This document shows positions 1-64,000 of a stretch of 64,000 bases of DNA, one piece after another. Source of the stretch: Roseovarius litoreus (GTDB taxonomy: Bacteria > Pseudomonadota > Alphaproteobacteria > Rhodobacterales > Rhodobacteraceae); contig NZ_FRCB01000005.1 in assembly GCF_900142765.1 (NCBI RefSeq), positions 62,001-126,000 on the forward strand. The letters run 5' to 3'. Numbering within the stretch: position 1 is the first letter of the stretch; each line of letters starts with the position of its first letter. Made by a program: the position numbers and the translations under genes. The notes beneath the pieces are model-generated. The model had not been told where the DNA came from, made no database searches, and worked only from the letters and a program-made list of their open reading frames with translations.

Positions 1-648
1 CCGCCATATCTGGCCTATATCAGCGGTATCGCATTGTCGGACCTGACCGACGAGCGGACGGCGCGCGCGCGTGCAGTCATGCCTGCGCTGTTCTTCGTCA
101 TGGGGCTGTCGACGGTGTTCCTGTTTCTGGGGTTCACAGCGTCGGCCATAGGGAGCCTGTTCCTGCAGTATCAGGGGTGGTTCAACACCTTTGCCGGGAT
201 CATCGTGATGATTTTCGGGGCGCATTTCGTCGGTGTGTTTCGGATTGGTTTTCTGGACCGCGAGGCGCGTATGGACGTGGGCGACCGAGGCGGGTCGTCC
301 TTTGGCGCCTATGTGCTTGGGCTGGCTTTTGCCTTTGGGTGGACGCCCTGTATCGGCCCGCAACTGGGGGCGATCCTGTCGCTGGCGGCCTCGGAGGCCA
401 ATGTGGCGCGCGGCACCCTGCTGCTGGCGGTCTACGCGGTGGGTCTGGGCGTGCCTTTCCTGCTGGTGGCGGCGTTCCTGCCGCGACTTGGCGGATTGAT
501 GGGCTGGATGAAGCGCCACATGGAGCGGATCGAGCGCGTGATGGGGCTTTTGTTGTGGACCATCGGCCTTTTGATGCTGACGGGAGGATTTTCGGACCTG
601 TCCTTCTGGCTGCTCGAAACCTTTCCGTCATTGGCCGTCCTTGGTTAG
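1..648 (+). CDS. ccdA: CcdA-like cytochrome c biogenesis / thiol-disulfide membrane protein (5' partial)
   Basis: The start lies before the window; the frame is open from base 1 to the stop, leaving 215 residues against roughly 240-250 for the family. CcdA is an inner-membrane protein that passes reducing power from cytoplasmic thioredoxin to periplasmic thiol proteins used in cytochrome c maturation. Hydrophobic segments alternate with short loops, and the retained half has the typical GWTPCIGPQLG stretch with one of the two membrane cysteines; the partner cysteine should be in the missing N-terminal half. The next gene begins 64 bases later on the same strand. A broader DsbD-type transporter role cannot be excluded. 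Confidence 0.85.
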   Translation, partial: PPYLAYISGIALSDLTDERTARARAVMPALFFVMGLSTVFLFLGFTASAIGSLFLQYQGWFNTFAGIIVMIFGAHFVGVFRIGFLDREARMDVGDRGGSSFGAYVLGLAFAFGWTPCIGPQLGAILSLAASEANVARGTLLLAVYAVGLGVPFLLVAAFLPRLGGLMGWMKRHMERIERVMGLLLWTIGLLMLTGGFSDLSFWLLETFPSLAVLG

Positions 649-711
649 GACTTACTCTTGCCAAACCTCTGGGCTATCGTATCACGCCACATGACGTGAG
701 GGTTCGACAGT

Positions 712-1911
712 TTGACCAGTGATCCGGTTCATCGCAGGCGCGTGTTTTATGTACCGGGCTATGATCCGGTCCATGCGCGGAAATATCGCGAGATGTACCG
801 CAAGGAGGGCGCTGAACAGGCGGCCATCAGCGGCTATGAGATCGCCTTGTCGCCGGGCAGGACAAAGGGCCGTTTCGGCTGGCATGTCGAGGCGCGGATC
901 GATGGCGCCGAGGTGCAGGCGGACGTTGAGGTTCTGGTCTGGTCCGATATCGTGCGCGGCAGCATGGCGCAGGGCGTTCTGGCGACCTATGGGCAATTGC
1001 TGCAGACCGCCTGGGTCTATATCGCATCGGGCGCGTTGTTTCCGCTGATAGGCGTGAGAAAAGGCCCATTTCTGGCCGTGCTCTATCCTGTCGGGTTCCT
1101 TTTGGTACAATTGGTGCTGGCGGTGCTGGCTGCGTTTGGGCTGGGTGCGGTGCTGGGGTTGATCCATCCCTGGCTCGCTTGGGGCGGGCTGATCGCGCTG
1201 CCGGTCGTGCTGGAATGGTTTCGGCGCAATGACAACCGCTTTCTGGTCTATTACCTGATGCATGATTACGCCTATTCAGCGCGGTATCGCGGGGCCAATC
1301 CACCTGAGCTTGAAGCGCGGATGGCCGAATTCGGCGATCTGATCGCGCAGGCCCTGTCGGAGGATGTGCAGGAGGTTCTGGTGGTCGGTCATTCTTCGGG
1401 GGTGCATCTGGCGGTGTCGATCCTGTCCGACCTCATCCGGGCGGGGAGGGTACCCGCAAATGGGCCGGCTCTGGCGTTTCTGTCGCTTGGGCAGGTGGTG
1501 CCGATGGTGTCTTTTCTGCCCAAGGCCAGCAGGCTTCGGGGCGATCTGCGCTATCTCAGTACCCGGGACGAGCTGACTTGGGTGGATGTGAGCGCACCGG
1601 GCGATGGTTGTGCCTTTGCGCTTTGTGATCCGGTCGCGGTCACCGGGGTCGCCCCCGAGGGCAAGCGCTGGCCGCTGGTGTTGTCGGCGGCGTTCCGGCA
1701 TACGCTCAGCCCGGAGCGGTGGAAGGTGCTGCGTCGGCAGTATTTTCGGCTGCATTTCCAGTATATGTGCGCCTTCGATTATCCGGGCGATTACGATTAC
1801 TTCCGCATCACCGCCGGGCCGCAGACACTGGCCGCGCGATACCGGGGGCGTGCCCCGTCCCCCAGCCGGATCGAACGGCCGGTTTCAAGATATACCGGGG
1901 TCTCGACATGA
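712..1911 (+). CDS. membrane-anchored alpha/beta hydrolase family protein
   Basis: A 399-residue protein. The N-terminus (RRRVFYVPGYDP) is a typical first strand of an alpha/beta hydrolase, and GHSSG near residue 226 is a nucleophile elbow with a candidate catalytic serine. Between them, about residues 85-165, lie hydrophobic stretches that look like two or three membrane segments, so the catalytic domain is probably split by a membrane insertion. Start: TTG at 712 is the first usable start after an in-frame stop at 697-699; a GTG at 742 is an alternative. The stop overlaps the P450 start in an ATGA, implying translational coupling. Substrate unknown; an esterase or lipase-like role is inference. 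Confidence 0.6.
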   Translation: MTSDPVHRRRVFYVPGYDPVHARKYREMYRKEGAEQAAISGYEIALSPGRTKGRFGWHVEARIDGAEVQADVEVLVWSDIVRGSMAQGVLATYGQLLQTAWVYIASGALFPLIGVRKGPFLAVLYPVGFLLVQLVLAVLAAFGLGAVLGLIHPWLAWGGLIALPVVLEWFRRNDNRFLVYYLMHDYAYSARYRGANPPELEARMAEFGDLIAQALSEDVQEVLVVGHSSGVHLAVSILSDLIRAGRVPANGPALAFLSLGQVVPMVSFLPKASRLRGDLRYLSTRDELTWVDVSAPGDGCAFALCDPVAVTGVAPEGKRWPLVLSAAFRHTLSPERWKVLRRQYFRLHFQYMCAFDYPGDYDYFRITAGPQTLAARYRGRAPSPSRIERPVSRYTGVST

Positions 1912-3287
1912 CCCTTCCGCCGAAGCCCCGGGCGCGTGAAGAGGGCAGAGTGTCCTTGTGGCGGTATACGCGGCTGTTTCGGCAGGATATCCTGTCGGCG
2001 CAGCCCGCTCGGCTCTATCGCGCGTGGATGGCAGAGTTTCGCACGCCGTTCTTTCGCTCGTACCTGTGCAACCAGCCCGATCTGGTCGATCTGGTCCTAA
2101 AGCAGCGACCCGATGATTTTCCGAAATCCGACCGGATCCGCGAGGGTTTGGCGCCTCTATTGGGCAATTCGGTCTTCGTCACCAATGGCGAGACTTGGAA
2201 GCGGCAGCGCCGGATCATCGATCCCTCTTTCGAAGGCGGACGGTTGCGCGACACGTTCCCCGCCATGCTGGCCGCCGGTCAGGGCGCGGTGGCACGCCTG
2301 CAGGGCAAGGCGGATGGAGAGCCGATCGAGATCGAGGCAGAGGCCAGCCATGCCGCCGCAGATGTGATCTTTCGCACGCTTTTTTCCATTCCGATCGAAG
2401 ATGAGGTCGCCAGCGCGGTGTTCCACAAGTTCCGAGAGCATCAGCGCGCCCAACCGGTGCTGAACCTTGGTGCTCTGGTGCCTCTGCCGCGTTGGTTCCC
2501 GAGGTTTCACCGCCGCGGCGCGCGGCGGACCGCCAAGGAGATCCGCGCGCTGATCACCCGACTGACCGCGCATCGCATGACCGAGATCAAGGCCGCGCGT
2601 GCGCCGGATGATCTGGCGACGAAGATCATGACAACCGCCGATCCGCTTACGGGCGAACGTTTCGACACCGAGGAGATGGTGGATCAGGTGGCGATTTTCT
2701 TTCTTGCCGGTCATGAGACCAGCGCTTCGGCTCTTGCATGGGCGCTGTATCTGCTGGCGCTTTATCCGGAATGGCAGGACCGGGTGGCCACCGAAGTGCT
2801 GGCTGAAATCGGGCAAGAGGCGCCGGACTTCTCGGATATCGCCCGGTTGCGGCAGACCCGCGATGTGTTCCGCGAAACGTTAAGGCTTTACCCGCCCGTG
2901 CCGATGATGGTGCGCGAGACGACTTGCCCCGAGCGACTGCGTGATCGCGATGTGCCGCCGCGCGCCCAGATCGTGTTGAGCCCATGGCATCAGCACCGGC
3001 ACGAAAGGCTTTGGGACAAGCCCGATGCTTTCGATCCCGAACGCTTTGACACGCCCGACGGGCGAGAGGCTTTGCGCTGTGCCTATATGCCATTTTCCGC
3101 CGGGCAAAGGGTGTGTCCGGGGGCCGGGTTCGCGATGATCGAGGGCGTGCTTTTGCTGGCGCTTCTGGTGCGCGCCTACCGGTTCGACATTGTGCCCGAT
3201 CGCCCGGCGATGCCCGTGGCGCATCTGACGGTGCGGGGGCGCGATGGGATCTGGCTGCGGGTCACGCCTCGCGGCCGTGCTGTTTGA
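1908..3287 (+). CDS. cytochrome P450
   Basis: A 459-residue heme-thiolate monooxygenase. Landmarks are in order: I-helix oxygen-binding stretch FFLAGHETSAS near residues 263-273, ExxR in FRETLRLYPP near 322, and the heme loop FSAGQRVCPGAG near 394-405 with the ligand cysteine. There is no signal peptide or membrane anchor, as usual for bacterial P450s, so ferredoxin and reductase partners are needed; none is encoded nearby. ATG at 1908 overlaps the hydrolase stop. The 3' end overlaps the convergent 71-residue gene by 26 bases. The P450 family and substrate cannot be assigned; the upstream hydrolase and the nearby Rieske oxygenase suggest an oxidative catabolic locus (inference). Confidence 0.93.
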   Translation: MTLPPKPRAREEGRVSLWRYTRLFRQDILSAQPARLYRAWMAEFRTPFFRSYLCNQPDLVDLVLKQRPDDFPKSDRIREGLAPLLGNSVFVTNGETWKRQRRIIDPSFEGGRLRDTFPAMLAAGQGAVARLQGKADGEPIEIEAEASHAAADVIFRTLFSIPIEDEVASAVFHKFREHQRAQPVLNLGALVPLPRWFPRFHRRGARRTAKEIRALITRLTAHRMTEIKAARAPDDLATKIMTTADPLTGERFDTEEMVDQVAIFFLAGHETSASALAWALYLLALYPEWQDRVATEVLAEIGQEAPDFSDIARLRQTRDVFRETLRLYPPVPMMVRETTCPERLRDRDVPPRAQIVLSPWHQHRHERLWDKPDAFDPERFDTPDGREALRCAYMPFSAGQRVCPGAGFAMIEGVLLLALLVRAYRFDIVPDRPAMPVAHLTVRGRDGIWLRVTPRGRAV

Positions 3288-3477
3288 GGCGGGCGTGAAG
3301 CGCGGCGGCAACCGGTGCGCCAGCTTCAAGCGCGAAGACATAGGCATGGGTCAGGAAGAAACAGGACGCATCCACATCGTTCACGCTGTCGGCGGCTTCC
3401 GCGTAGAGCTCGATCAGCGCAGCCCGGTCCTGCGCCGCGTGGGCGCAGAGCATTCGGGCGTGCAGATCCTTGGTCAT
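3262..3477 (-). CDS. 71-residue protein co-translated with the Rieske oxygenase
   Basis: A 71-residue cytoplasmic, helix-rich protein (begins MTKDLHARMLC, ends RLKQHGREA). Its ATG overlaps the stop of the upstream Rieske oxygenase gene (bases 3474-3477, ATGA on the minus strand), which argues for translational coupling and a linked role. No cofactor motif, signal peptide or membrane segment is visible; two cysteines (residues 11 and 39) are not in a metal-site arrangement. It could be a small accessory subunit of the oxygenase, but I do not recognise a family. It overlaps the 3' end of the P450 gene by 26 bases on the other strand. Confidence 0.7.
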   Translation of the reverse strand: MTKDLHARMLCAHAAQDRAALIELYAEAADSVNDVDASCFFLTHAYVFALEAGAPVAAALHARLKQHGREA

Positions 3478-4634
3478 TCGGCGGCCTTTGCCTTGGCGCG
3501 GTGGATTTCGACCTTGTCGGCAACCCAATGATGAAAACAATGGGTCGGGCTGTCCATCACGGGTGAGAAGCGGCCGCCGTCGAATTGCTCCGCATGGCGG
3601 CCCTTCTGCATGCCTTCGACCACGAAGATGTCTTCTTCGAATACGGTCTTCCAAAGCTGACTGTTGCGCATCCGCAGCCCTTCGTCGCTGTCGGGCACGG
3701 AGTAGTACAGATGCACATGCTCGACCGTGCGTTCGGGGCCTTTGGGTTCGAGGATGATGGCAAAGGCGTGATCGCGATGCGTGCCGAGAAGAACATTGGG
3801 ATAGACCGCGATATACTCGGCCCGTTCGTTCCAGCGACTTCCCACCTCTTCGAAATCGGGGAATGTGTCGCCATTCTCGTTGGACAATTGCCGGTAGACC
3901 AATGTGCCCTGACCGGAATATTCGCCCGGTTTTTCGATATTGTAGTGATCTTCGAGTCTGGAATAGCTGTTCAGCCCGGGATGGACCCAAGGCAGGTGAT
4001 AGCTTTCGCAGTAGTTTTCGACCGCGAGTTTCCAGTTGGTGTTCACGTCCAGTGTGAACCGGCTGTCATGGCCGCCATGATAGAGCGGCAGTTCGAATTC
4101 GCGCCAACGCTGCATCGCGTCGGACATCGCATCCTCGAAGGCGGGCGCATCGCCCGAGATGTTGATCCAGACGACATCGCGCCAGATATGGCTGCGCACT
4201 TCGATCAGGCCGAGTTCGTTGCGCTTGATCGCGTCATGGGTGTTCTGCCCCGGTCCGCCGACATGCGGGGTCGCCACAAGATCGCCCTTGGTTGAATAAC
4301 ACCAAGAATGATAGGGGCAGCGGATCGCGCCTTCGATCTTGCGGGGGGTCTCGACAAGGATCATGCCACGATGGCGGCAGATGTTCTGGAACACCCGTAC
4401 ATCGCCATCCTTGTCCCGGATCAGCAGAAGCGGCAACCCGACGAAATCCAGAGGCACGGCATCGCCCGGTTCCGGAACATCCGCCGCGACCGCGAGCCCG
4501 GCCCATTGCGAAAACAGCAGGGCCTGCTTTTCCTCGTCATAAATGGCGGGGTCGATGTAATGGGCATTGGGCAGCCCGTTCGCGCGGCTGACATCTGCGC
4601 GCACGTTGGAGAGGTCTGTTACGGTCTGCGGCAT
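3474..4634 (-). CDS. Rieske non-heme iron oxygenase, alpha subunit
   Basis: A 386-residue protein. The [2Fe-2S] Rieske site is Cys86-x-His88 and Cys106-xx-His109. The catalytic mononuclear iron site is in NYCESYHLPWVHPG (about residues 207-220), with His213 and His218 as ligands. The residue three before His213, which relays electrons between the two centres, is Glu210; most ring-hydroxylating dioxygenases have Asp there, whereas the carnitine/choline type has Glu. A quaternary-amine-like substrate is therefore worth testing (inference). A separate reductase is required and is not in the window. It is followed by an overlapping 71-residue gene and preceded by an HTH regulator on the same strand. 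Confidence 0.88.
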   Translation of the reverse strand: MPQTVTDLSNVRADVSRANGLPNAHYIDPAIYDEEKQALLFSQWAGLAVAADVPEPGDAVPLDFVGLPLLLIRDKDGDVRVFQNICRHRGMILVETPRKIEGAIRCPYHSWCYSTKGDLVATPHVGGPGQNTHDAIKRNELGLIEVRSHIWRDVVWINISGDAPAFEDAMSDAMQRWREFELPLYHGGHDSRFTLDVNTNWKLAVENYCESYHLPWVHPGLNSYSRLEDHYNIEKPGEYSGQGTLVYRQLSNENGDTFPDFEEVGSRWNERAEYIAVYPNVLLGTHRDHAFAIILEPKGPERTVEHVHLYYSVPDSDEGLRMRNSQLWKTVFEEDIFVVEGMQKGRHAEQFDGGRFSPVMDSPTHCFHHWVADKVEIHRAKAKAAE

Positions 4635-4729
4635 TGCGGGTCTCCGTTCTCTGATCCCTCTCGCTCAGAACAGGAAATCCCTATCCTGGACCGACAGTTC
4701 GCGACCAGAATTTGCCCAAGGCGACACGC

Positions 4730-5560
4730 TTACCTGAATTCCTCTTCGAGGCGCAGCAGGTTGATGTGATAAGCTGGAAGCTCGGATGCTTTGGCAAGTC
4801 CGGCCTGTCTCGCGGTTTCGAGGATTAGGGACCGATTGCTTCCGAGATGTTCGTAGATCATGCGCGTGGCACGACGTCCGGTCATCCTTTCGGGGACGGT
4901 GCGTGTGGCATAACCTTCCCACAGACCATGCTGGAAGGTGCGTTCCGGCGTCAGGAAGTTGAACGAGCTGGAATGCGAGCCGCGATGCGCAACGATCGCC
5001 ATCACGCCGTCCTGCTGGCGCATCACGACACCGCGAAACTCGCGTTCGCTCGGCCTCATCGAGATCCCCTGATGGCGCAGGGCGCTGCGTGGTTCGTACC
5101 CGCGCAGGAATGTGTAGCCTGCTTGTCGGCTGACATGGACCAGACCCACGGCAAAAAGGTCCTGATTCATGAAGCTTCGTCGGATGAAGCGGAAAAACCC
5201 CGAAGGAAAAACGGTCTGCGGCACGTCGGTCGGCGCCCGGCCGAAAAACTCCTGCACCATAGGGTGATCGAGCAGTCCCGTATCCCGTCGGTTCAGGCTT
5301 TCGACAGGCTCGAGCAGGACGCGCGCATCCACCCCGAAAAAGAGGCAGATCCGGTGCAGGACATCCGGTCTGGGAAAGCTTTCGCCGGACAGATACCGGT
5401 TGAATTGCGTTCGATTGATCCCAAGCTCCCGGCACAGGGCCGCGACAGACGCGTAAGGCGCGCTCAATAGTCGCAAGTTCCGACCGAAGATCCCGCGCAG
5501 CCTGGCGGGATCAAGCTCTGAATGATGGTGGCGCAACGTGACCCAACTCGTAAAAAACAT
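4730..5560 (-). CDS. HTH (XRE-like) transcriptional regulator
   Basis: A 276-residue protein if it starts at the ATG at 5558-5560 (MFFTSWVTLRHHH); an in-frame extension runs further upstream but lacks regulator-like sequence. A Cro/C1-type helix-turn-helix is visible near residues 20-75 (VAALCRELGINRTQFNRYLSG). The remaining ~190 residues are an unrecognised C-terminal domain that may sense a ligand or form dimers. It is 95 bases upstream of the Rieske oxygenase gene on the same strand and divergent from the 126-residue gene at 5774. A perfect 7-bp-arm inverted repeat lies in the divergent promoter region. Control of the Rieske genes is plausible from context only. Confidence 0.75.
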   Translation of the reverse strand: MFFTSWVTLRHHHSELDPARLRGIFGRNLRLLSAPYASVAALCRELGINRTQFNRYLSGESFPRPDVLHRICLFFGVDARVLLEPVESLNRRDTGLLDHPMVQEFFGRAPTDVPQTVFPSGFFRFIRRSFMNQDLFAVGLVHVSRQAGYTFLRGYEPRSALRHQGISMRPSEREFRGVVMRQQDGVMAIVAHRGSHSSSFNFLTPERTFQHGLWEGYATRTVPERMTGRRATRMIYEHLGSNRSLILETARQAGLAKASELPAYHINLLRLEEEFR

Positions 5561-5648
5561 GGTTCCGCACAAGGCTGTTGGCCTTTCATGCGGTCTTGAC
5601 GGGAAATTTGGTCGAATTTCTGCAGATTGCCAAGACACATGGCCAAGC

Positions 5649-5668
5649 CTGACGCCAAATAGCGTCAG
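5649..5668. promoter_or_regulatory. inverted repeat, candidate operator between divergent genes
   Basis: CTGACGC, six bases, GCGTCAG: perfect 7-bp arms about 89 bases upstream of the HTH regulator start and 106 bases upstream of the gene at 5774. There is no run of T after it, so it does not look like a terminator. Binding by the adjacent regulator is inference. Confidence 0.45.
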
Positions 5669-5773
5669 AACTGTTGCAAATTGATACAAGTTTGCGGCTT
5701 GCGTCCTGCCATTTTGCGTGTCCTGCTAAGGGTATTGTGACGCATCAGTAGAGCGGGTCGAAGAGGTTGTGAC

Positions 5774-6154
5774 ATGTACGGAGTGGTTTTGTGGAAAGAC
5801 ATCGAAGGTAGTCGCGCCGTGATCTGGTGTGAGGACCACGGTGATCTCGCGTTTCTTTCGGCCGAGGAGGGGATGCACTCGGGCGCCGATCTGGACGCGG
5901 GCGACCTGATCCATTTCGATGTCATCTGGGACGGCGCATTGCGACGGGCCAACAATGCCAAGCTTGTGGCGTCACACGCGTTTCCCACATTGCCCAAGGA
6001 CCTGGCCGCCTGTTCTGCCGCGTTGATGCAACCCGAAGATCAGGCAGGCGCCTGTGATGGCCCAAACGTGGTGTCTTTTCCCGCAACGAGACAGGTCGAG
6101 AAACCGCGCCTAAAGGTGACCCCGCCGGTCGAGGCCGGGCGCAAGGCGGTCTAG
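5774..6154 (+). CDS. 126-residue protein with a cold-shock-like N-terminal half
   Basis: The first ~65 residues follow the layout of a cold-shock (OB-fold) domain: MYGVVLWKD at the start (compare GVVKWF), a middle segment EDHGDLAFLSAEEG in the place of the RNP2/VFVH region, and a late ...LDAGDLIHFDVIW strand. The aromatic RNA-binding residues of true Csp proteins are largely missing, so nucleic-acid binding is doubtful. The C-terminal half is low in secondary-structure signal and basic at the end. It is convergent with ilvH and shares four bases with it (CTAG at the two stops). Function unknown. Confidence 0.7.
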   Translation: MYGVVLWKDIEGSRAVIWCEDHGDLAFLSAEEGMHSGADLDAGDLIHFDVIWDGALRRANNAKLVASHAFPTLPKDLAACSAALMQPEDQAGACDGPNVVSFPATRQVEKPRLKVTPPVEAGRKAV

Positions 6155-6723
6155 ACGTCGTTTACACTGCCGCGGCGCAGGGCCGCAACACCGGTGCGAG
6201 CGATCTCGACAAGGCCCAAGGGGCGCATCAGGTCAGCGAAGGCATCGATCTTGTCGGGCGTGCCTGTGATCTCGAACACGAAGCTGTTCAACGTGCTGTC
6301 CACAGCGTTAGCGCGGAATATGTCTGCAAGGCGCAGAGCCTCGACCCGCTTGTCGCCGGTTCCCTGAACCTTGAGCAGGGCCAGTTCCCGCTCGACGGCC
6401 TTGCCTTCCACCGTGAGATCATGGACTTCATGGACAGGCACGATGCGACCCAGTTGGGCCTTGATCTGTTCGATAACCTGCGGCGTCCCGGTAGTGACGA
6501 TGGTGATGCGGCTGGTATGACCGGTATGATCGACCTCGGCCACGGTCAGGCTGTCGATATTATAGCCGCGGCCCGAAAACAGCCCGATGACCCGCGCCAG
6601 CACGCCGGGTTCGTTGTCCACGATCACCGCCAACGTGTGCGATTCCACCTCATCCGAGAAGGTCGGGCGCAGGTTATAGGCCGAATGCTTGGACGAGCCT
6701 TTTTTGATTTGTAGAGGCGACAT
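6151..6723 (-). CDS. ilvH: acetolactate synthase small (regulatory) subunit
   Basis: A 190-residue regulatory subunit of acetohydroxyacid synthase, which confers valine feedback inhibition on the catalytic subunit at the first common step of branched-chain amino acid synthesis. An N-terminal ACT domain covers about residues 27-105 (HTLAVIVDNEPGVLARVIGLF at its start), followed by the ALS_ss_C-type domain ending ...MRPLGLVEIARTGVAALRRG. It lies 89 bases downstream of the catalytic subunit on the same strand and should be co-transcribed from the attenuated ilv promoter. Length is as expected for the family. Confidence 0.96.
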   Translation of the reverse strand: MSPLQIKKGSSKHSAYNLRPTFSDEVESHTLAVIVDNEPGVLARVIGLFSGRGYNIDSLTVAEVDHTGHTSRITIVTTGTPQVIEQIKAQLGRIVPVHEVHDLTVEGKAVERELALLKVQGTGDKRVEALRLADIFRANAVDSTLNSFVFEITGTPDKIDAFADLMRPLGLVEIARTGVAALRRGSVNDV

Positions 6724-6812
6724 GACGTTTCCTTGGTGATGACCGTGCCGCGCGGCACGTCTTGCAGTTCAGGCGGAGGGCGCGAGGGCAGGGCACGCGC
6801 GCCCTCATGCGG

Positions 6813-8570
<1,758 letters not shown>

Positions 8571-8612
8571 CGCTTTGCTCCGTTCATGACGTCAATTCAC
8601 TGTTCTACGCAT

Positions 8613-8638
8613 AAAAAAGCCCCCGGTATTCCGGGGGC
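8613..8638 (-). terminator. ilv attenuator (Rho-independent terminator)
   Basis: On the minus strand GCCCCCGG-AATA-CCGGGGGC, an 8-bp GC stem with a 4-base loop, followed immediately by six T (A at 8613-8618). It sits between the leader peptide and ilvI, so it must be conditional; its upstream arm shares bases with the antiterminator at 8636-8645. Confidence 0.9.
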
Positions 8639-8679
8639 GCATGGGGACCATTATGGCGTCCGTTACCGGCCCATGCGCC
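8636..8679 (-). promoter_or_regulatory. ilv antiterminator stem
   Basis: GGCGCATGGG (8679-8670) and CCCATGCGCC (8645-8636) are perfect 10-bp complements. The first arm overlaps the last codons of the leader peptide, and the second overlaps the first bases of the terminator stem, so the two hairpins exclude each other. A ribosome stalled on the Leu/Val/Ile codons at 8701-8687 leaves both arms free and would favour read-through; a ribosome reaching the stop codon at 8663 covers the first arm and favours termination. Confidence 0.8.
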
Positions 8680-8710
8680 TGTTGCCTACGATTACGACTA
8701 GCGGTGCCAT
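8663..8710 (-). CDS. ilv operon leader peptide, 15 residues
   Basis: The minus-strand ORF encodes MAPLVVIVGNRRMGR and a stop. Codons 4-8 are Leu-Val-Val-Ile-Val, five branched-chain residues in a row, exactly the amino acids made by the downstream enzyme. An AAGGGAG Shine-Dalgarno lies 9-10 bases upstream of the ATG. Together with the promoter at 8741-8769 and the alternative hairpins, this is a classical ribosome-mediated attenuation leader. The peptide itself is expected to have no function beyond being translated. Confidence 0.88.
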   Translation of the reverse strand: MAPLVVIVGNRRMGR

Positions 8711-8740
8711 TGACGGCGACTCCCTTACTACGTGCGCGGG

Positions 8741-8769
8741 ACATTAGGTTGCACTGAGGGGGGCGTCAA
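8741..8769 (-). promoter_or_regulatory. promoter of the ilv leader-ilvI-ilvH operon
   Basis: Minus strand TTGACG, 17-base spacer, TAATGT: a good sigma-70-type match. The predicted transcription start near 8734 puts the leader peptide ATG about 24 bases into the RNA, as expected for an attenuation leader. Confidence 0.7.
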
Positions 8770-8874
8770 CCACATTTCAAAGAAAAGATTTCGTGAAGCC
8801 GGGGGGATTCTTTCCATTTGTTGCGCCTCGAGGCGACTGGCCGCAATCAGACCGTGCCAATGACCGGCTTCCCG

Positions 8875-9534
8875 TCACAGCCGCGCCATCGTGCCGCCCT
8901 GCAGCACACCGTGCTCCAGCGCATAGCGCGTCAACCCAGCGGTCGAGCTGATGCCGAGCTTGCGCTTGATATTCTTGCGGTGGGTTTCGACGGTGCGCAC
9001 CGAGATATCCAGCGCTTGCGCCACGTCCTTGTTCGACTTGCCTTGCGCCAGCTGCAAAAGGATCGTCTGTTCGCGGTTGGTCAACTGCTCGCGACCGGGC
9101 CGCTGATAGGGTTCAAGCGAGCCTTTTGCGCCGGTGCAAAGATAACGCTGACCGGTCATCACCGCATCGATCGCGTGTTTGATCTCTTCGGTCGGCACAT
9201 CCTTGAGCACATAGCCCACCGCACCGTGACTGAGCGCCGACGCGATATATTCCGGACTGTCATGCATCGAGAGGATCAGGATACGCGTCTCGGGACGCCG
9301 CTCCAGGATGATTTCGGTCGTGGACAATCCGCCGATGCCGGGCATGTTGAGATCGAGCAGGATCACATCGGGTTGCAGCGCCTCGACCCGCTCTATGATC
9401 GCCTCGCCGCTCGAGAGCGAGGCGATCACCTCGATGTCATCATAACTTTCCAGGATGGTGCGCAGGCCTTGGGCAACCATCGGATGATCGTCGACGATGG
9501 CGATGCGGAAGGGGGCAGTCTTTGGGTCTGTCAT
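8875..9534 (-). CDS. response regulator, NarL/LuxR family
   Basis: A 219-residue two-component response regulator. The receiver domain covers residues ~8-125, with the phosphoacceptor aspartate in DVILLDLNMPGIGG (about residues 55-68). The C-terminal LuxR-type helix-turn-helix is LTNREQTILLQLAQGKSNKD onward (about residues 152-205). Its start overlaps the stop of the sensor kinase gene in an ATGA, so the two are translated together and almost certainly form a cognate pair. The divergent TRAP transporter operon beyond the kinase is the likely target, as often seen for solute-responsive systems (inference). Confidence 0.94.
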   Translation of the reverse strand: MTDPKTAPFRIAIVDDHPMVAQGLRTILESYDDIEVIASLSSGEAIIERVEALQPDVILLDLNMPGIGGLSTTEIILERRPETRILILSMHDSPEYIASALSHGAVGYVLKDVPTEEIKHAIDAVMTGQRYLCTGAKGSLEPYQRPGREQLTNREQTILLQLAQGKSNKDVAQALDISVRTVETHRKNIKRKLGISSTAGLTRYALEHGVLQGGTMARL

Positions 9535-10934
9535 GCGGTGGCTCTTGTCTCGTCGCCAAGGCGATCTTGTGGGGGCAGAAGATGGGTGAGGGGCACATTG
9601 GCCTCGATCAGGGTGCCGCCGTTTCGCGACGACTGTATATGCAGCGTGCCGTTCAATTGCTCGACCCGTTCCTGCATGTTGCGAAGGCCCAAACCTGTGC
9701 CATGGGCGTTGGCCGGATCATCGGGGTGAATGCCCCGGCCATTGTCGGAGATTTTCAAGGTGGCGCCCCGGCTGTGGCCGCGCAGGTCGATCGCCACATG
9801 GGTCGCACCGGAATGACGCTCGATATTGGTCATGGCTTCCTGGGCGACCCGGTAGAGAGCGATCTTTGCTTCTTCATCAAGGCGGTTGCGGAACACGACA
9901 GTATCGAACGAAACCTCGATGCCGGTGCGCTGACCGAAATCTTCCGCCAAGGTCCGGATCGCGGGGCCAAGCCCGAGATCGTCCAGCACGCCGGGACGCA
10001 GATCGCGGCTGATGCGGCGCACTTCCTGAATGGCGCCGGACAGGTGTTCTATTCCCTGATCCAGATTATCGCAGCCTGCGCTGTCGCCATTGGCCAGCCG
10101 GCGTTTTGCGATTTCCAGCGAAAAGCGTACACCGACAAGGATCTGGCTGATCCCGTCATGCAATTCGCGGGCGACGCGGCGGCGTTCCTCTTCCTGTGCG
10201 TCGAACACGCGTTGAGTGAGTTTCTTGAGCTTCGCATCGGCCACCCGCCTGTCGCGGATGTTGATGAACAGCCCGCTGGTGAACACGAGCAGCAACGCAG
10301 CCAGCGTAATCCCCCCGATATAGAGAAATGTCCGCTGCACGCGGCTTTCCACCTGTTCGCGGGACGCGGCCACGGTGGCCACCACATCGTCGATGAAGAC
10401 GCCGGTGCCGATGGCCCAACGCCAGTCCTGAAAGCCGATCACATAGACTGCCATGCGGGCGATCTCGCCGGTCGAGGGCTTGGGCCAGTCATAGGTGTGA
10501 TAGCCGCCGCCCGTGCGTGCCAGACGGATCAATTCGTCGGTGATCTCGATCCCGTTCGGATCGGTCATCCCGCTCCAGTTGGCGCCGATCAGATCGGTTT
10601 TTCGGGGGCTGACAAGGTTGTTGCCGTCATAATCGAAGACAAAGAAATACCCGTCCTGACCATAGAGCATCGCTGCGAGGGTGCGCGTTACTTCAAGCTT
10701 GGCTGCCGCGTCGTCGGGGCCCGCGCGGCCATAGATGTTGATGACGGCATTACGAGCCAGCGACAGGTAGTTTTTCAATTCGGCCCGTTTGGCCGCGATC
10801 AGCTGTTCTTCGAGTTGCCGGATTTCGCGCTCGGCGAGCTGGCGGGACTGCAGCGTGACCAGAACCGATATCGCGACTGCCGCCAGGATCAACGGCAGTG
10901 TTGCGGTGAGAAAGAGTTTCTGGCCGTAATTCAT
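9531..10934 (-). CDS. sensor histidine kinase with periplasmic Cache domain
   Basis: A 467-residue membrane kinase. TM1 is about residues 8-27; a single Cache-type ligand-binding domain spans ~60-185 (GQDGYFFVFDYDGNNLVSP and the DWRWAIGTGVFIDDV end are typical of sCache_2); TM2 is ~203-225. The HisKA_3 dimerisation helix has the phosphoacceptor His259 in RRRVARELHDGISQILVGVRF-like context, followed by a HATPase with VAQEAMTNIERHS (N box) and DNGRGI...GTGLGLRNM (G boxes). Cache domains of this type often bind small organic acids, which would fit the TRAP transporter 251 bases away on the other strand. Confidence 0.94.
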   Translation of the reverse strand: MNYGQKLFLTATLPLILAAVAISVLVTLQSRQLAEREIRQLEEQLIAAKRAELKNYLSLARNAVINIYGRAGPDDAAAKLEVTRTLAAMLYGQDGYFFVFDYDGNNLVSPRKTDLIGANWSGMTDPNGIEITDELIRLARTGGGYHTYDWPKPSTGEIARMAVYVIGFQDWRWAIGTGVFIDDVVATVAASREQVESRVQRTFLYIGGITLAALLLVFTSGLFINIRDRRVADAKLKKLTQRVFDAQEEERRRVARELHDGISQILVGVRFSLEIAKRRLANGDSAGCDNLDQGIEHLSGAIQEVRRISRDLRPGVLDDLGLGPAIRTLAEDFGQRTGIEVSFDTVVFRNRLDEEAKIALYRVAQEAMTNIERHSGATHVAIDLRGHSRGATLKISDNGRGIHPDDPANAHGTGLGLRNMQERVEQLNGTLHIQSSRNGGTLIEANVPLTHLLPPQDRLGDETRATA

Positions 10935-11185
10935 GCAGGCACTGTCATTCAGGGACGTTTACGCGCCCGGTTAGCTTGAATTGACGGAAAATCCTAGTCC
11001 GCACTTATGGTCCGCCTGGGCGGAGGCGTCAGAGCCGGGGGTCTCATTTTTTGGCCTTTTTGATGCAATCTACGCATTAGTTGGTATTTGCGTCCGTGCC
11101 ATCACACGATAGGTTCCGGCTACTTTAACCGAGTCTTGCGCCGCCGGAGGATTTGGCGAAGGCTCATATCCAGGAGGAGATACCT

Positions 11186-12271
11186 ATGGATCGTCGTTCG
11201 TTTCTGAAGAATTCCGCGCTTGGCGGCACTGCAGCTGCCGCTGCAGGTCTGGCCGCCCCTGCCTATGCGCAGGGAAAGCGCACTCTTACATTGGTGACCA
11301 CCTGGGGTCGCGGCCTGGCTGGCGTGCATGACAGCGCGCAATACTGTGCCGATGCGATCACCGCGATGAGCGACGGTCAGTTGACCGTGGATCTGAAGGC
11401 CGCGGGCGAACTGGTCGGCGCATTCGAGGTGTTCGATGCCGTGACCGCCGGACAGGCCGACCTGTTCCACGGTGTGGATTACTATTTCCTTAGCCAGCAT
11501 CCTGCGCTGTCATTCTTCAGCCAGGTGCCCTTCGGGATGACGTTCCAGGAATTCAACAACTGGTTCGATCATGATGGCGGCCGTGAGCTGGCCGACGAGT
11601 TGTATTCGATCTTCGGCCTCAAGAGCTTCCCGGCGGGCAACACCGGCCCGCAATCCGGCGGCTGGTATGCCAAGGAGATGAACGCGGTCGAAGACTTCCA
11701 GGGCCTACGCTTCCGGATGCCGGGGCAGGGTGGCCAGGTGATGGGCAAGCTGGGCGCCTCGGTTCAGAACCTGCCGGGCGCCGAAGTGTATCAGGCGCTG
11801 GCCTCGGGTGCGATCGACGGCACCGAGTGGATCGGTCCCTGGGCGGATGAAAAGGCCGGTTTCCAGGAAATCACCAAGTTCTATTACACCGGCGGCTTCC
11901 ACGAGCCGGGTCCGAACCTGAACCTGAACGTGAACCTCGAAGTCTATGAAAGCCTGACGCCCGCGCAGCAGTCGATCATCGAGAATGCCGCGCGCGCCTC
12001 GAACCTGTGGACCATGTCGCTGTTCATGGCCAACAACTCGGCGGCCCTGACACGTCTGCAGTCGAGCGGCGTGAAGCTTTTGAGCTTCTCGGACGCCATC
12101 TGGGATGCGTTCGGCGCCGCGTCGAAAGAGGTGGTCGAGGGATCGCTGAGCGACGAGATCTACAAGACCTGCTACGACAGCTACATGGCGTCGCTGGCAA
12201 GCTCGGCGTCCTGGGCCAGCCGCTCGGAAGGCGAATTCGCCGCGCAGCGTAACCGCGTGATGGGCCTCTAA
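11186..12271 (+). CDS. TRAP transporter solute-binding protein (DctP/TakP-like)
   Basis: A 361-residue periplasmic binding protein. The start is ATG at 11186 behind a strong AGGAGGAGA Shine-Dalgarno. The N-terminus MDRRSFLKNSALGG...PAYAQ is a twin-arginine signal ending at an A-x-A cleavage site. The region GAIDGTEWIGPWADEKAGF (about residues 208-226) and the following GGFHEPGPNLNLNVN match the style of TakP, the 2-oxoacid binder, and of the mannitol/chloroaromatic subfamily. It is followed by its two membrane subunits. A 2-oxo acid or related carboxylate ligand is likely but not provable here. Confidence 0.93.
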   Translation: MDRRSFLKNSALGGTAAAAAGLAAPAYAQGKRTLTLVTTWGRGLAGVHDSAQYCADAITAMSDGQLTVDLKAAGELVGAFEVFDAVTAGQADLFHGVDYYFLSQHPALSFFSQVPFGMTFQEFNNWFDHDGGRELADELYSIFGLKSFPAGNTGPQSGGWYAKEMNAVEDFQGLRFRMPGQGGQVMGKLGASVQNLPGAEVYQALASGAIDGTEWIGPWADEKAGFQEITKFYYTGGFHEPGPNLNLNVNLEVYESLTPAQQSIIENAARASNLWTMSLFMANNSAALTRLQSSGVKLLSFSDAIWDAFGAASKEVVEGSLSDEIYKTCYDSYMASLASSASWASRSEGEFAAQRNRVMGL

Positions 12272-12290
12272 GCTCGGCTTGCAAGCATCG

Positions 12291-12320
12291 GCCGTGTCCC
12301 CCTTTTGCCGGGGGCACGGC
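12291..12320 (+). terminator. stem-loop between dctP and dctQ (partial terminator / RNA stabiliser)
   Basis: An 11-bp stem (one G-T pair) with arms 12291-12301 and 12310-12320 and an 8-base loop, followed by ATCTTTT. It lies 20 bases after the binding-protein stop and about 90 bases before the permease gene. Such hairpins commonly let the binding protein be made in excess over the membrane subunits. Confidence 0.6.
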
Positions 12321-12410
12321 ATCTTTTGCCGGCCAGCCTTGCAAGACCCTGCCTGAAAGACCAACGCGTAAACAGGGCCATGACTTGCAGACCATTCGGG
12401 GATTGTCGTG

Positions 12411-13337
12411 ATGAATGATACTGCCACAACCGGCGGGCTTGGTGCCGTTCTGGATGGCATCCTTTGGCTTGTTCAGAACATCGCCATGGCCTTCTACAAT
12501 CTGGGCTATGCGATCAGTCATCCGCATCTTTGGCTCGACTGGTCGGACAAGGAAGCGATCATGCGGTTCGTCTATTACGGCGGATCGGTGGAATTCTTCT
12601 TCGTGGTCTTCACCGCGTTTCTCGTCTGCACGGGCATCGGCCTGTGGCGCAACGGGTTCATGTGGGGATGCGTGCGCGTACTCGAAGGGTTTGCCAACAC
12701 CGTCGGACGGTTTTTCGCATGGGCTGGGCTTATCATGGTGATCCAGCAGATCATCATCGTCTTTCTGCAGCGCATCTTCGCGCGGCCCGAAATCGTGATC
12801 GGCTTCGGCATTCCGCTTGAGATGGACATCAGTTGGTGGTCCGAGGAACTCAAGCTCTACAACGCGCTGGTCGTGTCGCTGTGCGCTACCTACACATTCG
12901 TTCAGGGTGGGCATGTGCGTGTCGACCTGATCTATTCCGCGGTCAGCTTTCGTACCAAACGGGTCATCGACATGGTTGGATCGCTGATCTTCATGATGCC
13001 GATGGCGGTTATCATCTGGCTCTATGGCTGGTTCTTCATGTGGCGCCATCTGATCGTGCCCAACCCATCGGCCAGCGAGTCCCTTGATCGTCTGTTGATG
13101 AAGTCACGCGCCTTGCGCTGGAACGTCGAGACGATCGGCTTCTCGCCCAACGGGTTCAACGCGTATTTCCTGTTCAAGATCCTGCTGGTCGCCTTTGCGG
13201 GGATGGTCTTCATCCATGCGGTGGCGTTCTTCTACCGGTCTTTCCTCGAATGGCGCGAGGGACCGGAAAGCGAAAACAAGTATCTCGACAAGGATAGTCT
13301 TGGCGAGGGCCAAGAAGCCTTCGAAGGCACACATTAA
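12411..13337 (+). CDS. TRAP transporter small membrane subunit (DctQ), extended form
   Basis: The four-helix membrane partner of the TRAP system, linking the binding protein to the large permease. At 308 residues it is nearly twice the usual ~160-200. Hydrophobic segments are seen near residues 55-75, 100-125, 155-180, 190-215 and 255-280, with the conserved-looking YTFVQGGHVRVDLIYSAV stretch (about 163-180) typical of DctQ. ATG 12411 is chosen; a GTG directly before it (12408) is an alternative. The C-terminal tail is acidic (ESENKYLDKDSLGEGQEAF). It is followed after 14 bases by the large subunit. Confidence 0.9.
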   Translation: MNDTATTGGLGAVLDGILWLVQNIAMAFYNLGYAISHPHLWLDWSDKEAIMRFVYYGGSVEFFFVVFTAFLVCTGIGLWRNGFMWGCVRVLEGFANTVGRFFAWAGLIMVIQQIIIVFLQRIFARPEIVIGFGIPLEMDISWWSEELKLYNALVVSLCATYTFVQGGHVRVDLIYSAVSFRTKRVIDMVGSLIFMMPMAVIIWLYGWFFMWRHLIVPNPSASESLDRLLMKSRALRWNVETIGFSPNGFNAYFLFKILLVAFAGMVFIHAVAFFYRSFLEWREGPESENKYLDKDSLGEGQEAFEGTH

Positions 13338-13351
13338 GGGGACGGGCAGCC

Positions 13352-15706
13352 ATGTTATTCGGACTTGACGGAGTCGAGATCGGCCTGATCATCGTGTTCC
13401 TGTGTCTTTTCGGCGGGATCCTTTCCGGGTTTCCGGTGGCCTTCGCCATCGGCGGTGCCGGCATCCTGTCCTTCGGGATCATCGCAGCACTTGATAGCGC
13501 GGGTCTGCTGATTCATCAGGCGATCGACACATCGAGCCAGGCCTATGATGCGCTGATCGCGTCGGGCATCAGGCCCGAGACGATATCGATTTTCCGATAT
13601 CCCGAATTGCCGCGGATCGGCGAGCCGGTCTTCCCGCAGGGTTGGGAAGTGGCTCTTGATCGCAACGTGAGTTTCATCGTCAACCGGATCAACGAGCGCG
13701 TGCTTGCAGGACAATCCATCGAGACCCTGCTGGCCGTTCTGATGTTCGTCATGATGGGGATCACGCTGGAACGCTCGAAGATCGCAAATGACTTGCTGAC
13801 CACCATGGCGCGGGTCTTCGGCCCGCTTCCGGGCGGGCTGGCGGTGTCGGTCGTGGTCGTGGGGGCGTTTCTGGCTGCATCGACCGGCATTGTCGGGGCG
13901 ACGGTGGTCACGATGGGGCTTTTGTCGCTGCCCACCATGCTGCGTAACAATTACAGCCCCGAGATCGCGACCGGCGTCATCGCCGCAAGTGGCACGTTGG
14001 GGCAGATCATCCCGCCATCCATCGTGATCGTTCTTCTGGGAACACTCGCGGGAGATCTCTATTCCACGGCCCAGGAAGCGCGCGCGCAAACAGCCGGCTG
14101 CACCGATGCGCTAACCTATCTGGGCGAACCGGCTGTCGTCTCCGTGGGAACACTGTTTCAGGCCGCCTTGCTGCCCGGTATCATGTTGGCGCTGCTCTAT
14201 GCGCTTTATGCCTTCGGATATGCACTCTTCAATCCCAGCCGGGCGCCTGCGGTGGAACTGGGCCGGGCCAATGCCGAGCCTTTGAGCCGCAACGAGGCGT
14301 TTACGTGGTTTGTGGGAGTTCCGACCGCGCTGGTCGCGGGGATGCTTCTGCTCAGTCAGGTGAATGTCATCGGCTCGCAAAACCTGCAGGTCGACAGCTT
14401 CACGGACCGTGGGGCATCTGCGTCGCTGCGCACCAATGTCAGCGATGCGTGCAAGGCTTCCATGATCGAGCTGCACGGCCAGGAGGCCTGGGACGAGGCC
14501 GTGGCCGAGCAAAAGGCCATCGACGAGGCCGGCGGCCAGACGGAGAGCACGCGCCTCACGCCCGAGCAGATCGCCGAGCTTGTCGCCGAGAAAGAGGCGA
14601 ATGCCGCGCCGATCGGAACCGGTGTCGCGACCATCCTGCTTCTGCTGTCGCTGATCCTTGTGGTGGCGCGCGGTGTGCGCCCGACGGCCGAGCAGGCACC
14701 GCTGCTTGTGGGGGCACTCGGAATCGTGCTGGCCCTGATTGCGGATGTGCTGCTGATCGCACCCTCCACCAGTTCCGGGCTTTCGCTGCTGATCCTTGCG
14801 ATCCCCTATGCACTGGCGCTTTATGGCTGTTCTCATGGGGTGGTGCGACTTGCGCAGAACGAGTTGATCCGCGTGGTCTTTCCGCCACTGGTTCTGATCG
14901 TGGCGGTGCTTGGCTCGATCCTCGGGGGGATCACGAACCCGACACCTGCCGCCGCACTCGGTGCGGGTGGTGCGATCATGCTGGCGGCGTATCGCCGTTT
15001 GCGGGACGAGGACCGCTCGGGCATGGTCATCATCTATGCCACGCTGGCGATCATCGTGTCGATCCTTCTAGGCGTCAATTTCGACCTGCGCATCAATCAG
15101 GAACATGTTCCGCTTGAAAGCTGGATGGCCTTCTTTGGCGCCTATGCCGCTTACCTATATGCGGCATTCGGACTGCTTTATGCATGTTGGGTGTTGTTCG
15201 CGGGTGGGGTTCTGACGCCGGTCGTTCGCGAGACCGCCAAGGTCACGTCCATGGTCTTCACCATCCTGATCGGCTCGCAATTGCTGAACCTCGTGGTCAT
15301 CTCTTTTGGTGGAGAGCACTATATCCAGCAGTTCCTGCGCAGCTTCGACAATGAATACAAAGTGTTCCTGATCGTGATGCTGGTGCTGTTCATTCTGGGC
15401 TTCGTTCTGGATTTTCTCGAGATCATCTACATCGTCATCCCGATCGTGGGGCCGGTGATCTATGGGGGGACGTTCGATCCGAAATGGGTGACCATCATGA
15501 TCGCCGTCAATCTGCAGACCAGCTTCCTGACACCACCTTTCGGCTTTGCCTTGTTCTATCTGCGGGGGGTTGCGCCAAAAGAGGTGACGACCGGGCATAT
15601 CTATCGCGGTGTTCTTCCGTTCGTGTTGATCCAGGTTGCCGGTCTGGGAATCCTGTTCCTGTTCCCGGCCATCGTGACGATCGTGCCGGCGCTGATCGGC
15701 AACTGA
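13352..15706 (+). CDS. TRAP transporter large permease (DctM), extended 784-residue form
   Basis: The transport-channel subunit of the TRAP system, which drives solute uptake with the Na+ or H+ gradient. Family landmarks are present: an N-terminal GGILSGFPVAFAIGGAGIL segment and the signature GTLGQIIPPSIVIVLLG near residues 214-230. Typical DctM is ~425-440 residues; the extra length comes from a soluble insert near residues 50-125, a hydrophilic stretch near 365-425 rich in Ala, Glu and Lys, and additional membrane helices up to ~570 before the second conserved half resumes. Reading is continuous, so this is not a frameshifted fusion. A terminator follows 31 bases after the stop. Confidence 0.92.
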   Translation: MLFGLDGVEIGLIIVFLCLFGGILSGFPVAFAIGGAGILSFGIIAALDSAGLLIHQAIDTSSQAYDALIASGIRPETISIFRYPELPRIGEPVFPQGWEVALDRNVSFIVNRINERVLAGQSIETLLAVLMFVMMGITLERSKIANDLLTTMARVFGPLPGGLAVSVVVVGAFLAASTGIVGATVVTMGLLSLPTMLRNNYSPEIATGVIAASGTLGQIIPPSIVIVLLGTLAGDLYSTAQEARAQTAGCTDALTYLGEPAVVSVGTLFQAALLPGIMLALLYALYAFGYALFNPSRAPAVELGRANAEPLSRNEAFTWFVGVPTALVAGMLLLSQVNVIGSQNLQVDSFTDRGASASLRTNVSDACKASMIELHGQEAWDEAVAEQKAIDEAGGQTESTRLTPEQIAELVAEKEANAAPIGTGVATILLLLSLILVVARGVRPTAEQAPLLVGALGIVLALIADVLLIAPSTSSGLSLLILAIPYALALYGCSHGVVRLAQNELIRVVFPPLVLIVAVLGSILGGITNPTPAAALGAGGAIMLAAYRRLRDEDRSGMVIIYATLAIIVSILLGVNFDLRINQEHVPLESWMAFFGAYAAYLYAAFGLLYACWVLFAGGVLTPVVRETAKVTSMVFTILIGSQLLNLVVISFGGEHYIQQFLRSFDNEYKVFLIVMLVLFILGFVLDFLEIIYIVIPIVGPVIYGGTFDPKWVTIMIAVNLQTSFLTPPFGFALFYLRGVAPKEVTTGHIYRGVLPFVLIQVAGLGILFLFPAIVTIVPALIGN

Positions 15707-15737
15707 TCCCGCGTCATCGCCGCGCAGAAAAAAGCAA

Positions 15738-15762
15738 AAGGCCGCCCCGTCGGGGCGGCCTT
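15738..15762. terminator. bidirectional Rho-independent terminator
   Basis: AAGGCCGCCCC, loop GTC, GGGGCGGCCTT: a perfect 11-bp stem between the convergent TRAP permease and VWA genes. A-rich sequence (AGAAAAAAGC) on the left provides a U-tract for the minus-strand transcript; on the plus strand only TT follows. Confidence 0.85.
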
Positions 15763-15784
15763 CACATATGGAAAGAGCGTCGCG

Positions 15785-16969
15785 TCAGCGGACCAGATCG
15801 CGCATCGCCTGGTCGATTCCGCGCAGGGTCATCGGAACCATGCGCCCCTCGAAGATCTCCGAGATCATGCGGATCGAATGGGTATGCCCCCAATATTGCT
15901 CAGGCACCGGGTTGATCCAGACATGGCTGGGCCATTGCTGGCGCGCGCGTTCCAGCCAGACCTGACCGGCTTCGGCGTTCCAATGTTCGTTTGCGCCTCC
16001 GGGATAGGCGATTTCGTAGGGGCTCATACTGGCATCGCCCACGAAAATACATTTGTAATCAGAGCCATAGGTGTGCAGCACATCCCATGTCGGCGTCTGC
16101 GCATCCCACCGGCGGTGGTTGTCGCGCCAGACACCCTCGTAGAGACAATTGTGGAAATAGAAATATTCCATGTATTTGAATTCGGCGCGCGCCGCGCTGA
16201 ACAATTCCTCAACCACTTTCACATGCGGGTCCATAGATCCGCCCACATCCAGAAACAGCAGCACTTTGACGGCATTGCGCCGCTCGGGGCGGGTTTGAAC
16301 GTCGAGATAGCCATGCTCGGCTGTGGCGCGGATCGTGCCGTCTAGATCCAGCTCGTCCGCCGCGCCGCTACGGGCCCATTGCCGAAGGCGTTTGAGCGCC
16401 ACCTTGATGTTGCGGGTGCCCAACTCGACATTGTCGTCCAGATTGCGGAATTCCCTTTTGTCCCAGACCTTGACCGCGCGACGATGACGGGATTGATCCT
16501 GTCCGATGCGCACGCCTTCGGGGTTGTAGCCATAGGCGCCGAAAGGGGAGGTGCCCGCCGTGCCGATCCATTTGTTGCCGCCCTGATGGCGGCCCTGCTG
16601 GTCGCGCAACCGCTCCTTGAGCGTCTCCATCAGCTTGTCGAACCCGCCAAGGGCTTCGATCTCGGCCTTCTGCTCTTCGCTCAGATGCTTTTCCGCCAGC
16701 TTCTGAAGCCATTCAGCCGGCAGATCGACCGCATTCAGCACATCTGCCGCCGACAGCTCTTCCAGACCCTGGAAACTGGCGGCAAAGGCGCGGTCAAAAC
16801 GGTCGATCAATCGCTCGTCCTTCACCATGGACGCGCGCGCCAGATAATAGAATCCCTCAAGGTCATAGGTGACCAGATCCGCCGTCATCGCCTCCAGAAA
16901 GGTCAGGTATTCGCGCAGACTGACGGGAATACCGGCCTTGCGAAGATTTTCGAAGAACGGCAGGAACAT
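15785..16969 (-). CDS. VWA domain-containing CoxE-like protein
   Basis: A 394-residue cytoplasmic protein of the CoxE-type VWA family, which works with MoxR AAA+ ATPases to mature or insert cofactors into client enzymes. The metal-ion-dependent adhesion site is LLFLDVGGSMDPH (Asp241-x-Gly-x-Ser245), with threonine/aspartate positions further on in FVGDASMSPYE. The N-terminal 220 residues are helical and unlike the VWA fold. A MoxR ATPase gene lies about 1.8 kb upstream on the same strand, so the two are probably partners. It is the last gene of this minus-strand group and ends at the bidirectional terminator. Confidence 0.88.
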   Translation of the reverse strand: MFLPFFENLRKAGIPVSLREYLTFLEAMTADLVTYDLEGFYYLARASMVKDERLIDRFDRAFAASFQGLEELSAADVLNAVDLPAEWLQKLAEKHLSEEQKAEIEALGGFDKLMETLKERLRDQQGRHQGGNKWIGTAGTSPFGAYGYNPEGVRIGQDQSRHRRAVKVWDKREFRNLDDNVELGTRNIKVALKRLRQWARSGAADELDLDGTIRATAEHGYLDVQTRPERRNAVKVLLFLDVGGSMDPHVKVVEELFSAARAEFKYMEYFYFHNCLYEGVWRDNHRRWDAQTPTWDVLHTYGSDYKCIFVGDASMSPYEIAYPGGANEHWNAEAGQVWLERARQQWPSHVWINPVPEQYWGHTHSIRMISEIFEGRMVPMTLRGIDQAMRDLVR

Positions 16970-16979
16970 GCGCGCCCCC

Positions 16980-17147
16980 TCAGATCGAGGCGCGGTGGAT
17001 GATCAGCGTGAGGAACAGACCGGCCAGCGTGAAGACCAGCGCATAGACAAAGGCGTATTGGAGGATATCGGCCAATTTGCCTTTGCGGCGCTTGGCGATC
17101 ATGGCTCCGATAGTGGCGCCCAGAATGGCTCCGACGATGATGATCAT
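16980..17147 (-). CDS. 55-residue small membrane protein
   Basis: A short minus-strand frame: MIIIVGAILGATIGAMIAKR, then a basic stretch RRKGK, then a second hydrophobic segment (about residues 28-50) and the end HRASI. It has two predicted membrane helices with a positive cytoplasmic loop between them. It fits tightly between the DUF2927 lipoprotein gene (9 bases upstream) and the VWA gene (10 bases downstream), which supports its being real. Function unknown; the GxxxGxxxG-like pattern in helix 1 suggests helix packing. Confidence 0.65.
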   Translation of the reverse strand: MIIIVGAILGATIGAMIAKRRKGKLADILQYAFVYALVFTLAGLFLTLIIHRASI

Positions 17148-17156
17148 ATGCTCGTT

Positions 17157-18527
17157 TTACCCGTCTGATCCCCTGATCGGGTTGAGCATGGTGATTTCGC
17201 GCAGCTTCGCGCGCACCGCCCAATCCGCACCGAACCCGTAACGCGCCCAGCCCAGACTGTCCAGCCGAACGGCATGTGCTTCGGTGACGCGGCCCACCTG
17301 GTCGAGCGCCTCGGCCTGCAGCATCATGAGCGTGGCCAGAAGGGCGGCGTTTTCATGGCTTTTTGCCACGGCCAAATGCGGCTCCACCAGTTTGAGGGCA
17401 TCATTTCCCCGCCCCTCGCTGATGGCATAAGCGGCCAGTTGCGACGCGGTATAGGCACGGTGCAGGTCCGTCCCGGGCGACTGGCGATAAATGCGATCTG
17501 CGATCAGGAATTGGTCATGGGCGAAATCCGGGTCCGTGGACTGGCTCAATCGGCCAAGTGCGAAATGGCTGAAGGCAAGCCTGTGATCCTGCCAGCCGAC
17601 CGCTTGCGCGATTTGCAAAGCCTCGAGTGCGGCCTCGCGTCGTTCAGGGGGGCGCGCACCGGGACCAAGCGCCGTCTGGATGGCGCGCACCCAGGCGCGT
17701 GGCGTGCTGGTGCTGTTGCGCGGCGCGATCGTATCACCGATTGGATTGAGCCTGCTCAGAATGCCGGGCAATCGCGCGGCCACTTGCGCGCGCGTCATGC
17801 CGGAGCGCAATTCTGGCGCGTAATAAGCGCGCAGGATGAGCATGTCGAACCCGGTAAGCACCGTGTGCACGTTGTCGTCATTGAACACCGAGTCGGGCAA
17901 CCTGTAGAGATCGTTGAGAGGCCCTATCGCCTGGGCAAGTTCTTCATGCAGGCAGTCGCGCACTTCTTGTGGCGAGGCATCGTTGGGCAGGAAAACCGCC
18001 AGCCTTTGGCGCTCTGTCAACAGGCTCCAGTTCGTGGCGCGCGTGTGGCGGGCTTTGCTGTATTCCGCGAGGCTCGAGATATTGGGAACCACGAAGCAGG
18101 CGGCTTGCGGCAGATGGCGCCTGATGTCGGATCGCGACACCGCCTCGACCGTGATATTGGCGTCGCCGCCGCGCACGGCCATGACATCTATACCGGCCTC
18201 GGTGCGCAGGCGGTTCACCACGCGGTTAAGGTCAGGCATCAGGGTCGGGGGCGGAGAGCCAGTGACCCGAATCGTGATCGGTCCATCGAATCGCGACAGA
18301 TAGGGCAGGGTGCGCCCCGATTCCAACTGGAACGCCAATTCCAGAAAGTCCCGCTCGATATCGCGGTTGGACCGCGCGGGGGGCATCGGTTGAGGACTGC
18401 CGAACATTTTCATCGCCGGCATGGCGCTTTCTTCATGCGTTGCTGCACGCGACGGCATTTCACTCGCTGTATTGGGCACACAGGCCCCGAGCGCCAAGCA
18501 AAGCGGTATTATTATACGGCGCATCAT
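17157..18527 (-). CDS. DUF2927-type lipoprotein
   Basis: 456 residues from the ATG at 18527 (a second ATG follows at once). The N-terminus MMRRIIIPLCLALGAC is a lipoprotein signal with a clear lipobox (LGAC). Mature residues include FVVPNISSLAEYS and RDCLHEELAQAIGPLNDLYRL, a segment I recognise from DUF2927 proteins, where a Glu-Glu pair and a metalloprotease-like context are typical. The C-terminal third looks like TPR-type helical repeats. It lies between the small membrane protein and the MoxR gene in a common minus-strand group, so it may belong to the MoxR-VWA assembly system. Substrate unknown. Confidence 0.8.
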   Translation of the reverse strand: MMRRIIIPLCLALGACVPNTASEMPSRAATHEESAMPAMKMFGSPQPMPPARSNRDIERDFLELAFQLESGRTLPYLSRFDGPITIRVTGSPPPTLMPDLNRVVNRLRTEAGIDVMAVRGGDANITVEAVSRSDIRRHLPQAACFVVPNISSLAEYSKARHTRATNWSLLTERQRLAVFLPNDASPQEVRDCLHEELAQAIGPLNDLYRLPDSVFNDDNVHTVLTGFDMLILRAYYAPELRSGMTRAQVAARLPGILSRLNPIGDTIAPRNSTSTPRAWVRAIQTALGPGARPPERREAALEALQIAQAVGWQDHRLAFSHFALGRLSQSTDPDFAHDQFLIADRIYRQSPGTDLHRAYTASQLAAYAISEGRGNDALKLVEPHLAVAKSHENAALLATLMMLQAEALDQVGRVTEAHAVRLDSLGWARYGFGADWAVRAKLREITMLNPIRGSDG

Positions 18528-18807
18528 GCCTCCGAAACCTGAACCCAACACCAACTCGAACAGGGCGTTACCGCCCCGCACAGGAGTTCCGTGGCTGTGT
18601 CGATCAGGCAATCCGGAGCCATGGCAGGCCGGATCATCGCCTTGGCGACCCGCGCCAGCAATGGAACCTGACCTGTAAACCCAAGCTTGCTGTCCAAGAT
18701 AAGGAAGGCGGGGGGCAAAACTGTGACCGGTGCGTTTTTCCGCATCCCTTGCATGGGAAGGCGTCGTTTTATGTCGGAAAAACAAGGTCATGCTGGTCAC
18801 ATCTTGT

Positions 18808-19647
18808 TCAGCGGGATCGCCGCGCCATGAAGGCGAGCCGCTCGAAAAGATGTACGTCCTGTTCGTTCTTCAGAAGGGCTCCATGCAATTTTGGCAGCGC
18901 ATCCGCCCCGTCGCGCTTGAGGTCCTCATGAGTCAGGTCCTCAGCCAGAAGCAGTTTGAGCCAGTCCAGTACTTCGGAGGTAGAGGGTTTCTTTCTCAGA
19001 CCAGACTGCTCGCGGATCTCGTAGAATTGCGTCAGCGCGGTTGTCAGAAGCTGGTCCTTGATCCCTGGATGATGGACCTCGACGATCCGGCGCATCGTGT
19101 CCATGTCGGGGAACCGGATGTAGTGGAAAAAACATCTCCTCAGGAACGCATCGGGCAGTTCCTTTTCGTTGTTCGAGGTGATGATGACGATGGGCCGGTT
19201 GCGCGCGCGGATCGTCTCGCCGGTCTCGTAGACAAAGAACTCCATCCGGTCGAGCTCTTGCAGCAGGTCGTTCGGAAACTCGATATCGGCCTTGTCGATC
19301 TCGTCGATCAGCAGAACGACCTTTTCGTCGGTCTCGAAGGCCTCCCATAATTTGCCTTTTCGGATGTAGTTGCGCACATCATGCACCCTCTCATCCCCAA
19401 GCTGGCTGTCGCGCAGACGTGAAACCGCATCGTATTCGTAAAGCCCTTGCTGGGCCTTGGTGGTGGACTTGATGTTCCACTCGATCATCCGAAGACCAAG
19501 CGCCTGCGCCACCTGTCGCGCAAGCTCTGTCTTGCCCGTGCCTGGCTCGCCCTTGACCAGCAAGGGACGTTCCAGCGTCACGGCCGCATTCACAGCAACG
19601 GTCAGATCGTCAGTCGCGACATAAGAGTCGGTCCCTTCGAATTTCAT
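18808..19647 (-). CDS. MoxR-family AAA+ ATPase
   Basis: A 279-residue ATPase. Start ATG at 19647 (MKFEGTDSYV) has AAGGAG about 9 bases upstream. Walker A is GEPGTGKTE (about residues 33-41), Walker B VLLIDEIDKAD (about 112-122), and sensor 1 VIITSNNEKELPDAFLRR follows. MoxR proteins act as chaperones with VWA partners in enzyme maturation; the CoxE-like VWA gene 1.8 kb downstream on the same strand is the obvious partner. About 280 bases of apparently non-coding DNA separate this gene from the lipoprotein gene, so the cluster may have two promoters. Confidence 0.93.
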   Translation of the reverse strand: MKFEGTDSYVATDDLTVAVNAAVTLERPLLVKGEPGTGKTELARQVAQALGLRMIEWNIKSTTKAQQGLYEYDAVSRLRDSQLGDERVHDVRNYIRKGKLWEAFETDEKVVLLIDEIDKADIEFPNDLLQELDRMEFFVYETGETIRARNRPIVIITSNNEKELPDAFLRRCFFHYIRFPDMDTMRRIVEVHHPGIKDQLLTTALTQFYEIREQSGLRKKPSTSEVLDWLKLLLAEDLTHEDLKRDGADALPKLHGALLKNEQDVHLFERLAFMARRSR

Positions 19648-19838
19648 GTCGGCTTCGCTCCTTTGCGCGGGCATTCAATCCGCTGAAGATGGCACAGTAA
19701 GCCCATATATAAAACACATCAATGCAGCGTGATTGCCTAGTGACATTCGCAGTCTCGGAGTGTAGTTCCTGCGCCAAGGAAGCGCCGCGATCTGAGGAGA
19801 CTTTCATGCCAGACGTTGGCCTTGATGAGGGGAACAAA

Positions 19839-20261
19839 ATGAAAGCCGAAGTCTTTCTGCCCGAGGATTATCACCCGGCCGAAGATGAGCCGTTCATGAA
19901 TGACCGGCAACTTGAGTATTTCCGTCGCAAACTTATTACCTGGAAAAATGAATTGCTGGAGGACAGCCGCGACACGATCGAAGGGTTGCAGGATGGCACG
20001 CGCGCCATTCCCGATGTGGCCGACCGTGCCAGCGAAGAAACCGACCGCGCGCTCGAGCTTCGCACGCGCGACCGGCAGCGCAAACTGGTGGCCAAGATCG
20101 ACGCCGCGTTGCGCCGAATCGACAATGGCGAATACGGATACTGCGAGGTCACAGGCGAGCCGATCAGCCTCAAGCGGCTTGATGCGCGCCCCATCGCCAC
20201 AATGAGCCTCGAAGCGCAGGAGCGTCACGAGCGTCGCGAGAAGGTTCATCGCGACGACTGA
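19839..20261 (+). CDS. dksA: RNA polymerase-binding transcription factor DksA
   Basis: A 140-residue DksA that binds the RNA polymerase secondary channel and, with ppGpp, resets transcription in starvation. The coiled-coil tip has the DxxDxA motif in PDVADRASEETDRA. The zinc-finger region near residues 104-125 (YGYCEVTGEPISLKRLDA) has only one cysteine instead of four, so it cannot hold zinc in the usual way. ATG 19839 is chosen (GAGGGG eight bases upstream); an upstream in-frame ATG at 19806 also has a GGAG site and would add 11 residues. A terminator follows 25 bases after the stop. Confidence 0.95.
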   Translation: MKAEVFLPEDYHPAEDEPFMNDRQLEYFRRKLITWKNELLEDSRDTIEGLQDGTRAIPDVADRASEETDRALELRTRDRQRKLVAKIDAALRRIDNGEYGYCEVTGEPISLKRLDARPIATMSLEAQERHERREKVHRDD

Positions 20262-20285
20262 AGCTTATGATCACAATCAATCATG

Positions 20286-20314
20286 AACGCCGGGGCTTTC
20301 GCTCCGGCGTTTTT
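20286..20314 (+). terminator. Rho-independent terminator after dksA
   Basis: AACGCCGGGGC, TTTC loop, GCTCCGGCGTTTTT: an imperfect GC-rich stem (one G-T mismatch position) followed by five T. It closes the dksA transcript before the monooxygenase gene. Confidence 0.85.
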
Positions 20315-20331
20315 CGTTCCAATAGAATACC

Positions 20332-21510
20332 ATGAGTTTGCAGGACACGAAGATATTGGTGATCGGCGCGGGCATTGGCGGCCTGACTGTCGCGCGTGCT
20401 CTGGCGTTGCGGGGCGCGGATGTCACCGTGCTCGAACAGGCACCCGAAATCACCGAGGTCGGAGCAGGGCTGCAGGTCAGTCCGAACGGAGCCGTCGTGC
20501 TGCGTGCGCTTGGTCTGGAGGCGGCGCTGAGTGCGCGCGCGCTCGAGGCTCAGGCGGTCAGCTTGCGCGATTATGGTGGGGCGCCGGTGGTCCGGATCGA
20601 CCTCACACAGCTTGACATGCGGGGCTATTATTTTGTCCATCGCGCCGATCTGATCGATATTCTGGCCGATGGTGCGCGCGATGCCGGTGCCCGTTTGCGG
20701 CTTTTGCAGAAGGTCGTCGGGGTCACGCCGGGGGATCGTCCGCGTGTCGATCTGGCAAATGGCGCGTCGCTCACCGCCGATCTGGTGATTGGTGCGGACG
20801 GGTTGAAGTCCACCGCGCGTGCGGCCCTGAACGGGGCGGCCGCACCCTTCTTTACCCGGCAGATCGCATGGCGCGCGGTTGTGCCGGATGATGGCGCATC
20901 CCCGCTCGAGGCACAGGTTTTCATGGGACCGCATCGGCATCTGGTCAGCTATCCGCTGCGCGACGGTCGCCAGCGGAATATCGTTGCCGTTCAGGAGCGC
21001 GCGGCATGGGCCGCCGAAAGCTGGTCGCAGGAAGACGATCCCATGGCCTTGCGTGCAGCATTCGGAGATTTCTGCCCCGAAGTGCAGGATTTCCTAGGCC
21101 GTATCGAGAAGGTTCATCTATGGGGGTTGTTCCGTCATCCGGTGGCAGAAGCCTGGCATGGCGGCGGCGTCGCCTTGATGGGAGATGCCGCGCATCCCAC
21201 CTTGCCCTTCATGGCCCAAGGGGCCTGCATGGCGCTGGAAGATGCCTGGGTGCTCGCGGATGAGCTTGATGGGACGGACACGCTGGATGCGCTTCTGGCG
21301 CGATATCAGTCCCGCCGCCGGGACCGGACCCAGAGAATTGTCAACGCTGCCAATGGAAACGCGTGGAAATATCATCTGTCCTTCGGCCCCCTGAGATGGG
21401 CCGCGCATACGGCGATGCGGCTTGGCGGAACACTTGCGCCAGAAAAGATGGCGCGCCAGTTCGACTGGATCTATGCGCATGACGTCACCCACCCGCCGGA
21501 CATCGGCTGA
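20332..21510 (+). CDS. FAD-dependent monooxygenase (salicylate hydroxylase-like)
   Basis: A 392-residue single-component flavoprotein hydroxylase. The FAD-binding Rossmann motif GAGIGGLTVARALALRG sits near residues 10-26 and ends with VLEQ; the DG motif is LVIGADGLKSTAR (~152-164); the second FAD motif is GDAAHPTLPFMAQGA (~283-297). This layout is that of class A aromatic hydroxylases such as salicylate or 3-hydroxybenzoate hydroxylases, which use NAD(P)H and O2. It stands alone between dksA and xthA with no ring-cleavage gene nearby, so the substrate cannot be inferred. Confidence 0.9.
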   Translation: MSLQDTKILVIGAGIGGLTVARALALRGADVTVLEQAPEITEVGAGLQVSPNGAVVLRALGLEAALSARALEAQAVSLRDYGGAPVVRIDLTQLDMRGYYFVHRADLIDILADGARDAGARLRLLQKVVGVTPGDRPRVDLANGASLTADLVIGADGLKSTARAALNGAAAPFFTRQIAWRAVVPDDGASPLEAQVFMGPHRHLVSYPLRDGRQRNIVAVQERAAWAAESWSQEDDPMALRAAFGDFCPEVQDFLGRIEKVHLWGLFRHPVAEAWHGGGVALMGDAAHPTLPFMAQGACMALEDAWVLADELDGTDTLDALLARYQSRRRDRTQRIVNAANGNAWKYHLSFGPLRWAAHTAMRLGGTLAPEKMARQFDWIYAHDVTHPPDIG

Positions 21511-21522
21511 GCGGGGACTCAT

Positions 21523-22305
21523 TCACGCGTCGAGCGTGATCCAGATCGGGACGTGATCGGACGGCTTCTCGCGGCCACGAATGTCGCGGTCGATCTGGCA
21601 GTCGCCGAGCAGATCTGCGGCTTGTGGCGTCAGCAGGAAATGGTCGATCCTTATTCCATCGTCGCGGTTCCACGCGCCTGCCTGGTAATCCCAGAACGTG
21701 TAATGGCCCGGCCCCTGATGAAAGGCGCGGAACGCCTCTGTGAACCCCAGATTCACGATCCGGCGGAACGCCGCGCGGGTTTCGGGCAGGGCGAGGGCAT
21801 CCTTGCGCCAAGCCTCGGGGCGTTTGGCGTCCTCGTCCTGGGGAATCACGTTGTAATCCCCGGCCATGAGTGCTGGTTCCTCGGCGGCCAGCAGCGCCTC
21901 GGCGCGGGCCTTGAGCCGCTCCATCCACGCAAGCTTGTAGTCATATTTCGGCCCCGGCGCCGGATTGCCGTTGGGCAGATAGAGCCCACAGACCCGGACG
22001 GCGGTCTTGTCTCCGATCACGGTGCCTTCGATCCAGCGCGCCTGTTCGTCCTCATCGTCGCCGGGCAAGCCGCGTGTGACATCCTCCAGGGGCAGCCGCG
22101 ACAGGATCGCCACGCCGTTGAAGCTTTTCTGGCCATGCGTTTCCACCCGGTAGCCACGATCCTCGAAAAGCTCGCAGGGAAAGCCCTCATCGACCGACTT
22201 GATTTCCTGCAGGACGACGACATCAGGCTGCGCCTCGTCCAGCCAATCGGTAAGGGCCTGCGCACGGGCCTTGATGCCGTTGATGTTGAAACTGGCGATT
22301 TTCAT
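21523..22305 (-). CDS. xthA: exodeoxyribonuclease III / AP endonuclease
   Basis: A 260-residue base-excision-repair nuclease of the EEP fold. Landmarks: MKIASFNINGIKAR at the start, catalytic glutamate in VVLQEIKS (about residue 34), GVAILSRLP, metal-site residues in MAGDYNVIP (about 151-159), and the final DHVPIWITLD with the catalytic Asp-His. It cleaves DNA 5' to abasic sites and degrades 3' ends. Convergent with the monooxygenase gene (12-base gap). Length is normal. Confidence 0.95.
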   Translation of the reverse strand: MKIASFNINGIKARAQALTDWLDEAQPDVVVLQEIKSVDEGFPCELFEDRGYRVETHGQKSFNGVAILSRLPLEDVTRGLPGDDEDEQARWIEGTVIGDKTAVRVCGLYLPNGNPAPGPKYDYKLAWMERLKARAEALLAAEEPALMAGDYNVIPQDEDAKRPEAWRKDALALPETRAAFRRIVNLGFTEAFRAFHQGPGHYTFWDYQAGAWNRDDGIRIDHFLLTPQAADLLGDCQIDRDIRGREKPSDHVPIWITLDA

Positions 22306-22453
22306 CTGGTCGGCCCCCGCTTGTCCGTCCCCTCTATTGCGCAGCTTACCGCCCGAGGCAAGGGTCGGACCGTGCCGCGCGACATGGAATCACGCATAGG
22401 TTGATTCGGGGATCTTCGGGCGGAACGGCGCCAAAATCCACGACATCTGGGGG

Positions 22454-22462
22454 TGTGGATAA
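22454..22462 (-). promoter_or_regulatory. DnaA box (perfect consensus)
   Basis: TGTGGATAA on the plus strand, that is TTATCCACA on the minus strand, identical to the classical DnaA box. It is directly followed by the AT-rich AAGTTTATATAC. Whether it binds DnaA in the cell is untested. Confidence 0.55.
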
Positions 22463-22540
22463 GTTTATATACAACATTTAGGCAGTCGGATTTTCTGAAC
22501 AAATTCAGGATTTTGCTGCACCCTATTCGGGAAAGCAGCC

Positions 22541-22549
22541 TGTGGAAAA
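22541..22549 (-). promoter_or_regulatory. DnaA box (one mismatch, TTTTCCACA)
   Basis: TGTGGAAAA on the plus strand, that is TTTTCCACA on the minus strand, a common relaxed DnaA box. Same orientation as the box 87 bases to the left; 83 bases upstream of the repeat-protein gene. Confidence 0.45.
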
Positions 22550-22631
22550 CTCGGTTAGGTAGAATTTCCAATTGAAAAACAATTTAAACGTGCAATCGTC
22601 AGGGGGCTGCAACCTAACCTGGGAGACTGAC

Positions 22632-22928
22632 ATGCTTGCTTTGAAAACCCTCGAAATCGAAACCCTGGCCCATGTCGGCGAAACCGTCGCCAACCTGCAT
22701 GACGGCTCCGCCGTCGAGGCCTTCACTTCGTCCATCGGTCCGGTGACAAGTGCCAATATGTTCGCCGGCGATGCGGTCGACGTGTTCACGTCGTCCATCG
22801 GCCCGATCACTACAGGCGAAGCCATCCGTGGCGACGCGGTCGAGGCGTTCACCTCCTCCATCGGTCCCGTCACCTCGGGCGAGGCCGCGCTTGGCGATCT
22901 GGTTCAGGCGTTCACCTCGAGCATCTGA
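22632..22928 (+). CDS. 98-residue repeat protein, candidate multi-core precursor peptide
   Basis: The start ATG 22632 has GGGAGA five bases upstream. The protein has a 24-residue leader-like segment (MLALKTLEIETLAHVGETVANLHD) in which I stop quoting after the first twenty residues as MLALKTLEIETLAHVGETVA, then three 21-residue repeats and a final 11-residue partial copy. The repeat pattern is G-[DS]-x-V-x-x-FTSSIGP-[VI]-T-x-x-x-x-x-x; the last copy stops at FTSSI, the protein C-terminus. There is no cysteine, signal peptide or membrane segment. Ser/Thr-rich repeats after a leader recall precursors of modified peptides; a structural or phase-forming protein is the alternative. It is followed after 52 bases by the 361-residue gene. 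Confidence 0.75.
   Translation: MLALKTLEIETLAHVGETVANLHDGSAVEAFTSSIGPVTSANMFAGDAVDVFTSSIGPITTGEAIRGDAVEAFTSSIGPVTSGEAALGDLVQAFTSSI
22704..22925 (+). repeat. 63-bp coding repeats (3.5 copies)
   Basis: Units at 22704-22766, 22767-22829, 22830-22892 and a partial 22893-22925. The DNA copies have drifted mostly at synonymous sites: the shared FTSSI is written ttc act tcg tcc atc, then with acg tcg tcc, acc tcc tcc and acc tcg agc in its middle codons. The repeat is therefore old and conserved as protein, not as DNA. Confidence 0.85.
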
Positions 22929-22980
22929 GCCATGGGCGAAACGGACCCTTCATCAACCTGCCTTACAAGGGATAGAGCCC

Positions 22981-24066
22981 ATGGGAGATATCGTTCGACT
23001 GAATGTTCCGTTTCGCCGACCCGCCAAGATGTCGGGACAGGCGGCGCTTGTGACGACCTTCGCAACGCAGCGCCGCCACCGCGACGACGTTTTCTGGATG
23101 AAGGAAAACGCCGAATTGCTCAACGTACTCGAGACAACCGGCTCTCTGCCCAAGCCAGACGCGCTTGCGGTGCATCTGGCCTTTTATGAAGACATCGAAA
23201 ACCGTCTTGGGTTTTTTCCGCAATATTACCGTTTCTTGCTGTCCATCTGCCTTGATCTCGAAGACCTCGGAATTGGCGGGGCAAAAGGCGAAAAGCTGGT
23301 CCATTGGGTCATGACCGAGGGTCTTGCCGAGGCCGAGCTTTCAGACCTCCAGCGCGCCGAAGCTCGGCGGCTTTGCCTGCGACGCGGGGTCGATCCGCTG
23401 CCGCATGATGTCGGTTTGAATGACCGGTTGCGGGGCTTTGCGCGGCGCTCGGCAACATTTGCCATGCCGAACAAGAAAGCAGCCTATGAGCTGACGCATA
23501 TTGTATTCTACCTCTCCGAATATGGCCGCCGCGATCCCGGTCTGGATGAGGTGTTCCTGGACAGCCTGTTCTTTGCCGGAACGCTGGCCTTCCTCGACAT
23601 GAACCTCGATCTTTTGTCCGAAATCTGTATCGCGCTGCGCTTTGCCGGGGCCACGCCGCCGGACATATGGGAGCGTTGGATCCGCGATCAGGCGGCGCGG
23701 TTCCGCATCAACTCTGTCGACGCCGCGGCCGGGCCGGACGATTATCACTCGTTTCTGATGGCCAACTGGCATCTGGCGCTGGCCGGGCAGGGTGGGTTCT
23801 CCCTTGCCGTGCCCGAGGGCCCGCTTGCGTTTCGCCACGTCCCTTCAGGGCAAGGCCCGTTGCGGGAATTGTCCGAGTGCATGTATGGCCTGGGCGACAG
23901 GCGCAGCGCGGACTGGCTCGTGATGAAAGCGGCGATCCATGACAAACTCTCGTCCGAGGCCCGGTCCGTCCTTGCCCTGGCCGAGGCGGCCACCGACAGG
24001 TTTGATGCCTTCTTCGCCGGATTTGCCCGCACGGGTCTGGCCCGTCTCGGCGGAGATCGGTCTTGA
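22981..24066 (+). CDS. 361-residue protein of unknown function, possible peptide-modifying enzyme
   Basis: ATG 22981 follows AAGGGA at a good distance. The protein is soluble and mainly helical, with no signal peptide. The most motif-like parts are ELTHIVFYLSEYG (about residues 170-182), FLDMNLDLLSEICIALRFAG (~205-224) and DDYHSFLMANWHLALAG (~253-269). His173, Asp209, His256 and His264 are candidate metal or catalytic residues. From memory, a THxVFYL-[ST]-[DE]-[FY]-G pattern followed by an acidic helix and a YHxxLM segment occurs in uncharacterised families, and I believe Rhodobacterales members carry a DUF6902 label; I cannot confirm this. It lies between the repeat protein and an exporter, with a 4-base overlap to the latter. 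Confidence 0.7.
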   Translation: MGDIVRLNVPFRRPAKMSGQAALVTTFATQRRHRDDVFWMKENAELLNVLETTGSLPKPDALAVHLAFYEDIENRLGFFPQYYRFLLSICLDLEDLGIGGAKGEKLVHWVMTEGLAEAELSDLQRAEARRLCLRRGVDPLPHDVGLNDRLRGFARRSATFAMPNKKAAYELTHIVFYLSEYGRRDPGLDEVFLDSLFFAGTLAFLDMNLDLLSEICIALRFAGATPPDIWERWIRDQAARFRINSVDAAAGPDDYHSFLMANWHLALAGQGGFSLAVPEGPLAFRHVPSGQGPLRELSECMYGLGDRRSADWLVMKAAIHDKLSSEARSVLALAEAATDRFDAFFAGFARTGLARLGGDRS

Positions 24067-24980
24067 AGCGCGTGCTCTTGGCCGCTCCCGCCGCAATCGG
24101 GGCGGGGTTGATGGTGCTCTACACGCTGCTGATCACGGGTGCCGATGCGATCACCAAGGCCTTTGCCGCCTCCTATGCCGCGCCGCAACTCTTTGCGGTG
24201 TCGGGCGGCATCGTGGCCGGGCTGAGCCTTTTGGCCACGCGCGTCTTGCGCGATGACAGGGGTGTGCGCACGCATGCGCCGCGCGCCATGGCGCTACGCT
24301 CGGTGACAACGGTGGCCGGGGCGGTGGCGTTTTTCCATGCCTTTCGGCTTTTGCCGTTCGCCGAGGTGTTCCTGTTCATCGCGCTCATCCCGATCTTTGC
24401 CGGCATTCTGTCCGGGCCCGTCCTGTCCGAGCCGGTGCGCCCGCAGGCATGGGGCGGTCTTGCTCTGGCCAGCATGGGGGTCTTGGTCCTCTTTCCCTCG
24501 GGCCTGTCGTCTATTGGCCTCGGGCATCTCGTGGCGTTGCTGGCGGCCTTGCTTGGCACGGTATCGATGTTGGCGGCGCGCTATATCTGCCGGATCGAAA
24601 GCAATCTTCTGGCACAGGTCTTCTATCCCAATGCCGCATTGATGGTGGTGATGGCCCTGGCCTTGCCCTTCGTGTTTCAGCCCATGCCCTTGAAGGATTT
24701 GGCTTGGGCCTTCAGCTATGGCGTGATTCTTTTCGGGGCACGGTGGGTGCTTGTGGGTGCGATGCGGGTGATGCCTGCCTATGTGGTCACACCGCTCATC
24801 AACCTGCAATTTCTGTGGATGGTGCTGTTCGGCATTCTGTTCTTCGCAGAGACACCCGCCGCGTCGGTCTTTCTGGGGGCCGGGTTGATGATCGCAGCAA
24901 GCGCCATGCTGATGCGCGATCAGTTGCGCTTGCGGCCGATGCCTGCGTCACGCCCCAAATCCGTGGTCCCGGCCGAGTGA
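24063..24980 (+). CDS. EamA/DMT-family transporter
   Basis: A 305-residue membrane protein with about ten hydrophobic helices in two EamA-type halves (first half includes FFHAFRLLPFAEVFLFIALI, second VTPLINLQFLWMVLFGILFF). DMT transporters usually export small metabolites or amino acids. TTG 24063 overlaps the preceding stop and has GGAG seven bases upstream; a GTG at 24072 is an alternative. The overlap suggests co-expression with the repeat protein and the 361-residue protein. An intact 98-residue protein would be too large for this family, so the cargo may be a processed product or an unrelated metabolite. Confidence 0.88.
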   Translation: MKRVLLAAPAAIGAGLMVLYTLLITGADAITKAFAASYAAPQLFAVSGGIVAGLSLLATRVLRDDRGVRTHAPRAMALRSVTTVAGAVAFFHAFRLLPFAEVFLFIALIPIFAGILSGPVLSEPVRPQAWGGLALASMGVLVLFPSGLSSIGLGHLVALLAALLGTVSMLAARYICRIESNLLAQVFYPNAALMVVMALALPFVFQPMPLKDLAWAFSYGVILFGARWVLVGAMRVMPAYVVTPLINLQFLWMVLFGILFFAETPAASVFLGAGLMIAASAMLMRDQLRLRPMPASRPKSVVPAE

Positions 24981-25026
24981 AAGCTTGCCGAAAGCGATAT
25001 GAGCTTTCACGCGCAAGCCATTCTGA

Positions 25027-25350
25027 TTACATCGAAAAAGATGTTCCGCAACCGCAAGAGCTGCTGGCATTGGGATTGTCGATGGTGAAACGCGCGCCGA
25101 TCAGTTCCTCGGTGAAGTCGATGGTGGCACCGGCCAGAAACGGCAGCGAGACACTATCCACGACCACCTTTTGCCCCAAACCTTCGAGAACAAGATCGTC
25201 CTCGGCGGGCTGATCCAGCCGGATGTCATACTGAAAACCCGAACATCCGCCACCTTCCACGGCGATGCGAAGAGCCTGACCCTGATCGCCGGCGCCTATT
25301 TCGCTAAGGCGGGAGAAAGCGCGCTCTGTCACTTTCGGGGGCAATTGCAT
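25027..25350 (-). CDS. erpA: iron-sulfur cluster insertion / A-type carrier protein
   Basis: A 107-residue A-type carrier that hands Fe-S clusters to target enzymes. The three conserved cysteines are visible: one in EGGGCSGFQY (about residue 36) and two in SSCGCGTSF (about residues 99-101). Length and motif order fit ErpA/IscA; the ErpA name is preferred from the GGGCSGFQY form, but IscA or SufA cannot be excluded. No other isc/suf gene is nearby. It is divergent from dgt with about 68 bases between them. Confidence 0.88.
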   Translation of the reverse strand: MQLPPKVTERAFSRLSEIGAGDQGQALRIAVEGGGCSGFQYDIRLDQPAEDDLVLEGLGQKVVVDSVSLPFLAGATIDFTEELIGARFTIDNPNASSSCGCGTSFSM

Positions 25351-25418
25351 CTTGGTCTCCTGACGGTTCCGTTATCCTGTTGCTTGCAATATATGGGAAC
25401 GGGACAAAGCCGACAAGG

Positions 25419-26597
25419 ATGGCCGACATGCAAATGCCCTATGCCTCGGACCCGGCTCGCACACGCGGGCGTCTGGTGCCCGAGGAGGAAAGCGCGTTCC
25501 GCTCCTGTTATCAGCGCGATCGCGACCGCATCATTCATTCCAGTGCCTTCCGCCGTCTCAAGCACAAGACTCAGGTGTTCGTGGAACACGAGGGGGATTA
25601 TTTTCGCACGCGTCTCACCCATTCCATCGAAGTGGCACAGGTGGCGAGGACGATCTCTGGCGCGCTCGGGCTCAATTCCGAACTGACCGAAGCGGTGGCA
25701 CTGGCGCATGATCTGGGCCACACGCCTTTCGGTCACACTGGTGAGGATGCGCTCGATGCGCTGATGCAGCCCTATGGCGGGTTCGATCACAATGCCCAGG
25801 CGTTGCGCATCGTCACGTCGCTGGAACGGCATTACGCGGAATTCGACGGGCTGAACCTGACATGGGACACGCTGGAAGGCATCGCCAAGCACAACGGCCC
25901 GGTCACCGGCGATCTGCCTTATGCGCTGCACGATTACAATGCGCGCCACGATCTCGAGCTCGACACCCACGCCAGCGCCGAGGCGCAGGTCGCGGCCCTC
26001 GCCGATGACATCGCCTACAACAATCACGATCTGCATGACGGTCTGCGCGCGCGCCTCTTCACCGAGGTCGACATTCAGGGGCTGCCCATCATCGATGCCT
26101 GCTATGCCGAGGTCGACGCGGCTTATCCGGGCCTCGATCCCTATCGCCGCCGCCACGAAGCGCTGCGGCGGGTTTTCGGCGTCATGGTCGGCGATGTGAT
26201 CGAAACCTCGCGCCGGCATCTGGCCCAAGCCGCGCCGGGCGACGCCGCCGATATCCGGCATCTGGGGCGTCCGGTGATCCGCTTTTCGGACGGCATGTGG
26301 CGCGATCTGCGCGAGATCCGCGCCTTTCTGTTCGCGCGCATGTATCGCGCGCCCGTTGTCATGGAGATGCGCGCCAAAGTCACCCGCGTCGTCGAAGAGC
26401 TGTTTCCGTTCTACCTCGCGGCGCCCGAGCATCTGCCCGAACGCTGGCGACACGATGTTGCACAGGCTACGGACGATGTCGCGCTGGCCCGCTTGGTGAG
26501 CGACTACATCGCCGGCATGACCGACCGCTATGCCCTGCAACAACATGCCCGGCTTCTTGGTGGGCCCGGTGGTGCCGGAGCATGGGGCGGGACATGA
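25419..26597 (+). CDS. dgt: deoxyguanosinetriphosphate triphosphohydrolase-like protein
   Basis: A 392-residue HD-superfamily dNTP triphosphohydrolase. The metal-binding motif runs from RLTHSIEVAQVART (first His) to LAHDLGHTPFGHTGEDAL (HD pair and following His residues), and the N-terminus SAFRRLKHKTQVF is typical of the short type 2 family. Start ATG 25419 (MADMQMPYAS) or the ATG at 25428, which has AGGA ten bases upstream; I cannot decide. It probably trims dNTP pools or degrades foreign dNTPs. The antiporter gene begins 3 bases after the stop. Confidence 0.92.
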   Translation: MADMQMPYASDPARTRGRLVPEEESAFRSCYQRDRDRIIHSSAFRRLKHKTQVFVEHEGDYFRTRLTHSIEVAQVARTISGALGLNSELTEAVALAHDLGHTPFGHTGEDALDALMQPYGGFDHNAQALRIVTSLERHYAEFDGLNLTWDTLEGIAKHNGPVTGDLPYALHDYNARHDLELDTHASAEAQVAALADDIAYNNHDLHDGLRARLFTEVDIQGLPIIDACYAEVDAAYPGLDPYRRRHEALRRVFGVMVGDVIETSRRHLAQAAPGDAADIRHLGRPVIRFSDGMWRDLREIRAFLFARMYRAPVVMEMRAKVTRVVEELFPFYLAAPEHLPERWRHDVAQATDDVALARLVSDYIAGMTDRYALQQHARLLGGPGGAGAWGGT

Positions 26598-26600
26598 ACC

Positions 26601-28439
26601 ATGGCGATTGATGCGGCAACGACCGGGGCGCTGGCCCCAGTGATGAGCTTTGCACTGGTCGGCGCGCTTGGCGTCGGTGCGCAATGGCTGGCGTGGCGGC
26701 TGCGCCTTCCGGCGATCGTGCTGATGCTGGTGGCCGGTCTGGTGATCGGGCCGGTGACGGGCCTGTTCGATCCAGGCCGCGATATCGGCCCGCTGATGGG
26801 TCCGCTGATTTCGATCGCGGTCGCCATCATCCTGTTCGAAGGCGGCATGACCCTCAGCGTGCAAAGCCTGCGCGGGGCGGCCGAAGGCGTCAGGCGGCTG
26901 GTTTTTGTCGGCGCGCCGCTTGGCTGGTTGCTCTCGGCTTTGGCGCTGCACTATGTGGCGGGGCTTGGCTGGGCGTCATCGGCTGTGTTCGGCGGGATCA
27001 TGATCGTCACCGGCCCCACCGTGATCGCACCGCTCTTGCGTCAGGCCCGGCTCAGGCGGCGCCCGGCGCAATTGCTGCAATGGGAGGCCATCGTCAACGA
27101 CCCGATCGGCGCGCTGGCCGCCGTTCTCGCCTTCGAGGTGGTACTCGTGCTGCAAGCAGCCGAATCCGCGGGCGACGCCGTGCTGGACATTACCCGCGGT
27201 CTGGTGGTGGCCTCGGTTCTGGGGGTGGCGTCGGGATGGGCGATTGCGGAATCCTTCCGCCGCGCATGGGTGCCGGAATTCATGAAAGTGCCCGTGCTCT
27301 TCACCCTGCTTCTGGGGGTGTTCGCCGTGTCTGACACGGTTTTGCATGAAAGCGGCCTGTTGGCGGTCACGGTGATGGGCATCTGGATCGCGAATGCCGA
27401 TCTGCCCAGCTATACCGAGCTGCGCCGCTTCAAAGAACATGCCACGATCCTGCTGGTGTCGGGCGTGTTCATCCTGTTGGCCGCAAATATGAAATTCGAC
27501 GCACTGGCCCTGCTGAACTGGCAAGCGGCGGCATTCGTCGCCGTCGTGATCCTGATCGTGCGCCCGCTGACGGTGCTGATCTCGCTTCTGGGCACCAAGC
27601 TGCCGATGCGCGAGCGGCTGCTGGTGGGGTTGACCGGACCGCGCGGGGTCGTGCTGGTCGCGGTTGCGGGGCTTTTTGCCGAACGTCTGGTTGCCGAAGG
27701 CATCGAAGATGCGGCTCTCCTGACGCCTTTGGCCTTCGCTCTCGTGGCGGCGACGGTCGTGTTGCATGGGTTTTCACTGCGTCCCATGGCGCGGGCCTTC
27801 GGGCTGGCCGGGGCGGCCATTCCCGGCGTGATCTTCGTGGGCGGGTCGCGCTTTGCCATGGCCTTTGCCAAAGCCTTGCAAGACCGCGATGTGCCCGTAC
27901 TGATCGCTGATGCCAATCGCGCACGTCTGCGCAGCGCGCGCGAGGCCGGGGTGCCGGTCTTTTTCGGCGATATCCTTTCCGAAGCGGCAGAACATGGCGT
28001 CGAGATCATGAGCTATGGGCAGGTCATGGCGATCAGCGACAACGATGCCTACAACACCCTTGTCGCCACCGATCTCGCGCCGGAATTCGGCCGCGAGAAC
28101 GTCTTTCAACTCAAACGCGCCAAACAGGACAGCAAGCGCCATGCGCTCCCGGCCACTCTTGGCGGGCGCATCACCGCAGGGGGGCTCACCTATTACGAGC
28201 TTGCCGCGAAGATGAGCGACGGCTGGAGCGTGCGCAGCACCGACCTGACCGATGAATTCACACTCGAGGATTGGGCCGCGCACAATCCCGAGGCCATCTT
28301 GCTGGCCAGCTATGATGAAAGCGCCGGGCTGACCCTGATCGAGCATGAACAGGCTCCGAAAAAACTCTCGGGTGTTCGTATTCTTGCGCTTGCGCCGCAA
28401 AAACCGGATCGGACCGAAGCACCTCAGACCGAGCGTTGA
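26601..28439 (+). CDS. Na+/H+ antiporter (CPA1/NhaP type) with C-terminal TrkA-N domain
   Basis: A 612-residue membrane protein. About twelve hydrophobic helices fill residues 8-395 (for example LAWRLRLPAIVLMLVAGLVI and ESGLLAVTVMGIWIANADLP). The soluble C-terminal part begins near residue 410 with a Rossmann NAD-binding fold (GVIFVGGSRFAMAFAKAL...VPVLIADANRARLRSA), the TrkA-N/RCK type that gates K+ or Na+ transport. It exchanges monovalent cations for protons across the inner membrane. The cation cannot be read from sequence. Close spacing to dgt suggests one transcript. Confidence 0.9.
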   Translation: MAIDAATTGALAPVMSFALVGALGVGAQWLAWRLRLPAIVLMLVAGLVIGPVTGLFDPGRDIGPLMGPLISIAVAIILFEGGMTLSVQSLRGAAEGVRRLVFVGAPLGWLLSALALHYVAGLGWASSAVFGGIMIVTGPTVIAPLLRQARLRRRPAQLLQWEAIVNDPIGALAAVLAFEVVLVLQAAESAGDAVLDITRGLVVASVLGVASGWAIAESFRRAWVPEFMKVPVLFTLLLGVFAVSDTVLHESGLLAVTVMGIWIANADLPSYTELRRFKEHATILLVSGVFILLAANMKFDALALLNWQAAAFVAVVILIVRPLTVLISLLGTKLPMRERLLVGLTGPRGVVLVAVAGLFAERLVAEGIEDAALLTPLAFALVAATVVLHGFSLRPMARAFGLAGAAIPGVIFVGGSRFAMAFAKALQDRDVPVLIADANRARLRSAREAGVPVFFGDILSEAAEHGVEIMSYGQVMAISDNDAYNTLVATDLAPEFGRENVFQLKRAKQDSKRHALPATLGGRITAGGLTYYELAAKMSDGWSVRSTDLTDEFTLEDWAAHNPEAILLASYDESAGLTLIEHEQAPKKLSGVRILALAPQKPDRTEAPQTER

Positions 28440-28503
28440 TTACCCGCCGCTGCGGTGATACCCCATGCCGGTGGTGCTTGTGTGAGTGGCTTGTTTGCGT
28501 GGC

Positions 28504-29115
28504 GTGGAGTTTTCTGGCAAGACCGTGGTGATCGCGGGCGCTGGCTGTGAGGTTGGCATCGCACTTGCGCATGGTTTTGGCCGCGTGGGCGCGCGGATCG
28601 TGCTCATGGACCGCGAGGAATCCACATTACTGGAAGTGGCGACGCTGGCGCGTGACCGTATCGAACCACTGGCCCTTGATCCCCTGCGCGCCGATCTGAG
28701 CGCGCAGTTCGGTGAAATCTGGGCCGATGAACCGCTCGATATCCTGATCCATCTGCAGCCCTTGCGCCATCCGGATCGTCTTGCGGCGGCCATGTCCTCC
28801 ATCCCCGCATTGACGCGGGATCTGGCGCGCGCGTTGAAGGCCGGGCAGGGCCGGGTGATCGTGCTGTTTTCCGCGCCCACGCCGCTGGCCGGGATCGACC
28901 GTGCGCTTCTGGACAAGGCGCTGTCCGCGCTTCCCGGCATGCTCCATGACAAGCTGGGGGTGCATGGCATCTGCTGCAATGCGTTACGCCTTCCGGCGAG
29001 CGTCGGTGACATCTGCTCGATGGAGGCCCTCGTCTCGACGGTGATGTTCCTGTGCGGGCCGCATGGCGGTGCCATCGGAGGGGCGCTTTTGCCGCTTTGG
29101 CCGCGTTCCGATTGA
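28504..29115 (+). CDS. degenerate short-chain dehydrogenase-like protein
   Basis: About 203 residues. The N-terminus MEFSGKTVVIAGAGCEVGIA is a Rossmann nucleotide-binding turn, and the overall length and helix-strand order fit a short SDR. Key residues are gone: the usual NNAG is IHLQP, and the catalytic YxxxK position reads ALLDK, with Ala for Tyr. It is therefore probably non-catalytic or binds a nucleotide only. Start is uncertain: GTG 28504 gives the best alignment, GTG 28486 would add six residues, and neither has a clear Shine-Dalgarno. It stands between the antiporter and argS. Confidence 0.6.
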   Translation: MEFSGKTVVIAGAGCEVGIALAHGFGRVGARIVLMDREESTLLEVATLARDRIEPLALDPLRADLSAQFGEIWADEPLDILIHLQPLRHPDRLAAAMSSIPALTRDLARALKAGQGRVIVLFSAPTPLAGIDRALLDKALSALPGMLHDKLGVHGICCNALRLPASVGDICSMEALVSTVMFLCGPHGGAIGGALLPLWPRSD

Positions 29116-29166
29116 CGCGGGCACTGGCAATGATAAACCGGCCCGCGACGAACAAGGGATGATCCG

Positions 29167-30912
29167 ATGAATCTGTTCACCGAAATCCATGGGCTTGTGC
29201 TGGCCGAACTGGGCCGCCTTCAGGCCGAGGGCAAGCTGCCCGAAGCGCTCGATTTCGCGAATGTGGCGGTCGAGCCGCCGCGCGATCCGGCCCATGGCGA
29301 CATGGCGACCAATGCCGCGATGGTGCTGGCCAAGCCCGCCGGTCTGCAGCCGCGCGCCATCGCCGAGGATCTGGCCGCGCGCCTGCTCGAGGATGACCGG
29401 ATCGAAAGCGCCGATGTGGCCGGTCCGGGCTTCCTGAACCTGAGGCTGTCGTCCGGCATGTGGCACGCGGTGGTGCGCGCAGCTCTGCAAGACGGCGACG
29501 CGTTCGGTCGGTCCGCGATGGGTGCCGGCAAGAAGGTCAACGTGGAATATGTCAGCGCCAACCCGACCGGTCCCTTGCATGTCGGCCATACGCGCGGCGC
29601 GGTGTTCGGCGATGCGCTGGCCAGCCTGCTGGACTACGTGGGCTATGAGGTCACCCGCGAATACTACATCAACGATGGCGGCGCGCAGGTCGATGTCCTG
29701 GCGCGCTCGGTCTACCTTCGGTATCTCGAGGCGCATGGGCAGGCCGTGGCCTTCGAGGATGGCACCTATCCCGGCGACTATCTGATCGAAGTGGGCGAGG
29801 CGCTCAAGGCCGAGGTCGGAGCGGCCTATGTCGATCAACCCGAAGACGTCTGGCTGGCCGAAGTGCGCAGCTTTGCCACCGACCGGATGATGGACCTCAT
29901 CCGCGACGACCTCAAATCCCTTGGCGTCGAGATGGATGTGTTCTTCTCGGAGAAGTCGCTTTACGGCACGGGGCTGATCGAAAAGGCGCTCAAATCGCTC
30001 GAGGATCGCGGCCTGATCTATGAAGGCGTGCTGGAACCGCCCAAGGGCAAGACCCCCGAGGACTGGGAACCGCGCGAACAGACGCTGTTCCGGTCGACCG
30101 ATTACGGCGATGACGTGGATCGGCCCGTCAAGAAATCCGATGGCAGCTGGACCTATTTCGCGCCCGATATCGCCTATCACTATGACAAGATCACGCGCGG
30201 CTTCGACAAGCTGATCGACGTCTTCGGCGCCGATCATGGCGGCTATGTCAAGCGGATGAAGGCCGCCGTGGGCGCGCTGAGCGACAATCGCGTGCCGCTC
30301 GACATCAAGCTATGCCAGCTCGTCAAGCTCTACAAGAATGGTGAGCCGTTCAAGATGTCCAAGCGGGCAGGGACCTTCGTGACCCTTCGCGATGTCGTCG
30401 ATCAGGTCGGCCCGGATGTCACCCGTTTCGTGATGCTGACCCGCAAGAATGATGCGCCTCTGGATTTCGATTTCGACAAGGTGCTCGAACAATCCAAGGA
30501 TAATCCGGTTTTCTATGTCCAATATGCCAATGCGCGGGTGAATTCAGTGCTGCGCAAGGCGCGCGAGGCGGGCATCGATGTGGAGGACGCGACACTGGCC
30601 AAGGTAGATCTCTCGGGGCTGGTCCACGAGGCGGAGCTGGCGGTTGCCCGCAAGCTGGCGGAATGGCCCCGCATGGCCGAGCTTGCCGGTCGCACGAACG
30701 AGCCGCACCGGGTGGCCTTCTATCTCTACGATCTTGCCTCGGATCTGCACGCGCTCTGGAACCGCGGCAATGACGAACCTGCCTTGCGTTTCCTGCAAGA
30801 GGACAACCCTGCAACAAGTCAGGCCAAAATCGCCCTCGCCCGATCCGTGACCGTTGTTATTTCCTCAGGTCTTGGTATTCTGGGCGTCACACCGGCAGAA
30901 GAGATGCGATAA
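29167..30912 (+). CDS. argS: arginine--tRNA ligase
   Basis: A 581-residue class I aminoacyl-tRNA synthetase that charges tRNA-Arg. The N-terminal Add1 domain is followed by the HIGH-type motif HVGHTRGAV (about residues 139-147) and the KMSK-like motif FKMSKRAGTF (~395-404); the C-terminal DALR anticodon-binding domain ends the protein with VISSGLGILGVTPAEEM. An AAGGGATG Shine-Dalgarno precedes the ATG. It heads a conserved cluster with the SPOR, nagZ, scpA and scpB genes. The matching tRNA-Arg(ACG) gene is at 49.4 kb in this window. Confidence 0.98.
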   Translation: MNLFTEIHGLVLAELGRLQAEGKLPEALDFANVAVEPPRDPAHGDMATNAAMVLAKPAGLQPRAIAEDLAARLLEDDRIESADVAGPGFLNLRLSSGMWHAVVRAALQDGDAFGRSAMGAGKKVNVEYVSANPTGPLHVGHTRGAVFGDALASLLDYVGYEVTREYYINDGGAQVDVLARSVYLRYLEAHGQAVAFEDGTYPGDYLIEVGEALKAEVGAAYVDQPEDVWLAEVRSFATDRMMDLIRDDLKSLGVEMDVFFSEKSLYGTGLIEKALKSLEDRGLIYEGVLEPPKGKTPEDWEPREQTLFRSTDYGDDVDRPVKKSDGSWTYFAPDIAYHYDKITRGFDKLIDVFGADHGGYVKRMKAAVGALSDNRVPLDIKLCQLVKLYKNGEPFKMSKRAGTFVTLRDVVDQVGPDVTRFVMLTRKNDAPLDFDFDKVLEQSKDNPVFYVQYANARVNSVLRKAREAGIDVEDATLAKVDLSGLVHEAELAVARKLAEWPRMAELAGRTNEPHRVAFYLYDLASDLHALWNRGNDEPALRFLQEDNPATSQAKIALARSVTVVISSGLGILGVTPAEEMR

Positions 30913-30991
30913 CAGTCGCACATATGCGCCGGGGCAGGCAGTAAACAAACCCCGGCGGCCAAGTATCGCCGGAGTGCAAGCGAGGCGAGAC

Positions 30992-31957
30992 ATGGCAGAC
31001 AGGCAAGACGTGCAGCATTCCGCTGCGCCCGGGCAGGGCAACAGTATCGCGAAACTCACCAATTTTGCGGGCGCGGCGATATCGCTGGCGCTCGTTGTCG
31101 GGATAGGTGTCTGGGGATACAAGCTTCTTGTGCGTGATGTCAGCGGTGTACCGGTCGTGCGCGCCGCCGAAGGCCCGATGCGCGTGCAGCCCGAAGATCC
31201 CGGCGGGCGCCAGGCCCCCCATCAGGGGCTGGCGGTGAACGCCGTGGCCGCCGAAGGCACCGCAGAGCGTCCCGCAGATAAGCTGATCCTCGCGCCAAGG
31301 CCACTTGAGCTGACCCTCGAAGATATTCCGCAAGCCGAACTGTCCGCCCTTGTGCAGGCACCTGCGGAGCCCATCGACGAGACCGAGACGGTCGCCGATG
31401 CCGAACCTGCCCCCGCGATAGACGAGCGTTTGACCGATGAGGACCGCGCCGTGCAGCTTGTTGCGGTCGAAGCTCTGGCCGCGCGCATGGCCGATGGTGT
31501 CGAACCGCTGCAGGCGCTTGAAGAGCCCGCGCCATCCGCCACCCCCGAGCCGCTTGCCGCAACTGATGCAGCATCCGCGGACGGGATCGGCCGGTCCTTG
31601 CGCCCCAAGCAGCGCCCCGCCTCACTGGGTCAGGTGAAGCAGGCGGCTTTGACCATCGCAAGCAGCTCTGACTCCCCGCGTGAGATCGCGCCCGAAGATA
31701 TCCCCGTCGGCACACGCCTTGCCCAGTTGGGCGCGTTTTCCTCGCCCGATATCGCCCGCAAGGAATGGGACCGTCTGGATGGGCGTTTCGGCGAATATCT
31801 CGACGGCAAGGATCGCGTGATCCAGAAGGCGCAAAGCGGCGGACGGACCTTCTATCGCCTGCGCGCCATGGGCTTTGCCGATATCAACGATGCGCGGCGC
31901 TTCTGTTCCGCACTCGTGGCCGAAAACGCCGAGTGTATTCCGGTGGTTACAAGGTGA
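30992..31957 (+). CDS. SPOR domain-containing cell-division-type protein
   Basis: A 321-residue bitopic membrane protein. Residues ~20-45 are a single membrane helix (GAAISLALVVGIGVWGYKLL), followed by an acidic, Ala/Pro-rich periplasmic linker and a C-terminal SPOR domain from about residue 238 (GTRLAQLGAFSSPDIARKEW ... GGRTFYRLRAMGF). SPOR domains bind denuded septal peptidoglycan. The gene follows argS by 79 bases, and its stop overlaps the nagZ start (GTGA). The peptidoglycan theme is shared with nagZ. Confidence 0.85.
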   Translation: MADRQDVQHSAAPGQGNSIAKLTNFAGAAISLALVVGIGVWGYKLLVRDVSGVPVVRAAEGPMRVQPEDPGGRQAPHQGLAVNAVAAEGTAERPADKLILAPRPLELTLEDIPQAELSALVQAPAEPIDETETVADAEPAPAIDERLTDEDRAVQLVAVEALAARMADGVEPLQALEEPAPSATPEPLAATDAASADGIGRSLRPKQRPASLGQVKQAALTIASSSDSPREIAPEDIPVGTRLAQLGAFSSPDIARKEWDRLDGRFGEYLDGKDRVIQKAQSGGRTFYRLRAMGFADINDARRFCSALVAENAECIPVVTR

Positions 31958-32964
31958 GTACGCCATTCGGGGCCTGCATCCTCGATGCCGAAGGCCTGCG
32001 TCTGACGGCCGAGGAAAAGCGTTTTTTCGCGGATGCCGATCCTTTCGGCTTCATCCTTTTCGCACGCAATATCGACACGCCGGATCAGGTGCGCGCGCTC
32101 TGCGCCGAGATGCGCGATGCCGTTGGCCGCGACGCGCCGATCACCATCGATCAGGAAGGCGGGCGCGTGCAGCGCCTGCGCTCACCCATATGGCGCGATT
32201 GGCTGCCGCCTCTGGAGCATGTCGCCGTCGCCGGACCGCACGCCGAAGAGGCGCTTTATCTGCGCTATCGGATCATTGCCTCCGAATTGCGCGATCTGGG
32301 GATCGACAGCAATTGCGCGCCTTTGGTCGATGTCGCCGGTCCCGAAACGCATGATTTTCTGAAAAACCGTTGCTACGGGTTCGATCCCGGCACGGTGGCC
32401 CGTCTGGGCCGGGCTGTGGCCGATGGCCTGATGGATGGCGGCGTTTTGCCGGTGCTAAAGCATATCCCCGGCCATGGCCGAGCGGTGGTCGACAGCCATC
32501 TGGACTTGCCAGTGGTCGGTGCAGCGCATCGTGACCTCTCCGAGGTGGATTTTCTGCCGTTCAAGTCGCTCAACGATCTGCCGATGGGGATGACCGCGCA
32601 TCTGGTCTATTCGGCGATCGACGACCGGCCCGCGACCACGTCTCCGGTAATGATGCGGATCATTCGGGACGAGATCGGATTCAATGGCCTCGTCATGACC
32701 GACGATATCTCGATGAAGGCACTCAAGGGGTCGCTCACGGATATCGCGCGCGCCTCGCTCAATGCAGGCTGCGATGTGGTCCTGCTGTGCAATGCCACGC
32801 TCGAGGAGCGCCGCGCCGTGGCCGATGTCTCGGGCTGGCTGTCTCCAGCGGGGCTTGCGCGCGCCGAACGCGCGATGGAGGCCCGCCGCATACCGGACGA
32901 GGTTGACATTCGCGCCCTTGAGGCAAAGCTTGATCAGCTGATAAATGGACGCGGTGATGGCTGA
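31954..32964 (+). CDS. nagZ: beta-N-acetylhexosaminidase (peptidoglycan recycling)
   Basis: A 336-residue cytoplasmic GH3 enzyme that removes N-acetylglucosamine from anhydromuropeptides. Conserved segments: QEGGRVQRLRSP near residue 67, LKHIPGHGRAVVDSH near 168-182 (the GH3 NagZ loop with its catalytic His), and the nucleophile aspartate in VMTDDISMKA (~246-255). The start is GTG 31954, overlapping the SPOR gene stop; MSTPFGACILDAEG matches the usual N-terminus. It overlaps scpA by 20 bases at its end. Confidence 0.94.
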   Translation: MSTPFGACILDAEGLRLTAEEKRFFADADPFGFILFARNIDTPDQVRALCAEMRDAVGRDAPITIDQEGGRVQRLRSPIWRDWLPPLEHVAVAGPHAEEALYLRYRIIASELRDLGIDSNCAPLVDVAGPETHDFLKNRCYGFDPGTVARLGRAVADGLMDGGVLPVLKHIPGHGRAVVDSHLDLPVVGAAHRDLSEVDFLPFKSLNDLPMGMTAHLVYSAIDDRPATTSPVMMRIIRDEIGFNGLVMTDDISMKALKGSLTDIARASLNAGCDVVLLCNATLEERRAVADVSGWLSPAGLARAERAMEARRIPDEVDIRALEAKLDQLINGRGDG

Positions 32965-33751
32965 AGACGATTTCGAGGATCAGGGCGGGGCGCAAGTGAC
33001 CCCGGTGGCCGACCGGATGGCGGCTGAAGCCCTGATCGTCGATATCGACGGCTTCGAAGGTCCGCTCGACGTGCTGCTCATGCTTGGCCGGACCCAGAAG
33101 GTCGATCTGCTGAAGATTTCGGTGCTCGATCTCGCGCGGCAATACCTGGCTTTCGTCGAGCGCGCCAAACAGCTCCGGATCGAACTGGCGGCGGATTATC
33201 TGGTCATGGCGGCCTGGCTCGCCTTTCTCAAATCCCGCCTTCTGTTGCCCCCAGACCCGACCGAAGAAGGTCCATCCGGCGAAGAATTGGCCGCCCACCT
33301 GGCGTTCCAGCTCGAACGCCTGCAAGCGATGCGCGAACATGCGGCCAAGCTCATGGCGCGCGATCAGTTGGGCCGGGATTTCTTTGCCCGCGGCATCCCC
33401 GAAGACATCACCCGGGTCAAGCGCGTGACCTATACCGCGACGCTCCTTGATCTGATGCAGGGTTATGCGCGCATCCGCACCAAGGATGAATTCCGCCCCT
33501 ACGCGATGGACCGCGAGGCGATCTTCACCATGGAACAGGCGCTCGAGCGTATGCGCGGCCTGATCGGTTTTGCGGGAACATGGACCGATATCTCGACCTA
33601 TCTGCCCGAGGGCTTCACCACCGATCCCGCGCGCCGTCGCTCGGCCACGGCCTCGACCTTCGCGGCCTCCCTGGAACTGGTCAAGGAAGGCAAGATAGTC
33701 ATCCGACAATCCGACACATTCGCGCCGATCGAAGTGCGACGCAAGGATTAG
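32945..33751 (+). CDS. scpA: segregation and condensation protein A
   Basis: A 268-residue kleisin subunit of the Smc-ScpAB condensin that organises the chromosome for segregation. The N-terminal DGFEGPLDVLLMLGRTQKVD stretch (about residues 34-53) binds the Smc neck; the middle is helical and charged, and the C-terminal winged helix (SLELVKEGKIVIRQSDTFAP) binds the Smc cap. The ATG at 32945 overlaps nagZ; ATG 32957 is an equally possible start. scpB follows after 4 bases. Confidence 0.94.
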   Translation: MDAVMAEDDFEDQGGAQVTPVADRMAAEALIVDIDGFEGPLDVLLMLGRTQKVDLLKISVLDLARQYLAFVERAKQLRIELAADYLVMAAWLAFLKSRLLLPPDPTEEGPSGEELAAHLAFQLERLQAMREHAAKLMARDQLGRDFFARGIPEDITRVKRVTYTATLLDLMQGYARIRTKDEFRPYAMDREAIFTMEQALERMRGLIGFAGTWTDISTYLPEGFTTDPARRRSATASTFAASLELVKEGKIVIRQSDTFAPIEVRRKD

Positions 33752-33755
33752 GAAT

Positions 33756-34418
33756 ATGGCAGAAGACACTGATAAAAAAGAAGAAAGCCTATTTGATGCG
33801 CCGCCCATAGCCGAACAGGAGCGCATGTGCGAAGCGATCCTCTTCGCCACCGCCGAGCCTTTGACCATCAAGGAGATGGAAGCGCGCATGCCGCATGGCT
33901 GCGACGCGGCCGAGGCGCTGGTCTATTTGCGCAAACGATACGAAGGGCGTGGGGTGAACCTCGTCAAGGTGGGCGACGCCTGGGCGATGCGCACCGCACC
34001 GGATCTTGGCTTCCTGATGCAGAAAGAGACCGTTGAGACCCGAAAACTCAGCCGCGCCGCGGTCGAGACACTTGCCATCATCGCCTATCACCAGCCCGTC
34101 ACCCGCGCCGAGATCGAAGAGATCCGCGGCGTCTCGGTCAGCCGTGGCACGGTGGATCAACTGCTTGAAATGGAATGGATCCGCTTCGGCCGCCGCAAGA
34201 TGACGCCCGGTCGCCCCGTGACCTTCGTGGTCACTCAGTCCTTTCTCGATCATTTCGGCCTCGAATCGGCCCGCGATCTTCCGGGCCTCAAGGAACTGCG
34301 CGCCGCCGGCTTGCTGGAAAACAGGCCTGCCCCCGGCGCCATGCCCCAAATGGGCGAGGGTGACAGCGATGCGGACGAGCAATCCTCCGAAGGTCAAAGC
34401 GAACTCTTCGAGGATTGA
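33756..34418 (+). CDS. scpB: segregation and condensation protein B
   Basis: A 220-residue partner of ScpA in the condensin complex. Two winged-helix units are visible: one around CEAILFATAEPLTIKEME (about residues 24-41) and one around VETLAIIAYHQPVTRAEIEE (~100-119) with the following RGVSVSRGTVDQLLE. The C-terminal ~40 residues are acidic and probably disordered. Spacing to scpA (4 bases) implies one operon. Confidence 0.94.
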   Translation: MAEDTDKKEESLFDAPPIAEQERMCEAILFATAEPLTIKEMEARMPHGCDAAEALVYLRKRYEGRGVNLVKVGDAWAMRTAPDLGFLMQKETVETRKLSRAAVETLAIIAYHQPVTRAEIEEIRGVSVSRGTVDQLLEMEWIRFGRRKMTPGRPVTFVVTQSFLDHFGLESARDLPGLKELRAAGLLENRPAPGAMPQMGEGDSDADEQSSEGQSELFED

Positions 34419-34507
34419 TGAGGCTCTTGGGCTCCAAGCCCTGAAAACGCCGTGATTTCATGTTATATGATGGATCACGGGTACACTGAAACACGAGTGA
34501 GGCAGTT

Positions 34508-34708
34508 ATGAACGTCAACAGCATCGTCACGATGATCCTGCGCATGGTCATGCGAACCGTCGTCAGCAAGGGCATGAATGCGGGCATCAACGCCATGAGC
34601 AAACGCAATGGCCCCGATGGAGCATCGGCACCGGGTCCCGACACCCGCAAGACGCAGCAACGTGCCCGTCAGGCGATCAAGATCGGCCGCCGCTTCGGCA
34701 AGTTCTGA
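34508..34708 (+). CDS. 66-residue Met-rich small protein
   Basis: The frame encodes MNVNSIVTMILRMVMRTVVS followed by a polar stretch with Gly/Pro (residues ~34-48) and a basic C-terminus ending KIGRRFGKF. The first 30 residues form an amphipathic or weakly hydrophobic helix rich in methionine, so it may associate with the membrane. It follows scpB by 89 bases. I recall similar small ORFs in other Rhodobacteraceae but no function. A GAGTGAGGCAG stretch upstream is a weak Shine-Dalgarno. Confidence 0.6.
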   Translation: MNVNSIVTMILRMVMRTVVSKGMNAGINAMSKRNGPDGASAPGPDTRKTQQRARQAIKIGRRFGKF

Positions 34709-34721
34709 TCCTCCCGCCGCC

Positions 34722-35798
34722 TCAGGCCGCGCGGAAATGCTTGCTGAGCTTAAGGCCCTGTCCCTGATAATTGGACTTGATGCCTGACCCGTAAAGCTGG
34801 TCAGGCACCTGGCTCATGCGTTCGTAAACCAGTCGCCCGACGATCTGCCCATGTTCCAGCACGAAAGGCGCCTCGTGACAGCGTACTTCGAGCACGCCGC
34901 GTGACCCGGCGCCGCCCGCCGCATCATGGCCGAAACCGGGGTCGAAAAAGCCCGCGTAATGCACCCGGAATTCACCGACCATGGCCAGATACGGGGCCAT
35001 TTCAGCGGCATAGGCCGGCGGTATATGCACCGCCTCGCGACTGACAAGGATATAGAACGCACCGGGATCAAGGATGATGCGCCCCTTGCTCGAATGCACC
35101 TCTTCCCAGTATTCCGCCGGATCATAGCCGCCGATCCTGTCCAGATCGATGATGCCGGTATGGGGTTTGGCGCGATATCCTACCAGACTGCCCGCAGCCG
35201 GCTTGAGGTCAACCGAAAACCCCAGACCGTCGCTGATGACCGCGTCGCCATCGACAAGCGGGGTATCCTCATGCAGCTGGCGCAACGCGGCGTCATCCAG
35301 CACGGCCTGACCCTCGCGAAAGCGAATCTGGTTGAGCCGCATACCGGGCCGCACCAGAACGGAAAACGAGCGCGGACATATCTCGGCATAAAGCGGGCCA
35401 GAATAGCCCATCGGAACGCGATCGAACTCGGTGCCGCCATCGGTGATCGTCCGTGTCAGCAAATCCAGCCGCCCTGTCGAGGATTTTGCATTGGCCACCG
35501 CCTGCAGGCTGTCGGGCAGGTCCAGCGATTCCATGAGCGGCACAACATAGACGCAGCCTTTCTCAAGAACCGCGCCTTGCGTCAGATCGATGCGGTGCAT
35601 CTCGAATTCGGGCAGCCGGTCGGCCACCGTGCACCCGTGACCGGCAAGAAACGACGCGCGCACGCGGTAGGCCACATCGCCAAGGCGCAAATCAAGGCTG
35701 GCCGGTTGAATCTGTTCCGGGGAAACGCCTGTTGTCGCTGAAATCCGTCCATCGGCAATCAGAGCCGAAATCTGCTGGCTGGCCAAAACACCGGTCAT
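34722..35798 (-). CDS. dcd: dCTP deaminase, double-length type
   Basis: A 358-residue protein, about twice the ~190 residues of the common Dcd. It deaminates dCTP to dUTP in thymidylate synthesis. The dUTPase-fold motifs are shared out: AKSSTGRLDLLTRTITDGGTEFD, quoted here only as AKSSTGRLDLLTRTITD, in the first half (about residues 101-117), and VHYAGFFDPGFGHD plus SGIKSNYQGQ in the second half. This looks like a tandem duplication in which each half kept part of the site. Start ATG 35798 (MTGVLASQQ) is chosen over a longer frame. Convergent with the 66-residue gene. Confidence 0.87.
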   Translation of the reverse strand: MTGVLASQQISALIADGRISATTGVSPEQIQPASLDLRLGDVAYRVRASFLAGHGCTVADRLPEFEMHRIDLTQGAVLEKGCVYVVPLMESLDLPDSLQAVANAKSSTGRLDLLTRTITDGGTEFDRVPMGYSGPLYAEICPRSFSVLVRPGMRLNQIRFREGQAVLDDAALRQLHEDTPLVDGDAVISDGLGFSVDLKPAAGSLVGYRAKPHTGIIDLDRIGGYDPAEYWEEVHSSKGRIILDPGAFYILVSREAVHIPPAYAAEMAPYLAMVGEFRVHYAGFFDPGFGHDAAGGAGSRGVLEVRCHEAPFVLEHGQIVGRLVYERMSQVPDQLYGSGIKSNYQGQGLKLSKHFRAA

Positions 35799-35889
35799 CT
35801 CGTCCCCTCTGATTGCCCGTGCCGAACAGTAACGGGCAGAATGCGCGCCGATGGTCAGCGTCGACAAGCAAGAGTGGGGACGGATTATT

Positions 35890-35966
35890 TGGTCGGGCTA
35901 GCAGGATTCGAACCTACGACCTCCCGTCCCCCAGACGGACGCGCTACCAGACTGCGCTATAGCCCG
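35890..35966 (-). tRNA. tRNA-Pro (anticodon GGG)
   Basis: 77 bases with CCA encoded. Acceptor CGGGCTA/TAGCCCG, D arm GCGC...GCGC, anticodon stem TCCGT/ACGGG with loop CTGGGGG (anticodon GGG), T arm GTAGG-TTCGAAT-CCTGC, discriminator A. It reads Pro CCC/CCU codons. On the same strand as the merR-ihfA-fabH operon, downstream of it. Confidence 0.95.
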
Positions 35967-35977
35967 ACTTGGGGTGT

Positions 35978-36005
35978 TACATACCTGTTTTGAGAACGGG
36001 AACAA
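35978..36005 (-). promoter_or_regulatory. possible tRNA-Pro promoter
   Basis: Minus strand TTGTTC, 16-base spacer, TATGTA, ending 12 bases before the tRNA 5' end. A fair match only, but the distance is right for a tRNA promoter. Confidence 0.4.
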
Positions 36006-36026
36006 GAGGAATTTGGAATTTTCCTC

Positions 36027-36983
36027 TCAGCTGTCGCGCCTATTTTCCGGGCGGTCCGTGACCTCGCGCAGACGTGCCATCAGGGTCCTGATCCGGTGAC
36101 GTCTTTCCTCGGTGGCGGGCGCGGTCAGCGTGGCCAATCGAGACAAAAGGCCCGCGTCGGCCGCCATGTCATCGGCGGGATCGTCGGGCAGGGTGATCAC
36201 AGCCGGTTTGGGCGCGGGCGGGGCAGGTGGCTCCGGTGCTGTCTCGGCGGGCGTGCTCTCGTCGATCTCAGCCTCAACGTCATCTTCAGCCACGGCTTCA
36301 ACCGCAGCCTCAACCTCGGCTTCAGCCTCAACCGCCTTGTCGGTGTCCGCGATATCCCTGCGCTGGCTGAAGCTGGGCATGACGGGGGCCGCCGCGTCGA
36401 CGTCTTCGCGCGCAGTCTCGGGCGCGTCCTCGGCGACCGCTGCATCGTCATCGCCGGGCGACATGTCGTCTTGCGCGCTGTCCTGACTGTCCTGCGCTGG
36501 CGTCTCGGGCACCTCGGCCAGTGGCTCGTCCGGCTCAACCTGCGCAGACGTCACCTCCTCGGCGGCAGGCTCGATCGCAGGTTCGCGATGCGCGGCCTCG
36601 GCAACCTCGATGTTGGGCTGCATGGCCACGATCTGCGCGCTGTCCTGCGCGCGATCCTCCGACGCCTCAACATGGGCTGAAGCGTCAACATACGCCTCAA
36701 GATCGCCATCGACAGGTTGGGACAAGGCCGCAACATGCCGCACGCCTTCTTCGCGCAGGATTTTCTGCACGCCCTTGATGGTCATGCCGTCATCATGCAG
36801 GAGCTTCTTGATCCCTCCAAGAAGCTCCATGTCCGCAGGTCTGTAATACCGCCGCCCGCCAGCCCGTTTGACGGGTTTCACCTGGCTGAACTTGCTTTCC
36901 CAGAAACGCAGAACATGCGCTGGCGTTTCCAGCCAGTCGGCCACTTCGCTGATGGTCCGGAAAGCGTCGGCGGATTTGGCCAT
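36027..36983 (-). CDS. MerR-family regulator with long acidic tail
   Basis: A 318-residue protein. Residues ~7-85 form a MerR-type winged helix ([20 protein letters not shown], then [14 protein letters not shown]). The rest is a long tail dominated by Ala, Glu, Asp and Pro (about residues 105-265), probably disordered, with a short ordered-looking end ([20 protein letters not shown]). It lacks the metal-binding cysteines of MerR and CueR. It follows ihfA by 14 bases and closes the fabH operon, a conserved arrangement in this order. Confidence 0.88.
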
Positions 36984-36997
36984 ATCCCGCTTTTATC

Positions 36998-37300
36998 CTA
37001 GCTTTTGTTGCCGGCCGAGACCCGATCTTTCATCAGATGAGAGGGACGAAAGGTCAGCACCCGGCGGGGGTTGATCGGAACCTCTTCTCCGGTCTTCGGA
37101 TTGCGGCCGACGCGCGCCGATTTTTCGCGTACGGAAAATGTTCCGAAAGACGAAATCTTGACTTGTTCGCCACGGACCAAAGCATCCGACATATGGGCCA
37201 ACACGCTTTCCACAAGCTCCGCGGAGTCATTTCGAGACAGCCCGACTTCGCGGAACACTGCCTCGCTCAGATCCATTCTGGTAAGTGTCTTTTCGCTCAT
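36998..37300 (-). CDS. ihfA: integration host factor subunit alpha
   Basis: A 100-residue nucleoid protein that pairs with IhfB to bend DNA sharply. The HU/IHF fold is intact, with the beta-arm tip [18 protein letters not shown] (about residues 64-81). The ATG at 37300 ([11 protein letters not shown]) has GAGGGATAGAG just upstream; a TTG-type extension further up is less likely. Length and the Lys/Arg pattern fit IhfA and not HU. Confidence 0.95.
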
Positions 37301-37403
37301 CTCTATCCCTCTGGTTTGCACAGACTGTAGGTCGGAAGGAATTTCCGAGTCAATCTCAACTACTTGAAGAGGTATCTTTAAGCGGATATCGCGCGATTTG
37401 ACA

Positions 37404-38378
37404 TCACCAGCGCAAGACTACCGCGCCCCAGGCGAGCCCCCCGCCGATGGCTTCCGACAGCACGAGATCGCCGCGCTTGATCCGGCCTTCGGCCACCCCC
37501 ACCGACAAGGCCAGCGGAATTGAGGCAGCCGAGGTGTTGCCGTGATCCTGCACCGTCACGATCACCTGATCCATGGACAGGCCCATTTTCTTGGCCGTGC
37601 CCTGGATGATGCGGATATTGGCCTGATGCGGCACGATCCAGTCCACATCCGTTCCCGTCAGACCGATCTTTTCCAGCGCATTCTGGGCGGTGCTGGTCAG
37701 TTTTTCCACCGCTTGCCGGAACAGCGGATTGCCCTGCATCCGCAATTTGCCGGCATGTCCCGTGCTCGATACCCCGCCATCCACATAGAGCATGTCGCGA
37801 TATCGACCGTCGGAATTCAGGTCCGCCGACAGAATGCCACGATCCTCCTTGGTGCCGTCACCTTCATGCGCGCGCAGCACCACTGCGCCCGCGCCATCTC
37901 CGAACAGAACGCAGGTCGAGCGATCGGTCCAGTCCATGATCCGGCTGAAAGTCTCGGCGCCGATCACCAGCAGACATTTTGCCTGTCCGGCGAGAATCAG
38001 CGCATTGGCATTGGTCAGCGCATAGATGAATCCCGCACAGACCGCCTGCACGTCAAAGCCGAATCCGCGTGTCATGCCAAGATCGCGCTGCACCATGGTC
38101 GCCACCGACGGAAAGGTCAGGTCCGGGGTCGAGGTGGCAACGATGATCCCGTCTATCGCATCCACATCCAGCCCCGCATTCTCCAGCGCTGCACGCGCCG
38201 CGCGCGCCGCAAGATCCGAGGTCGTCTGACCGTCTGCCGCGAAATGGCGTCGCTCGATACCGGACCGCGTTTTGATCCACTCGTCCGATGTGTCCAACGT
38301 CTTTTCAAACTCGGAGTTCGGGACGATACGGTCCGGCAGGTAGTGCCCGACGCCTTCAACGACGGCACGAAGCGTCAT
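37404..38378 (-). CDS. fabH: beta-ketoacyl-ACP synthase III
   Basis: A 324-residue thiolase-fold enzyme that starts fatty-acid synthesis by condensing acetyl-CoA with malonyl-ACP. The catalytic triad is visible: Cys in [12 protein letters not shown] (about residue 113), His in [12 protein letters not shown] (~250-254), and Asn in [13 protein letters not shown] (~281). Its start overlaps the plsX stop in an ATGA. The pairing plsX-fabH is the usual lipid operon. Confidence 0.97.
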
Positions 38379-39481
38379 TCGGTTTCACCGTTATTTCTTG
38401 TTTCTGCTGTGGCATCTTGGTCAAGCATGTTGGCGGATGCAACCCTTGCAGCCAGCTTTTCCGAAAAGCCTTTCTGCGCCAACTCATAGGCCAGCTTTAC
38501 CGCCGACGAAACCCCCGTCGGATCGGCCGATCCGTGCGATTTCACCACCGTTCCATTCAGCCCGAGGAACACGCCGCCATTCGCGCGGCGCGGATCGATC
38601 CGCTTTTTCAGCCGCCGCAGCGACGTATAGGCCAGCACCGATGCAAGCTGCGACAGCGGTGAATACCGGAACGCTTCGCGCAGCAGCTGCGAGATCAGTT
38701 GCGCGATCCCTTCGCCGGTCTTCAGAGCCACATTGCCGGTGAACCCGTCGGTCACGATCACATCGCACACGGTGCCCGGCAGATCGCGCCCCTCGACGAA
38801 GCCCACGAATTCGAAATCCGCATGGCGCGCATTGGCGGAAATGAGGTCATAGGCCTCTTTCAGCTCGGCGCGGCCCTTGTGCTCTTCGGTGCCCACATTC
38901 AGCAGACCGACCCTCGGCCGCTCCAGCCCGAATCCATTGCGCGCATAGGAGGTTCCCATCAGCGCATATTGCATCAGGTCCTTGGCATCGGCCCGGATAT
39001 CCGCGCCCCCGTCCAGCATGATGTTGAACCCTTGCGGATTGCGCGAGGGCCACATCACCGCGATGGCGGGCCGGTAAATTCCGCCCAGCTTGCGCAGCCG
39101 CATCACCGACAGCAGCATCAGCGCGCCGGTATTGCCACACGACACACAGACCGTCGCCTCACCGTTGCGCACGGATTCCAGCGCCGACCACATCGAGGTC
39201 TCGCGCCCGTTGCGCAGCACGTGGCTCGGCTTGTCCTCCATCTCCACGACATCGGCGGCATGCCTGATCTCGCAGCGCCCCGCAAGGTTGCTCCGCTTGG
39301 CCACCAGAGGTTCCAGAACCTCTTTCGGGCCATGCAGGATGAAGCCGATATCGGGGTTTTTCTTGGCCGAAAGCGAAATGCCGGCAACAACGGTTGCCGG
39401 CCCTTCATCGCCACCCATGGCGTCTACGGAGATAACGGTGCGTCCGGCGCGCGCGCGAGAATGGTCCATTCCTGCGGTCAT
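38375..39481 (-). CDS. plsX: phosphate acyltransferase PlsX
   Basis: A 368-residue enzyme that makes acyl-phosphate from acyl-ACP for phospholipid synthesis. The N-terminal VISVDAMGGDEGPATVVAG and the central VSCGNTGALMLLSVMRL are family signatures, as is DVIVTDGFTGNVALKTGEG. ATG 39481 is chosen for its GGGGG about 11 bases upstream; ATG 39469 is an alternative. It lies 23 bases downstream of rpmF and is translationally coupled to fabH. Confidence 0.96.
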   Translation of the reverse strand: MTAGMDHSRARAGRTVISVDAMGGDEGPATVVAGISLSAKKNPDIGFILHGPKEVLEPLVAKRSNLAGRCEIRHAADVVEMEDKPSHVLRNGRETSMWSALESVRNGEATVCVSCGNTGALMLLSVMRLRKLGGIYRPAIAVMWPSRNPQGFNIMLDGGADIRADAKDLMQYALMGTSYARNGFGLERPRVGLLNVGTEEHKGRAELKEAYDLISANARHADFEFVGFVEGRDLPGTVCDVIVTDGFTGNVALKTGEGIAQLISQLLREAFRYSPLSQLASVLAYTSLRRLKKRIDPRRANGGVFLGLNGTVVKSHGSADPTGVSSAVKLAYELAQKGFSEKLAARVASANMLDQDATAETRNNGETE

Positions 39482-39504
39482 GCGGACGTCCGCCCCCTGG
39501 ATGC

Positions 39505-39711
39505 TCAGGCTGCGTCGTCGTCCAGATCGACGTCATCAACCATCGCGACCACTTCACGATCCGCGTAATGGCCACAGGCCGCGCAGATGTGATGCGGGCG
39601 CTTCAGCTCGCCGCAATTGGGGCATTCGTTGGGGTTGGCCGCAACGAGCGCGTCATGGGCGCGGCGATTGTTGCGGCGCGATTTCGATACCTTGTTCTGT
39701 TGGACAGCCAT
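39505..39711 (-). CDS. rpmF: 50S ribosomal protein L32
   Basis: A 68-residue ribosomal protein beginning [19 protein letters not shown], with a zinc-binding pair of CxxC motifs ([18 protein letters not shown], about residues 30-47). This is the zinc-dependent (C+) form; a zinc-independent copy is not in the window. The C-terminus is acidic ([10 protein letters not shown]). It sits between the DUF177 gene and plsX. Confidence 0.97.
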
Positions 39712-39864
39712 GTCGCAACCTCAATTTCCTGTGGGCCAGACCAGCCCTGTTTCACGAGTGTCCGCGGCTCATAATCCGTAGTGAGCCGGCGGTTCAACCC
39801 CAAATTCCGGTGGAAGCGCGAAAATACAGTGAATCGCCATCAGAGCAAGCCGTTTTTTGCCTGC

Positions 39865-40419
39865 TCAGCCTTTGTCTTCGAGTTTCTTTTTCAGCTCGGC
39901 GAGTTTTGCAAAGGGTTTGCGTTCTTCGGGGGCGATCGGCTCCGCGTCCGGCGGGGTGACCTCGGCCCCGTCAAAGCTGGCGGCATCGCTGCGCGGATAG
40001 TCGGGCAGGGCGAGTGTCAGCGCCTCGATCATCACCGCGGCCACATCGATCACATCCGCCAACGGCTCTTGCGTGTCGTCTTGTGGCATTTCCTGCTCAT
40101 CGGCGAGCGCTTCATCCGGCATCTCGGCCAGGAACAGCCGGGTGATGTCCTCGTCCAGCCGCGTCTTCACGGGCTCCAGCGTCACCACGCAAGGCTGCAC
40201 GACCGTCGCCCCGAGCCGCGCGTCAAGCTGCCAGTCGCGCCGCCCGACCGAGCGTATCTCGCCTGTGAATGACAATTTGCGCAGCCCCAGAAGCCCAAGT
40301 TGCCCGCAGATCGCATCAGTCTCGTCCCTCGAAGGGCGTAGAATGAACTGCGTCGGGCTGTGGGACGAAAGGTCCTTCACGCGGTAAACCGTCTTGTTGG
40401 AGACATTGTCTTGCGTCAA
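39865..40419 (-). CDS. DUF177 (YceD) family protein
   Basis: 184 residues from TTG 40419 (TQDNVSNKTVYRVKDLSS), with GGAAGAG about eight bases upstream. The protein has the CxL/acidic pattern of DUF177: VQPCVVTLEPVKTRLDEDI near residues 84-102 and a long acidic middle. The family is linked to 23S rRNA or ribosome assembly in plants and bacteria and nearly always precedes rpmF, as here (153 bases). No nucleic-acid motif is visible beyond that. Confidence 0.88.
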   Translation of the reverse strand: MTQDNVSNKTVYRVKDLSSHSPTQFILRPSRDETDAICGQLGLLGLRKLSFTGEIRSVGRRDWQLDARLGATVVQPCVVTLEPVKTRLDEDITRLFLAEMPDEALADEQEMPQDDTQEPLADVIDVAAVMIEALTLALPDYPRSDAASFDGAEVTPPDAEPIAPEERKPFAKLAELKKKLEDKG

Positions 40420-40466
40420 GGCACTCTCTTCCTTTCTTGAACCTGTGGCCCACCTTGTTGTAAGCG

Positions 40467-40495
40467 GGATAAAAGGCAATGCGTGCCAAGATCAA
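40467..40495 (-). promoter_or_regulatory. possible promoter of the DUF177-rpmF-plsX-fabH operon
   Basis: Minus strand TTGATC, 17-base spacer, TTATCC, about 48 bases upstream of the DUF177 start. It overlaps the upstream region of the divergent bamE gene. Confidence 0.4.
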
Positions 40496-40505
40496 GAGGG
40501 CGGAC

Positions 40506-40961
40506 ATGATTGGTATCAGACAGCGACTGCGCGGCACCATGCTTGCGCTTGGTGTTCTTGCCCTCTCCGCCTGTTCCGCGACCTACCAGAACCACGGCTA
40601 TATCCCGCCCGAGGAAGACCTCCAACAGCTTGTCGTCGGGGTCGACACGCGTGCGACCGTCGATGACGTGATCGGCCCGCCCTCTACTTCGGGCGTTCTG
40701 GAACAGGGCGATTACTACTATGTGCGCAGCCGGATCCGCGAATACGGCATGTACCGCCCCGAGGTGGTCGAGCGCCAGGTGCTCGCCATCAGCTTCGACA
40801 GTACCGACACGATCGCCAATATCGAGCGGTTCGGTCTCGAGGATGGTGTGGTCGTGCCGCTCTCGCGCCGGGTGACCGAATCTTCCGTGGTCGACAACAA
40901 TTTCCTGCGCCAGTTGCTCAGCAATATCGGCAATATCGATCCGGGCGATATCTTCAACTGA
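40506..40961 (+). CDS. bamE: outer-membrane assembly lipoprotein BamE/SmpA-like
   Basis: 151 residues from ATG 40506, with AGAGGG seven bases upstream. The N-terminus ends in LGVLALSACSAT, a lipobox with the lipidation cysteine. The body YQNHGYIPPEEDLQQLVVG then DTRATVDDVIGPPSTSG matches the SmpA/OmlA (BamE) fold, which helps the BAM complex insert beta-barrel proteins. It is divergent from the DUF177 gene. Confidence 0.9.
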   Translation: MIGIRQRLRGTMLALGVLALSACSATYQNHGYIPPEEDLQQLVVGVDTRATVDDVIGPPSTSGVLEQGDYYYVRSRIREYGMYRPEVVERQVLAISFDSTDTIANIERFGLEDGVVVPLSRRVTESSVVDNNFLRQLLSNIGNIDPGDIFN

Positions 40962-41039
40962 TGTCCGTCATGCCTGCGTCACGACTTGTGTGATACGCGA
41001 TACCCAAGTAGCTTTCGGCGTGACTTGGGGTTTGGCCTG

Positions 41040-41834
41040 ATGACGGCATTGAACAAGGGGCGCTACTCGGCACGGATCGCACAGAGTGCGGCCGATCTGG
41101 TTGCCTGCCAGCGGCTCAGGGCGCTGGCCTTTCTGAAATCCACCGATCCCGACCGGCTGGACCGCGATCCGTTCGACGCGACCTGCTCGCATTTCATGGT
41201 CGAAGAGCAGCATAGCGGCCGTCTGGTGTGCTGCTTTCGTCTGCTGCACCTGACAGGCGGCGCCGAGATCGAGCGCAGCTATTCGGCGCAATTCTATGAA
41301 TTGTCGGCCTTGTCCGCCTTCGAGGGTCCGATGATCGAACTTGGGCGATTCTGTATCCATCCAGACATGCGCGACCCCGATATCCTGCGTGTCGCATGGG
41401 GGGCCATGACGCGCTATGTCGATCAGCACGGGGTCGAGATGCTGTTCGGCTGTTCGTCCTTTCAAGGCGTCGATGCCGAGACCTATCTGGATGCCTTCGC
41501 GATGCTTGCGGCACGCCATATCGCACCGCGTCGCTGGCTGCCCCGGATCAAGGCACCCTCGGTCTTTCGATTCGCGCAAAAGCTTGCCCGCCGCCGGCCC
41601 GACACAAGACTGGCCATGCTGCGGATGCCGCCCTTGCTGCGGACCTATCTCTTGATGGGCGGGTGGGTCAGCGATCATGCCGTGGTCGATCGCCAGCTGG
41701 ATACGCTGCATGTGTTCACCGGGCTGGAAATCGCCGCCATTCCGGATGCGCGCAAGCGGCTGTTGCGCGCCGTGGCGGCCCCCTCCGGCGATCCCGTGAT
41801 GCACCGACGCGATACCGACGTGATACCGACGTGA
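41040..41834 (+). CDS. olsB: L-ornithine N-alpha-acyltransferase (ornithine lipid synthesis)
   Basis: A 264-residue GNAT-fold acyltransferase that transfers a 3-hydroxyacyl group from ACP to ornithine, the first step to phosphate-free ornithine lipids. Landmarks: RYSARIAQSAADLVACQRLR, the conserved MIELGRFCIHPDMRD (about residues 98-112) and LFGCSSFQGVDAE. ATG 41040 is chosen (MTALNKGRYS). The last residues (TDVIPT) are encoded by the 11-bp tandem repeat at 41803. The usual second-step gene olsA does not follow. Confidence 0.9.
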   Translation: MTALNKGRYSARIAQSAADLVACQRLRALAFLKSTDPDRLDRDPFDATCSHFMVEEQHSGRLVCCFRLLHLTGGAEIERSYSAQFYELSALSAFEGPMIELGRFCIHPDMRDPDILRVAWGAMTRYVDQHGVEMLFGCSSFQGVDAETYLDAFAMLAARHIAPRRWLPRIKAPSVFRFAQKLARRRPDTRLAMLRMPPLLRTYLLMGGWVSDHAVVDRQLDTLHVFTGLEIAAIPDARKRLLRAVAAPSGDPVMHRRDTDVIPT

Positions 41835-41846
41835 TACCGACATGCG
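41803..41846 (-). repeat. 11-bp tandem repeat array A
   Basis: Four units read on the plus strand as ACCGACGCGAT, ACCGACGTGAT, ACCGACGTGAT, ACCGACATGCG; the minus strand carries the consensus GTCGGTATCAC seen in arrays B and C. It spans the olsB stop codon. Confidence 0.85.
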
Positions 41847-41896
41847 TTTTTGCGCCACCGCTTGACGCCACCCTGGCCGCGGGATAGCCCGCGTTC

Positions 41897-43732
41897 ATGG
41901 CACGTGCACCGCTTCTCCAGCTCTCGGATATCTCGCTCACCTTCGGCGGAGGGCCGATCTTCGACGGGGTCTCTCTGGTCATTCAGCCGGGGGACCGGGT
42001 GGCCTTGGTGGGGCGGAACGGATCGGGGAAATCGACGCTGATGAAGGTCATGGCCGGTCTTGTCGAGGCGGACAAGGGCGAGCGTGTGGTGCCCCCGGGA
42101 ACGAGTGTTGGATACATGGAGCAACACCCTGAAATGGCAGGGTTTTCCACGTTGGGCGAATTTGCCGCCAGCACGCTTGATCCGGCCGAGCATTACCGTG
42201 TCGAGATGGCGGCGGAGGGTCTCAAGTTCGACCCGTCAACCCCCGTCGCAACCGCCTCGGGCGGCGAGAGACGGCGGGCCGCGCTGGCCAAACTGATGGC
42301 CGAAGCGCCGGATCTGATGCTGCTGGACGAGCCGACCAACCATCTCGACATCGAAGCGATCGCCTGGCTCGAGGCCGAGTTGACGCAAACCCGCGCGGCC
42401 TTTGTGCTGATCAGCCACGACCGCGCGTTTTTACGCGAACTTACCCGTGCAACCCTCTGGATAGACAGGGGAAAAATACTTCGTCAGGAAAAGGGTTTCG
42501 ACGCGTTCGAAGCCTGGCGTGACAAAGTGTGGGAAGAAGAGGACCAGGCCCGCCACAAGCTTGACCGCAAGATCAAGGCCGAAGCCCGATGGGCCGTCGA
42601 GGGAATCAGCGCCCGCCGCAAACGCAATCAGGGCCGCGTCCGGAACCTTCAAGCCATGCGCGCCGAACGTTCGGCTCAGATCAGGCGTCAGGGCGCCGCC
42701 GCCATGGGGCTGGAAGCTGGGCAGAAATCGGGCAAGCGCGTTATTGAAGCGCGTGGGATTTCAAAGGTTTACGATGGAAAGCCGATCCTGCGCGATTTCT
42801 CGATCCGCATCCAGCGCGGCGAGCGTCTGGCCTTTGTCGGACCCAACGGGGTGGGCAAGACCACCCTGCTGAAGATGCTTCTGAAAGAGGTCGAGCCGGA
42901 TACCGGCACGGTCGAGCATGGCACCAACCTGATGCCCGCCGTCTTCGATCAGGCGCGCGCACAGCTTGATCCGGAAATGACGCTCTGGGACAGTCTGACC
43001 GGTGACAAGGACATGCGCGTTTCGGGCCAGGCGGATCAGGTCATGGTACGTGGACAGCCGCGACATGTGGTTGGCTATCTCAAGGACTTCCTGTTCGATG
43101 AGCGGCAGGCAAGAGCGCCTGTTAAGTCCTTGTCAGGCGGGGAAAAAGCGCGTTTGCTTCTGGCCAAGTTGATGGCGCGGGAAAGCAATCTTCTGGTGTT
43201 GGACGAACCGACCAACGATCTGGATATCGAAACGCTCGACCTGTTGCAGGAACTTCTGGACGACTATGACGGGACGGTTCTTCTGGTCAGTCACGACCGG
43301 GATTTCCTTGACCGGATCGCGACCACGACCATTGCGATGGAAGGCGACGGGCAGGCGACGGTCTATGCCGGTGGATGGTCGGACTACCGCGCCCAAAGGG
43401 CCGAGGCCATGGCCGGGAAAGAACTCCCGGCAGAGCCTAAAAAGCCCACAAAAACAACGGCAAAGCAAGAGACGCCCACCCCGCGAAACTCCGCCAAATC
43501 CAAGCTGTCCTTTACTGAAAAGCACAGGCTCGAGACGCTACCCGACGAGATCGCGCGACTGGAGGCCGAGATCGCCAAGCTGGAAAGCCTGCTGGCCGAT
43601 CCGCAGCTTTTCACCCGCGAACCGGTCAAGTTTCAAAAGGCGACCGAGGCCTTGACCAGCCGTCAGGCGGCGCTGAGTGCCGCCGAGGACGAGTGGATGG
43701 CGCTTGAGGAAAAAGCCGAAAATCTCGGCTGA
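41897..43732 (+). CDS. uup: ABC-F family ATPase (Uup-like)
   Basis: A 611-residue soluble protein with two ATP-binding cassettes and no membrane part: Walker A GRNGSGKST (~36) and GPNGVGKTT (~316), signatures ASGGERRRAAL and LSGGEKARLLL, Walker B LMLLDEPTNHLD and LLVLDEPTNDLD. The linker between cassettes is charged, and the C-terminal ~95 residues form a coiled coil, as in Uup, which acts on ribosomes or branched DNA. It begins 62 bases after olsB. Confidence 0.94.
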   Translation: MARAPLLQLSDISLTFGGGPIFDGVSLVIQPGDRVALVGRNGSGKSTLMKVMAGLVEADKGERVVPPGTSVGYMEQHPEMAGFSTLGEFAASTLDPAEHYRVEMAAEGLKFDPSTPVATASGGERRRAALAKLMAEAPDLMLLDEPTNHLDIEAIAWLEAELTQTRAAFVLISHDRAFLRELTRATLWIDRGKILRQEKGFDAFEAWRDKVWEEEDQARHKLDRKIKAEARWAVEGISARRKRNQGRVRNLQAMRAERSAQIRRQGAAAMGLEAGQKSGKRVIEARGISKVYDGKPILRDFSIRIQRGERLAFVGPNGVGKTTLLKMLLKEVEPDTGTVEHGTNLMPAVFDQARAQLDPEMTLWDSLTGDKDMRVSGQADQVMVRGQPRHVVGYLKDFLFDERQARAPVKSLSGGEKARLLLAKLMARESNLLVLDEPTNDLDIETLDLLQELLDDYDGTVLLVSHDRDFLDRIATTTIAMEGDGQATVYAGGWSDYRAQRAEAMAGKELPAEPKKPTKTTAKQETPTPRNSAKSKLSFTEKHRLETLPDEIARLEAEIAKLESLLADPQLFTREPVKFQKATEALTSRQAALSAAEDEWMALEEKAENLG

Positions 43733-43740
43733 ATCGGCGT

Positions 43741-43784
43741 GTCGGTATTGCGTCGGTATCACGTCGGTATAACGTCGGTGCTGT
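43741..43784 (+). repeat. 11-bp tandem repeat array B
   Basis: GTCGGTATTGC, GTCGGTATCAC, GTCGGTATAAC, GTCGGTGCTGT: four consecutive units between the uup stop and the channel ATG, which follows one base after the last unit. The array thus occupies the 5' leader and any ribosome-binding position of the channel gene. Confidence 0.85.
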
Positions 43785-43785
43785 C

Positions 43786-44568
43786 ATGACGGAAAACAGG
43801 TCACTTCAGGACGAGGTCAGGCTGCTTTACGAGGGTCGCAGCAAGCGTGCCACGCGGTTCCGCTATGGGCTGCTGATCTTCGATTTTGTCACGATCCTGT
43901 TCTTTTTGGCCACGGCCTCCATGGCCTTTGCCCCGTGGATCCTGGTGGCGGATATCGTGATCGGCCTTCTGATCGCGCTGGATCTGGGCGCGCGGTTCTG
44001 GATTTCAAAGGAGCGCCTTCGGCTGCTGCGGCGGGTCTATATCCTGGTGGACATCGTCGTGCTGGCCTCGCTGGTGGCGGCACCGTTCATGGGGCAGGGG
44101 CTGGCGGTGCTGCGCGTGCTCAGGTCGCTGCGCTTGATCCATTCCTATCACCTGCTGCGTGATCTGCGCCGCGATGTGCTGTTCTTTCGCCGACATGAGG
44201 ACGCGATCATCGCCGCGATGAACCTGACGGTCTTCATCTTTGCGATGACGGCCTTGGTCTTTGCGCTGCGCGGCGGGGATGAGCCGGGCCTCAATACCTA
44301 TGTGGATGCGCTCTATTTCACAGTGGCGACGCTGACCACCACCGGGTTCGGCGATATCACCATGACAACCACCATGGGGCGGTTGCTGTCCGTGGGGATC
44401 ATGGTGGTGGGGGTGGGCCTGTTCCTGCAATTGGTCAGGGCGATCTTTTCACCTGCGAAGGTCAAGCACAAATGCCAGAATTGCGGATTGCTCAAGCATG
44501 ACGTGGATGCGATCCACTGCAAGCATTGTGGCGAGGAGCTAAATATCGAGACGGAAGGCGCGCTTTGA
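43786..44568 (+). CDS. voltage-gated-type potassium channel with C-terminal zinc ribbon
   Basis: A 260-residue membrane protein with six transmembrane helices. A voltage-sensor-like S4 is seen at RVLRSLRLIHS (Arg110, Arg113, Arg116) followed by a basic linker (RDLRR). The pore loop and filter read TLTTTGFGD (~182-190), a variant of TVGYGD with Phe for Tyr. After S6 the short cytoplasmic end has two CxxC pairs (Cys230/233 and Cys245/248), forming a zinc-ribbon-like tail that ordinary bacterial Kv channels lack. The ATG follows repeat array B, and no good Shine-Dalgarno is left. Confidence 0.85.
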   Translation: MTENRSLQDEVRLLYEGRSKRATRFRYGLLIFDFVTILFFLATASMAFAPWILVADIVIGLLIALDLGARFWISKERLRLLRRVYILVDIVVLASLVAAPFMGQGLAVLRVLRSLRLIHSYHLLRDLRRDVLFFRRHEDAIIAAMNLTVFIFAMTALVFALRGGDEPGLNTYVDALYFTVATLTTTGFGDITMTTTMGRLLSVGIMVVGVGLFLQLVRAIFSPAKVKHKCQNCGLLKHDVDAIHCKHCGEELNIETEGAL

Positions 44569-44580
44569 AGGGAGCAGCTC

Positions 44581-45336
44581 TCACTGCATCCGCAGCGCGC
44601 CATCAAGGCGGATCACCTCGCCGTTGAGATAGTCGCATTCCACGATGAAGCGGGCGAGCGATGCATATTCCGCCGGATCGCCGAGACGCTTCGGGAAGGT
44701 CACATCCTGCGCCAGCTGGTCCTGCACCTCTTGCGGCAAGCCTTGCATCATCGGAGTGAGGAAAATGCCCGGAGCGATGGCCATGACGCGAATGCCTTCA
44801 CGCGCCAGATCGCGCGCCATGGGCAGGCTGAGGCCGACGATGCCGCCTTTGGACGCAGCATAGGCCGCCTGACCTTTCTGGCCATCGAAGGCTGCGATGG
44901 AGGCGGTGTTTATGATGACGCCGCGCGCACCATGGGGGCCGGGGGCGTTTTGCGCGATCTCGGCGGCGGCCAGGCGGGCTACGTTGAAACTGCCGATCAG
45001 GTTGATGTCGATGGTGCGCTGGAAGGCTGCAAGATCATGCGGGCCGTTTTTGCCGAGGGTCTTTTCCCCGGTGGCGATCCCGGCGCAGTTCACCGCTGTC
45101 GTGATCTGCCCCATATGGGCCTTGGCGGTGGCGATCGCATGGGCGACCGAGGCCTCGTCGGTGACGTCGGTTTCCACGAAGGTCGCGCCGATCTCGCTGG
45201 CGGTGGCGGCGCTGCGTTCGGCATCACGGTCAAGGATGGTGACCTGTGCGCCGTGCTGGCGGAAATGGCGGGCGGTCGCTTCACCGAGGCCCGAGGCGCC
45301 CCCGGTGATGATGGCTGAGGTCTGGTCGATGCGCAT
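44581..45336 (-). CDS. SDR-family oxidoreductase (3-hydroxyacyl-CoA dehydrogenase-like)
   Basis: A 251-residue intact short-chain dehydrogenase: TGGASGLGEATARHF (NAD site, residues ~11-25), NCAG (~83-86), the active serine in INTASIAAF and YAASKGG (Tyr/Lys ~158-162). The overall style is that of type II 3-hydroxyacyl-CoA dehydrogenases (HSD10-like), which act in beta-oxidation of fatty or branched acyl-CoA. A perfect TTGACA promoter with an overlapping palindrome lies 39 bases upstream. Substrate is inferred from family style only. Confidence 0.9.
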   Translation of the reverse strand: MRIDQTSAIITGGASGLGEATARHFRQHGAQVTILDRDAERSAATASEIGATFVETDVTDEASVAHAIATAKAHMGQITTAVNCAGIATGEKTLGKNGPHDLAAFQRTIDINLIGSFNVARLAAAEIAQNAPGPHGARGVIINTASIAAFDGQKGQAAYAASKGGIVGLSLPMARDLAREGIRVMAIAPGIFLTPMMQGLPQEVQDQLAQDVTFPKRLGDPAEYASLARFIVECDYLNGEVIRLDGALRMQ

Positions 45337-45362
45337 TCCGGAAGGTCCCCGCTTGCATTAAA

Positions 45363-45376
45363 TGAACATTCGTTCA
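45363..45376. promoter_or_regulatory. TGAAC-N4-GTTCA palindrome, candidate TetR-type operator
   Basis: TGAACATTCGTTCA, perfect 5-bp arms. It overlaps the -10 box and likely start site of the SDR promoter, a classical repressor position. The half-site resembles operators of TetR-family regulators of acyl-CoA metabolism (from general knowledge). No TetR gene is in the window. Confidence 0.55.
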
Positions 45377-45403
45377 GATATCGCAGGTGGCGCGGTCTGT
45401 CAA
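45375..45403 (-). promoter_or_regulatory. promoter of the SDR gene
   Basis: Minus strand TTGACA, 17-base spacer, TATCTG. The -35 box is perfect and touches the 3' end of the neighbouring AbrB-type gene. Confidence 0.7.
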
Positions 45404-46452
45404 AGGTGACGGCGCAGCAGGCGTCCGATGAGCGAAAGGCCGATGACTGTCACGAGGATGCGCCAGATGTGATGCAGCGTCACGAGCGCGGGGTTGGCTT
45501 GCAGCGACAGGGCGACAAGCGCCATTTCCGTGACCCCGCCGGGGGCGAAGCTGATGAGCATGACATCGAACGGCTCGCCCATGAAAAGATGCAGTGCCTC
45601 GGCAAAGACCGCCGCCATCAGAAGCATCCCCCCGACCGAGATGAACGACAGGCGCGCGCCGCGCAGGATCACCGTAGGCCCAAGCCCGGTGAAGCGCATG
45701 CCAAGCGCCGTGCCGACCACGATCTGTGCGATGTTCACCAGCCATTGAGGCATGTCGATGTGATAGAGATCGCTGACCGACAGGGCTGCTGCGACAGCCA
45801 TGGGGCCGGTCAGTTGCCGTGCGGGCAGGCGGAGCAGGTGTCCGACGACGATACCGGCAAGACCGGCCAGCGCGATCAGAGGCAGGCTGGACCATGGCAC
45901 GGCATCCCGCGCGAATGTCATTCCGGCGGAACTTCCGATCGGCGCCCCGATCCAGAGAGACAGGCCGATGGGCAGCAGCGTCACCACAAGAATGATGCGC
46001 AGGAATTGCTGCAGGATCAGGCGGGCCGGATCGGCGCCCGCCTCCTCGCCCATGGCAAGCGCTTCGAAGAGGCCCCCGGGTGAGGCGGAGTAGAAGGCTG
46101 TGGCCTTGTCATAGCCGCCCAGGAGGCGGAATACGGCGTAGTTGAAGCCATGCGACAGCACCACGAATAGAGCCAGAGCAGAGAAGCTGACGCCCAGCAG
46201 GGGCAGGGTCTGAAAAAGATCGGCGGTGACCTGTGCGCCGATAATCAACCCGATCACCGTGATGAACGTCACCCTGAGCCAGTTCGGAAAGCCATACCCC
46301 TCGGGCAGGAGCCGGCCACCGGCGGTGGCGATTGTCGCGCTGACCAGCAGGGGGCCGATCAGGAACGGCAGCGGCAGGCCTGCCCATTGCGCGGCAAAGG
46401 CGCCGATGGAGCAAAGGCATAACAGGGCGGATGTGGTGGCCGGGTGCTGCAT
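45400..46452 (-). CDS. AbrB-family membrane protein (putative transporter/regulator)
   Basis: A 350-residue protein from ATG 46452 (MQHPATTSALL), with about ten hydrophobic helices arranged in two similar halves (GLPLPFLIGPLLVSATIATA and LTGPMAVAAALSVSDLYHID), the typical duplicated layout of the family once named AbrB or putative ammonia monooxygenase. The second half ends ALSLQANPALVTLHHIWRIL. Members are integral membrane proteins, not the DNA-binding AbrB of Bacillus. Substrate unknown. It is followed by the SDR gene on the same strand. Confidence 0.85.
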   Translation of the reverse strand: MQHPATTSALLCLCSIGAFAAQWAGLPLPFLIGPLLVSATIATAGGRLLPEGYGFPNWLRVTFITVIGLIIGAQVTADLFQTLPLLGVSFSALALFVVLSHGFNYAVFRLLGGYDKATAFYSASPGGLFEALAMGEEAGADPARLILQQFLRIILVVTLLPIGLSLWIGAPIGSSAGMTFARDAVPWSSLPLIALAGLAGIVVGHLLRLPARQLTGPMAVAAALSVSDLYHIDMPQWLVNIAQIVVGTALGMRFTGLGPTVILRGARLSFISVGGMLLMAAVFAEALHLFMGEPFDVMLISFAPGGVTEMALVALSLQANPALVTLHHIWRILVTVIGLSLIGRLLRRHL

Positions 46453-46497
46453 ACCACCATGAAGCACCGCGCGCGGGGCAGGGCAAGCCCTTGACCG

Positions 46498-48738
46498 TCA
46501 GACGAAATCGATATGTCGGTTGAACGGCATGTCACGCAGGCGCTGCCCGGTGGCGGCGAAAATGGCATTGGCGAGCGCCGGGGCGGCCGGGGGCACCGGG
46601 GGTTCGCCGACGCCGCGCACATGGCTGTCGTTCTCGAGCCCGCGCACGGTGATCACGGGGCATTGATATTGGCGCAGGAACGGGAAACTGTCGAAATTGC
46701 GTTGTTCCGTCTGGCCATCGGAGAAGGTGGTTTCGGCCATGATGGCATGGCCAAGCCCCCAGATCACGCCGCCCTGCACCTGATTTTCGAAATTGATCGG
46801 GTCGATCACGCGGCCCACTTCGGCTGCGACAAAGACCTTGTCGATGCGGATGCCGTCCTGTGTGGCGGTGAGTTCGACCACCTCGGCACAGGGCACGCCG
46901 AAGGACAGACAATAGGCGACGCCGCGCCCGCGGCCTTGCGGCAGTGGCGATCCCCAGTTCGACATCTCGCCGACCGCTTCGAGCACCTTGCGCGAGGGGG
47001 CGTGAGTGCACAGGCGCAGCCGTTCCTCCAGCGGGTCGGCGCCGGCGGCATGGATCAGCTCGTCGAGAAAGCTGTCGTGGAAAAACCCGTTGGTCGAGGC
47101 ACCCACCGATCGCCACGAGCTGATCGGGGCGAGCGCGGGGGCACGGTAGCCGGTGACGCGGTAGTGGGGGATCGCGAAGGGCTGATCCCATGCGCCTGCC
47201 ACGATCTGAAGATCCGGTCCGGCCACAGGCAGGCCAAGGCGCCCCATCTGCGAGGCGATCACCGAGGGCATGGCGATGCCCAGATCGCAGGCCATCACAC
47301 GGCCATCGGCAACCGCGCCGCGCCCACGCGCCATGGCGATCTGACGGGGGTAGTCATGGGCCATGTCCTCTTCGCGAGAGAGCGTCAGTTTGACCGGACG
47401 GCCGGGTGCGGCCATGGCGAGTTCGGCCGCCTGCCGCACCACCAGATCCTCGAGTCGGTGACCGAAGCTGCCGCCGGCCATCTGCACATGGACATGCACA
47501 TCGGCGCTGTCATGGCCGGTGATCTCGGCCACATGGGTCTGCACGAAGCGGGGGATCTGCGTGGCGGTCCAGACATCGACGCGCTCAGGCGTGACGCGCA
47601 CGGTGGCGTTGACGGGCTCGAGCGGGGCATGGGCGAGGTAGGGCGCGCGGTATTCGGCGGTGACCTGATCGGAGGCGGCAAGGGTCGCGTCAACATCGCC
47701 GTCGTCGCGGTTGCGACTGTCGATCCGGTCGTCGGTGAAGCTGTCGGCGAGCGCCTGCCAATGCGCGTCCATCTCGGGCGGGAACGGGGCAGGGCCCCAG
47801 TCGATCTCGATGGCTTGCACCGCCTGCATCGCGCGCCAGCTGTTGTCGGCCAGAACGCCAATGCCCCCGGTGATCGGGACGATCTGCTGCACGCCGCGCA
47901 TCGCGCGCGCGGCGGTGGCGTCATGCGCCAGCATCGCACCGCCCGGACGCGGATTGCTGCGCACGGCGGCATGGAGCATGTCGTCGAATTTCAGGTCGAT
48001 GCCATATCCTTGGGTGCCGGTGGATTTGGCCACGATATCAAGGCGCTGCATATCCTGTCCGATCAGGCGCCATTGCGCGGGATCGCGAAGGACGACATCT
48101 GTCACCGGCTCAAGAGCGGCGGCCTCTGTGGCCAGATCGGTATAGGGCAGGCGGCTGCCATCGGGCAGGATCACGGCGCCCTGTTCGGTCTGCATCGCGG
48201 ATCGTGGCGTGCCGGTCTTGACCTCGGCGGCGGCCTTGAGCGTTTCGCGCGCCACGGCGCCGGCATGGCGCAGTTTGTCCCATGCGTCTGGCACGGTGGT
48301 GGAGCCGCCGGTGATCTGGATGCCCATGAATTTCATCGGCGCGTCCATCACCGCGCGGCTGGTCCGGGCGAGAAATCCGTCATCTGTGGCCGGGAACGGC
48401 ACGGCGTCACCTGCGAGTGCGGTGTTGTAATAGGCCGGATCGGGCGGGCCGGGATCGACGGTGACCTGATCGAGTGTCACGTCGAGTTCCTCGGCGATCA
48501 AGGCGGCTTGCAGGTGATAGGCCCCCTGGCCCAGATCGGCGCGTGGCGTAATCAGGGTCACGCCGTCGGCTGTGACAAGCACATATGGGGTCAGCGCGGC
48601 CTGCCCGGGTTCCAGCCGGTCCAGCAAGGGATTGTCATGAGGGCGGCGGTACAGGACGACGCCAAAGGCCACGCCGCCTGCGACGGCGGCCGAGCCGATC
48701 AGGAAGCTGCGGCGCCCGATCTTTGCGGCGCGGCTCAT
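46498..48738 (-). CDS. molybdenum hydroxylase large subunit (isoquinoline 1-oxidoreductase beta-like)
   Basis: A 746-residue molybdopterin-binding subunit. The N-terminus [17 protein letters not shown] is a twin-arginine signal, so the enzyme is exported folded. The catalytic glutamate motif is [18 protein letters not shown] near residues 712-729; [13 protein letters not shown] is a cofactor-loop segment. In this family the Fe-S subunit is separate, as here (next gene, sharing 4 bases). The usual substrates are N-heteroaromatics or aldehydes; none can be chosen. Accessory coxG/xdhC-type genes are not nearby. Confidence 0.9.
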
Positions 48739-49199
48739 TTCGAGGCCTCTGCCAGCGTGGCGGCCGCGGTTTTGACGGCGGCGCGGATGCGCGGATAGGT
48801 GCCGCAGCGGCACAGGTTGCCGCTCATCGCGTCGTCGATATCGGCATCATCGGGCGCCGGTGTCGTGGCCAGAAGGGCCGCGGCCTGCATGATCTGACCG
48901 GATTGGCAGTAGCCGCATTGCGCCACCTGATGCGTGATCCATGCGGCCTGCACGGCGTGGAGCGTCTCGGGGGTGCCGAGCCCGTGAATGGTGGTGACAG
49001 GGCCCCAGACATCGCCCGCGGCAACCTGACAGGAGCGCACCGCCTGCCCGTCGATATGCACCGTGCAGGCACCACATTGGGCGATCCCACAGCCGTATTT
49101 CACACCGGTGAGGCCCAGTTCATCCCGCAGGACCCACAAAAGCGGCATCTCGGTTTCGATGTCGAGCTCGTGGTCGGTGCCGTCGACGGTCAGTTTCAT
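48735..49199 (-). CDS. molybdenum hydroxylase [2Fe-2S] subunit
   Basis: 154 residues from ATG 49199 ([15 protein letters not shown]). The plant-type ferredoxin cluster is in [18 protein letters not shown] (about residues 37-54), and the second, all-helical cluster domain in [15 protein letters not shown] (~96-110) and [16 protein letters not shown] (~131-146). It passes electrons from the Mo site to an acceptor. An ATG at 49229 would add ten residues. Its stop overlaps the large-subunit start. Confidence 0.93.
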
Positions 49200-49393
49200 G
49201 CGCAAGCCCCGGTCGGATATGGTTGTCATCCTAGGTAAGCGGTGATGCCGCATTTTCCAGAACGGGTGACGTGAGGACACATGGAATAAGGGGTGAGCCG
49301 ACGCGCGACAAGCCGCGCCCCACGTAGAATAGAGTGCTTCAGCGGTCAGCGCATCGCGACCGCGCCACATCATCACCTGCTATGCGAGGGAAG

Positions 49394-49470
49394 TGGCGGA
49401 CCGAGGAGGATTCGAACCCCCGACCCCCTGATTCGTAGTCAGGTACTCTATCCAGCTGAGCTATCGGTCC
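49394..49470 (-). tRNA. tRNA-Arg (anticodon ACG)
   Basis: 77 bases with CCA encoded: acceptor GGACCGA/TCGGTCC, D arm GCTC/GAGT-type, anticodon stem CCTGA/TCAGG with loop CTACGAA (anticodon ACG), T arm CGGGG-TTCGAAT-CCTCC with G-T-type pairing, discriminator G. The first anticodon A is normally deaminated to inosine, reading CGU, CGC and CGA. Confidence 0.95.
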
Positions 49471-49480
49471 GTGAGGGCGG

Positions 49481-49509
49481 GATGTAGACTTTGCCGTCCG
49501 GCAATGCAA
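49481..49509 (-). promoter_or_regulatory. tRNA-Arg promoter
   Basis: Minus strand TTGCAT, 17-base spacer, TACATC, ending 11 bases before the tRNA 5' end. Confidence 0.55.
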
Positions 49510-49528
49510 GGGGGTCCGGCAGAAAAAC

Positions 49529-50923
49529 TCAGGTGTTTTCCAGACCGCCCTTGGGAAGCGTGATCTTGAACACCGTGCCGGTTTTGTCCGAGCGTTCCAG
49601 CGTCAGTTCGCCGCCATGGCCACGCACCAGCTCGGAGGCGATATTGAGGCCCAGACCGCTGCCGCCCTTGGTGGCTCGGCCATGAAACGGCTGGAACAAG
49701 AACTCACGCGCCTTGGGCGGAAGGCCAGGGCCGGTATCGGTGACGCGGATGATCCAGTCGGCCTCGGTCTCGAGGGCGGCGATGTTGATTTCGCCCGGCG
49801 TGCCGCTCGAGACGATGGCCTGCCGTGCATTGCGCACCAGATTCGAGATGACGCGATAGATCTGTTCGGCATCGGCGCGGATCGTCATGGCGCCGGGGAT
49901 ATCCTCGGAAAAGCTGACCTCGCCATCGCCCACGGACAGTCGTTCGCTGTCGATCACATCGCTCACGATATCGGCCAGATAGGCGCGCCCAAGGGTGGGG
50001 CCGGGTTCTTCGGCGCGGCCATAGGCGAGGGTGGATTCGCACAGATGAACGGCGCGGGTGATCGAATTGACCAGCTTGGGGGCCATACGCTTGACCGTCG
50101 GATCCTCGCTCATTTCCAGGCGGTCGGTGAAAAGCTGCGCCGATGTCAGGATGTTGCGCAGGTCATGGCTGACCTTGGCGACGGCGGCGCCCAGTTGCGC
50201 CAGACGGTCCTTTTGCTTGAGAGAGCTGGTCAGCTGGGTCTGCATGAGCTGAAGCGTCTCTTCGGCCTCGCGCAATTCGGTGACGCCTGCCGAGGGGGTG
50301 ATGACGCGGCGCCCGTCTTCGGGGGCGGCGGCATAGGATTGCATATGGCCCACGACGCGCTTGATCGGTTTCACCAGAAGGCTGCGGACGGCCAGAAATA
50401 GCAGGATCGCCGTGACGGCCGAGATGACTGCCGACAGCAACAGAATGCGCAAGCCGTAGTCGATCATCGCGTCGCGCAACTCGCGTGTGTCCAGTGTCAC
50501 CTCGATCAGAATACCCGCCATGCGCACCGGATTGCCGATCACCCGGATCACCTGTGGTTCGGGCGTGGCGAGCCGGATCATCGCATCGCGGATCAGTTCG
50601 AGCGCGGTGGCGTCGCGCAGATCATAGGTGGCGGTGATCGGCGCGGGGATGGGCGAGGACAGGACCAGTTGTCGGGCCTCGTCGCGGCGTAGCACCACGT
50701 TGAAAACACCGGCATTGCGCAGCAATTCGTCCTGCAGTTCGGGGCTGATATCCTCTTTGGCCAGCAGGGCCAGCGACGCGATCTGCGACCGGTCCAGACG
50801 CGAGATAAGAAAATCCTCACGGTAGCGCGCGATGGAGGGCACGAAGATCAGCACTTCGGCCAGCATCACGAAGAGCACCGTCAGTATGAGGAACCGCCCC
50901 GATAATGATCTCAACCATCGCAT
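49529..50923 (-). CDS. HAMP-type sensor histidine kinase (orphan)
   Basis: 464 residues from ATG 50923; a TTG at 50941 would add six and overlap the upstream gene. TM1 is at GRFLILTVLFVMLAEVLIFV, a periplasmic sensor of ~130 residues follows, TM2 is at RILLLSAVISAVTAILLFLA, then HAMP, the H-box VSHDLRNIL (phosphoacceptor His) and a HATPase with NLVRNARQAI and DTGPGLPPKAREFLFQPF. No response regulator lies next to it. Phosphotransfer partner and signal are unknown. Confidence 0.9.
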   Translation of the reverse strand: MRWLRSLSGRFLILTVLFVMLAEVLIFVPSIARYREDFLISRLDRSQIASLALLAKEDISPELQDELLRNAGVFNVVLRRDEARQLVLSSPIPAPITATYDLRDATALELIRDAMIRLATPEPQVIRVIGNPVRMAGILIEVTLDTRELRDAMIDYGLRILLLSAVISAVTAILLFLAVRSLLVKPIKRVVGHMQSYAAAPEDGRRVITPSAGVTELREAEETLQLMQTQLTSSLKQKDRLAQLGAAVAKVSHDLRNILTSAQLFTDRLEMSEDPTVKRMAPKLVNSITRAVHLCESTLAYGRAEEPGPTLGRAYLADIVSDVIDSERLSVGDGEVSFSEDIPGAMTIRADAEQIYRVISNLVRNARQAIVSSGTPGEINIAALETEADWIIRVTDTGPGLPPKAREFLFQPFHGRATKGGSGLGLNIASELVRGHGGELTLERSDKTGTVFKITLPKGGLENT

Positions 50924-50937
50924 CTTGCGCGCCCGTA

Positions 50938-52356
50938 TCAAGGGAGCCAGCGCTGCACCAGCCCCACGACTTTCTTTACCTTAGGATTATCAAACAGCTT
51001 GGGAGAGAAATAGGCACCTGCGGCGCGTTTGTTCAACTCCCCCAATGTTGGATAGGGCGCCACCATATTGGCCACATGTTTCATCTTGAGCCTGTTGGCG
51101 AGGGCAAAGGCCCATAGATTGATCAGCTCGCCCGCCTGTTCGCCGACGATCGACACGCCCACGGGGCGGCCACGGGCGACCATCACCTTGATGAGTCCGG
51201 ATGTCTTGCGTTCGGCGATGGCGCGGTCGTTCTGGGCATAGGGGAAGCGGACCACCTCGAGATAGATGCCATGCTCGCGGCGGGCCTGTTCTTCGGTGAG
51301 GCCCACCTGCGCCAGTTCGGGCGCCGTGTAGGTGACCCAAGGGATATGGGCGGTGCCTGCCTTGGCGGGCAGGCCGAACAGCGCGGAGCGGATCACGATG
51401 CCGGCGTGATAGCCGGCGACATGGGTGAATTGCAGCCCGCCTGCCACATCGCCAATGGCATAGACACGGCGGTTGGTGGTCTTGAGGGCGGCATCGACCT
51501 TGATGCCCGTGCGGGTCGTCTTGATCCCAGCGACGTCAAGGTTCAGCCGGTCGATATTGGCTTTTCGTCCGACGGCGACAAGCAGATGCGTCCCCTTGAA
51601 GAGGCGGCCGTCTTCGGTTTCGATCTCAATTGCGCCAGCCGTGCCGCGCACCTCTTTGGCAAGGGCGTCTTCGGCGATGTCGATCCCTTCGCCGCGCAAG
51701 GCGTCCAGAAGCACGCCTGCGGTTTCGGGATCGTCGCGGCCCAGGGCGCGCGCGCCTTCGATCACGGTGACCTTGCTGCCAAGGCGCCTGTGGGCCTGCG
51801 CCATCTCGAGCCCGATCGGACCGCCGCCGATCACCAACAGGTGTTCGGGCCGCTCGCGCAGATCGAAAAGGGTCTCGTTCGTCTCGTAAGGCACTGAATC
51901 CAAGCCCGGAATCGGCGGCACAAATGGCGAGGACCCGGTTGCGATCACGATGCGCCTTGCGGTGATCCTGTGCGCGCCCGCCTGAACCTGGGTGGGGGAT
52001 AGGAAGCGGCCATATTCGCTGATGACGCGCACCCCCAAACCCTCGAACCGCTCGACGCTGTCATGGGGGGCGATCTGCGCGATCACGTCCTGAACATGGT
52101 CCTTGGCGGCGGCGTAATCTACATCGGGCGTGACATCGGCGACACCGAACGGGGCGGCATGGGCCTGCGCATGGGCCGCCTTGCCCGACGCGATCAGCGC
52201 CTTGGAAGGAACACAGCCGTAATTCAGGCAATCGCCGCCCATCTTGTGGCCTTCCAGCAAGATGACATCGGCGCCCATCTGAACGGCGCCGGCGGCCACC
52301 GAAAGCCCGCCGGACCCGGCCCCTATGACCAGCAGGTCGGTTTTCAAATCGCTCAT
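50938..52356 (-). CDS. FAD/NAD-dependent disulfide oxidoreductase (MerA/Lpd-like)
   Basis: A 472-residue flavoprotein. FAD site LLVIGAGSGGLSVAAGA (residues ~8-24), redox disulfide in GGDCLNYGCVPSKAL (about residues 40-54, Cys43/Cys48), NAD site VIGGGPIGLEMAQAHRRLGS (~174-193), and the C-terminal dimerisation domain. The HPT motif of true dihydrolipoamide dehydrogenases is YPTLGE here, so it is closer to mercuric-reductase-like enzymes. It lies 3 bases after a TVP38/TMEM64 gene, a common pairing. The electron acceptor is unknown. Confidence 0.9.
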   Translation of the reverse strand: MSDLKTDLLVIGAGSGGLSVAAGAVQMGADVILLEGHKMGGDCLNYGCVPSKALIASGKAAHAQAHAAPFGVADVTPDVDYAAAKDHVQDVIAQIAPHDSVERFEGLGVRVISEYGRFLSPTQVQAGAHRITARRIVIATGSSPFVPPIPGLDSVPYETNETLFDLRERPEHLLVIGGGPIGLEMAQAHRRLGSKVTVIEGARALGRDDPETAGVLLDALRGEGIDIAEDALAKEVRGTAGAIEIETEDGRLFKGTHLLVAVGRKANIDRLNLDVAGIKTTRTGIKVDAALKTTNRRVYAIGDVAGGLQFTHVAGYHAGIVIRSALFGLPAKAGTAHIPWVTYTAPELAQVGLTEEQARREHGIYLEVVRFPYAQNDRAIAERKTSGLIKVMVARGRPVGVSIVGEQAGELINLWAFALANRLKMKHVANMVAPYPTLGELNKRAAGAYFSPKLFDNPKVKKVVGLVQRWLP

Positions 52357-52359
52357 GGG

Positions 52360-53103
52360 TCAGATATCCTTGCGGCCGCGAAGGGCCTTGATGACGAGGG
52401 GAAGGGCCGCCAGCAGGCACAGCCCAAGGATCGGCGCCAGCACCTGAGGCTCCCACAAAAGCGAGAGGTCAGGGCGCTCGCCCCGGTCGAAGACTTCGCC
52501 CAGCCCGACGCCGATCCAGGTAAAGACGATCGCGCCCGGAATGATGCCCAAAACCGTTGTGAGCGCGAAATTGACAAAGCGCACACCGACCAGAGCAGGC
52601 AGCAGATTGGCCACGAAAAACGGGACTGCGGGCACAAGGCGCATCAGAAAAAGCACACTGATTTCATTATCATGCAGGCCGTTCTTGAGGCGCTTGAGCG
52701 TGCCGTCGGACGTCTCGATCCGGGCGGCAAGCGTCTGCCCTAGCCCAAGGCGCGCAGCCCAGAAGATCGCAAAGGCCCCAAGCGAGGCCGAGAGCACGTT
52801 GAACACGGTGCCAAGGCCCAGTCCAAAGAGAAACCCGCCCGTGACCGAGGCGACGGCGGCGCCGGGCAGGGAGAAGGCCACGATCACGATATAAATGGCG
52901 ATGAAAGCGAGAGCCAAGCCTGCGAAATTGGCGTCGCGGAAGGCCAGAAGCGCCTCGCGATTGTCGCGCAACGTGTCGAAATTGATCAGATCGCCAAGGG
53001 TGAAGGCGCCCAGAACGGCCACGCTTAGGATGGCGGCAAGCGGGGCGTGGCGCCACAGGCTGGGTCGCTGTTCAGGCTTGTCGCTATCGGATATGTCATT
53101 CAT
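52360..53103 (-). CDS. TVP38/TMEM64 (VTT/DedA-superfamily) membrane protein
   Basis: A 247-residue integral membrane protein with about six helices. The family core is present: SLPGAAVASVTGGFLFGLGL (about residues 78-97) and a re-entrant RLVPAVPFFVANLLPALVGV (~154-173). VTT proteins include lipid scramblases and DedA-type transporters; a role in membrane homeostasis is likely, substrate unknown. It is the first gene of a minus-strand pair with the flavin disulfide oxidoreductase. Confidence 0.9.
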   Translation of the reverse strand: MNDISDSDKPEQRPSLWRHAPLAAILSVAVLGAFTLGDLINFDTLRDNREALLAFRDANFAGLALAFIAIYIVIVAFSLPGAAVASVTGGFLFGLGLGTVFNVLSASLGAFAIFWAARLGLGQTLAARIETSDGTLKRLKNGLHDNEISVLFLMRLVPAVPFFVANLLPALVGVRFVNFALTTVLGIIPGAIVFTWIGVGLGEVFDRGERPDLSLLWEPQVLAPILGLCLLAALPLVIKALRGRKDI

Positions 53104-53288
53104 GGGGTTTGGTCCATCGGGCTTGTGTCATGCGCCAAGATGCGGGGCGCGCGGGAACTTGGCCATAGGGTTCACGCGGGGGTGATGCAGGGTGATTGAA
53201 AAACCCCGTTTTGCGCTTGTTCGGACGCGATTGTGACAGGCCGGGGTGGTCGGTTGCATGTTTTTGTTTCAAAAGGCGCGAGGCGGGT

Positions 53289-53317
53289 TTGACTTGCGCT
53301 CGAGGGGCCACTATAGA
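53289..53317 (+). promoter_or_regulatory. rpmH promoter
   Basis: TTGACT, 17-base spacer, TATAGA: a strong sigma-70-type match 75 bases upstream of the rpmH ATG. It should drive rpmH-rnpA-yidD. Confidence 0.75.
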
Positions 53318-53391
53318 CCGGGCCTCAAACCTATACACGGGTTGGCCGCGATTCCCGCAAGGCGCCGCCCGACAAGACCGGAGACGGAGCG

Positions 53392-53526
53392 ATGAAACGC
53401 ACCTACCAACCCTCGAACCTGGTTCGCAAGCGCCGCCATGGTTTCCGTGCGCGTATGGCCACCAAGGCTGGCCGCAAGATCCTGAACGCACGTCGTGCGC
53501 GCGGCCGGAAATCGCTGAGCGCCTGA
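53392..53526 (+). CDS. rpmH: 50S ribosomal protein L34
   Basis: A 44-residue highly basic ribosomal protein, beginning [20 protein letters not shown] and ending GRKSLSA, a canonical L34. GACGGAG upstream serves as Shine-Dalgarno. Followed after 23 bases by rnpA, the universal gene order. Confidence 0.98.
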
Positions 53527-53549
53527 TCCGCGGGTCAAGGACAACGAAC

Positions 53550-53951
53550 ATGGTACCGCCGGAGGCCCCCGACAGCGATGCGGGGAACCAGCCCCCGGCG
53601 GTTTCCGTTTGTCTTCAGACACTTGTGGAACGCGCTGACTTTCTCAGGGCGGCGCGCGCGCAGTGGAAGGCGATGCCCTCGATGGTGGTGCAGGCTCGCG
53701 ACCGTAAGGACGGGGAGGCCACTGTGAGGGTGGGCTTTACCTGTTCCAAGAAGGTCGGCAACGCCGTGGCGCGCAACCGCGCCAAGCGCCGTTTGCGGGA
53801 AGTGGCGCGCGCGGTGCTGCCGGATGCGGCGAGGCCGGGCTGGGATTATGTGCTGATCGGGCGGGCCAACGTCACCGCCGCGCTGCCCTTCGAGACGCTG
53901 AAATCCGATTTGCGCACGGCGCTAACCCATTTGCACAACAAGACAAAATGA
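53550..53951 (+). CDS. rnpA: ribonuclease P protein component
   Basis: A 133-residue protein subunit of RNase P, which matures tRNA 5' ends with the M1 RNA. The RNR motif is [20 protein letters not shown] (about residues 63-82). The N-terminal ~30 residues ([20 protein letters not shown]) are an extension rich in Pro and acidic residues, compared with the ~115-residue norm. ATG 53550 is the first start in frame after rpmH. Its stop overlaps yidD (ATGA). Confidence 0.95.
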
Positions 53952-54205
53952 CACCGCTGGCGCGCATTCTGTCATGGCCGGTCAAGGCCTACAGGCTGAT
54001 CTTTTCGCCATGGGTCGGGCATAATTGCCGTTATCAGCCGACCTGCAGCCAATATGCGCTCGAGGCGCTTGAGACCCATGGCGGGATCAAGGGCGGGTGG
54101 CTGGCGCTGAGGCGCATCCTGCGGTGCAACCCATGGGGCGGGTGCGGCTATGATCCGGTGCCCGAGGGCAGGGACAAGGACCGCGCAGCGCCACCCGATC
54201 GTTAA
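53948..54205 (+). CDS. yidD: membrane protein insertion efficiency factor YidD
   Basis: An 85-residue small protein with the family signature [20 protein letters not shown] (about residues 19-38) and [14 protein letters not shown] (~61-74), including the conserved cysteines. It aids YidC-dependent membrane insertion. yidC, which often follows, is absent here; repeat array C and trmJ come next. Confidence 0.95.
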
Positions 54206-54254
54206 CGAGTCGTCGAATCACCCGCTTTCGCCTTGGTTAACGGCGCAAAACCGC

Positions 54255-54298
54255 TTCGGTATCGCGTCAGTATCACGTCGGTATCGCATCGGTATCGG
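54255..54298 (+). repeat. 11-bp tandem repeat array C
   Basis: TTCGGTATCGC, GTCAGTATCAC, GTCGGTATCGC, ATCGGTATCGG: four units matching the consensus of arrays A and B, in the non-coding stretch between yidD and trmJ. Units are more diverged than in A. Confidence 0.8.
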
Positions 54299-54421
54299 GG
54301 CCGGTCAGGCCATTGGTGAACAGAGCGCGCGTTGCGCGGCAGGCCGAAAGACGGGAGCCGGGGCTTTTCAGCCTGTGACGGCCCGGCTATGAGACCCGCA
54401 GAGCCGCTAGGAGAGACCGCC

Positions 54422-55168
54422 ATGCCCACCGACACTCCACAGCCCGCCTTTGTGCTGGTGCGCCCCCAGATGGGCGAAAATATCGGCGCGGCGGCGCGGG
54501 CGATGTGGAATTTCGGGCTGGACCGGATGCGTCTTGTGGCGCCGCGCGACGGCTGGCCCAATCCCAAGGCGGTCGCGATGGCGAGCGGCGCGGGGCGGCT
54601 TCTGGACGAGGCGCAGCTGACGGCGGATGTGGCCGAGGCGGTGGCCGATTGCCATTTCGTCATGGCCACGACGGCGCGCGCCCGGGGGCTGACGAAACCC
54701 GTCTTCAGCCCCGAACGCGCGATGCAGGTCGCCGCCGAGCGGATTGCGGCGGGAGAGCGGGTCGCGGTGCTGTTCGGGCCGGAACGCGCCGGGTTGGAGA
54801 ACGAGGATATCGCCAAGGCCAATGCGATCATCAACGTGCCCGTGAACCCCGACTTTCCCAGCCTGAACCTTGCGCAATGCGTGCTGCTGACAGGATATGA
54901 ATGGCGCCGCGCGCAAGGCGCGATCACGCCCGAGCGCGTGGACATGGCGCGCGCCGACTGGGCCGAACAGATCGAGATCGAGAAGCTGGCCGATCACTAT
55001 GAGGCGCGGCTGAGCGAGGCGGGGTTTTTCTTTCCCGAGCACAAGGCGGAAGGGATGCGCCTGAACCTGCGCAACATGTGGAGCCGGATGCCGCTCACGC
55101 GGGCCGATGTGCAGACCCTGCACGGGGTGCTGCGGCAGATGGTCCGGTGGAAGGACCGGGGCGACTGA
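54422..55168 (+). CDS. trmJ: tRNA 2'-O-methyltransferase, TrmJ-like (SpoU/TrmH family)
   Basis: A 248-residue SPOUT methyltransferase. Motif 1 is VRPQMGENIGAAARAMWNFG (residues ~13-32), motif 2 VLFGPERAGLENEDI (~118-132), and motif 3 NPDFPSLNLAQCVLLTGYEW (~143-162), the knot that binds S-adenosylmethionine. TrmJ methylates position 32 of some tRNAs. The C-terminal extension (~165-248) is helical, as in TrmJ. ATG 54422 is chosen; earlier in-frame codons lack support. Confidence 0.9.
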   Translation: MPTDTPQPAFVLVRPQMGENIGAAARAMWNFGLDRMRLVAPRDGWPNPKAVAMASGAGRLLDEAQLTADVAEAVADCHFVMATTARARGLTKPVFSPERAMQVAAERIAAGERVAVLFGPERAGLENEDIAKANAIINVPVNPDFPSLNLAQCVLLTGYEWRRAQGAITPERVDMARADWAEQIEIEKLADHYEARLSEAGFFFPEHKAEGMRLNLRNMWSRMPLTRADVQTLHGVLRQMVRWKDRGD

Positions 55169-55231
55169 GCGCGCTTGAAGGGTATGGGGCTGCGCACTAT
55201 CGTGCACAGCGATCAGGCAAGGATGATGCAG

Positions 55232-56371
55232 ATGGGTGAAAAACGCAGCATTTTCGAAGATGTAGCCGAGGCGGGACCTCGGCCTGAGGGGCCGAAGGGC
55301 GGCATGATCGACGCCGGGCGCAGGGGCGCGCGCGGGCTGGTGCGGGCATGGCTCATCGTGCTTTTTGCGCTTGTGGTGCTGATGATCGGGGTGGGCGGGC
55401 TCACGCGCCTGACCGATAGCGGGCTGAGCATCACCGAATGGAAGCCGGTGACCGGCGCGCTGCCTCCGATGTCTGCGGCCGAATGGGAGATCGAGTTGGA
55501 GAAATACCGGCAGATCCCCGAATATCAGTTGCAGAACAAGGGCATGAGTATGGCCGAGTTCAAGGTGATCTATTGGTGGGAATGGGGTCATCGGCAGCTT
55601 GGACGGGTCATCGGGCTGGTTTGGGCCGTCGGCTTTTTCGGGTTCCTGGCGACGCGGCAAATCCCGCCGGGTTGGACCGGGCGGCTGTTTTTCCTTGGGG
55701 TTCTGGGTGGCGCGCAGGGCGCGATCGGCTGGTGGATGGTCAGTTCGGGGCTGCAAGGCGAGATGCTGGATGTGGCCTCGTACAGGCTTGCGACGCATCT
55801 GGGGCTGGCCTTTGTCATTCTGGGCCTGATCGCGTGGTATGTGATGGCGCTTGGCCGGGAGGAGCGCGAGCTGTTGCAGGCAAGGCGCGGCAAGGAAGCC
55901 AAACTCTATGGGTTGTCGACCGGCTGGCTGCACTTCGCCTTCGTGCAGATTCTCATCGGTGCGCTGGTGGCCGGGATCGATGCCGGGCGCAGCTATACGG
56001 ACTGGCCGCTGATGGCGGGGGGTATTCTGCCGCCTGATTTCTGGATGGCCGATCTGGGCTGGCGGAACTTCTTCGAGAACCCCGGATTGGTGCAATTCGT
56101 GCATCGCACGGTGGGTTACGCGTTGCTGGCCTTTGCGATTGTCGTCTGGCTCAAGGGCCGGCGCAGCGCCAACGCGGCCACGCGGACAGCATTTAACGCG
56201 GCCTTTATCGCGCTATGCGGGCAAATCGTGCTTGGAATCGTCACTGTTCTTTACATCGCTGCATGGCAGGTTGCTATCGTGCATCAACTTCTGGCTGTGC
56301 TATTATGGGTGCTGATCCTGCGGGCACGGTTCCTGAGTCTGTATCCGAGGGCGCAATCCGTAAGAGGGTAA
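55232..56371 (+). CDS. ctaA: heme A synthase (COX15/CtaA family)
   Basis: 379 residues from ATG 55232 (MGEKRSIFEDV), with CAAGG nine bases upstream; two ATGs just before are alternatives. It oxidises heme O to heme A for the terminal oxidase. Eight hydrophobic segments and heme-ligand histidines in WWEWGHRQLGRVIG (about residue 115), LATHLGLAFVILG, TGWLHFAFVQILIG and VQFVHRTVGY are visible; TRLTDSGLSITEWKPVTGAL is a family signature. It is followed 3 bases later by the carboxypeptidase gene. Confidence 0.95.
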   Translation: MGEKRSIFEDVAEAGPRPEGPKGGMIDAGRRGARGLVRAWLIVLFALVVLMIGVGGLTRLTDSGLSITEWKPVTGALPPMSAAEWEIELEKYRQIPEYQLQNKGMSMAEFKVIYWWEWGHRQLGRVIGLVWAVGFFGFLATRQIPPGWTGRLFFLGVLGGAQGAIGWWMVSSGLQGEMLDVASYRLATHLGLAFVILGLIAWYVMALGREERELLQARRGKEAKLYGLSTGWLHFAFVQILIGALVAGIDAGRSYTDWPLMAGGILPPDFWMADLGWRNFFENPGLVQFVHRTVGYALLAFAIVVWLKGRRSANAATRTAFNAAFIALCGQIVLGIVTVLYIAAWQVAIVHQLLAVLLWVLILRARFLSLYPRAQSVRG

Positions 56372-56374
56372 GAT

Positions 56375-57847
56375 ATGGCGGCGTTCGATGATCTGATGAC
56401 GTTCACCCGCGAGACCGAAGCGCTGGCGCAGGTGGCGGGGCGGCTGTCATGGGATCAGGAAACGGTCATGCCGCGTGGCGCGGGCGCGCAACGGGCCGAA
56501 GAAATGGGGGCCATGGAAAGTGTGCTGCACGCGCGGCGCACCGATCCGAGGGTGGCCGACTGGTTGGCGCAAGCGCAGGCGCCGGACGAGGCGGGTGCGG
56601 CGCAGCTGCGGCTGATCCGTCGGAGTTACGAGCGCGCGGTGCGCGTGCCGGCCGATCTGGCCACGGCGCTGGCGCGGCTGACCAGGCGGTCGCAAGGCGT
56701 GTGGGCCGAGGCGCGCGCGAACAATGATTTCGCGGCGTTCGCCCCGGTCCTGACCGAGGTTCTGACGCTCAAGCGCGAGGAAGGGGCGGCGCTCGCGGGT
56801 GGCGGCGATGTCTATGATGCGCTGCTCGATGCGTTCGAGCCGGGGGCGACGGCGACCGAGCTGCAGGCGATGTTCGACGAGATGCGCGAGGGGCTGGTGC
56901 GGCTGCGTTTGCGCGCGCTGGAGGGGCCAGAGCTGAGGGCGATCAGCGGTACGTTCGATGAGGCGGCGCAGATGCGGCTGTCGCGCGAACTGGCCGAAAG
57001 GTTCGGCTATGATTTCACGCGGGGGCGGATCGACAAGGCGGTGCATCCGTTTTCGTCCGGGTCGGGGGATGATGCGCGGATCACGACGCGCACCAGCGCG
57101 GATGATCCGTTCAATTGCCTCTATTCCACGATCCACGAGGTCGGTCATGCCTGTTACGAGCAGGGGATCGACCGGGACTGGCATCTGACGCCGGTGGGGC
57201 ATGGCGTGTCGATGGGCGTGCATGAAAGCCAGAGCCGCATCTATGAGAACCAGTTGGGCCGGAGCCGGGCGTTCTGTCATTTCCTGTACGGGCGGATGCG
57301 GGATGCCTTTGGCGAGATCGGGGTGCAGGACGAGGATGCGTTCTATGCCACGGTGAACCGGCTGCACCGGGGCTATATCCGGACAGAGGCGGATGAGGTG
57401 CAGTATAACCTGCATATCATGCTGCGCTTCGATCTGGAGCGGGCGCTGGTGTCGGGCGATCTGCAGGTGAGGGATCTGGAGGCGGCGTGGAATGACCGCT
57501 TTGCCGCCGATTTCGGCTATCCGGTGGACCGGCCCGCGCATGGTGTGCTGCAGGATGTGCATTGGTCGGTGGGGCTGTTCGGGTATTTTCCGACCTATAG
57601 TCTGGGCAATGTCTATGCCGGGTGTCTGCACGAGGCGCTGCGGCGGGCGGTTCCGGATCTGGACGATCATCTGGCGCAGGGCGATCCGACCCCGGCGACG
57701 GATTGGCTGCGCGCGGCGGTGCAGCGGCATGGCGGTTTGAACAGCCCGCGCGAGACGATCACCCAGGCCTGCGGCGGGCAGGCGCCGTCGGCGGCGCCGC
57801 TGATGGCCTATCTCGAAGAGAAATTCGGCGATCTTTATCCCGGGTGA
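56375..57847 (+). CDS. M32 family metallo-carboxypeptidase
   Basis: A 490-residue zinc carboxypeptidase (thermostable carboxypeptidase 1 type). The zinc site is HEVGHACYEQG with His254, Glu255 and His258; the third ligand is expected in GVHESQSRIYENQLGRS (~282-298). DPFNCLYSTIHE and YNLHIMLRFDLERALVSGDL are family segments. The protein is soluble and cytoplasmic. Its last 89 bases overlap the convergent sugar transferase gene. Confidence 0.94.
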   Translation: MAAFDDLMTFTRETEALAQVAGRLSWDQETVMPRGAGAQRAEEMGAMESVLHARRTDPRVADWLAQAQAPDEAGAAQLRLIRRSYERAVRVPADLATALARLTRRSQGVWAEARANNDFAAFAPVLTEVLTLKREEGAALAGGGDVYDALLDAFEPGATATELQAMFDEMREGLVRLRLRALEGPELRAISGTFDEAAQMRLSRELAERFGYDFTRGRIDKAVHPFSSGSGDDARITTRTSADDPFNCLYSTIHEVGHACYEQGIDRDWHLTPVGHGVSMGVHESQSRIYENQLGRSRAFCHFLYGRMRDAFGEIGVQDEDAFYATVNRLHRGYIRTEADEVQYNLHIMLRFDLERALVSGDLQVRDLEAAWNDRFAADFGYPVDRPAHGVLQDVHWSVGLFGYFPTYSLGNVYAGCLHEALRRAVPDLDDHLAQGDPTPATDWLRAAVQRHGGLNSPRETITQACGGQAPSAAPLMAYLEEKFGDLYPG

Positions 57848-58460
57848 CGGCAGGTCGGAGCCAGAGGCTCGAGACGGTTTGCACCAAAAGCCACAGATCG
57901 AACCACAGGCTGGCATGGCGCGCCCAGAGAAGATCGAGTCGCGCCTTGCGCGCGATGCAGCGGGTGGCATAGACCTGCTCGGTTTCATGCGCCGTGCGGC
58001 AGACCGAGAGCAGCCGGTCCTCGATGCGGTGAAAGCGCAGTGTCGCAAGGCCGGTGAGACCGGGCCGGTTGCGCAGGACGCGGGCATAGAGGTTGCGATG
58101 ATCCTTGACATGGCGGCGCAGGGGCGGGCGGGGGCCGACAAAGCTCATGTCGCCCCGCAGGATGTTGAAAAGCTGCGGCAGTTCATCAAGACGGGAGCGG
58201 CGCAGGGTGTGGCCCAAGGGCGTGATGCGCGCAGCCTTGTCGCCCCCGGTGGCCCCATCCGGCTCGGCACTGGGGCGCATGCTGCGGAATTTCCAGAGGA
58301 TGAAGCCGTCATCGGGGGTTTTCATACGCTCGGAGCGGTGGAGCACCGGCCTGCCGTCGCAAAGGGCGATCAATGCGGCGATGAGGCCCATCACCGGTAA
58401 AAGCGCCAGTACGAGGACCAGAGCGAGGAGCAGGTCGAAGATCCGTTTGCCGGGTGTCAT
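57759..58460 (-). CDS. sugar transferase (undecaprenyl-phosphate glycosyl-1-phosphate type)
   Basis: 233 residues from ATG 58460 (MTPGKRIFDLLLALVLVLAL). One N-terminal membrane helix is followed by the bacterial sugar-transferase domain: FILWKFRSMRPSAE (about residues 56-69), RRSRLDELPQLFNILRGDMS and FVGPRPPLRRHV (~99-130), ending in RPGLTGLATL. It loads the first sugar phosphate onto the lipid carrier for exopolysaccharide. The C-terminal tail beyond ~200 is low-complexity Arg/Pro-rich and overlaps the carboxypeptidase gene by 89 bases. Divergent from the Wza-like gene. Confidence 0.9.
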   Translation of the reverse strand: MTPGKRIFDLLLALVLVLALLPVMGLIAALIALCDGRPVLHRSERMKTPDDGFILWKFRSMRPSAEPDGATGGDKAARITPLGHTLRRSRLDELPQLFNILRGDMSFVGPRPPLRRHVKDHRNLYARVLRNRPGLTGLATLRFHRIEDRLLSVCRTAHETEQVYATRCIARKARLDLLWARHASLWFDLWLLVQTVSSLWLRPAVTRDKDRRISLRDRPSAAPPTAPARRRPG

Positions 58461-58716
58461 GTCGGGACCATGCCCCGGCACCCATGCGACAGGCGCGTTT
58501 GAGCGTGCAAGAACGCGCTTAGGCGCGACCGGCCGACAAGGCGCCAGCCTGTCGCGGCGGCGCAGACGCGGAGATTAAAGCCGGTCAGATGGACCAAGGG
58601 TTGATGTGACATATCCGGCATGGTCGACGATCGCTCCAAGTGCGGGACAACTAAAGAGGGTTTCATTTGGGGAACTGTGGTGTCTAAGATTGTACCGTGG
58701 TGAGCATGTGTTTGGG

Positions 58717-59838
58717 GTGAGTGCCTTGGTTCGGATCCGGTTCGTTGTGATGCAGCTTGTCTGCGCGGTTCTTTTGTCGGCATGCGCGCTGCCGCGCGGT
58801 GCGGCGCTGCAATCCGAGATCCTGACGGAACAACAGTCCGAAACCCCCGGTTTTCAGGTGGTCGCGGTGACCCGCGAGAGCACCCCGCTGCTGGCGCAAT
58901 GGCCCGTCACGGGCTGGTCGGGGCATTATCATTGGCTGCCCAAGGACAAAGGCCCGGATTCGGGCGTGATCCTGACCGGTGACACGCTGGACATGGCGGT
59001 TTGGGAATCGCAGGAAAATTCGCTTCTGGCGGGGGTCGGCAGCAAGATGACCGAGCTGCCCCGGATGACCGTGTCCGAAAATGGCACGGTCTTTGTGCCT
59101 TATGTGGGCGATGTGGAGGTGCGCGGCATGACCACGGGGGCTGCGCGCAACGTGCTGCAATCGCGGCTGGAAGAGATCGCCCCGTCCGTGCAGGTGCAGC
59201 TTTCCGTGGAGCCGGGGCGCAACAATGCGGTCGATCTGGTGGGCGGGGTGGCATCGCCGGGACGATATCCGCTGGACAGCCGCGCCACGACGATCCTGAG
59301 CGTGATCGCGCAAGGCGGAGGCATCGATCCGGGGCTGCGCAACCCGCTGGTGCGCTTGCAGCGCGACGGTCGGGGTTATGACATTTTGGCGGCCGATTTG
59401 CTGCGCACGCCCGCGCGCAACGTGCGCCTGCGCGGTGGCGATCAGATCACGATCATCGAGGATGACCGCAGTTTCAACGTGTTGGGGGCCGCGGGCACGC
59501 AGCAGCTGGTGTATTTCGAGCGCGATAGGATGAGTGCCATGGAAGCGCTGTCGGTGATGGGCGGGCTGCAGGCGTCGCGGGCCAATCCGAAGGGCATTCT
59601 GGTGCTGCGCGACTATCAGGCAAAGGACCTGAAACCGGGCATGGCCGGGCCGGATATGCGGCAGGTGGTGTTCACACTGGATCTGACCAGTGCCGACGGG
59701 CTGTTCGCGGCACGCCAGTTCCAGATCCATCCCGGCGACACCTTGCTTGCGACGGAATCGCCGGTATCGGCGGTGCGTTCGATCCTGGGGCTTCTGGGGA
59801 CGCTCGTGGGGGTGACGGGAACGGTGGAGACCCTGTGA
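58717..59838 (+). CDS. polysaccharide export lipoprotein (Wza-like)
   Basis: 373 residues if it starts at GTG 58717 (MSALVRIRFVVMQ); ATG 58750 is an alternative. The signal ends LVCAVLLSACALPRG with a lipobox. The Poly_export segment is LTGDTLDMAVWES (~ residue 85), then GTVFVPYVGDVEVRGM, and SLBB-type repeats (VDLVGGVASPGRYPLDSR and the following). Such proteins form the outer-membrane channel for exopolysaccharide. No Wzc or polymerase gene lies nearby; only the divergent sugar transferase. Confidence 0.88.
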   Translation: MSALVRIRFVVMQLVCAVLLSACALPRGAALQSEILTEQQSETPGFQVVAVTRESTPLLAQWPVTGWSGHYHWLPKDKGPDSGVILTGDTLDMAVWESQENSLLAGVGSKMTELPRMTVSENGTVFVPYVGDVEVRGMTTGAARNVLQSRLEEIAPSVQVQLSVEPGRNNAVDLVGGVASPGRYPLDSRATTILSVIAQGGGIDPGLRNPLVRLQRDGRGYDILAADLLRTPARNVRLRGGDQITIIEDDRSFNVLGAAGTQQLVYFERDRMSAMEALSVMGGLQASRANPKGILVLRDYQAKDLKPGMAGPDMRQVVFTLDLTSADGLFAARQFQIHPGDTLLATESPVSAVRSILGLLGTLVGVTGTVETL

Positions 59839-59897
59839 GGCCGGGCGATGCGCGCGCAAAACTGCCGGTACACAGGCCGTGCTGACGGACAGGGCCA

Positions 59898-60248
59898 TCA
59901 GATGAGCGCCACGCGTTCGGCACGTTCGGGATCGGGGAAGGGGCGATAGAGCGCCATATCCGCCTGACCCACATGGTCATGCACCATCGCATAGAGCCGC
60001 GCGGTGTCGTCATCCCGCCGGCCCGCGAAGCGAAACGCCTGTTCGAGCTGCGCAAGGTCGTTCACGTCGATTTCCAACAGGAAATCCCGAAAGCACTGTG
60101 AGGCGAGGTTCAGCTTGCGGCGTTTGAGGCGCCAGGAGCGGATCACCCCCTGCGCCTTGAGATGGGACATCCACGCATCCAGTGCGGCGGCGAAAGACAG
60201 CGCCTTGGCCGTGTCGCGCAGATCGATCAAGCAGATATAGGTCGTCAT
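59898..60248 (-). CDS. 116-residue cytoplasmic protein (probably DUF6614-like)
   Basis: The protein begins MTTYICLIDLRDTAKALSFA and reads like a ferredoxin-like alpha/beta fold of ~110 residues: a first strand, long helix, SWRLKRRKLNLASQC strand, then FLLEIDVNDLAQLEQAF and RLYAMVHDHVG. I believe this matches an uncharacterised Rhodobacterales family (DUF6614), from memory only. It may be a small-molecule or dimerising sensor protein. It is convergent with the Wza-like gene and 113 bases from gyrA. Confidence 0.6.
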   Translation of the reverse strand: MTTYICLIDLRDTAKALSFAAALDAWMSHLKAQGVIRSWRLKRRKLNLASQCFRDFLLEIDVNDLAQLEQAFRFAGRRDDDTARLYAMVHDHVGQADMALYRPFPDPERAERVALI

Positions 60249-60361
60249 GGCGCCTGGCCCCCGTTTCGGTCATCGCGCGATGATGACTCAACGGAATTTC
60301 CAGACCCTTAACGCCAGCCGTTTTTCCGGCGCCCCCGAAAAAGGCGCGCCGGATTGACGAC

Positions 60362-63118
60362 TTAGCTGGAGATATCTTCTTCCGAAGTCTCGGACGGGCT
60401 GGCGGCATTGTCGTCCTGATCGCCTTTTTCGGCGATCCAGGCGACCGAGACCACTTCTTCGCCCTTGCGGGTGTCGAAGACCTTGACGCCGCCTGCACTG
60501 CGCGAACGGAACGAGATACCGTCCACGGGCACACGGATCGACTGCCCACGGGAGGTGGCCAGCATGATCTGATCGTCGATCTCGACCGGGAAGGAGGCCA
60601 CCAGATCCCCGCCGCGCATGGCCTTGTCCATGGCCTGCACGCCCATGCCGCCGCGTCCGCGCACCGGATAATCGTGGCTGGAGCTGAGCTTGCCGGTGCC
60701 GCCCGTGCTGATCGTGAGGATCAGGTTTTCGGCGGCCTGCATCTCTTCGAACCGTTCGGGCGTGATGTCGCCGGCGGGGGCTTCGGGTTCTTCCCCGTCA
60801 TCGGGTGCTCCGGCCAATGCGCGGCGCATCTTGAGATAGGCGGCGCGCTCGTCGGCGGAGGCATCGAAATGGCGGATCACGGACATCGACACCACACGGT
60901 CATCGCCTTGCAGGCGGATGCCGCGCACGCCGGTGGATTTGCGGCCCTTGAAGACGCGCACTTCGGTCGTGGGGAAGCGGATCGCGCGGCCCGAATTGGT
61001 CACCAGCATGATGTCGTCGCCCTCGTCGCAGATGCGCGCGTTGACCAGTTCGATCCCTTCGGGCAGGTCCATCGCGATCTTGCCGTTGCGCTTGACGTTG
61101 GTGAAATCGCTGAGCGCGTTGCGGCGCACGTCGCCTGCGGTGGTGGCGAACATGATCTGCAGATCGTCCCATTCCTCTTCGGGGCGGTCGACGGGCATGA
61201 TCGCCGCGATCGATACGCCTTGGGGGATGGGCAGGATGTTGACGATCGCCTTGCCCTTGGAGGTGCGCCCGCCAAGCGGCAGGCGCCATGTCTTGAGCTT
61301 GTAGACCATGCCGTCGGTGGTGAAAAACAGCAATTGGGTATGGGTGTTGGCCACGAAGAGCGTGGTGACCACATCCTCTTCCTTGGTGGCCATGCCCGAC
61401 AGCCCCTTGCCGCCGCGTTTCTGGGCGCGGAAATCGGCGAGGGCGGTGCGCTTGATATAGCCGCCCTGGGTGACGGTGACGACCATATCCTCGCGCTCGA
61501 TCAGGTCCTCGTCGTCCATGTCGCCCGACCAGTCGACGATCTGGGTGCGGCGCGGCACCGAGAATTGCTCTTTGACCTCGCGCAGCTCCGTGGCGATGAT
61601 CTCCATGATGCGCTCGCGGCTGGCGAGGATGGCGAGATATTCCTTGATCTTGGCGGCAAGCTCCTGCAGCTCGTCGGTGACTTCCTTGACGCCCAGTTGC
61701 GTCAGTCGCTGCAAACGCAGATCGAGGATCGCGCGGGCCTGCGTTTCGGACAGGTTATAGGTGCCGTCGTCATTCGCGGTATGGGTCGGATCGTCGATCA
61801 GCGCGATATATTCGAGGATGTCGCCGGCGGGCCAGCGCCGCGTCATCAGCTTGTGGCGGGCTTCGGCCGCATCGGCCGAGGCGCGGATGGTGGCCACCAC
61901 CTCATCGACATTCGACACCGCGACCGCCAGACCGCAGAGCACGTGGCTGCGGTCGCGTGCCTTGCGCAGCTCGAAGGCGGTGCGCCGCGCGACGACCTCT
62001 TCGCGGAAGGCGATGAAGGCACTGAGAAAGCCGTACAGGGTCAGCTGCTCGGGGCGTCCGCCATTGAGCGCCAGCATGTTGCAGCCGAAATAGGTCTGCA
62101 TCGGCGTGAAGCGGAAGAGCTGGTTGAGCACGACCTCGGCGGTGGCGTCGCGCTTGAGCTCCACCACGACCCGCACACCGTGCCGGTCGGATTCGTCCTG
62201 CACATGGGCGATCCCCTCGATCCGCTTCTCGCGCACCGTTTCGGCGATCTTCTCGATCATCGCGGCCTTGTTGACCTGATAGGGGATCTCGTCGATGACG
62301 ATGGCATAGCGGTCCTTGCGGATTTCCTCGATCCGGGTTTTCGCCCGGACCACGACGCTGCCGCGCCCCTCGATATAGGCCTTTCGCGCGCCCGAGCGGC
62401 CCAGCATGATGCCGCCGGTGGGAAAGTCCGGCCCGGGGATGTAGTCAATCAGGTCTTCCGAGCCGAGATCGGGATTCTCGATCAGCGCCAGCGTGGCATC
62501 ACAGACCTCGCCAAGGTTATGGGGCGGAATGTTGGTGGCCATGCCGACGGCGATGCCGCCCGCGCCATTGACCAGCATGTTGGGAAACCGCGCCGGCAAT
62601 ACGGTGGGTTCGAGATCCTTGCCGTCGTAATTGTCCTGAAAATCGACGGTGTCCTTCTCGATATCGGCCAGCAGCGCCGCCGCGGGCTTGTCCATGCGCA
62701 CTTCGGTATAGCGCATCGCCGCGGCGTTATCGCCATCCATCGAGCCGAAATTGCCCTGGCCGTCCAGCAGCGGCAGCGACATCGAGAAATCCTGTGCCAT
62801 GCGCACCAGCGCGTCATAGATCGCGCTGTCGCCATGGGGGTGGTATTTACCCATCACATCGCCCACCGCACGGGCCGATTTGCGATAGGGCTTGTCATGC
62901 GTGTTGCCGCCTTCATGCATCGCATAAAGGATGCGGCGATGCACCGGCTTCAGACCATCGCGCAGATCGGGAATCGCCCGGCTGACGATCACCGACATGG
63001 CGTAATCCAGATAGGACGTCTTCATTTCGTCCTCGATCGAAATCGTCGGCCCGCCGTACTGCGGACGCTCTGGAGTATTTTCTTCCATGTCTTCAGGTGG
63101 TTGCGGCGTATCGTTCAC
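60362..63118 (-). CDS. gyrA: DNA gyrase subunit A
   Basis: A 918-residue type IIA topoisomerase subunit that breaks and rejoins DNA in negative supercoiling. The catalytic tyrosine is in AMRYTEVRM (~ residue 133). The quinolone region reads [15 protein letters not shown], with serine and aspartate at the resistance positions, so no resistance change is seen. The GyrA-box is KRGGKGLSG in the C-terminal beta-pinwheel; the tail is acidic with a stretch of Asp/Glu. A promoter with a ~40-base leader lies upstream. Confidence 0.98.
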
Positions 63119-63163
63119 GTGCTGGCCCGTCCTGTCCTGTATACTCTAGATATTGTTGTCGAA

Positions 63164-63193
63164 ACTATATCAGAGCGCGGATATTGGGTGCAA
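63164..63193 (-). promoter_or_regulatory. gyrA promoter
   Basis: Minus strand TTGCAC, 18-base spacer, TATAGT, with the predicted start about 39 bases upstream of the gyrA ATG. Confidence 0.55.
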
Positions 63194-63252
63194 TGCCTGT
63201 TCCCGTCCGCCTTTGGCAGCCAGCATATGCATGTGCTAACACACTGTTTTTA

Positions 63253-63280
63253 TTGAAAAGTAAATTTTTTCAGGCATGAT
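63253..63280 (+). promoter_or_regulatory. possible usg promoter
   Basis: TTGAAA, 16-base spacer, CATGAT in an AT-rich stretch 42 bases upstream of the usg ATG. The -10 is weak. Confidence 0.35.
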
Positions 63281-63321
63281 TCCCGTACAATCAAGAAACG
63301 GCGACCAACAGGAGCAGATCC

Positions 63322-63591
63322 ATGGCGATGAGCGAGACCGAAATGATGCTGAAGGGCTACGGGCTGACCACGGCGGAATTCTATTACCGCATGCCCGATT
63401 ACACCCATGTGCTGAACACCTTCATCTGGCAGGATTACGACACGGCGCCCGATCATCCGCGCCTGTTCAAATTCGTCGAGTTCTGGCAGGATGAGATCGA
63501 GGGTCCGCTGCATTCGGTCAAGTTCACCCATCGCAAGCTGATCGCGCCGGGGGAATGGCGCCAGGTCGTGGGCGAATTCACCCTGCACTGA
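63322..63591 (+). CDS. usg: Usg family protein
   Basis: An 89-residue protein, beginning MAMSETEMMLKGYGLTTAEF and containing YRMPDYTHVLNTFIWQDYD, a pattern typical of the short alphaproteobacterial Usg family, first noted next to tryptophan-synthesis genes. Here it is not beside trp genes. It has no signal or membrane segment. AACAGGAGC upstream is a good Shine-Dalgarno; ATG 63328 is an alternative start. Function not established. Confidence 0.85.
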   Translation: MAMSETEMMLKGYGLTTAEFYYRMPDYTHVLNTFIWQDYDTAPDHPRLFKFVEFWQDEIEGPLHSVKFTHRKLIAPGEWRQVVGEFTLH

Positions 63592-63640
63592 ACGCCGCAT
63601 CCTGCGTTTCTTCTGGCCGGAAATATCCCGGGGGAGGCGT

Positions 63641-63685
63641 TGAAATCCCCCTTGAGGGATTTCAACGGCGGGGGCAGAGCCCCCA
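63641..63685. repeat. two adjacent hairpins in an intergenic mosaic
   Basis: TTGAAATCCC, CCTTGA, GGGATTTCAA (63641-63666) is a perfect 10-bp stem; GGGGGC-AGA-GCCCCC-type (63671-63685) follows at once. The preceding GGAAATATCCCGGGGGAGGCG stretch resembles an intergenic repeat I associate with Rhodobacteraceae; it may act as a terminator region between usg and the convergent SYLF gene, though no T-run follows. Confidence 0.5.
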
Positions 63686-63719
63686 AGCCTGTCTTGCCAC
63701 CGGACGGATCAGGGGCGGA

Positions 63720-64000
63720 TCAGGGGATGATGCGCGTATATTTGATGCCTTCGAGCGATGCGCCGGCCATGGCGCCCGCCTGGCCGAAGATCACCGCGAC
63801 CACGGGGGCCGTGCTGGTGGTCGTGTCGGCGCGGATATTCTCGCCGCGATCGTTGAACACATATTCGATATCGGCGCCGGCCACCCAGCCCGAGGACCGG
63901 CGGAACCGCTCCAGCGCGTCTTCGGTCATGAAGAACAGCACATGGGCGAATTGCTGCGCGCCGATCTGCAGCCCGACGCTGCCCTTGGTTGCGGAATAAT
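63720..64000 (-). CDS. SYLF (Ysc84-like) domain protein, 5' partial
   Basis: The C-terminal ~93 residues of a gene running off the window end. The visible part, KGSVGLQIGAQQFAHVLFFM then LERFRRSSGWVAGADIEYVF and GQAGAMAGASLEGIKYTRI, is the end of the SYLF lipid-binding domain, found in small secreted or lipid-anchored bacterial proteins. No signal can be seen because the start is missing. Convergent with usg. Confidence 0.82.
   Translation of the reverse strand, partial: YSATKGSVGLQIGAQQFAHVLFFMTEDALERFRRSSGWVAGADIEYVFNDRGENIRADTTTSTAPVVAVIFGQAGAMAGASLEGIKYTRIIP

Follow-up and report, generated by a model that had tools for sequence, protein, structure and literature searches.

Ribosomally made, modified peptides (RiPPs) with several copies of one core per precursor include the cyanobactins, the repeat graspetides and the fungal repeat proteins processed by Kex2. 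With the lasso-peptide epimerase MslH, which has been described as metal-dependent (PMC10406935), a ribosomal peptide acquires a D-residue through acid-base chemistry, the outcome also proposed below, and a lasso-peptide epimerase of family DUF6895 is reported in the title of a further paper (Shi et al. 2026, ACS Catalysis; cited in PMC13352647). The 64,000-nucleotide stretch of Roseovarius litoreus DNA analyzed here (the window) contains a locus that likewise carries several copies of one core on one putative precursor, and that is distinguished from the known multi-core RiPPs by up to 20 copies among its relatives and by a single candidate maturase. It is read here, with somewhat better than even confidence, as a RiPP-type system of two genes and multiple cores, to which an exporter is accessory and in which the cores are modified by a protein of family DUF6902, probably by backbone epimerization. 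The literature searched by family name yielded no description of DUF6902 function, and word searches yielded none of a repeat-peptide/DUF6902 pair; the repeat partner of the family, the uniform cores and the conserved residue set of DUF6902 are described here.

The locus is a three-gene operon on the plus strand, located between xthA and iscA with no other gene in that interval. The first gene, ORF A (22632..22928, +), starts with ATG at 22632, has a stop ending at 22928 and is preceded by an RBS-like GGGAG, found by eye, at 22621..22625 (+). It encodes a 98-residue repeat peptide, the putative precursor, with the leader-like start and 21-residue repeats recognized in the first-pass annotation. 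Residues 1–24 (22632..22703, +), delimited by alignment and ending in LHD, would constitute the leader. The sequence FTSSI occurs four times, at 22722..22736, 22785..22799, 22848..22862 and 22911..22925 (all +), with the Phe at residues 31, 52, 73 and 94, a distance of exactly 21 residues, and the fourth copy forms the final five residues of the protein. The 63-bp repeat unit was scored 169 by TRF. A gap of 52 bases separates the ORF A stop from the ATG at 22981 of ORF B (22981..24066, +), which encodes the 361-residue DUF6902 protein, a putative core-modifying enzyme; the gap and length agree with those first annotated. ORF C (24063..24980, +) encodes an EamA/DMT-family transporter, a candidate accessory exporter, of 305 residues when read from TTG. 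The 4-base overlap noted between ORF B and ORF C holds for this TTG start at 24063 and is absent with the alternative start GTG 24072, which gives 302 residues. A sigma-70 scan found no promoter-like site. The three operon proteins gave 0 matches to PADLOC models, and an anti-phage defence system was rejected on that result.

In a survey of 295 Rhodobacteraceae genomes DUF6902 was found in 82 (81 of 294 genera) and in none of 14 control genomes. The profile of the repeat peptide matched in 76 of the 295, every one of them among the 82 with DUF6902, and in 0 of the 213 without it. This is the profile co-occurrence of ORF A and ORF B homologues that the first-pass annotation had proposed as a check. 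For the individual loci, the DUF6902 genomes other than G139 (a contig-end fragment) were combined with the best 80 of 367 relatives; L116, L178, L184 and L186 were dropped under a rule on missing start or stop, and 157 entries collapsed to 138 distinct enzymes. The peptide was located upstream of the enzyme in 135 of these 138 distinct loci, 130 by an automatic rule and 5 more by eye; the remaining three comprise one that was unreadable and two (L094 and L111) without the peptide. Homologues of the 361-residue protein mostly lacking a partner, which the annotation had named as the outcome that would speak against it, were thus not what was found in either the genomes or the loci. The results show that the pairing of peptide and DUF6902 is near-obligate as judged from genome content, and the operon is real and conserved. 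A precursor beside a dedicated enzyme is the layout of RiPP loci and is present here as layout, the modifying role of the enzyme being putative. DUF6902 had no match on plasmids. In a sample of 385 genomes of the class, with few members per other family, four exceeded the cut-off and all were Rhodobacteraceae; a weak match in the same sample (G1103) was DUF6895-like. Two loci found separately, L205 and L206, encode DUF6902-like enzymes with STSSF-repeat peptides. The 82 of 295 sampled genomes point to a system that is widespread in an ecologically important marine family.

The peptides of the family contain 2–20 copies of the core, spaced by 20 or 21 residues in 701 of 830 intervals, with spacings of 8, 13, 15, 17 and 19 occurring too, and the core is the exact C-terminal end in 98 of 129 peptides. 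An alignment of the leaders of 31 peptides revealed modest conservation, in which M1, G25 and F31 vary little or not at all. A count based on the modal 5-mer is circular for conservation and was replaced by a count of flank-anchored units, in which 113 of 126 peptides carry one tetrapeptide at positions +1 to +4 across all units and 13 do not. In 1000 shuffles of the units the number of uniform peptides averaged 0.7 with a maximum of 5, and other four-residue windows were uniform in only 4/126, 1/123 and 1/122 peptides. Two core types within one peptide were seen in L173 and in L074, L182 and L176. Overall 35 kinds of core tetrapeptide occur, so that the conserved leader and variable core expected of RiPPs take the form of cores uniform within peptides and differing between them. 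Codon identity among cores (0.41–0.51) was not above that of the flanks (0.44–0.68, excluding one flank position with 9 pairs), which indicates that the residues are selected and that the DNA is not homogenized. Between L037 and L124, with enzymes 94.8% identical, the core is FTSGS in 7/7 copies versus FSSGS in 6/6, with mixed third bases. Between the window and L112, the 20 core codons differ by 4 synonymous changes and no replacement, and the rest by 19 synonymous changes and 15 replacements. These codon comparisons show that the cores within a peptide are held identical by selection. Many copies per gene kept identical while lineages diverge is an unusual evolutionary pattern, as expected of a recognition code. 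Tolerated residues are T/S/V/I/A/C/P/L at +1, G/S/W/A/C/T at +3 and S/L/A/M/C/I at +4; position +2 holds Ser or Thr in 122 of the 126 units sampled, to which each peptide contributed one, and a few genomes have C, N or A there. The absence of cysteine noted at the outset is true of ORF A in the window; cores of relatives include FITSC, FTCGA and MMCCS.

No Pfam or NCBIfam family matched ORF A over its cut-off, and assignment of the repeat peptide to a known family was rejected, as the Pfam, NCBIfam and PHROGs matches were sub-threshold or low-complexity. The matches of two long or odd repeat peptides, L033 to Herpes_UL35 and L108 to CRAM_rpt, exceeded a Pfam cut-off in total score although no individual stretch did so, and are read as repeat artefacts. 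The AlphaFold model of ORF A is strand-rich with a pLDDT of 53.6, at which no fold can be taken from it.

The ORF B protein, called unknown at first, proved to be a full-length member of Pfam DUF6902 (PF21843; E 7.9e-155, 515.5 bits against a cut-off of 27, profile positions 1–351 of 351). The conserved set of the family is Y169, T172, H173, E180, G182, D210, E214, Y255 and H256. The His/Asp motifs perceived in the first reading are borne out, since H173, D210, E214 and H256 rank with the best-conserved positions of the family; together with Y169 and Y255 they are present in 136–138 of 139 DUF6902 proteins and form a putative active site. Of the two STSSF-repeat loci, only the L206 enzyme was included in this comparison. 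H173 is His in 137/139, and the exceptions, L094 and L111, are the same two loci that lack the peptide; EamA is also absent directly downstream in both. L094 carries Y169R, T172V, H173R, Y177H, E180G and D210S and retains E214, Y255 and H256, which are changed in L111 in addition to the positions altered in L094. Loss of conserved residues together with loss of the peptide is shown by the alignment for these two events only. ORF B had no match to an ATP- or cofactor-binding family in Pfam or NCBIfam. It is predicted to be all-helical, and the best-ranked solved folds were class II terpene cyclases and 1ltx_B (geranylgeranyl transferase complex) with Z up to 12.6; the VIA-align result for 5bp8 (Z 12.6, rmsd 3.6, 221 aligned) is of a kind frequent for helical models. 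The model also resembles C3d-like binding domains. Foldseek gave no match at E ≤ 0.001, and the search for solved relatives by sequence gave a single match at E 6.5. Structure alignment A2 comprised 66 of 76 named enzymes and ORF B of the window. The fold of MslH is presumably different from that of DUF6902.

ORF B also matches DUF6895 (PF21836; E 4.8e-20, 72.5 bits, cut-off 23.8), and profile-profile comparison by hhalign (97.0%, 9e-11, 18% identity) shows DUF6902 to be a distant homologue of DUF6895. Residues Y169, H173, G182, D210, E214, Y255 and H256 are kept in 11/11 DUF6895 proteins, the families having Y-x-x-T-H, D-x-x-x-E and Y-H in common. In other families, classes and phyla, 10 loci with DUF6895 genes were opened, and in 8 of them the gene directly follows a small leader-core peptide. 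H5 and H10 were left out, L209 and L208 were below the cut-off (ORFs only listed for L208), and no precursor was seen in L207. Among genomes near its carriers, DUF6895 was found in the starting genome only in three groups (1/151, 1/144 and 1/131). The DUF6895 peptides have a leader LxxSGIIN..T.DQL and one or two cores, several of them GPWYVY-like; unlike these, the peptides paired with DUF6902 begin with a different, short leader and contain 2–20 F-x-x-x-x cores. The earlier statement that no known class fits must consequently be qualified by the homology to DUF6895 and by the epimerase named in the title cited above. The link of DUF6902 to epimerization is inferred from that title and from the distant homology, and homologous enzymes may catalyze different reactions.

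Directly downstream of ORF B, EamA was present in 117 of 136 loci and was not found there in 19. Of the precursor, modifier and exporter proposed in the first-pass annotation, the precursor-modifier pair has strong support; EamA, present in the window, is an accessory and not an obligatory part of the system. The EamA family is not known to comprise peptide exporters of the classical kind. A Pfam scan of the 14 neighboring proteins of the window revealed no peptidase or known maturation enzyme, including the lasso B protease and the asparagine-synthetase-like C cyclase, nor a subtilisin-type protease, YcaO or ATP-grasp family. Lasso peptides depend on a cyclase and protease that were accordingly not found beside the operon. 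The claim that YcaO, radical-SAM, LanM and grasp enzymes are missing held for these neighbors and the three operon proteins.

In the proposed mechanism, the ribosome would make the leader followed by a single five-residue core in 2–20 spaced copies (four of FTSSI in the window), and DUF6902 would act on every core. The reaction would be a cofactor-independent epimerization at the core backbone C-alpha, for which His173, His256 and D210/E214 may be the acid-base (or metal-ligand) set. Judged from the sequences, it is highly probable that DUF6902 is catalytic on the peptide, and only moderately so that the reaction is epimerization. A general protease might cut the modified chain to short peptides and EamA, if present, might export them; cleavage and export are suggested tentatively. 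The biological role may be that of a lineage-specific signal or inhibitor. Since epimerization leaves the mass unchanged, a plain mass-shift test of the kind first proposed would miss it. For two Pfam families that are barely characterized or uncharacterized, the system provides a concrete substrate together with a reaction that can be tested. If DUF6902 is an epimerase, it would be a small enzyme, apparently in no need of a cofactor, with which D-residues could be introduced into repeated peptides.

The same pairing in 135/138 loci and 76/82 genomes would be expected if the RiPP-type pair performed another reaction, such as cyclization, removal of water from the central Ser/Thr, modification of a hydroxyl group or a cut after the core. 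The near-invariant Ser/Thr at +2 would also be explained by a side-chain reaction, the top solved folds include cyclases (at Z values common for helical models), and the many peptides ending exactly at the core would suit a core-end cutter. Nevertheless, C, N and A are found at +2 as well (a few genomes), the tolerance at +1, +3 and +4 is more readily reconciled with a reaction of the backbone than of a side chain, ORF B lacks a Pfam or NCBIfam match to ATP- or cofactor-binding families, and the homologous DUF6895 is an epimerase according to the title cited; another reaction is considered somewhat unlikely.

It is quite improbable that the repeat protein is structural or binding (a beta-repeat coat, sponge or scaffold) with DUF6902 as a chaperone or partner and not an enzyme. 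The regular spacing, the strand-rich model of ORF A and the resemblance of ORF B to C3d-like binding domains would agree with such a role; the irregular spacings, the copy number of 2–20, the low pLDDT and the absence of a signal peptide by eye do not, nor does the partial or complete loss of the Y/T/H/E/D/E/Y/H set in the two peptide-less loci. An explanation of the repeat ORF as a chance neighbor or relic before the DUF gene can draw only on the small size of ORF A and on the hairpin between ORF A and ORF B, which as a possible attenuator was not significant (z −1.2). It is refuted by the 135/138 loci and the confinement of the peptide to DUF6902 genomes, and core codons free of replacements between the window and L112 also oppose it, leaving it a negligible probability.

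Upstream of the peptide, an exact TGTGGATAA box is located at 22454..22462 (+), 178 nt 5' of the ATG; this sequence corresponds to the DnaA-box consensus TTATCCACA on the opposite strand. A second box, TGTGGAAAA, identified by eye with one mismatch, is at 22541..22549 (+), 91 nt 5' of the ATG, and a conserved upstream element CAATTTAAACGTGCAATCGT (in relatives ..CGTGCAAGCGT) is at 22580..22599 (+). As a family-wide promoter motif CAATTTAAACGTG was rejected, being exact in only 5/125 loci. We regard as unlikely a bolder form of the RiPP-type proposal, namely a new class built on the DUF6902/DUF6895 superfamily, in which a cofactor-free stand-alone epimerase would place D-residues in every copy of a lineage-specific tetrapeptide code, the copies would switch together, the product would be an identity signal between roseobacters and transcription would be tied to DnaA via paired boxes. 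The box 9-mer occurs at 14 places in the genome of the window and a reversed-pattern control at 12, hence it is not common, and it was found upstream of xthA in 0 of 27 genomes without the system (28 chosen by hand, 27 with usable flanks). Among 125 loci with enough upstream sequence, the exact box was present in 73 upstream regions, and 35 loci carry two exact boxes, the proximal one mostly near −110. With the window excluded, 121 matches on both strands were counted in 31 kb of upstream sequence versus 3 in the 1.43 Mb remainder of the loci; the DnaA-box-like motif is strongly enriched upstream of the peptide.

The operon in the window comprises ORFs A, B and C, all on the plus strand. ORF A (22632-22928) encodes the 98-residue repeat peptide, in which approximately 24 leader-like residues are followed by four copies of FTSSI spaced exactly 21 residues apart, the final copy forming the C-terminus. 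ORF B (22981-24066), 52 bases downstream, encodes a 361-residue protein with a full-length Pfam match to DUF6902 (PF21843, 7.9e-155); the DUF6895 profile (PF21836) also matched residues 28-230 (Pfam, 4.8e-20). ORF C (24063-24980) encodes an EamA transporter (Pfam). The operon is flanked on the minus strand by xthA (21523-22305) and an IscA-type gene (25027-25350). No further peptide-maturation enzymes were found among 14 neighbouring window proteins scanned with Pfam and, by its neighbouring genes, the operon is unlike lasso, lanthipeptide, YcaO, radical-SAM or graspetide clusters.

The association of the peptide with DUF6902 was evaluated in 295 Rhodobacteraceae genomes, about one per genus, and 14 control genomes. 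DUF6902 was present in 82 of the 295 and in none of the controls. A repeat-peptide profile (alignment A3) was positive in 76 genomes, all 76 within those 82, and comparison of the lists placed no profile-positive peptide in the 213 genomes without DUF6902. Six of the 82 were profile-negative. The enzyme of G139 is a fragment at a contig end and its locus was not included; G099, G264 and G283 (loci L095, L097 and L108) encode divergent repeat peptides (MMCCS, MMSCS, ALSPSC); and no peptide was seen at the enzyme locus of G288 or G039 (L094 and L111). From 367 additional relatives, the best 80, on genome contigs from records named Rhodobacteraceae or Alphaproteobacteria, were added; many are from Roseovarius, the closest enzyme being 82% identical. 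With four of the 80 left out beforehand, the pooled set held 138 distinct enzymes. An automatic rule covering the 700 nt upstream of the enzyme located a peptide in 130 of the 138 loci, at a median distance of 62 nt from peptide stop to enzyme start (n = 130). Five of the eight misses revealed a peptide by eye (L062, L086, L088, L103, L104) and L060 spans an assembly gap, L094 and L111 being the two loci among the 138 in which the upstream peptide is absent. Of the 136 loci in which the downstream sequence extends for 1 kb or more, 117 have EamA directly after the enzyme; its absence from that position in some loci indicates that the pair can dispense with EamA at this locus. The results establish that the pairing of peptide and DUF6902 is real, nearly obligate and widespread. 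It is a precursor-enzyme pair of RiPP type for which no description was found in the literature searched. Divergent DUF6902-like enzymes at L205 and L206 are directly preceded by STSSF-repeat peptides, and L206 also carries EamA.

The core is a phenylalanine and the four residues following it (+1 to +4). Since cores were not to be picked by their own sequence, units were anchored on flanking residues alone (G, then five residues, then F or Y), yielding 876 units from 126 peptides. Identity at +1 to +4 was 97-99% within one peptide versus 32-77% between peptides, and 113 of the 126 carry a single tetrapeptide throughout, whereas shuffling units among peptides gave an average of 0.7 such peptides and a maximum of 5 (1000 shuffles). 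Other four-residue windows of the unit were uniform in only 4/126, 1/123 and 1/122. There were 35 kinds of tetrapeptide, among them SSGS (27), TSSL (21), TSWS (10), TSGS (9) and TSGL (9). Units are not uniform in 13 of the 126 peptides. In the peptide of L173 (5216-5926), FTSGS and FTTSA alternate within one precursor, and in those of L074, L182 and L176, FSTSC is mixed with FSSGS. By a looser modal-motif count, peptides contain 2 to 20 copies, spaced by 20 or 21 residues in 701 of 830 intervals, and the last core residue is the peptide end in 98 of 129.

Codon identity among copies was 0.41-0.51 in the core and mostly 0.44-0.68 in the flanks. Core codons thus vary among copies as much as the flanks, indicating that uniformity results from selection on residues and not from DNA copying. 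Between the window peptide and its nearest relative (L112), the 20 core codons showed no replacements and 4 silent changes, compared with 15 and 19 in the remainder. The enzymes of L037 and L124 are 94.8% identical, and the peptides read FTSGS in 7/7 copies and FSSGS in 6/6, respectively, with mixed third bases; the tetrapeptide code switches in unison. Mapped onto the enzyme tree (126 sequences), the tetrapeptide must have changed at least 49 times, whereas 300 shuffles required 91 changes on average, indicating that it tracks enzyme ancestry yet turns over often.

Conserved enzyme residues (ORF B numbering) were compared in 139 DUF6902 and 11 DUF6895 sequences. G182 was kept in all 139 DUF6902 sequences, E214 in 138, H173, D210 and H256 in 137, and Y169 and Y255 in 136, each also in 11/11 DUF6895 sequences; T172 was kept in 137/139 and 10/11. 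His173 is missing only from the enzymes of L094 and L111, the same two loci without a peptide, where EamA is not directly downstream and IscA immediately follows the enzyme. The L094 enzyme has lost much of the residue set, retaining E214, Y255 and H256, and keeps many other family residues. Although they represent two events only, these are the loci expected to lack the residue set if it acts on the peptide. The model of the window enzyme (AlphaFold2, window enzyme plus 66 relatives) was confident and all-helical (pLDDT 91.2, pTM 0.89), and Foldseek returned nothing at E ≤ 0.001. Class II terpene cyclases headed the structure ranking (5bp8, Z 12.6, rmsd 3.6, 221 aligned), above a chain of a geranylgeranyl-transferase complex and the folds of complement C3d/C4d, although between helical models such scores may reflect a mere common arrangement. 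The repeat-peptide model was of low confidence (53.6) and contains strands.

Comparison of the DUF6902 and DUF6895 profiles gave 97.0% (E 9e-11), with the Y-x-x-T-H, D-x-x-x-E and Y-H motifs within the alignment. Ten DUF6895 loci from other bacterial families, classes and phyla, including Streptomyces, Kitasatospora and Pseudalkalibacillus, were inspected. In eight, a small ORF with a similar leader (LxxSGIIN..T.DQL) lies directly upstream, most with an aromatic core after the leader (GPWYVY, GPWFVL, YVLAWDKYVLVV): L202 (two leader-core ORFs, 8107-8301 and 8506-8700), L203 (9943-10368) and L204 (8269-8679), both with tandem copies, L210 (4602-4859), L211 (4747-4950), L212, L213 (4708-4902) and L216 (reversed, 770-1003). 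Neither of the two peptides scanned had a Pfam match over cut-off. These peptides are a putative second precursor family, and their presence in 8/10 loci indicates that small leader-core peptides accompany the wider superfamily. No such ORF was seen directly upstream in L214 or L215, on Streptomyces plasmids, each with two adjacent DUF6895 genes and a similar protein of ∼231 residues upstream; a P450, a 62-residue ORF and a serine-hydrolase gene are also close by in L215. These two are possibly another cluster type.

The dedicated pairing, the leader with its repeated uniform core, the DUF6895 homology and the loss of the residue set together with the peptide in two loci, all read directly from sequence, suggest that the system works like a multi-core RiPP. 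DUF6902 would act on each core, a general protease might cut the chain and EamA might export the products. Core side chains vary, with Pro, Val, Leu and Ile among residues at +1, Gly among those at +3, and Ser, Leu, Ala, Met, Cys and Ile at +4; this freedom favours a reaction of the backbone. A side-chain reaction could instead take place at +2, where 122 of the 126 units sampled have Ser or Thr. A 2026 title names a DUF6895 lasso-peptide epimerase (reference 371 of PMC13352647); taken with the backbone preference, this puts epimerization, at F, +1, +2 or +4, ahead of other candidate reactions. Epimerization by DUF6902 is the best guess; H173 and H256, together with D210 and E214, would supply the acid-base pair. 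If epimerization occurs, an ordinary mass-shift assay would be blind to the product.

The region upstream of the peptide gene contains a DnaA-box-like motif, TGTGGATAA, which corresponds to the DnaA-box consensus TTATCCACA read on the opposite strand. Among 125 loci, 73 have an exact copy no more than 350 nt from the peptide ATG; 35 loci have two, and in 21 of these the copies are separated by 76 nt and lie near -110 and -186. Counting both strands, 121 copies occur in 31 kb of upstream sequence versus 3 in the remaining 1.43 Mb of the same loci. The box precedes xthA in 72/121 genomes with the system and 0/27 without, indicating that it is not an xthA feature. It is uncommon in the whole genome containing the window (14 places; reversed-pattern control, 12). 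The window has an exact copy at 22454-22462 and one with a single mismatch at 22541-22549. Elsewhere in the window, tandem 11-bp units of ATACCGACGNN occur at 41803-41841, 43741-43779 and 54252-54297; the two-unit pattern matches 4 places in the window, which form two arrays, and 53 places genome-wide, with 0 for the reversed-pattern control. A GTGCAAGCGT-like element lies at approximately -50 before peptide genes (22590-22599 in the window), and the 7-mer TGCAAGC is present in 45 of 125 upstream regions, compared with a maximum of 13 for any 7-mer after shuffling.
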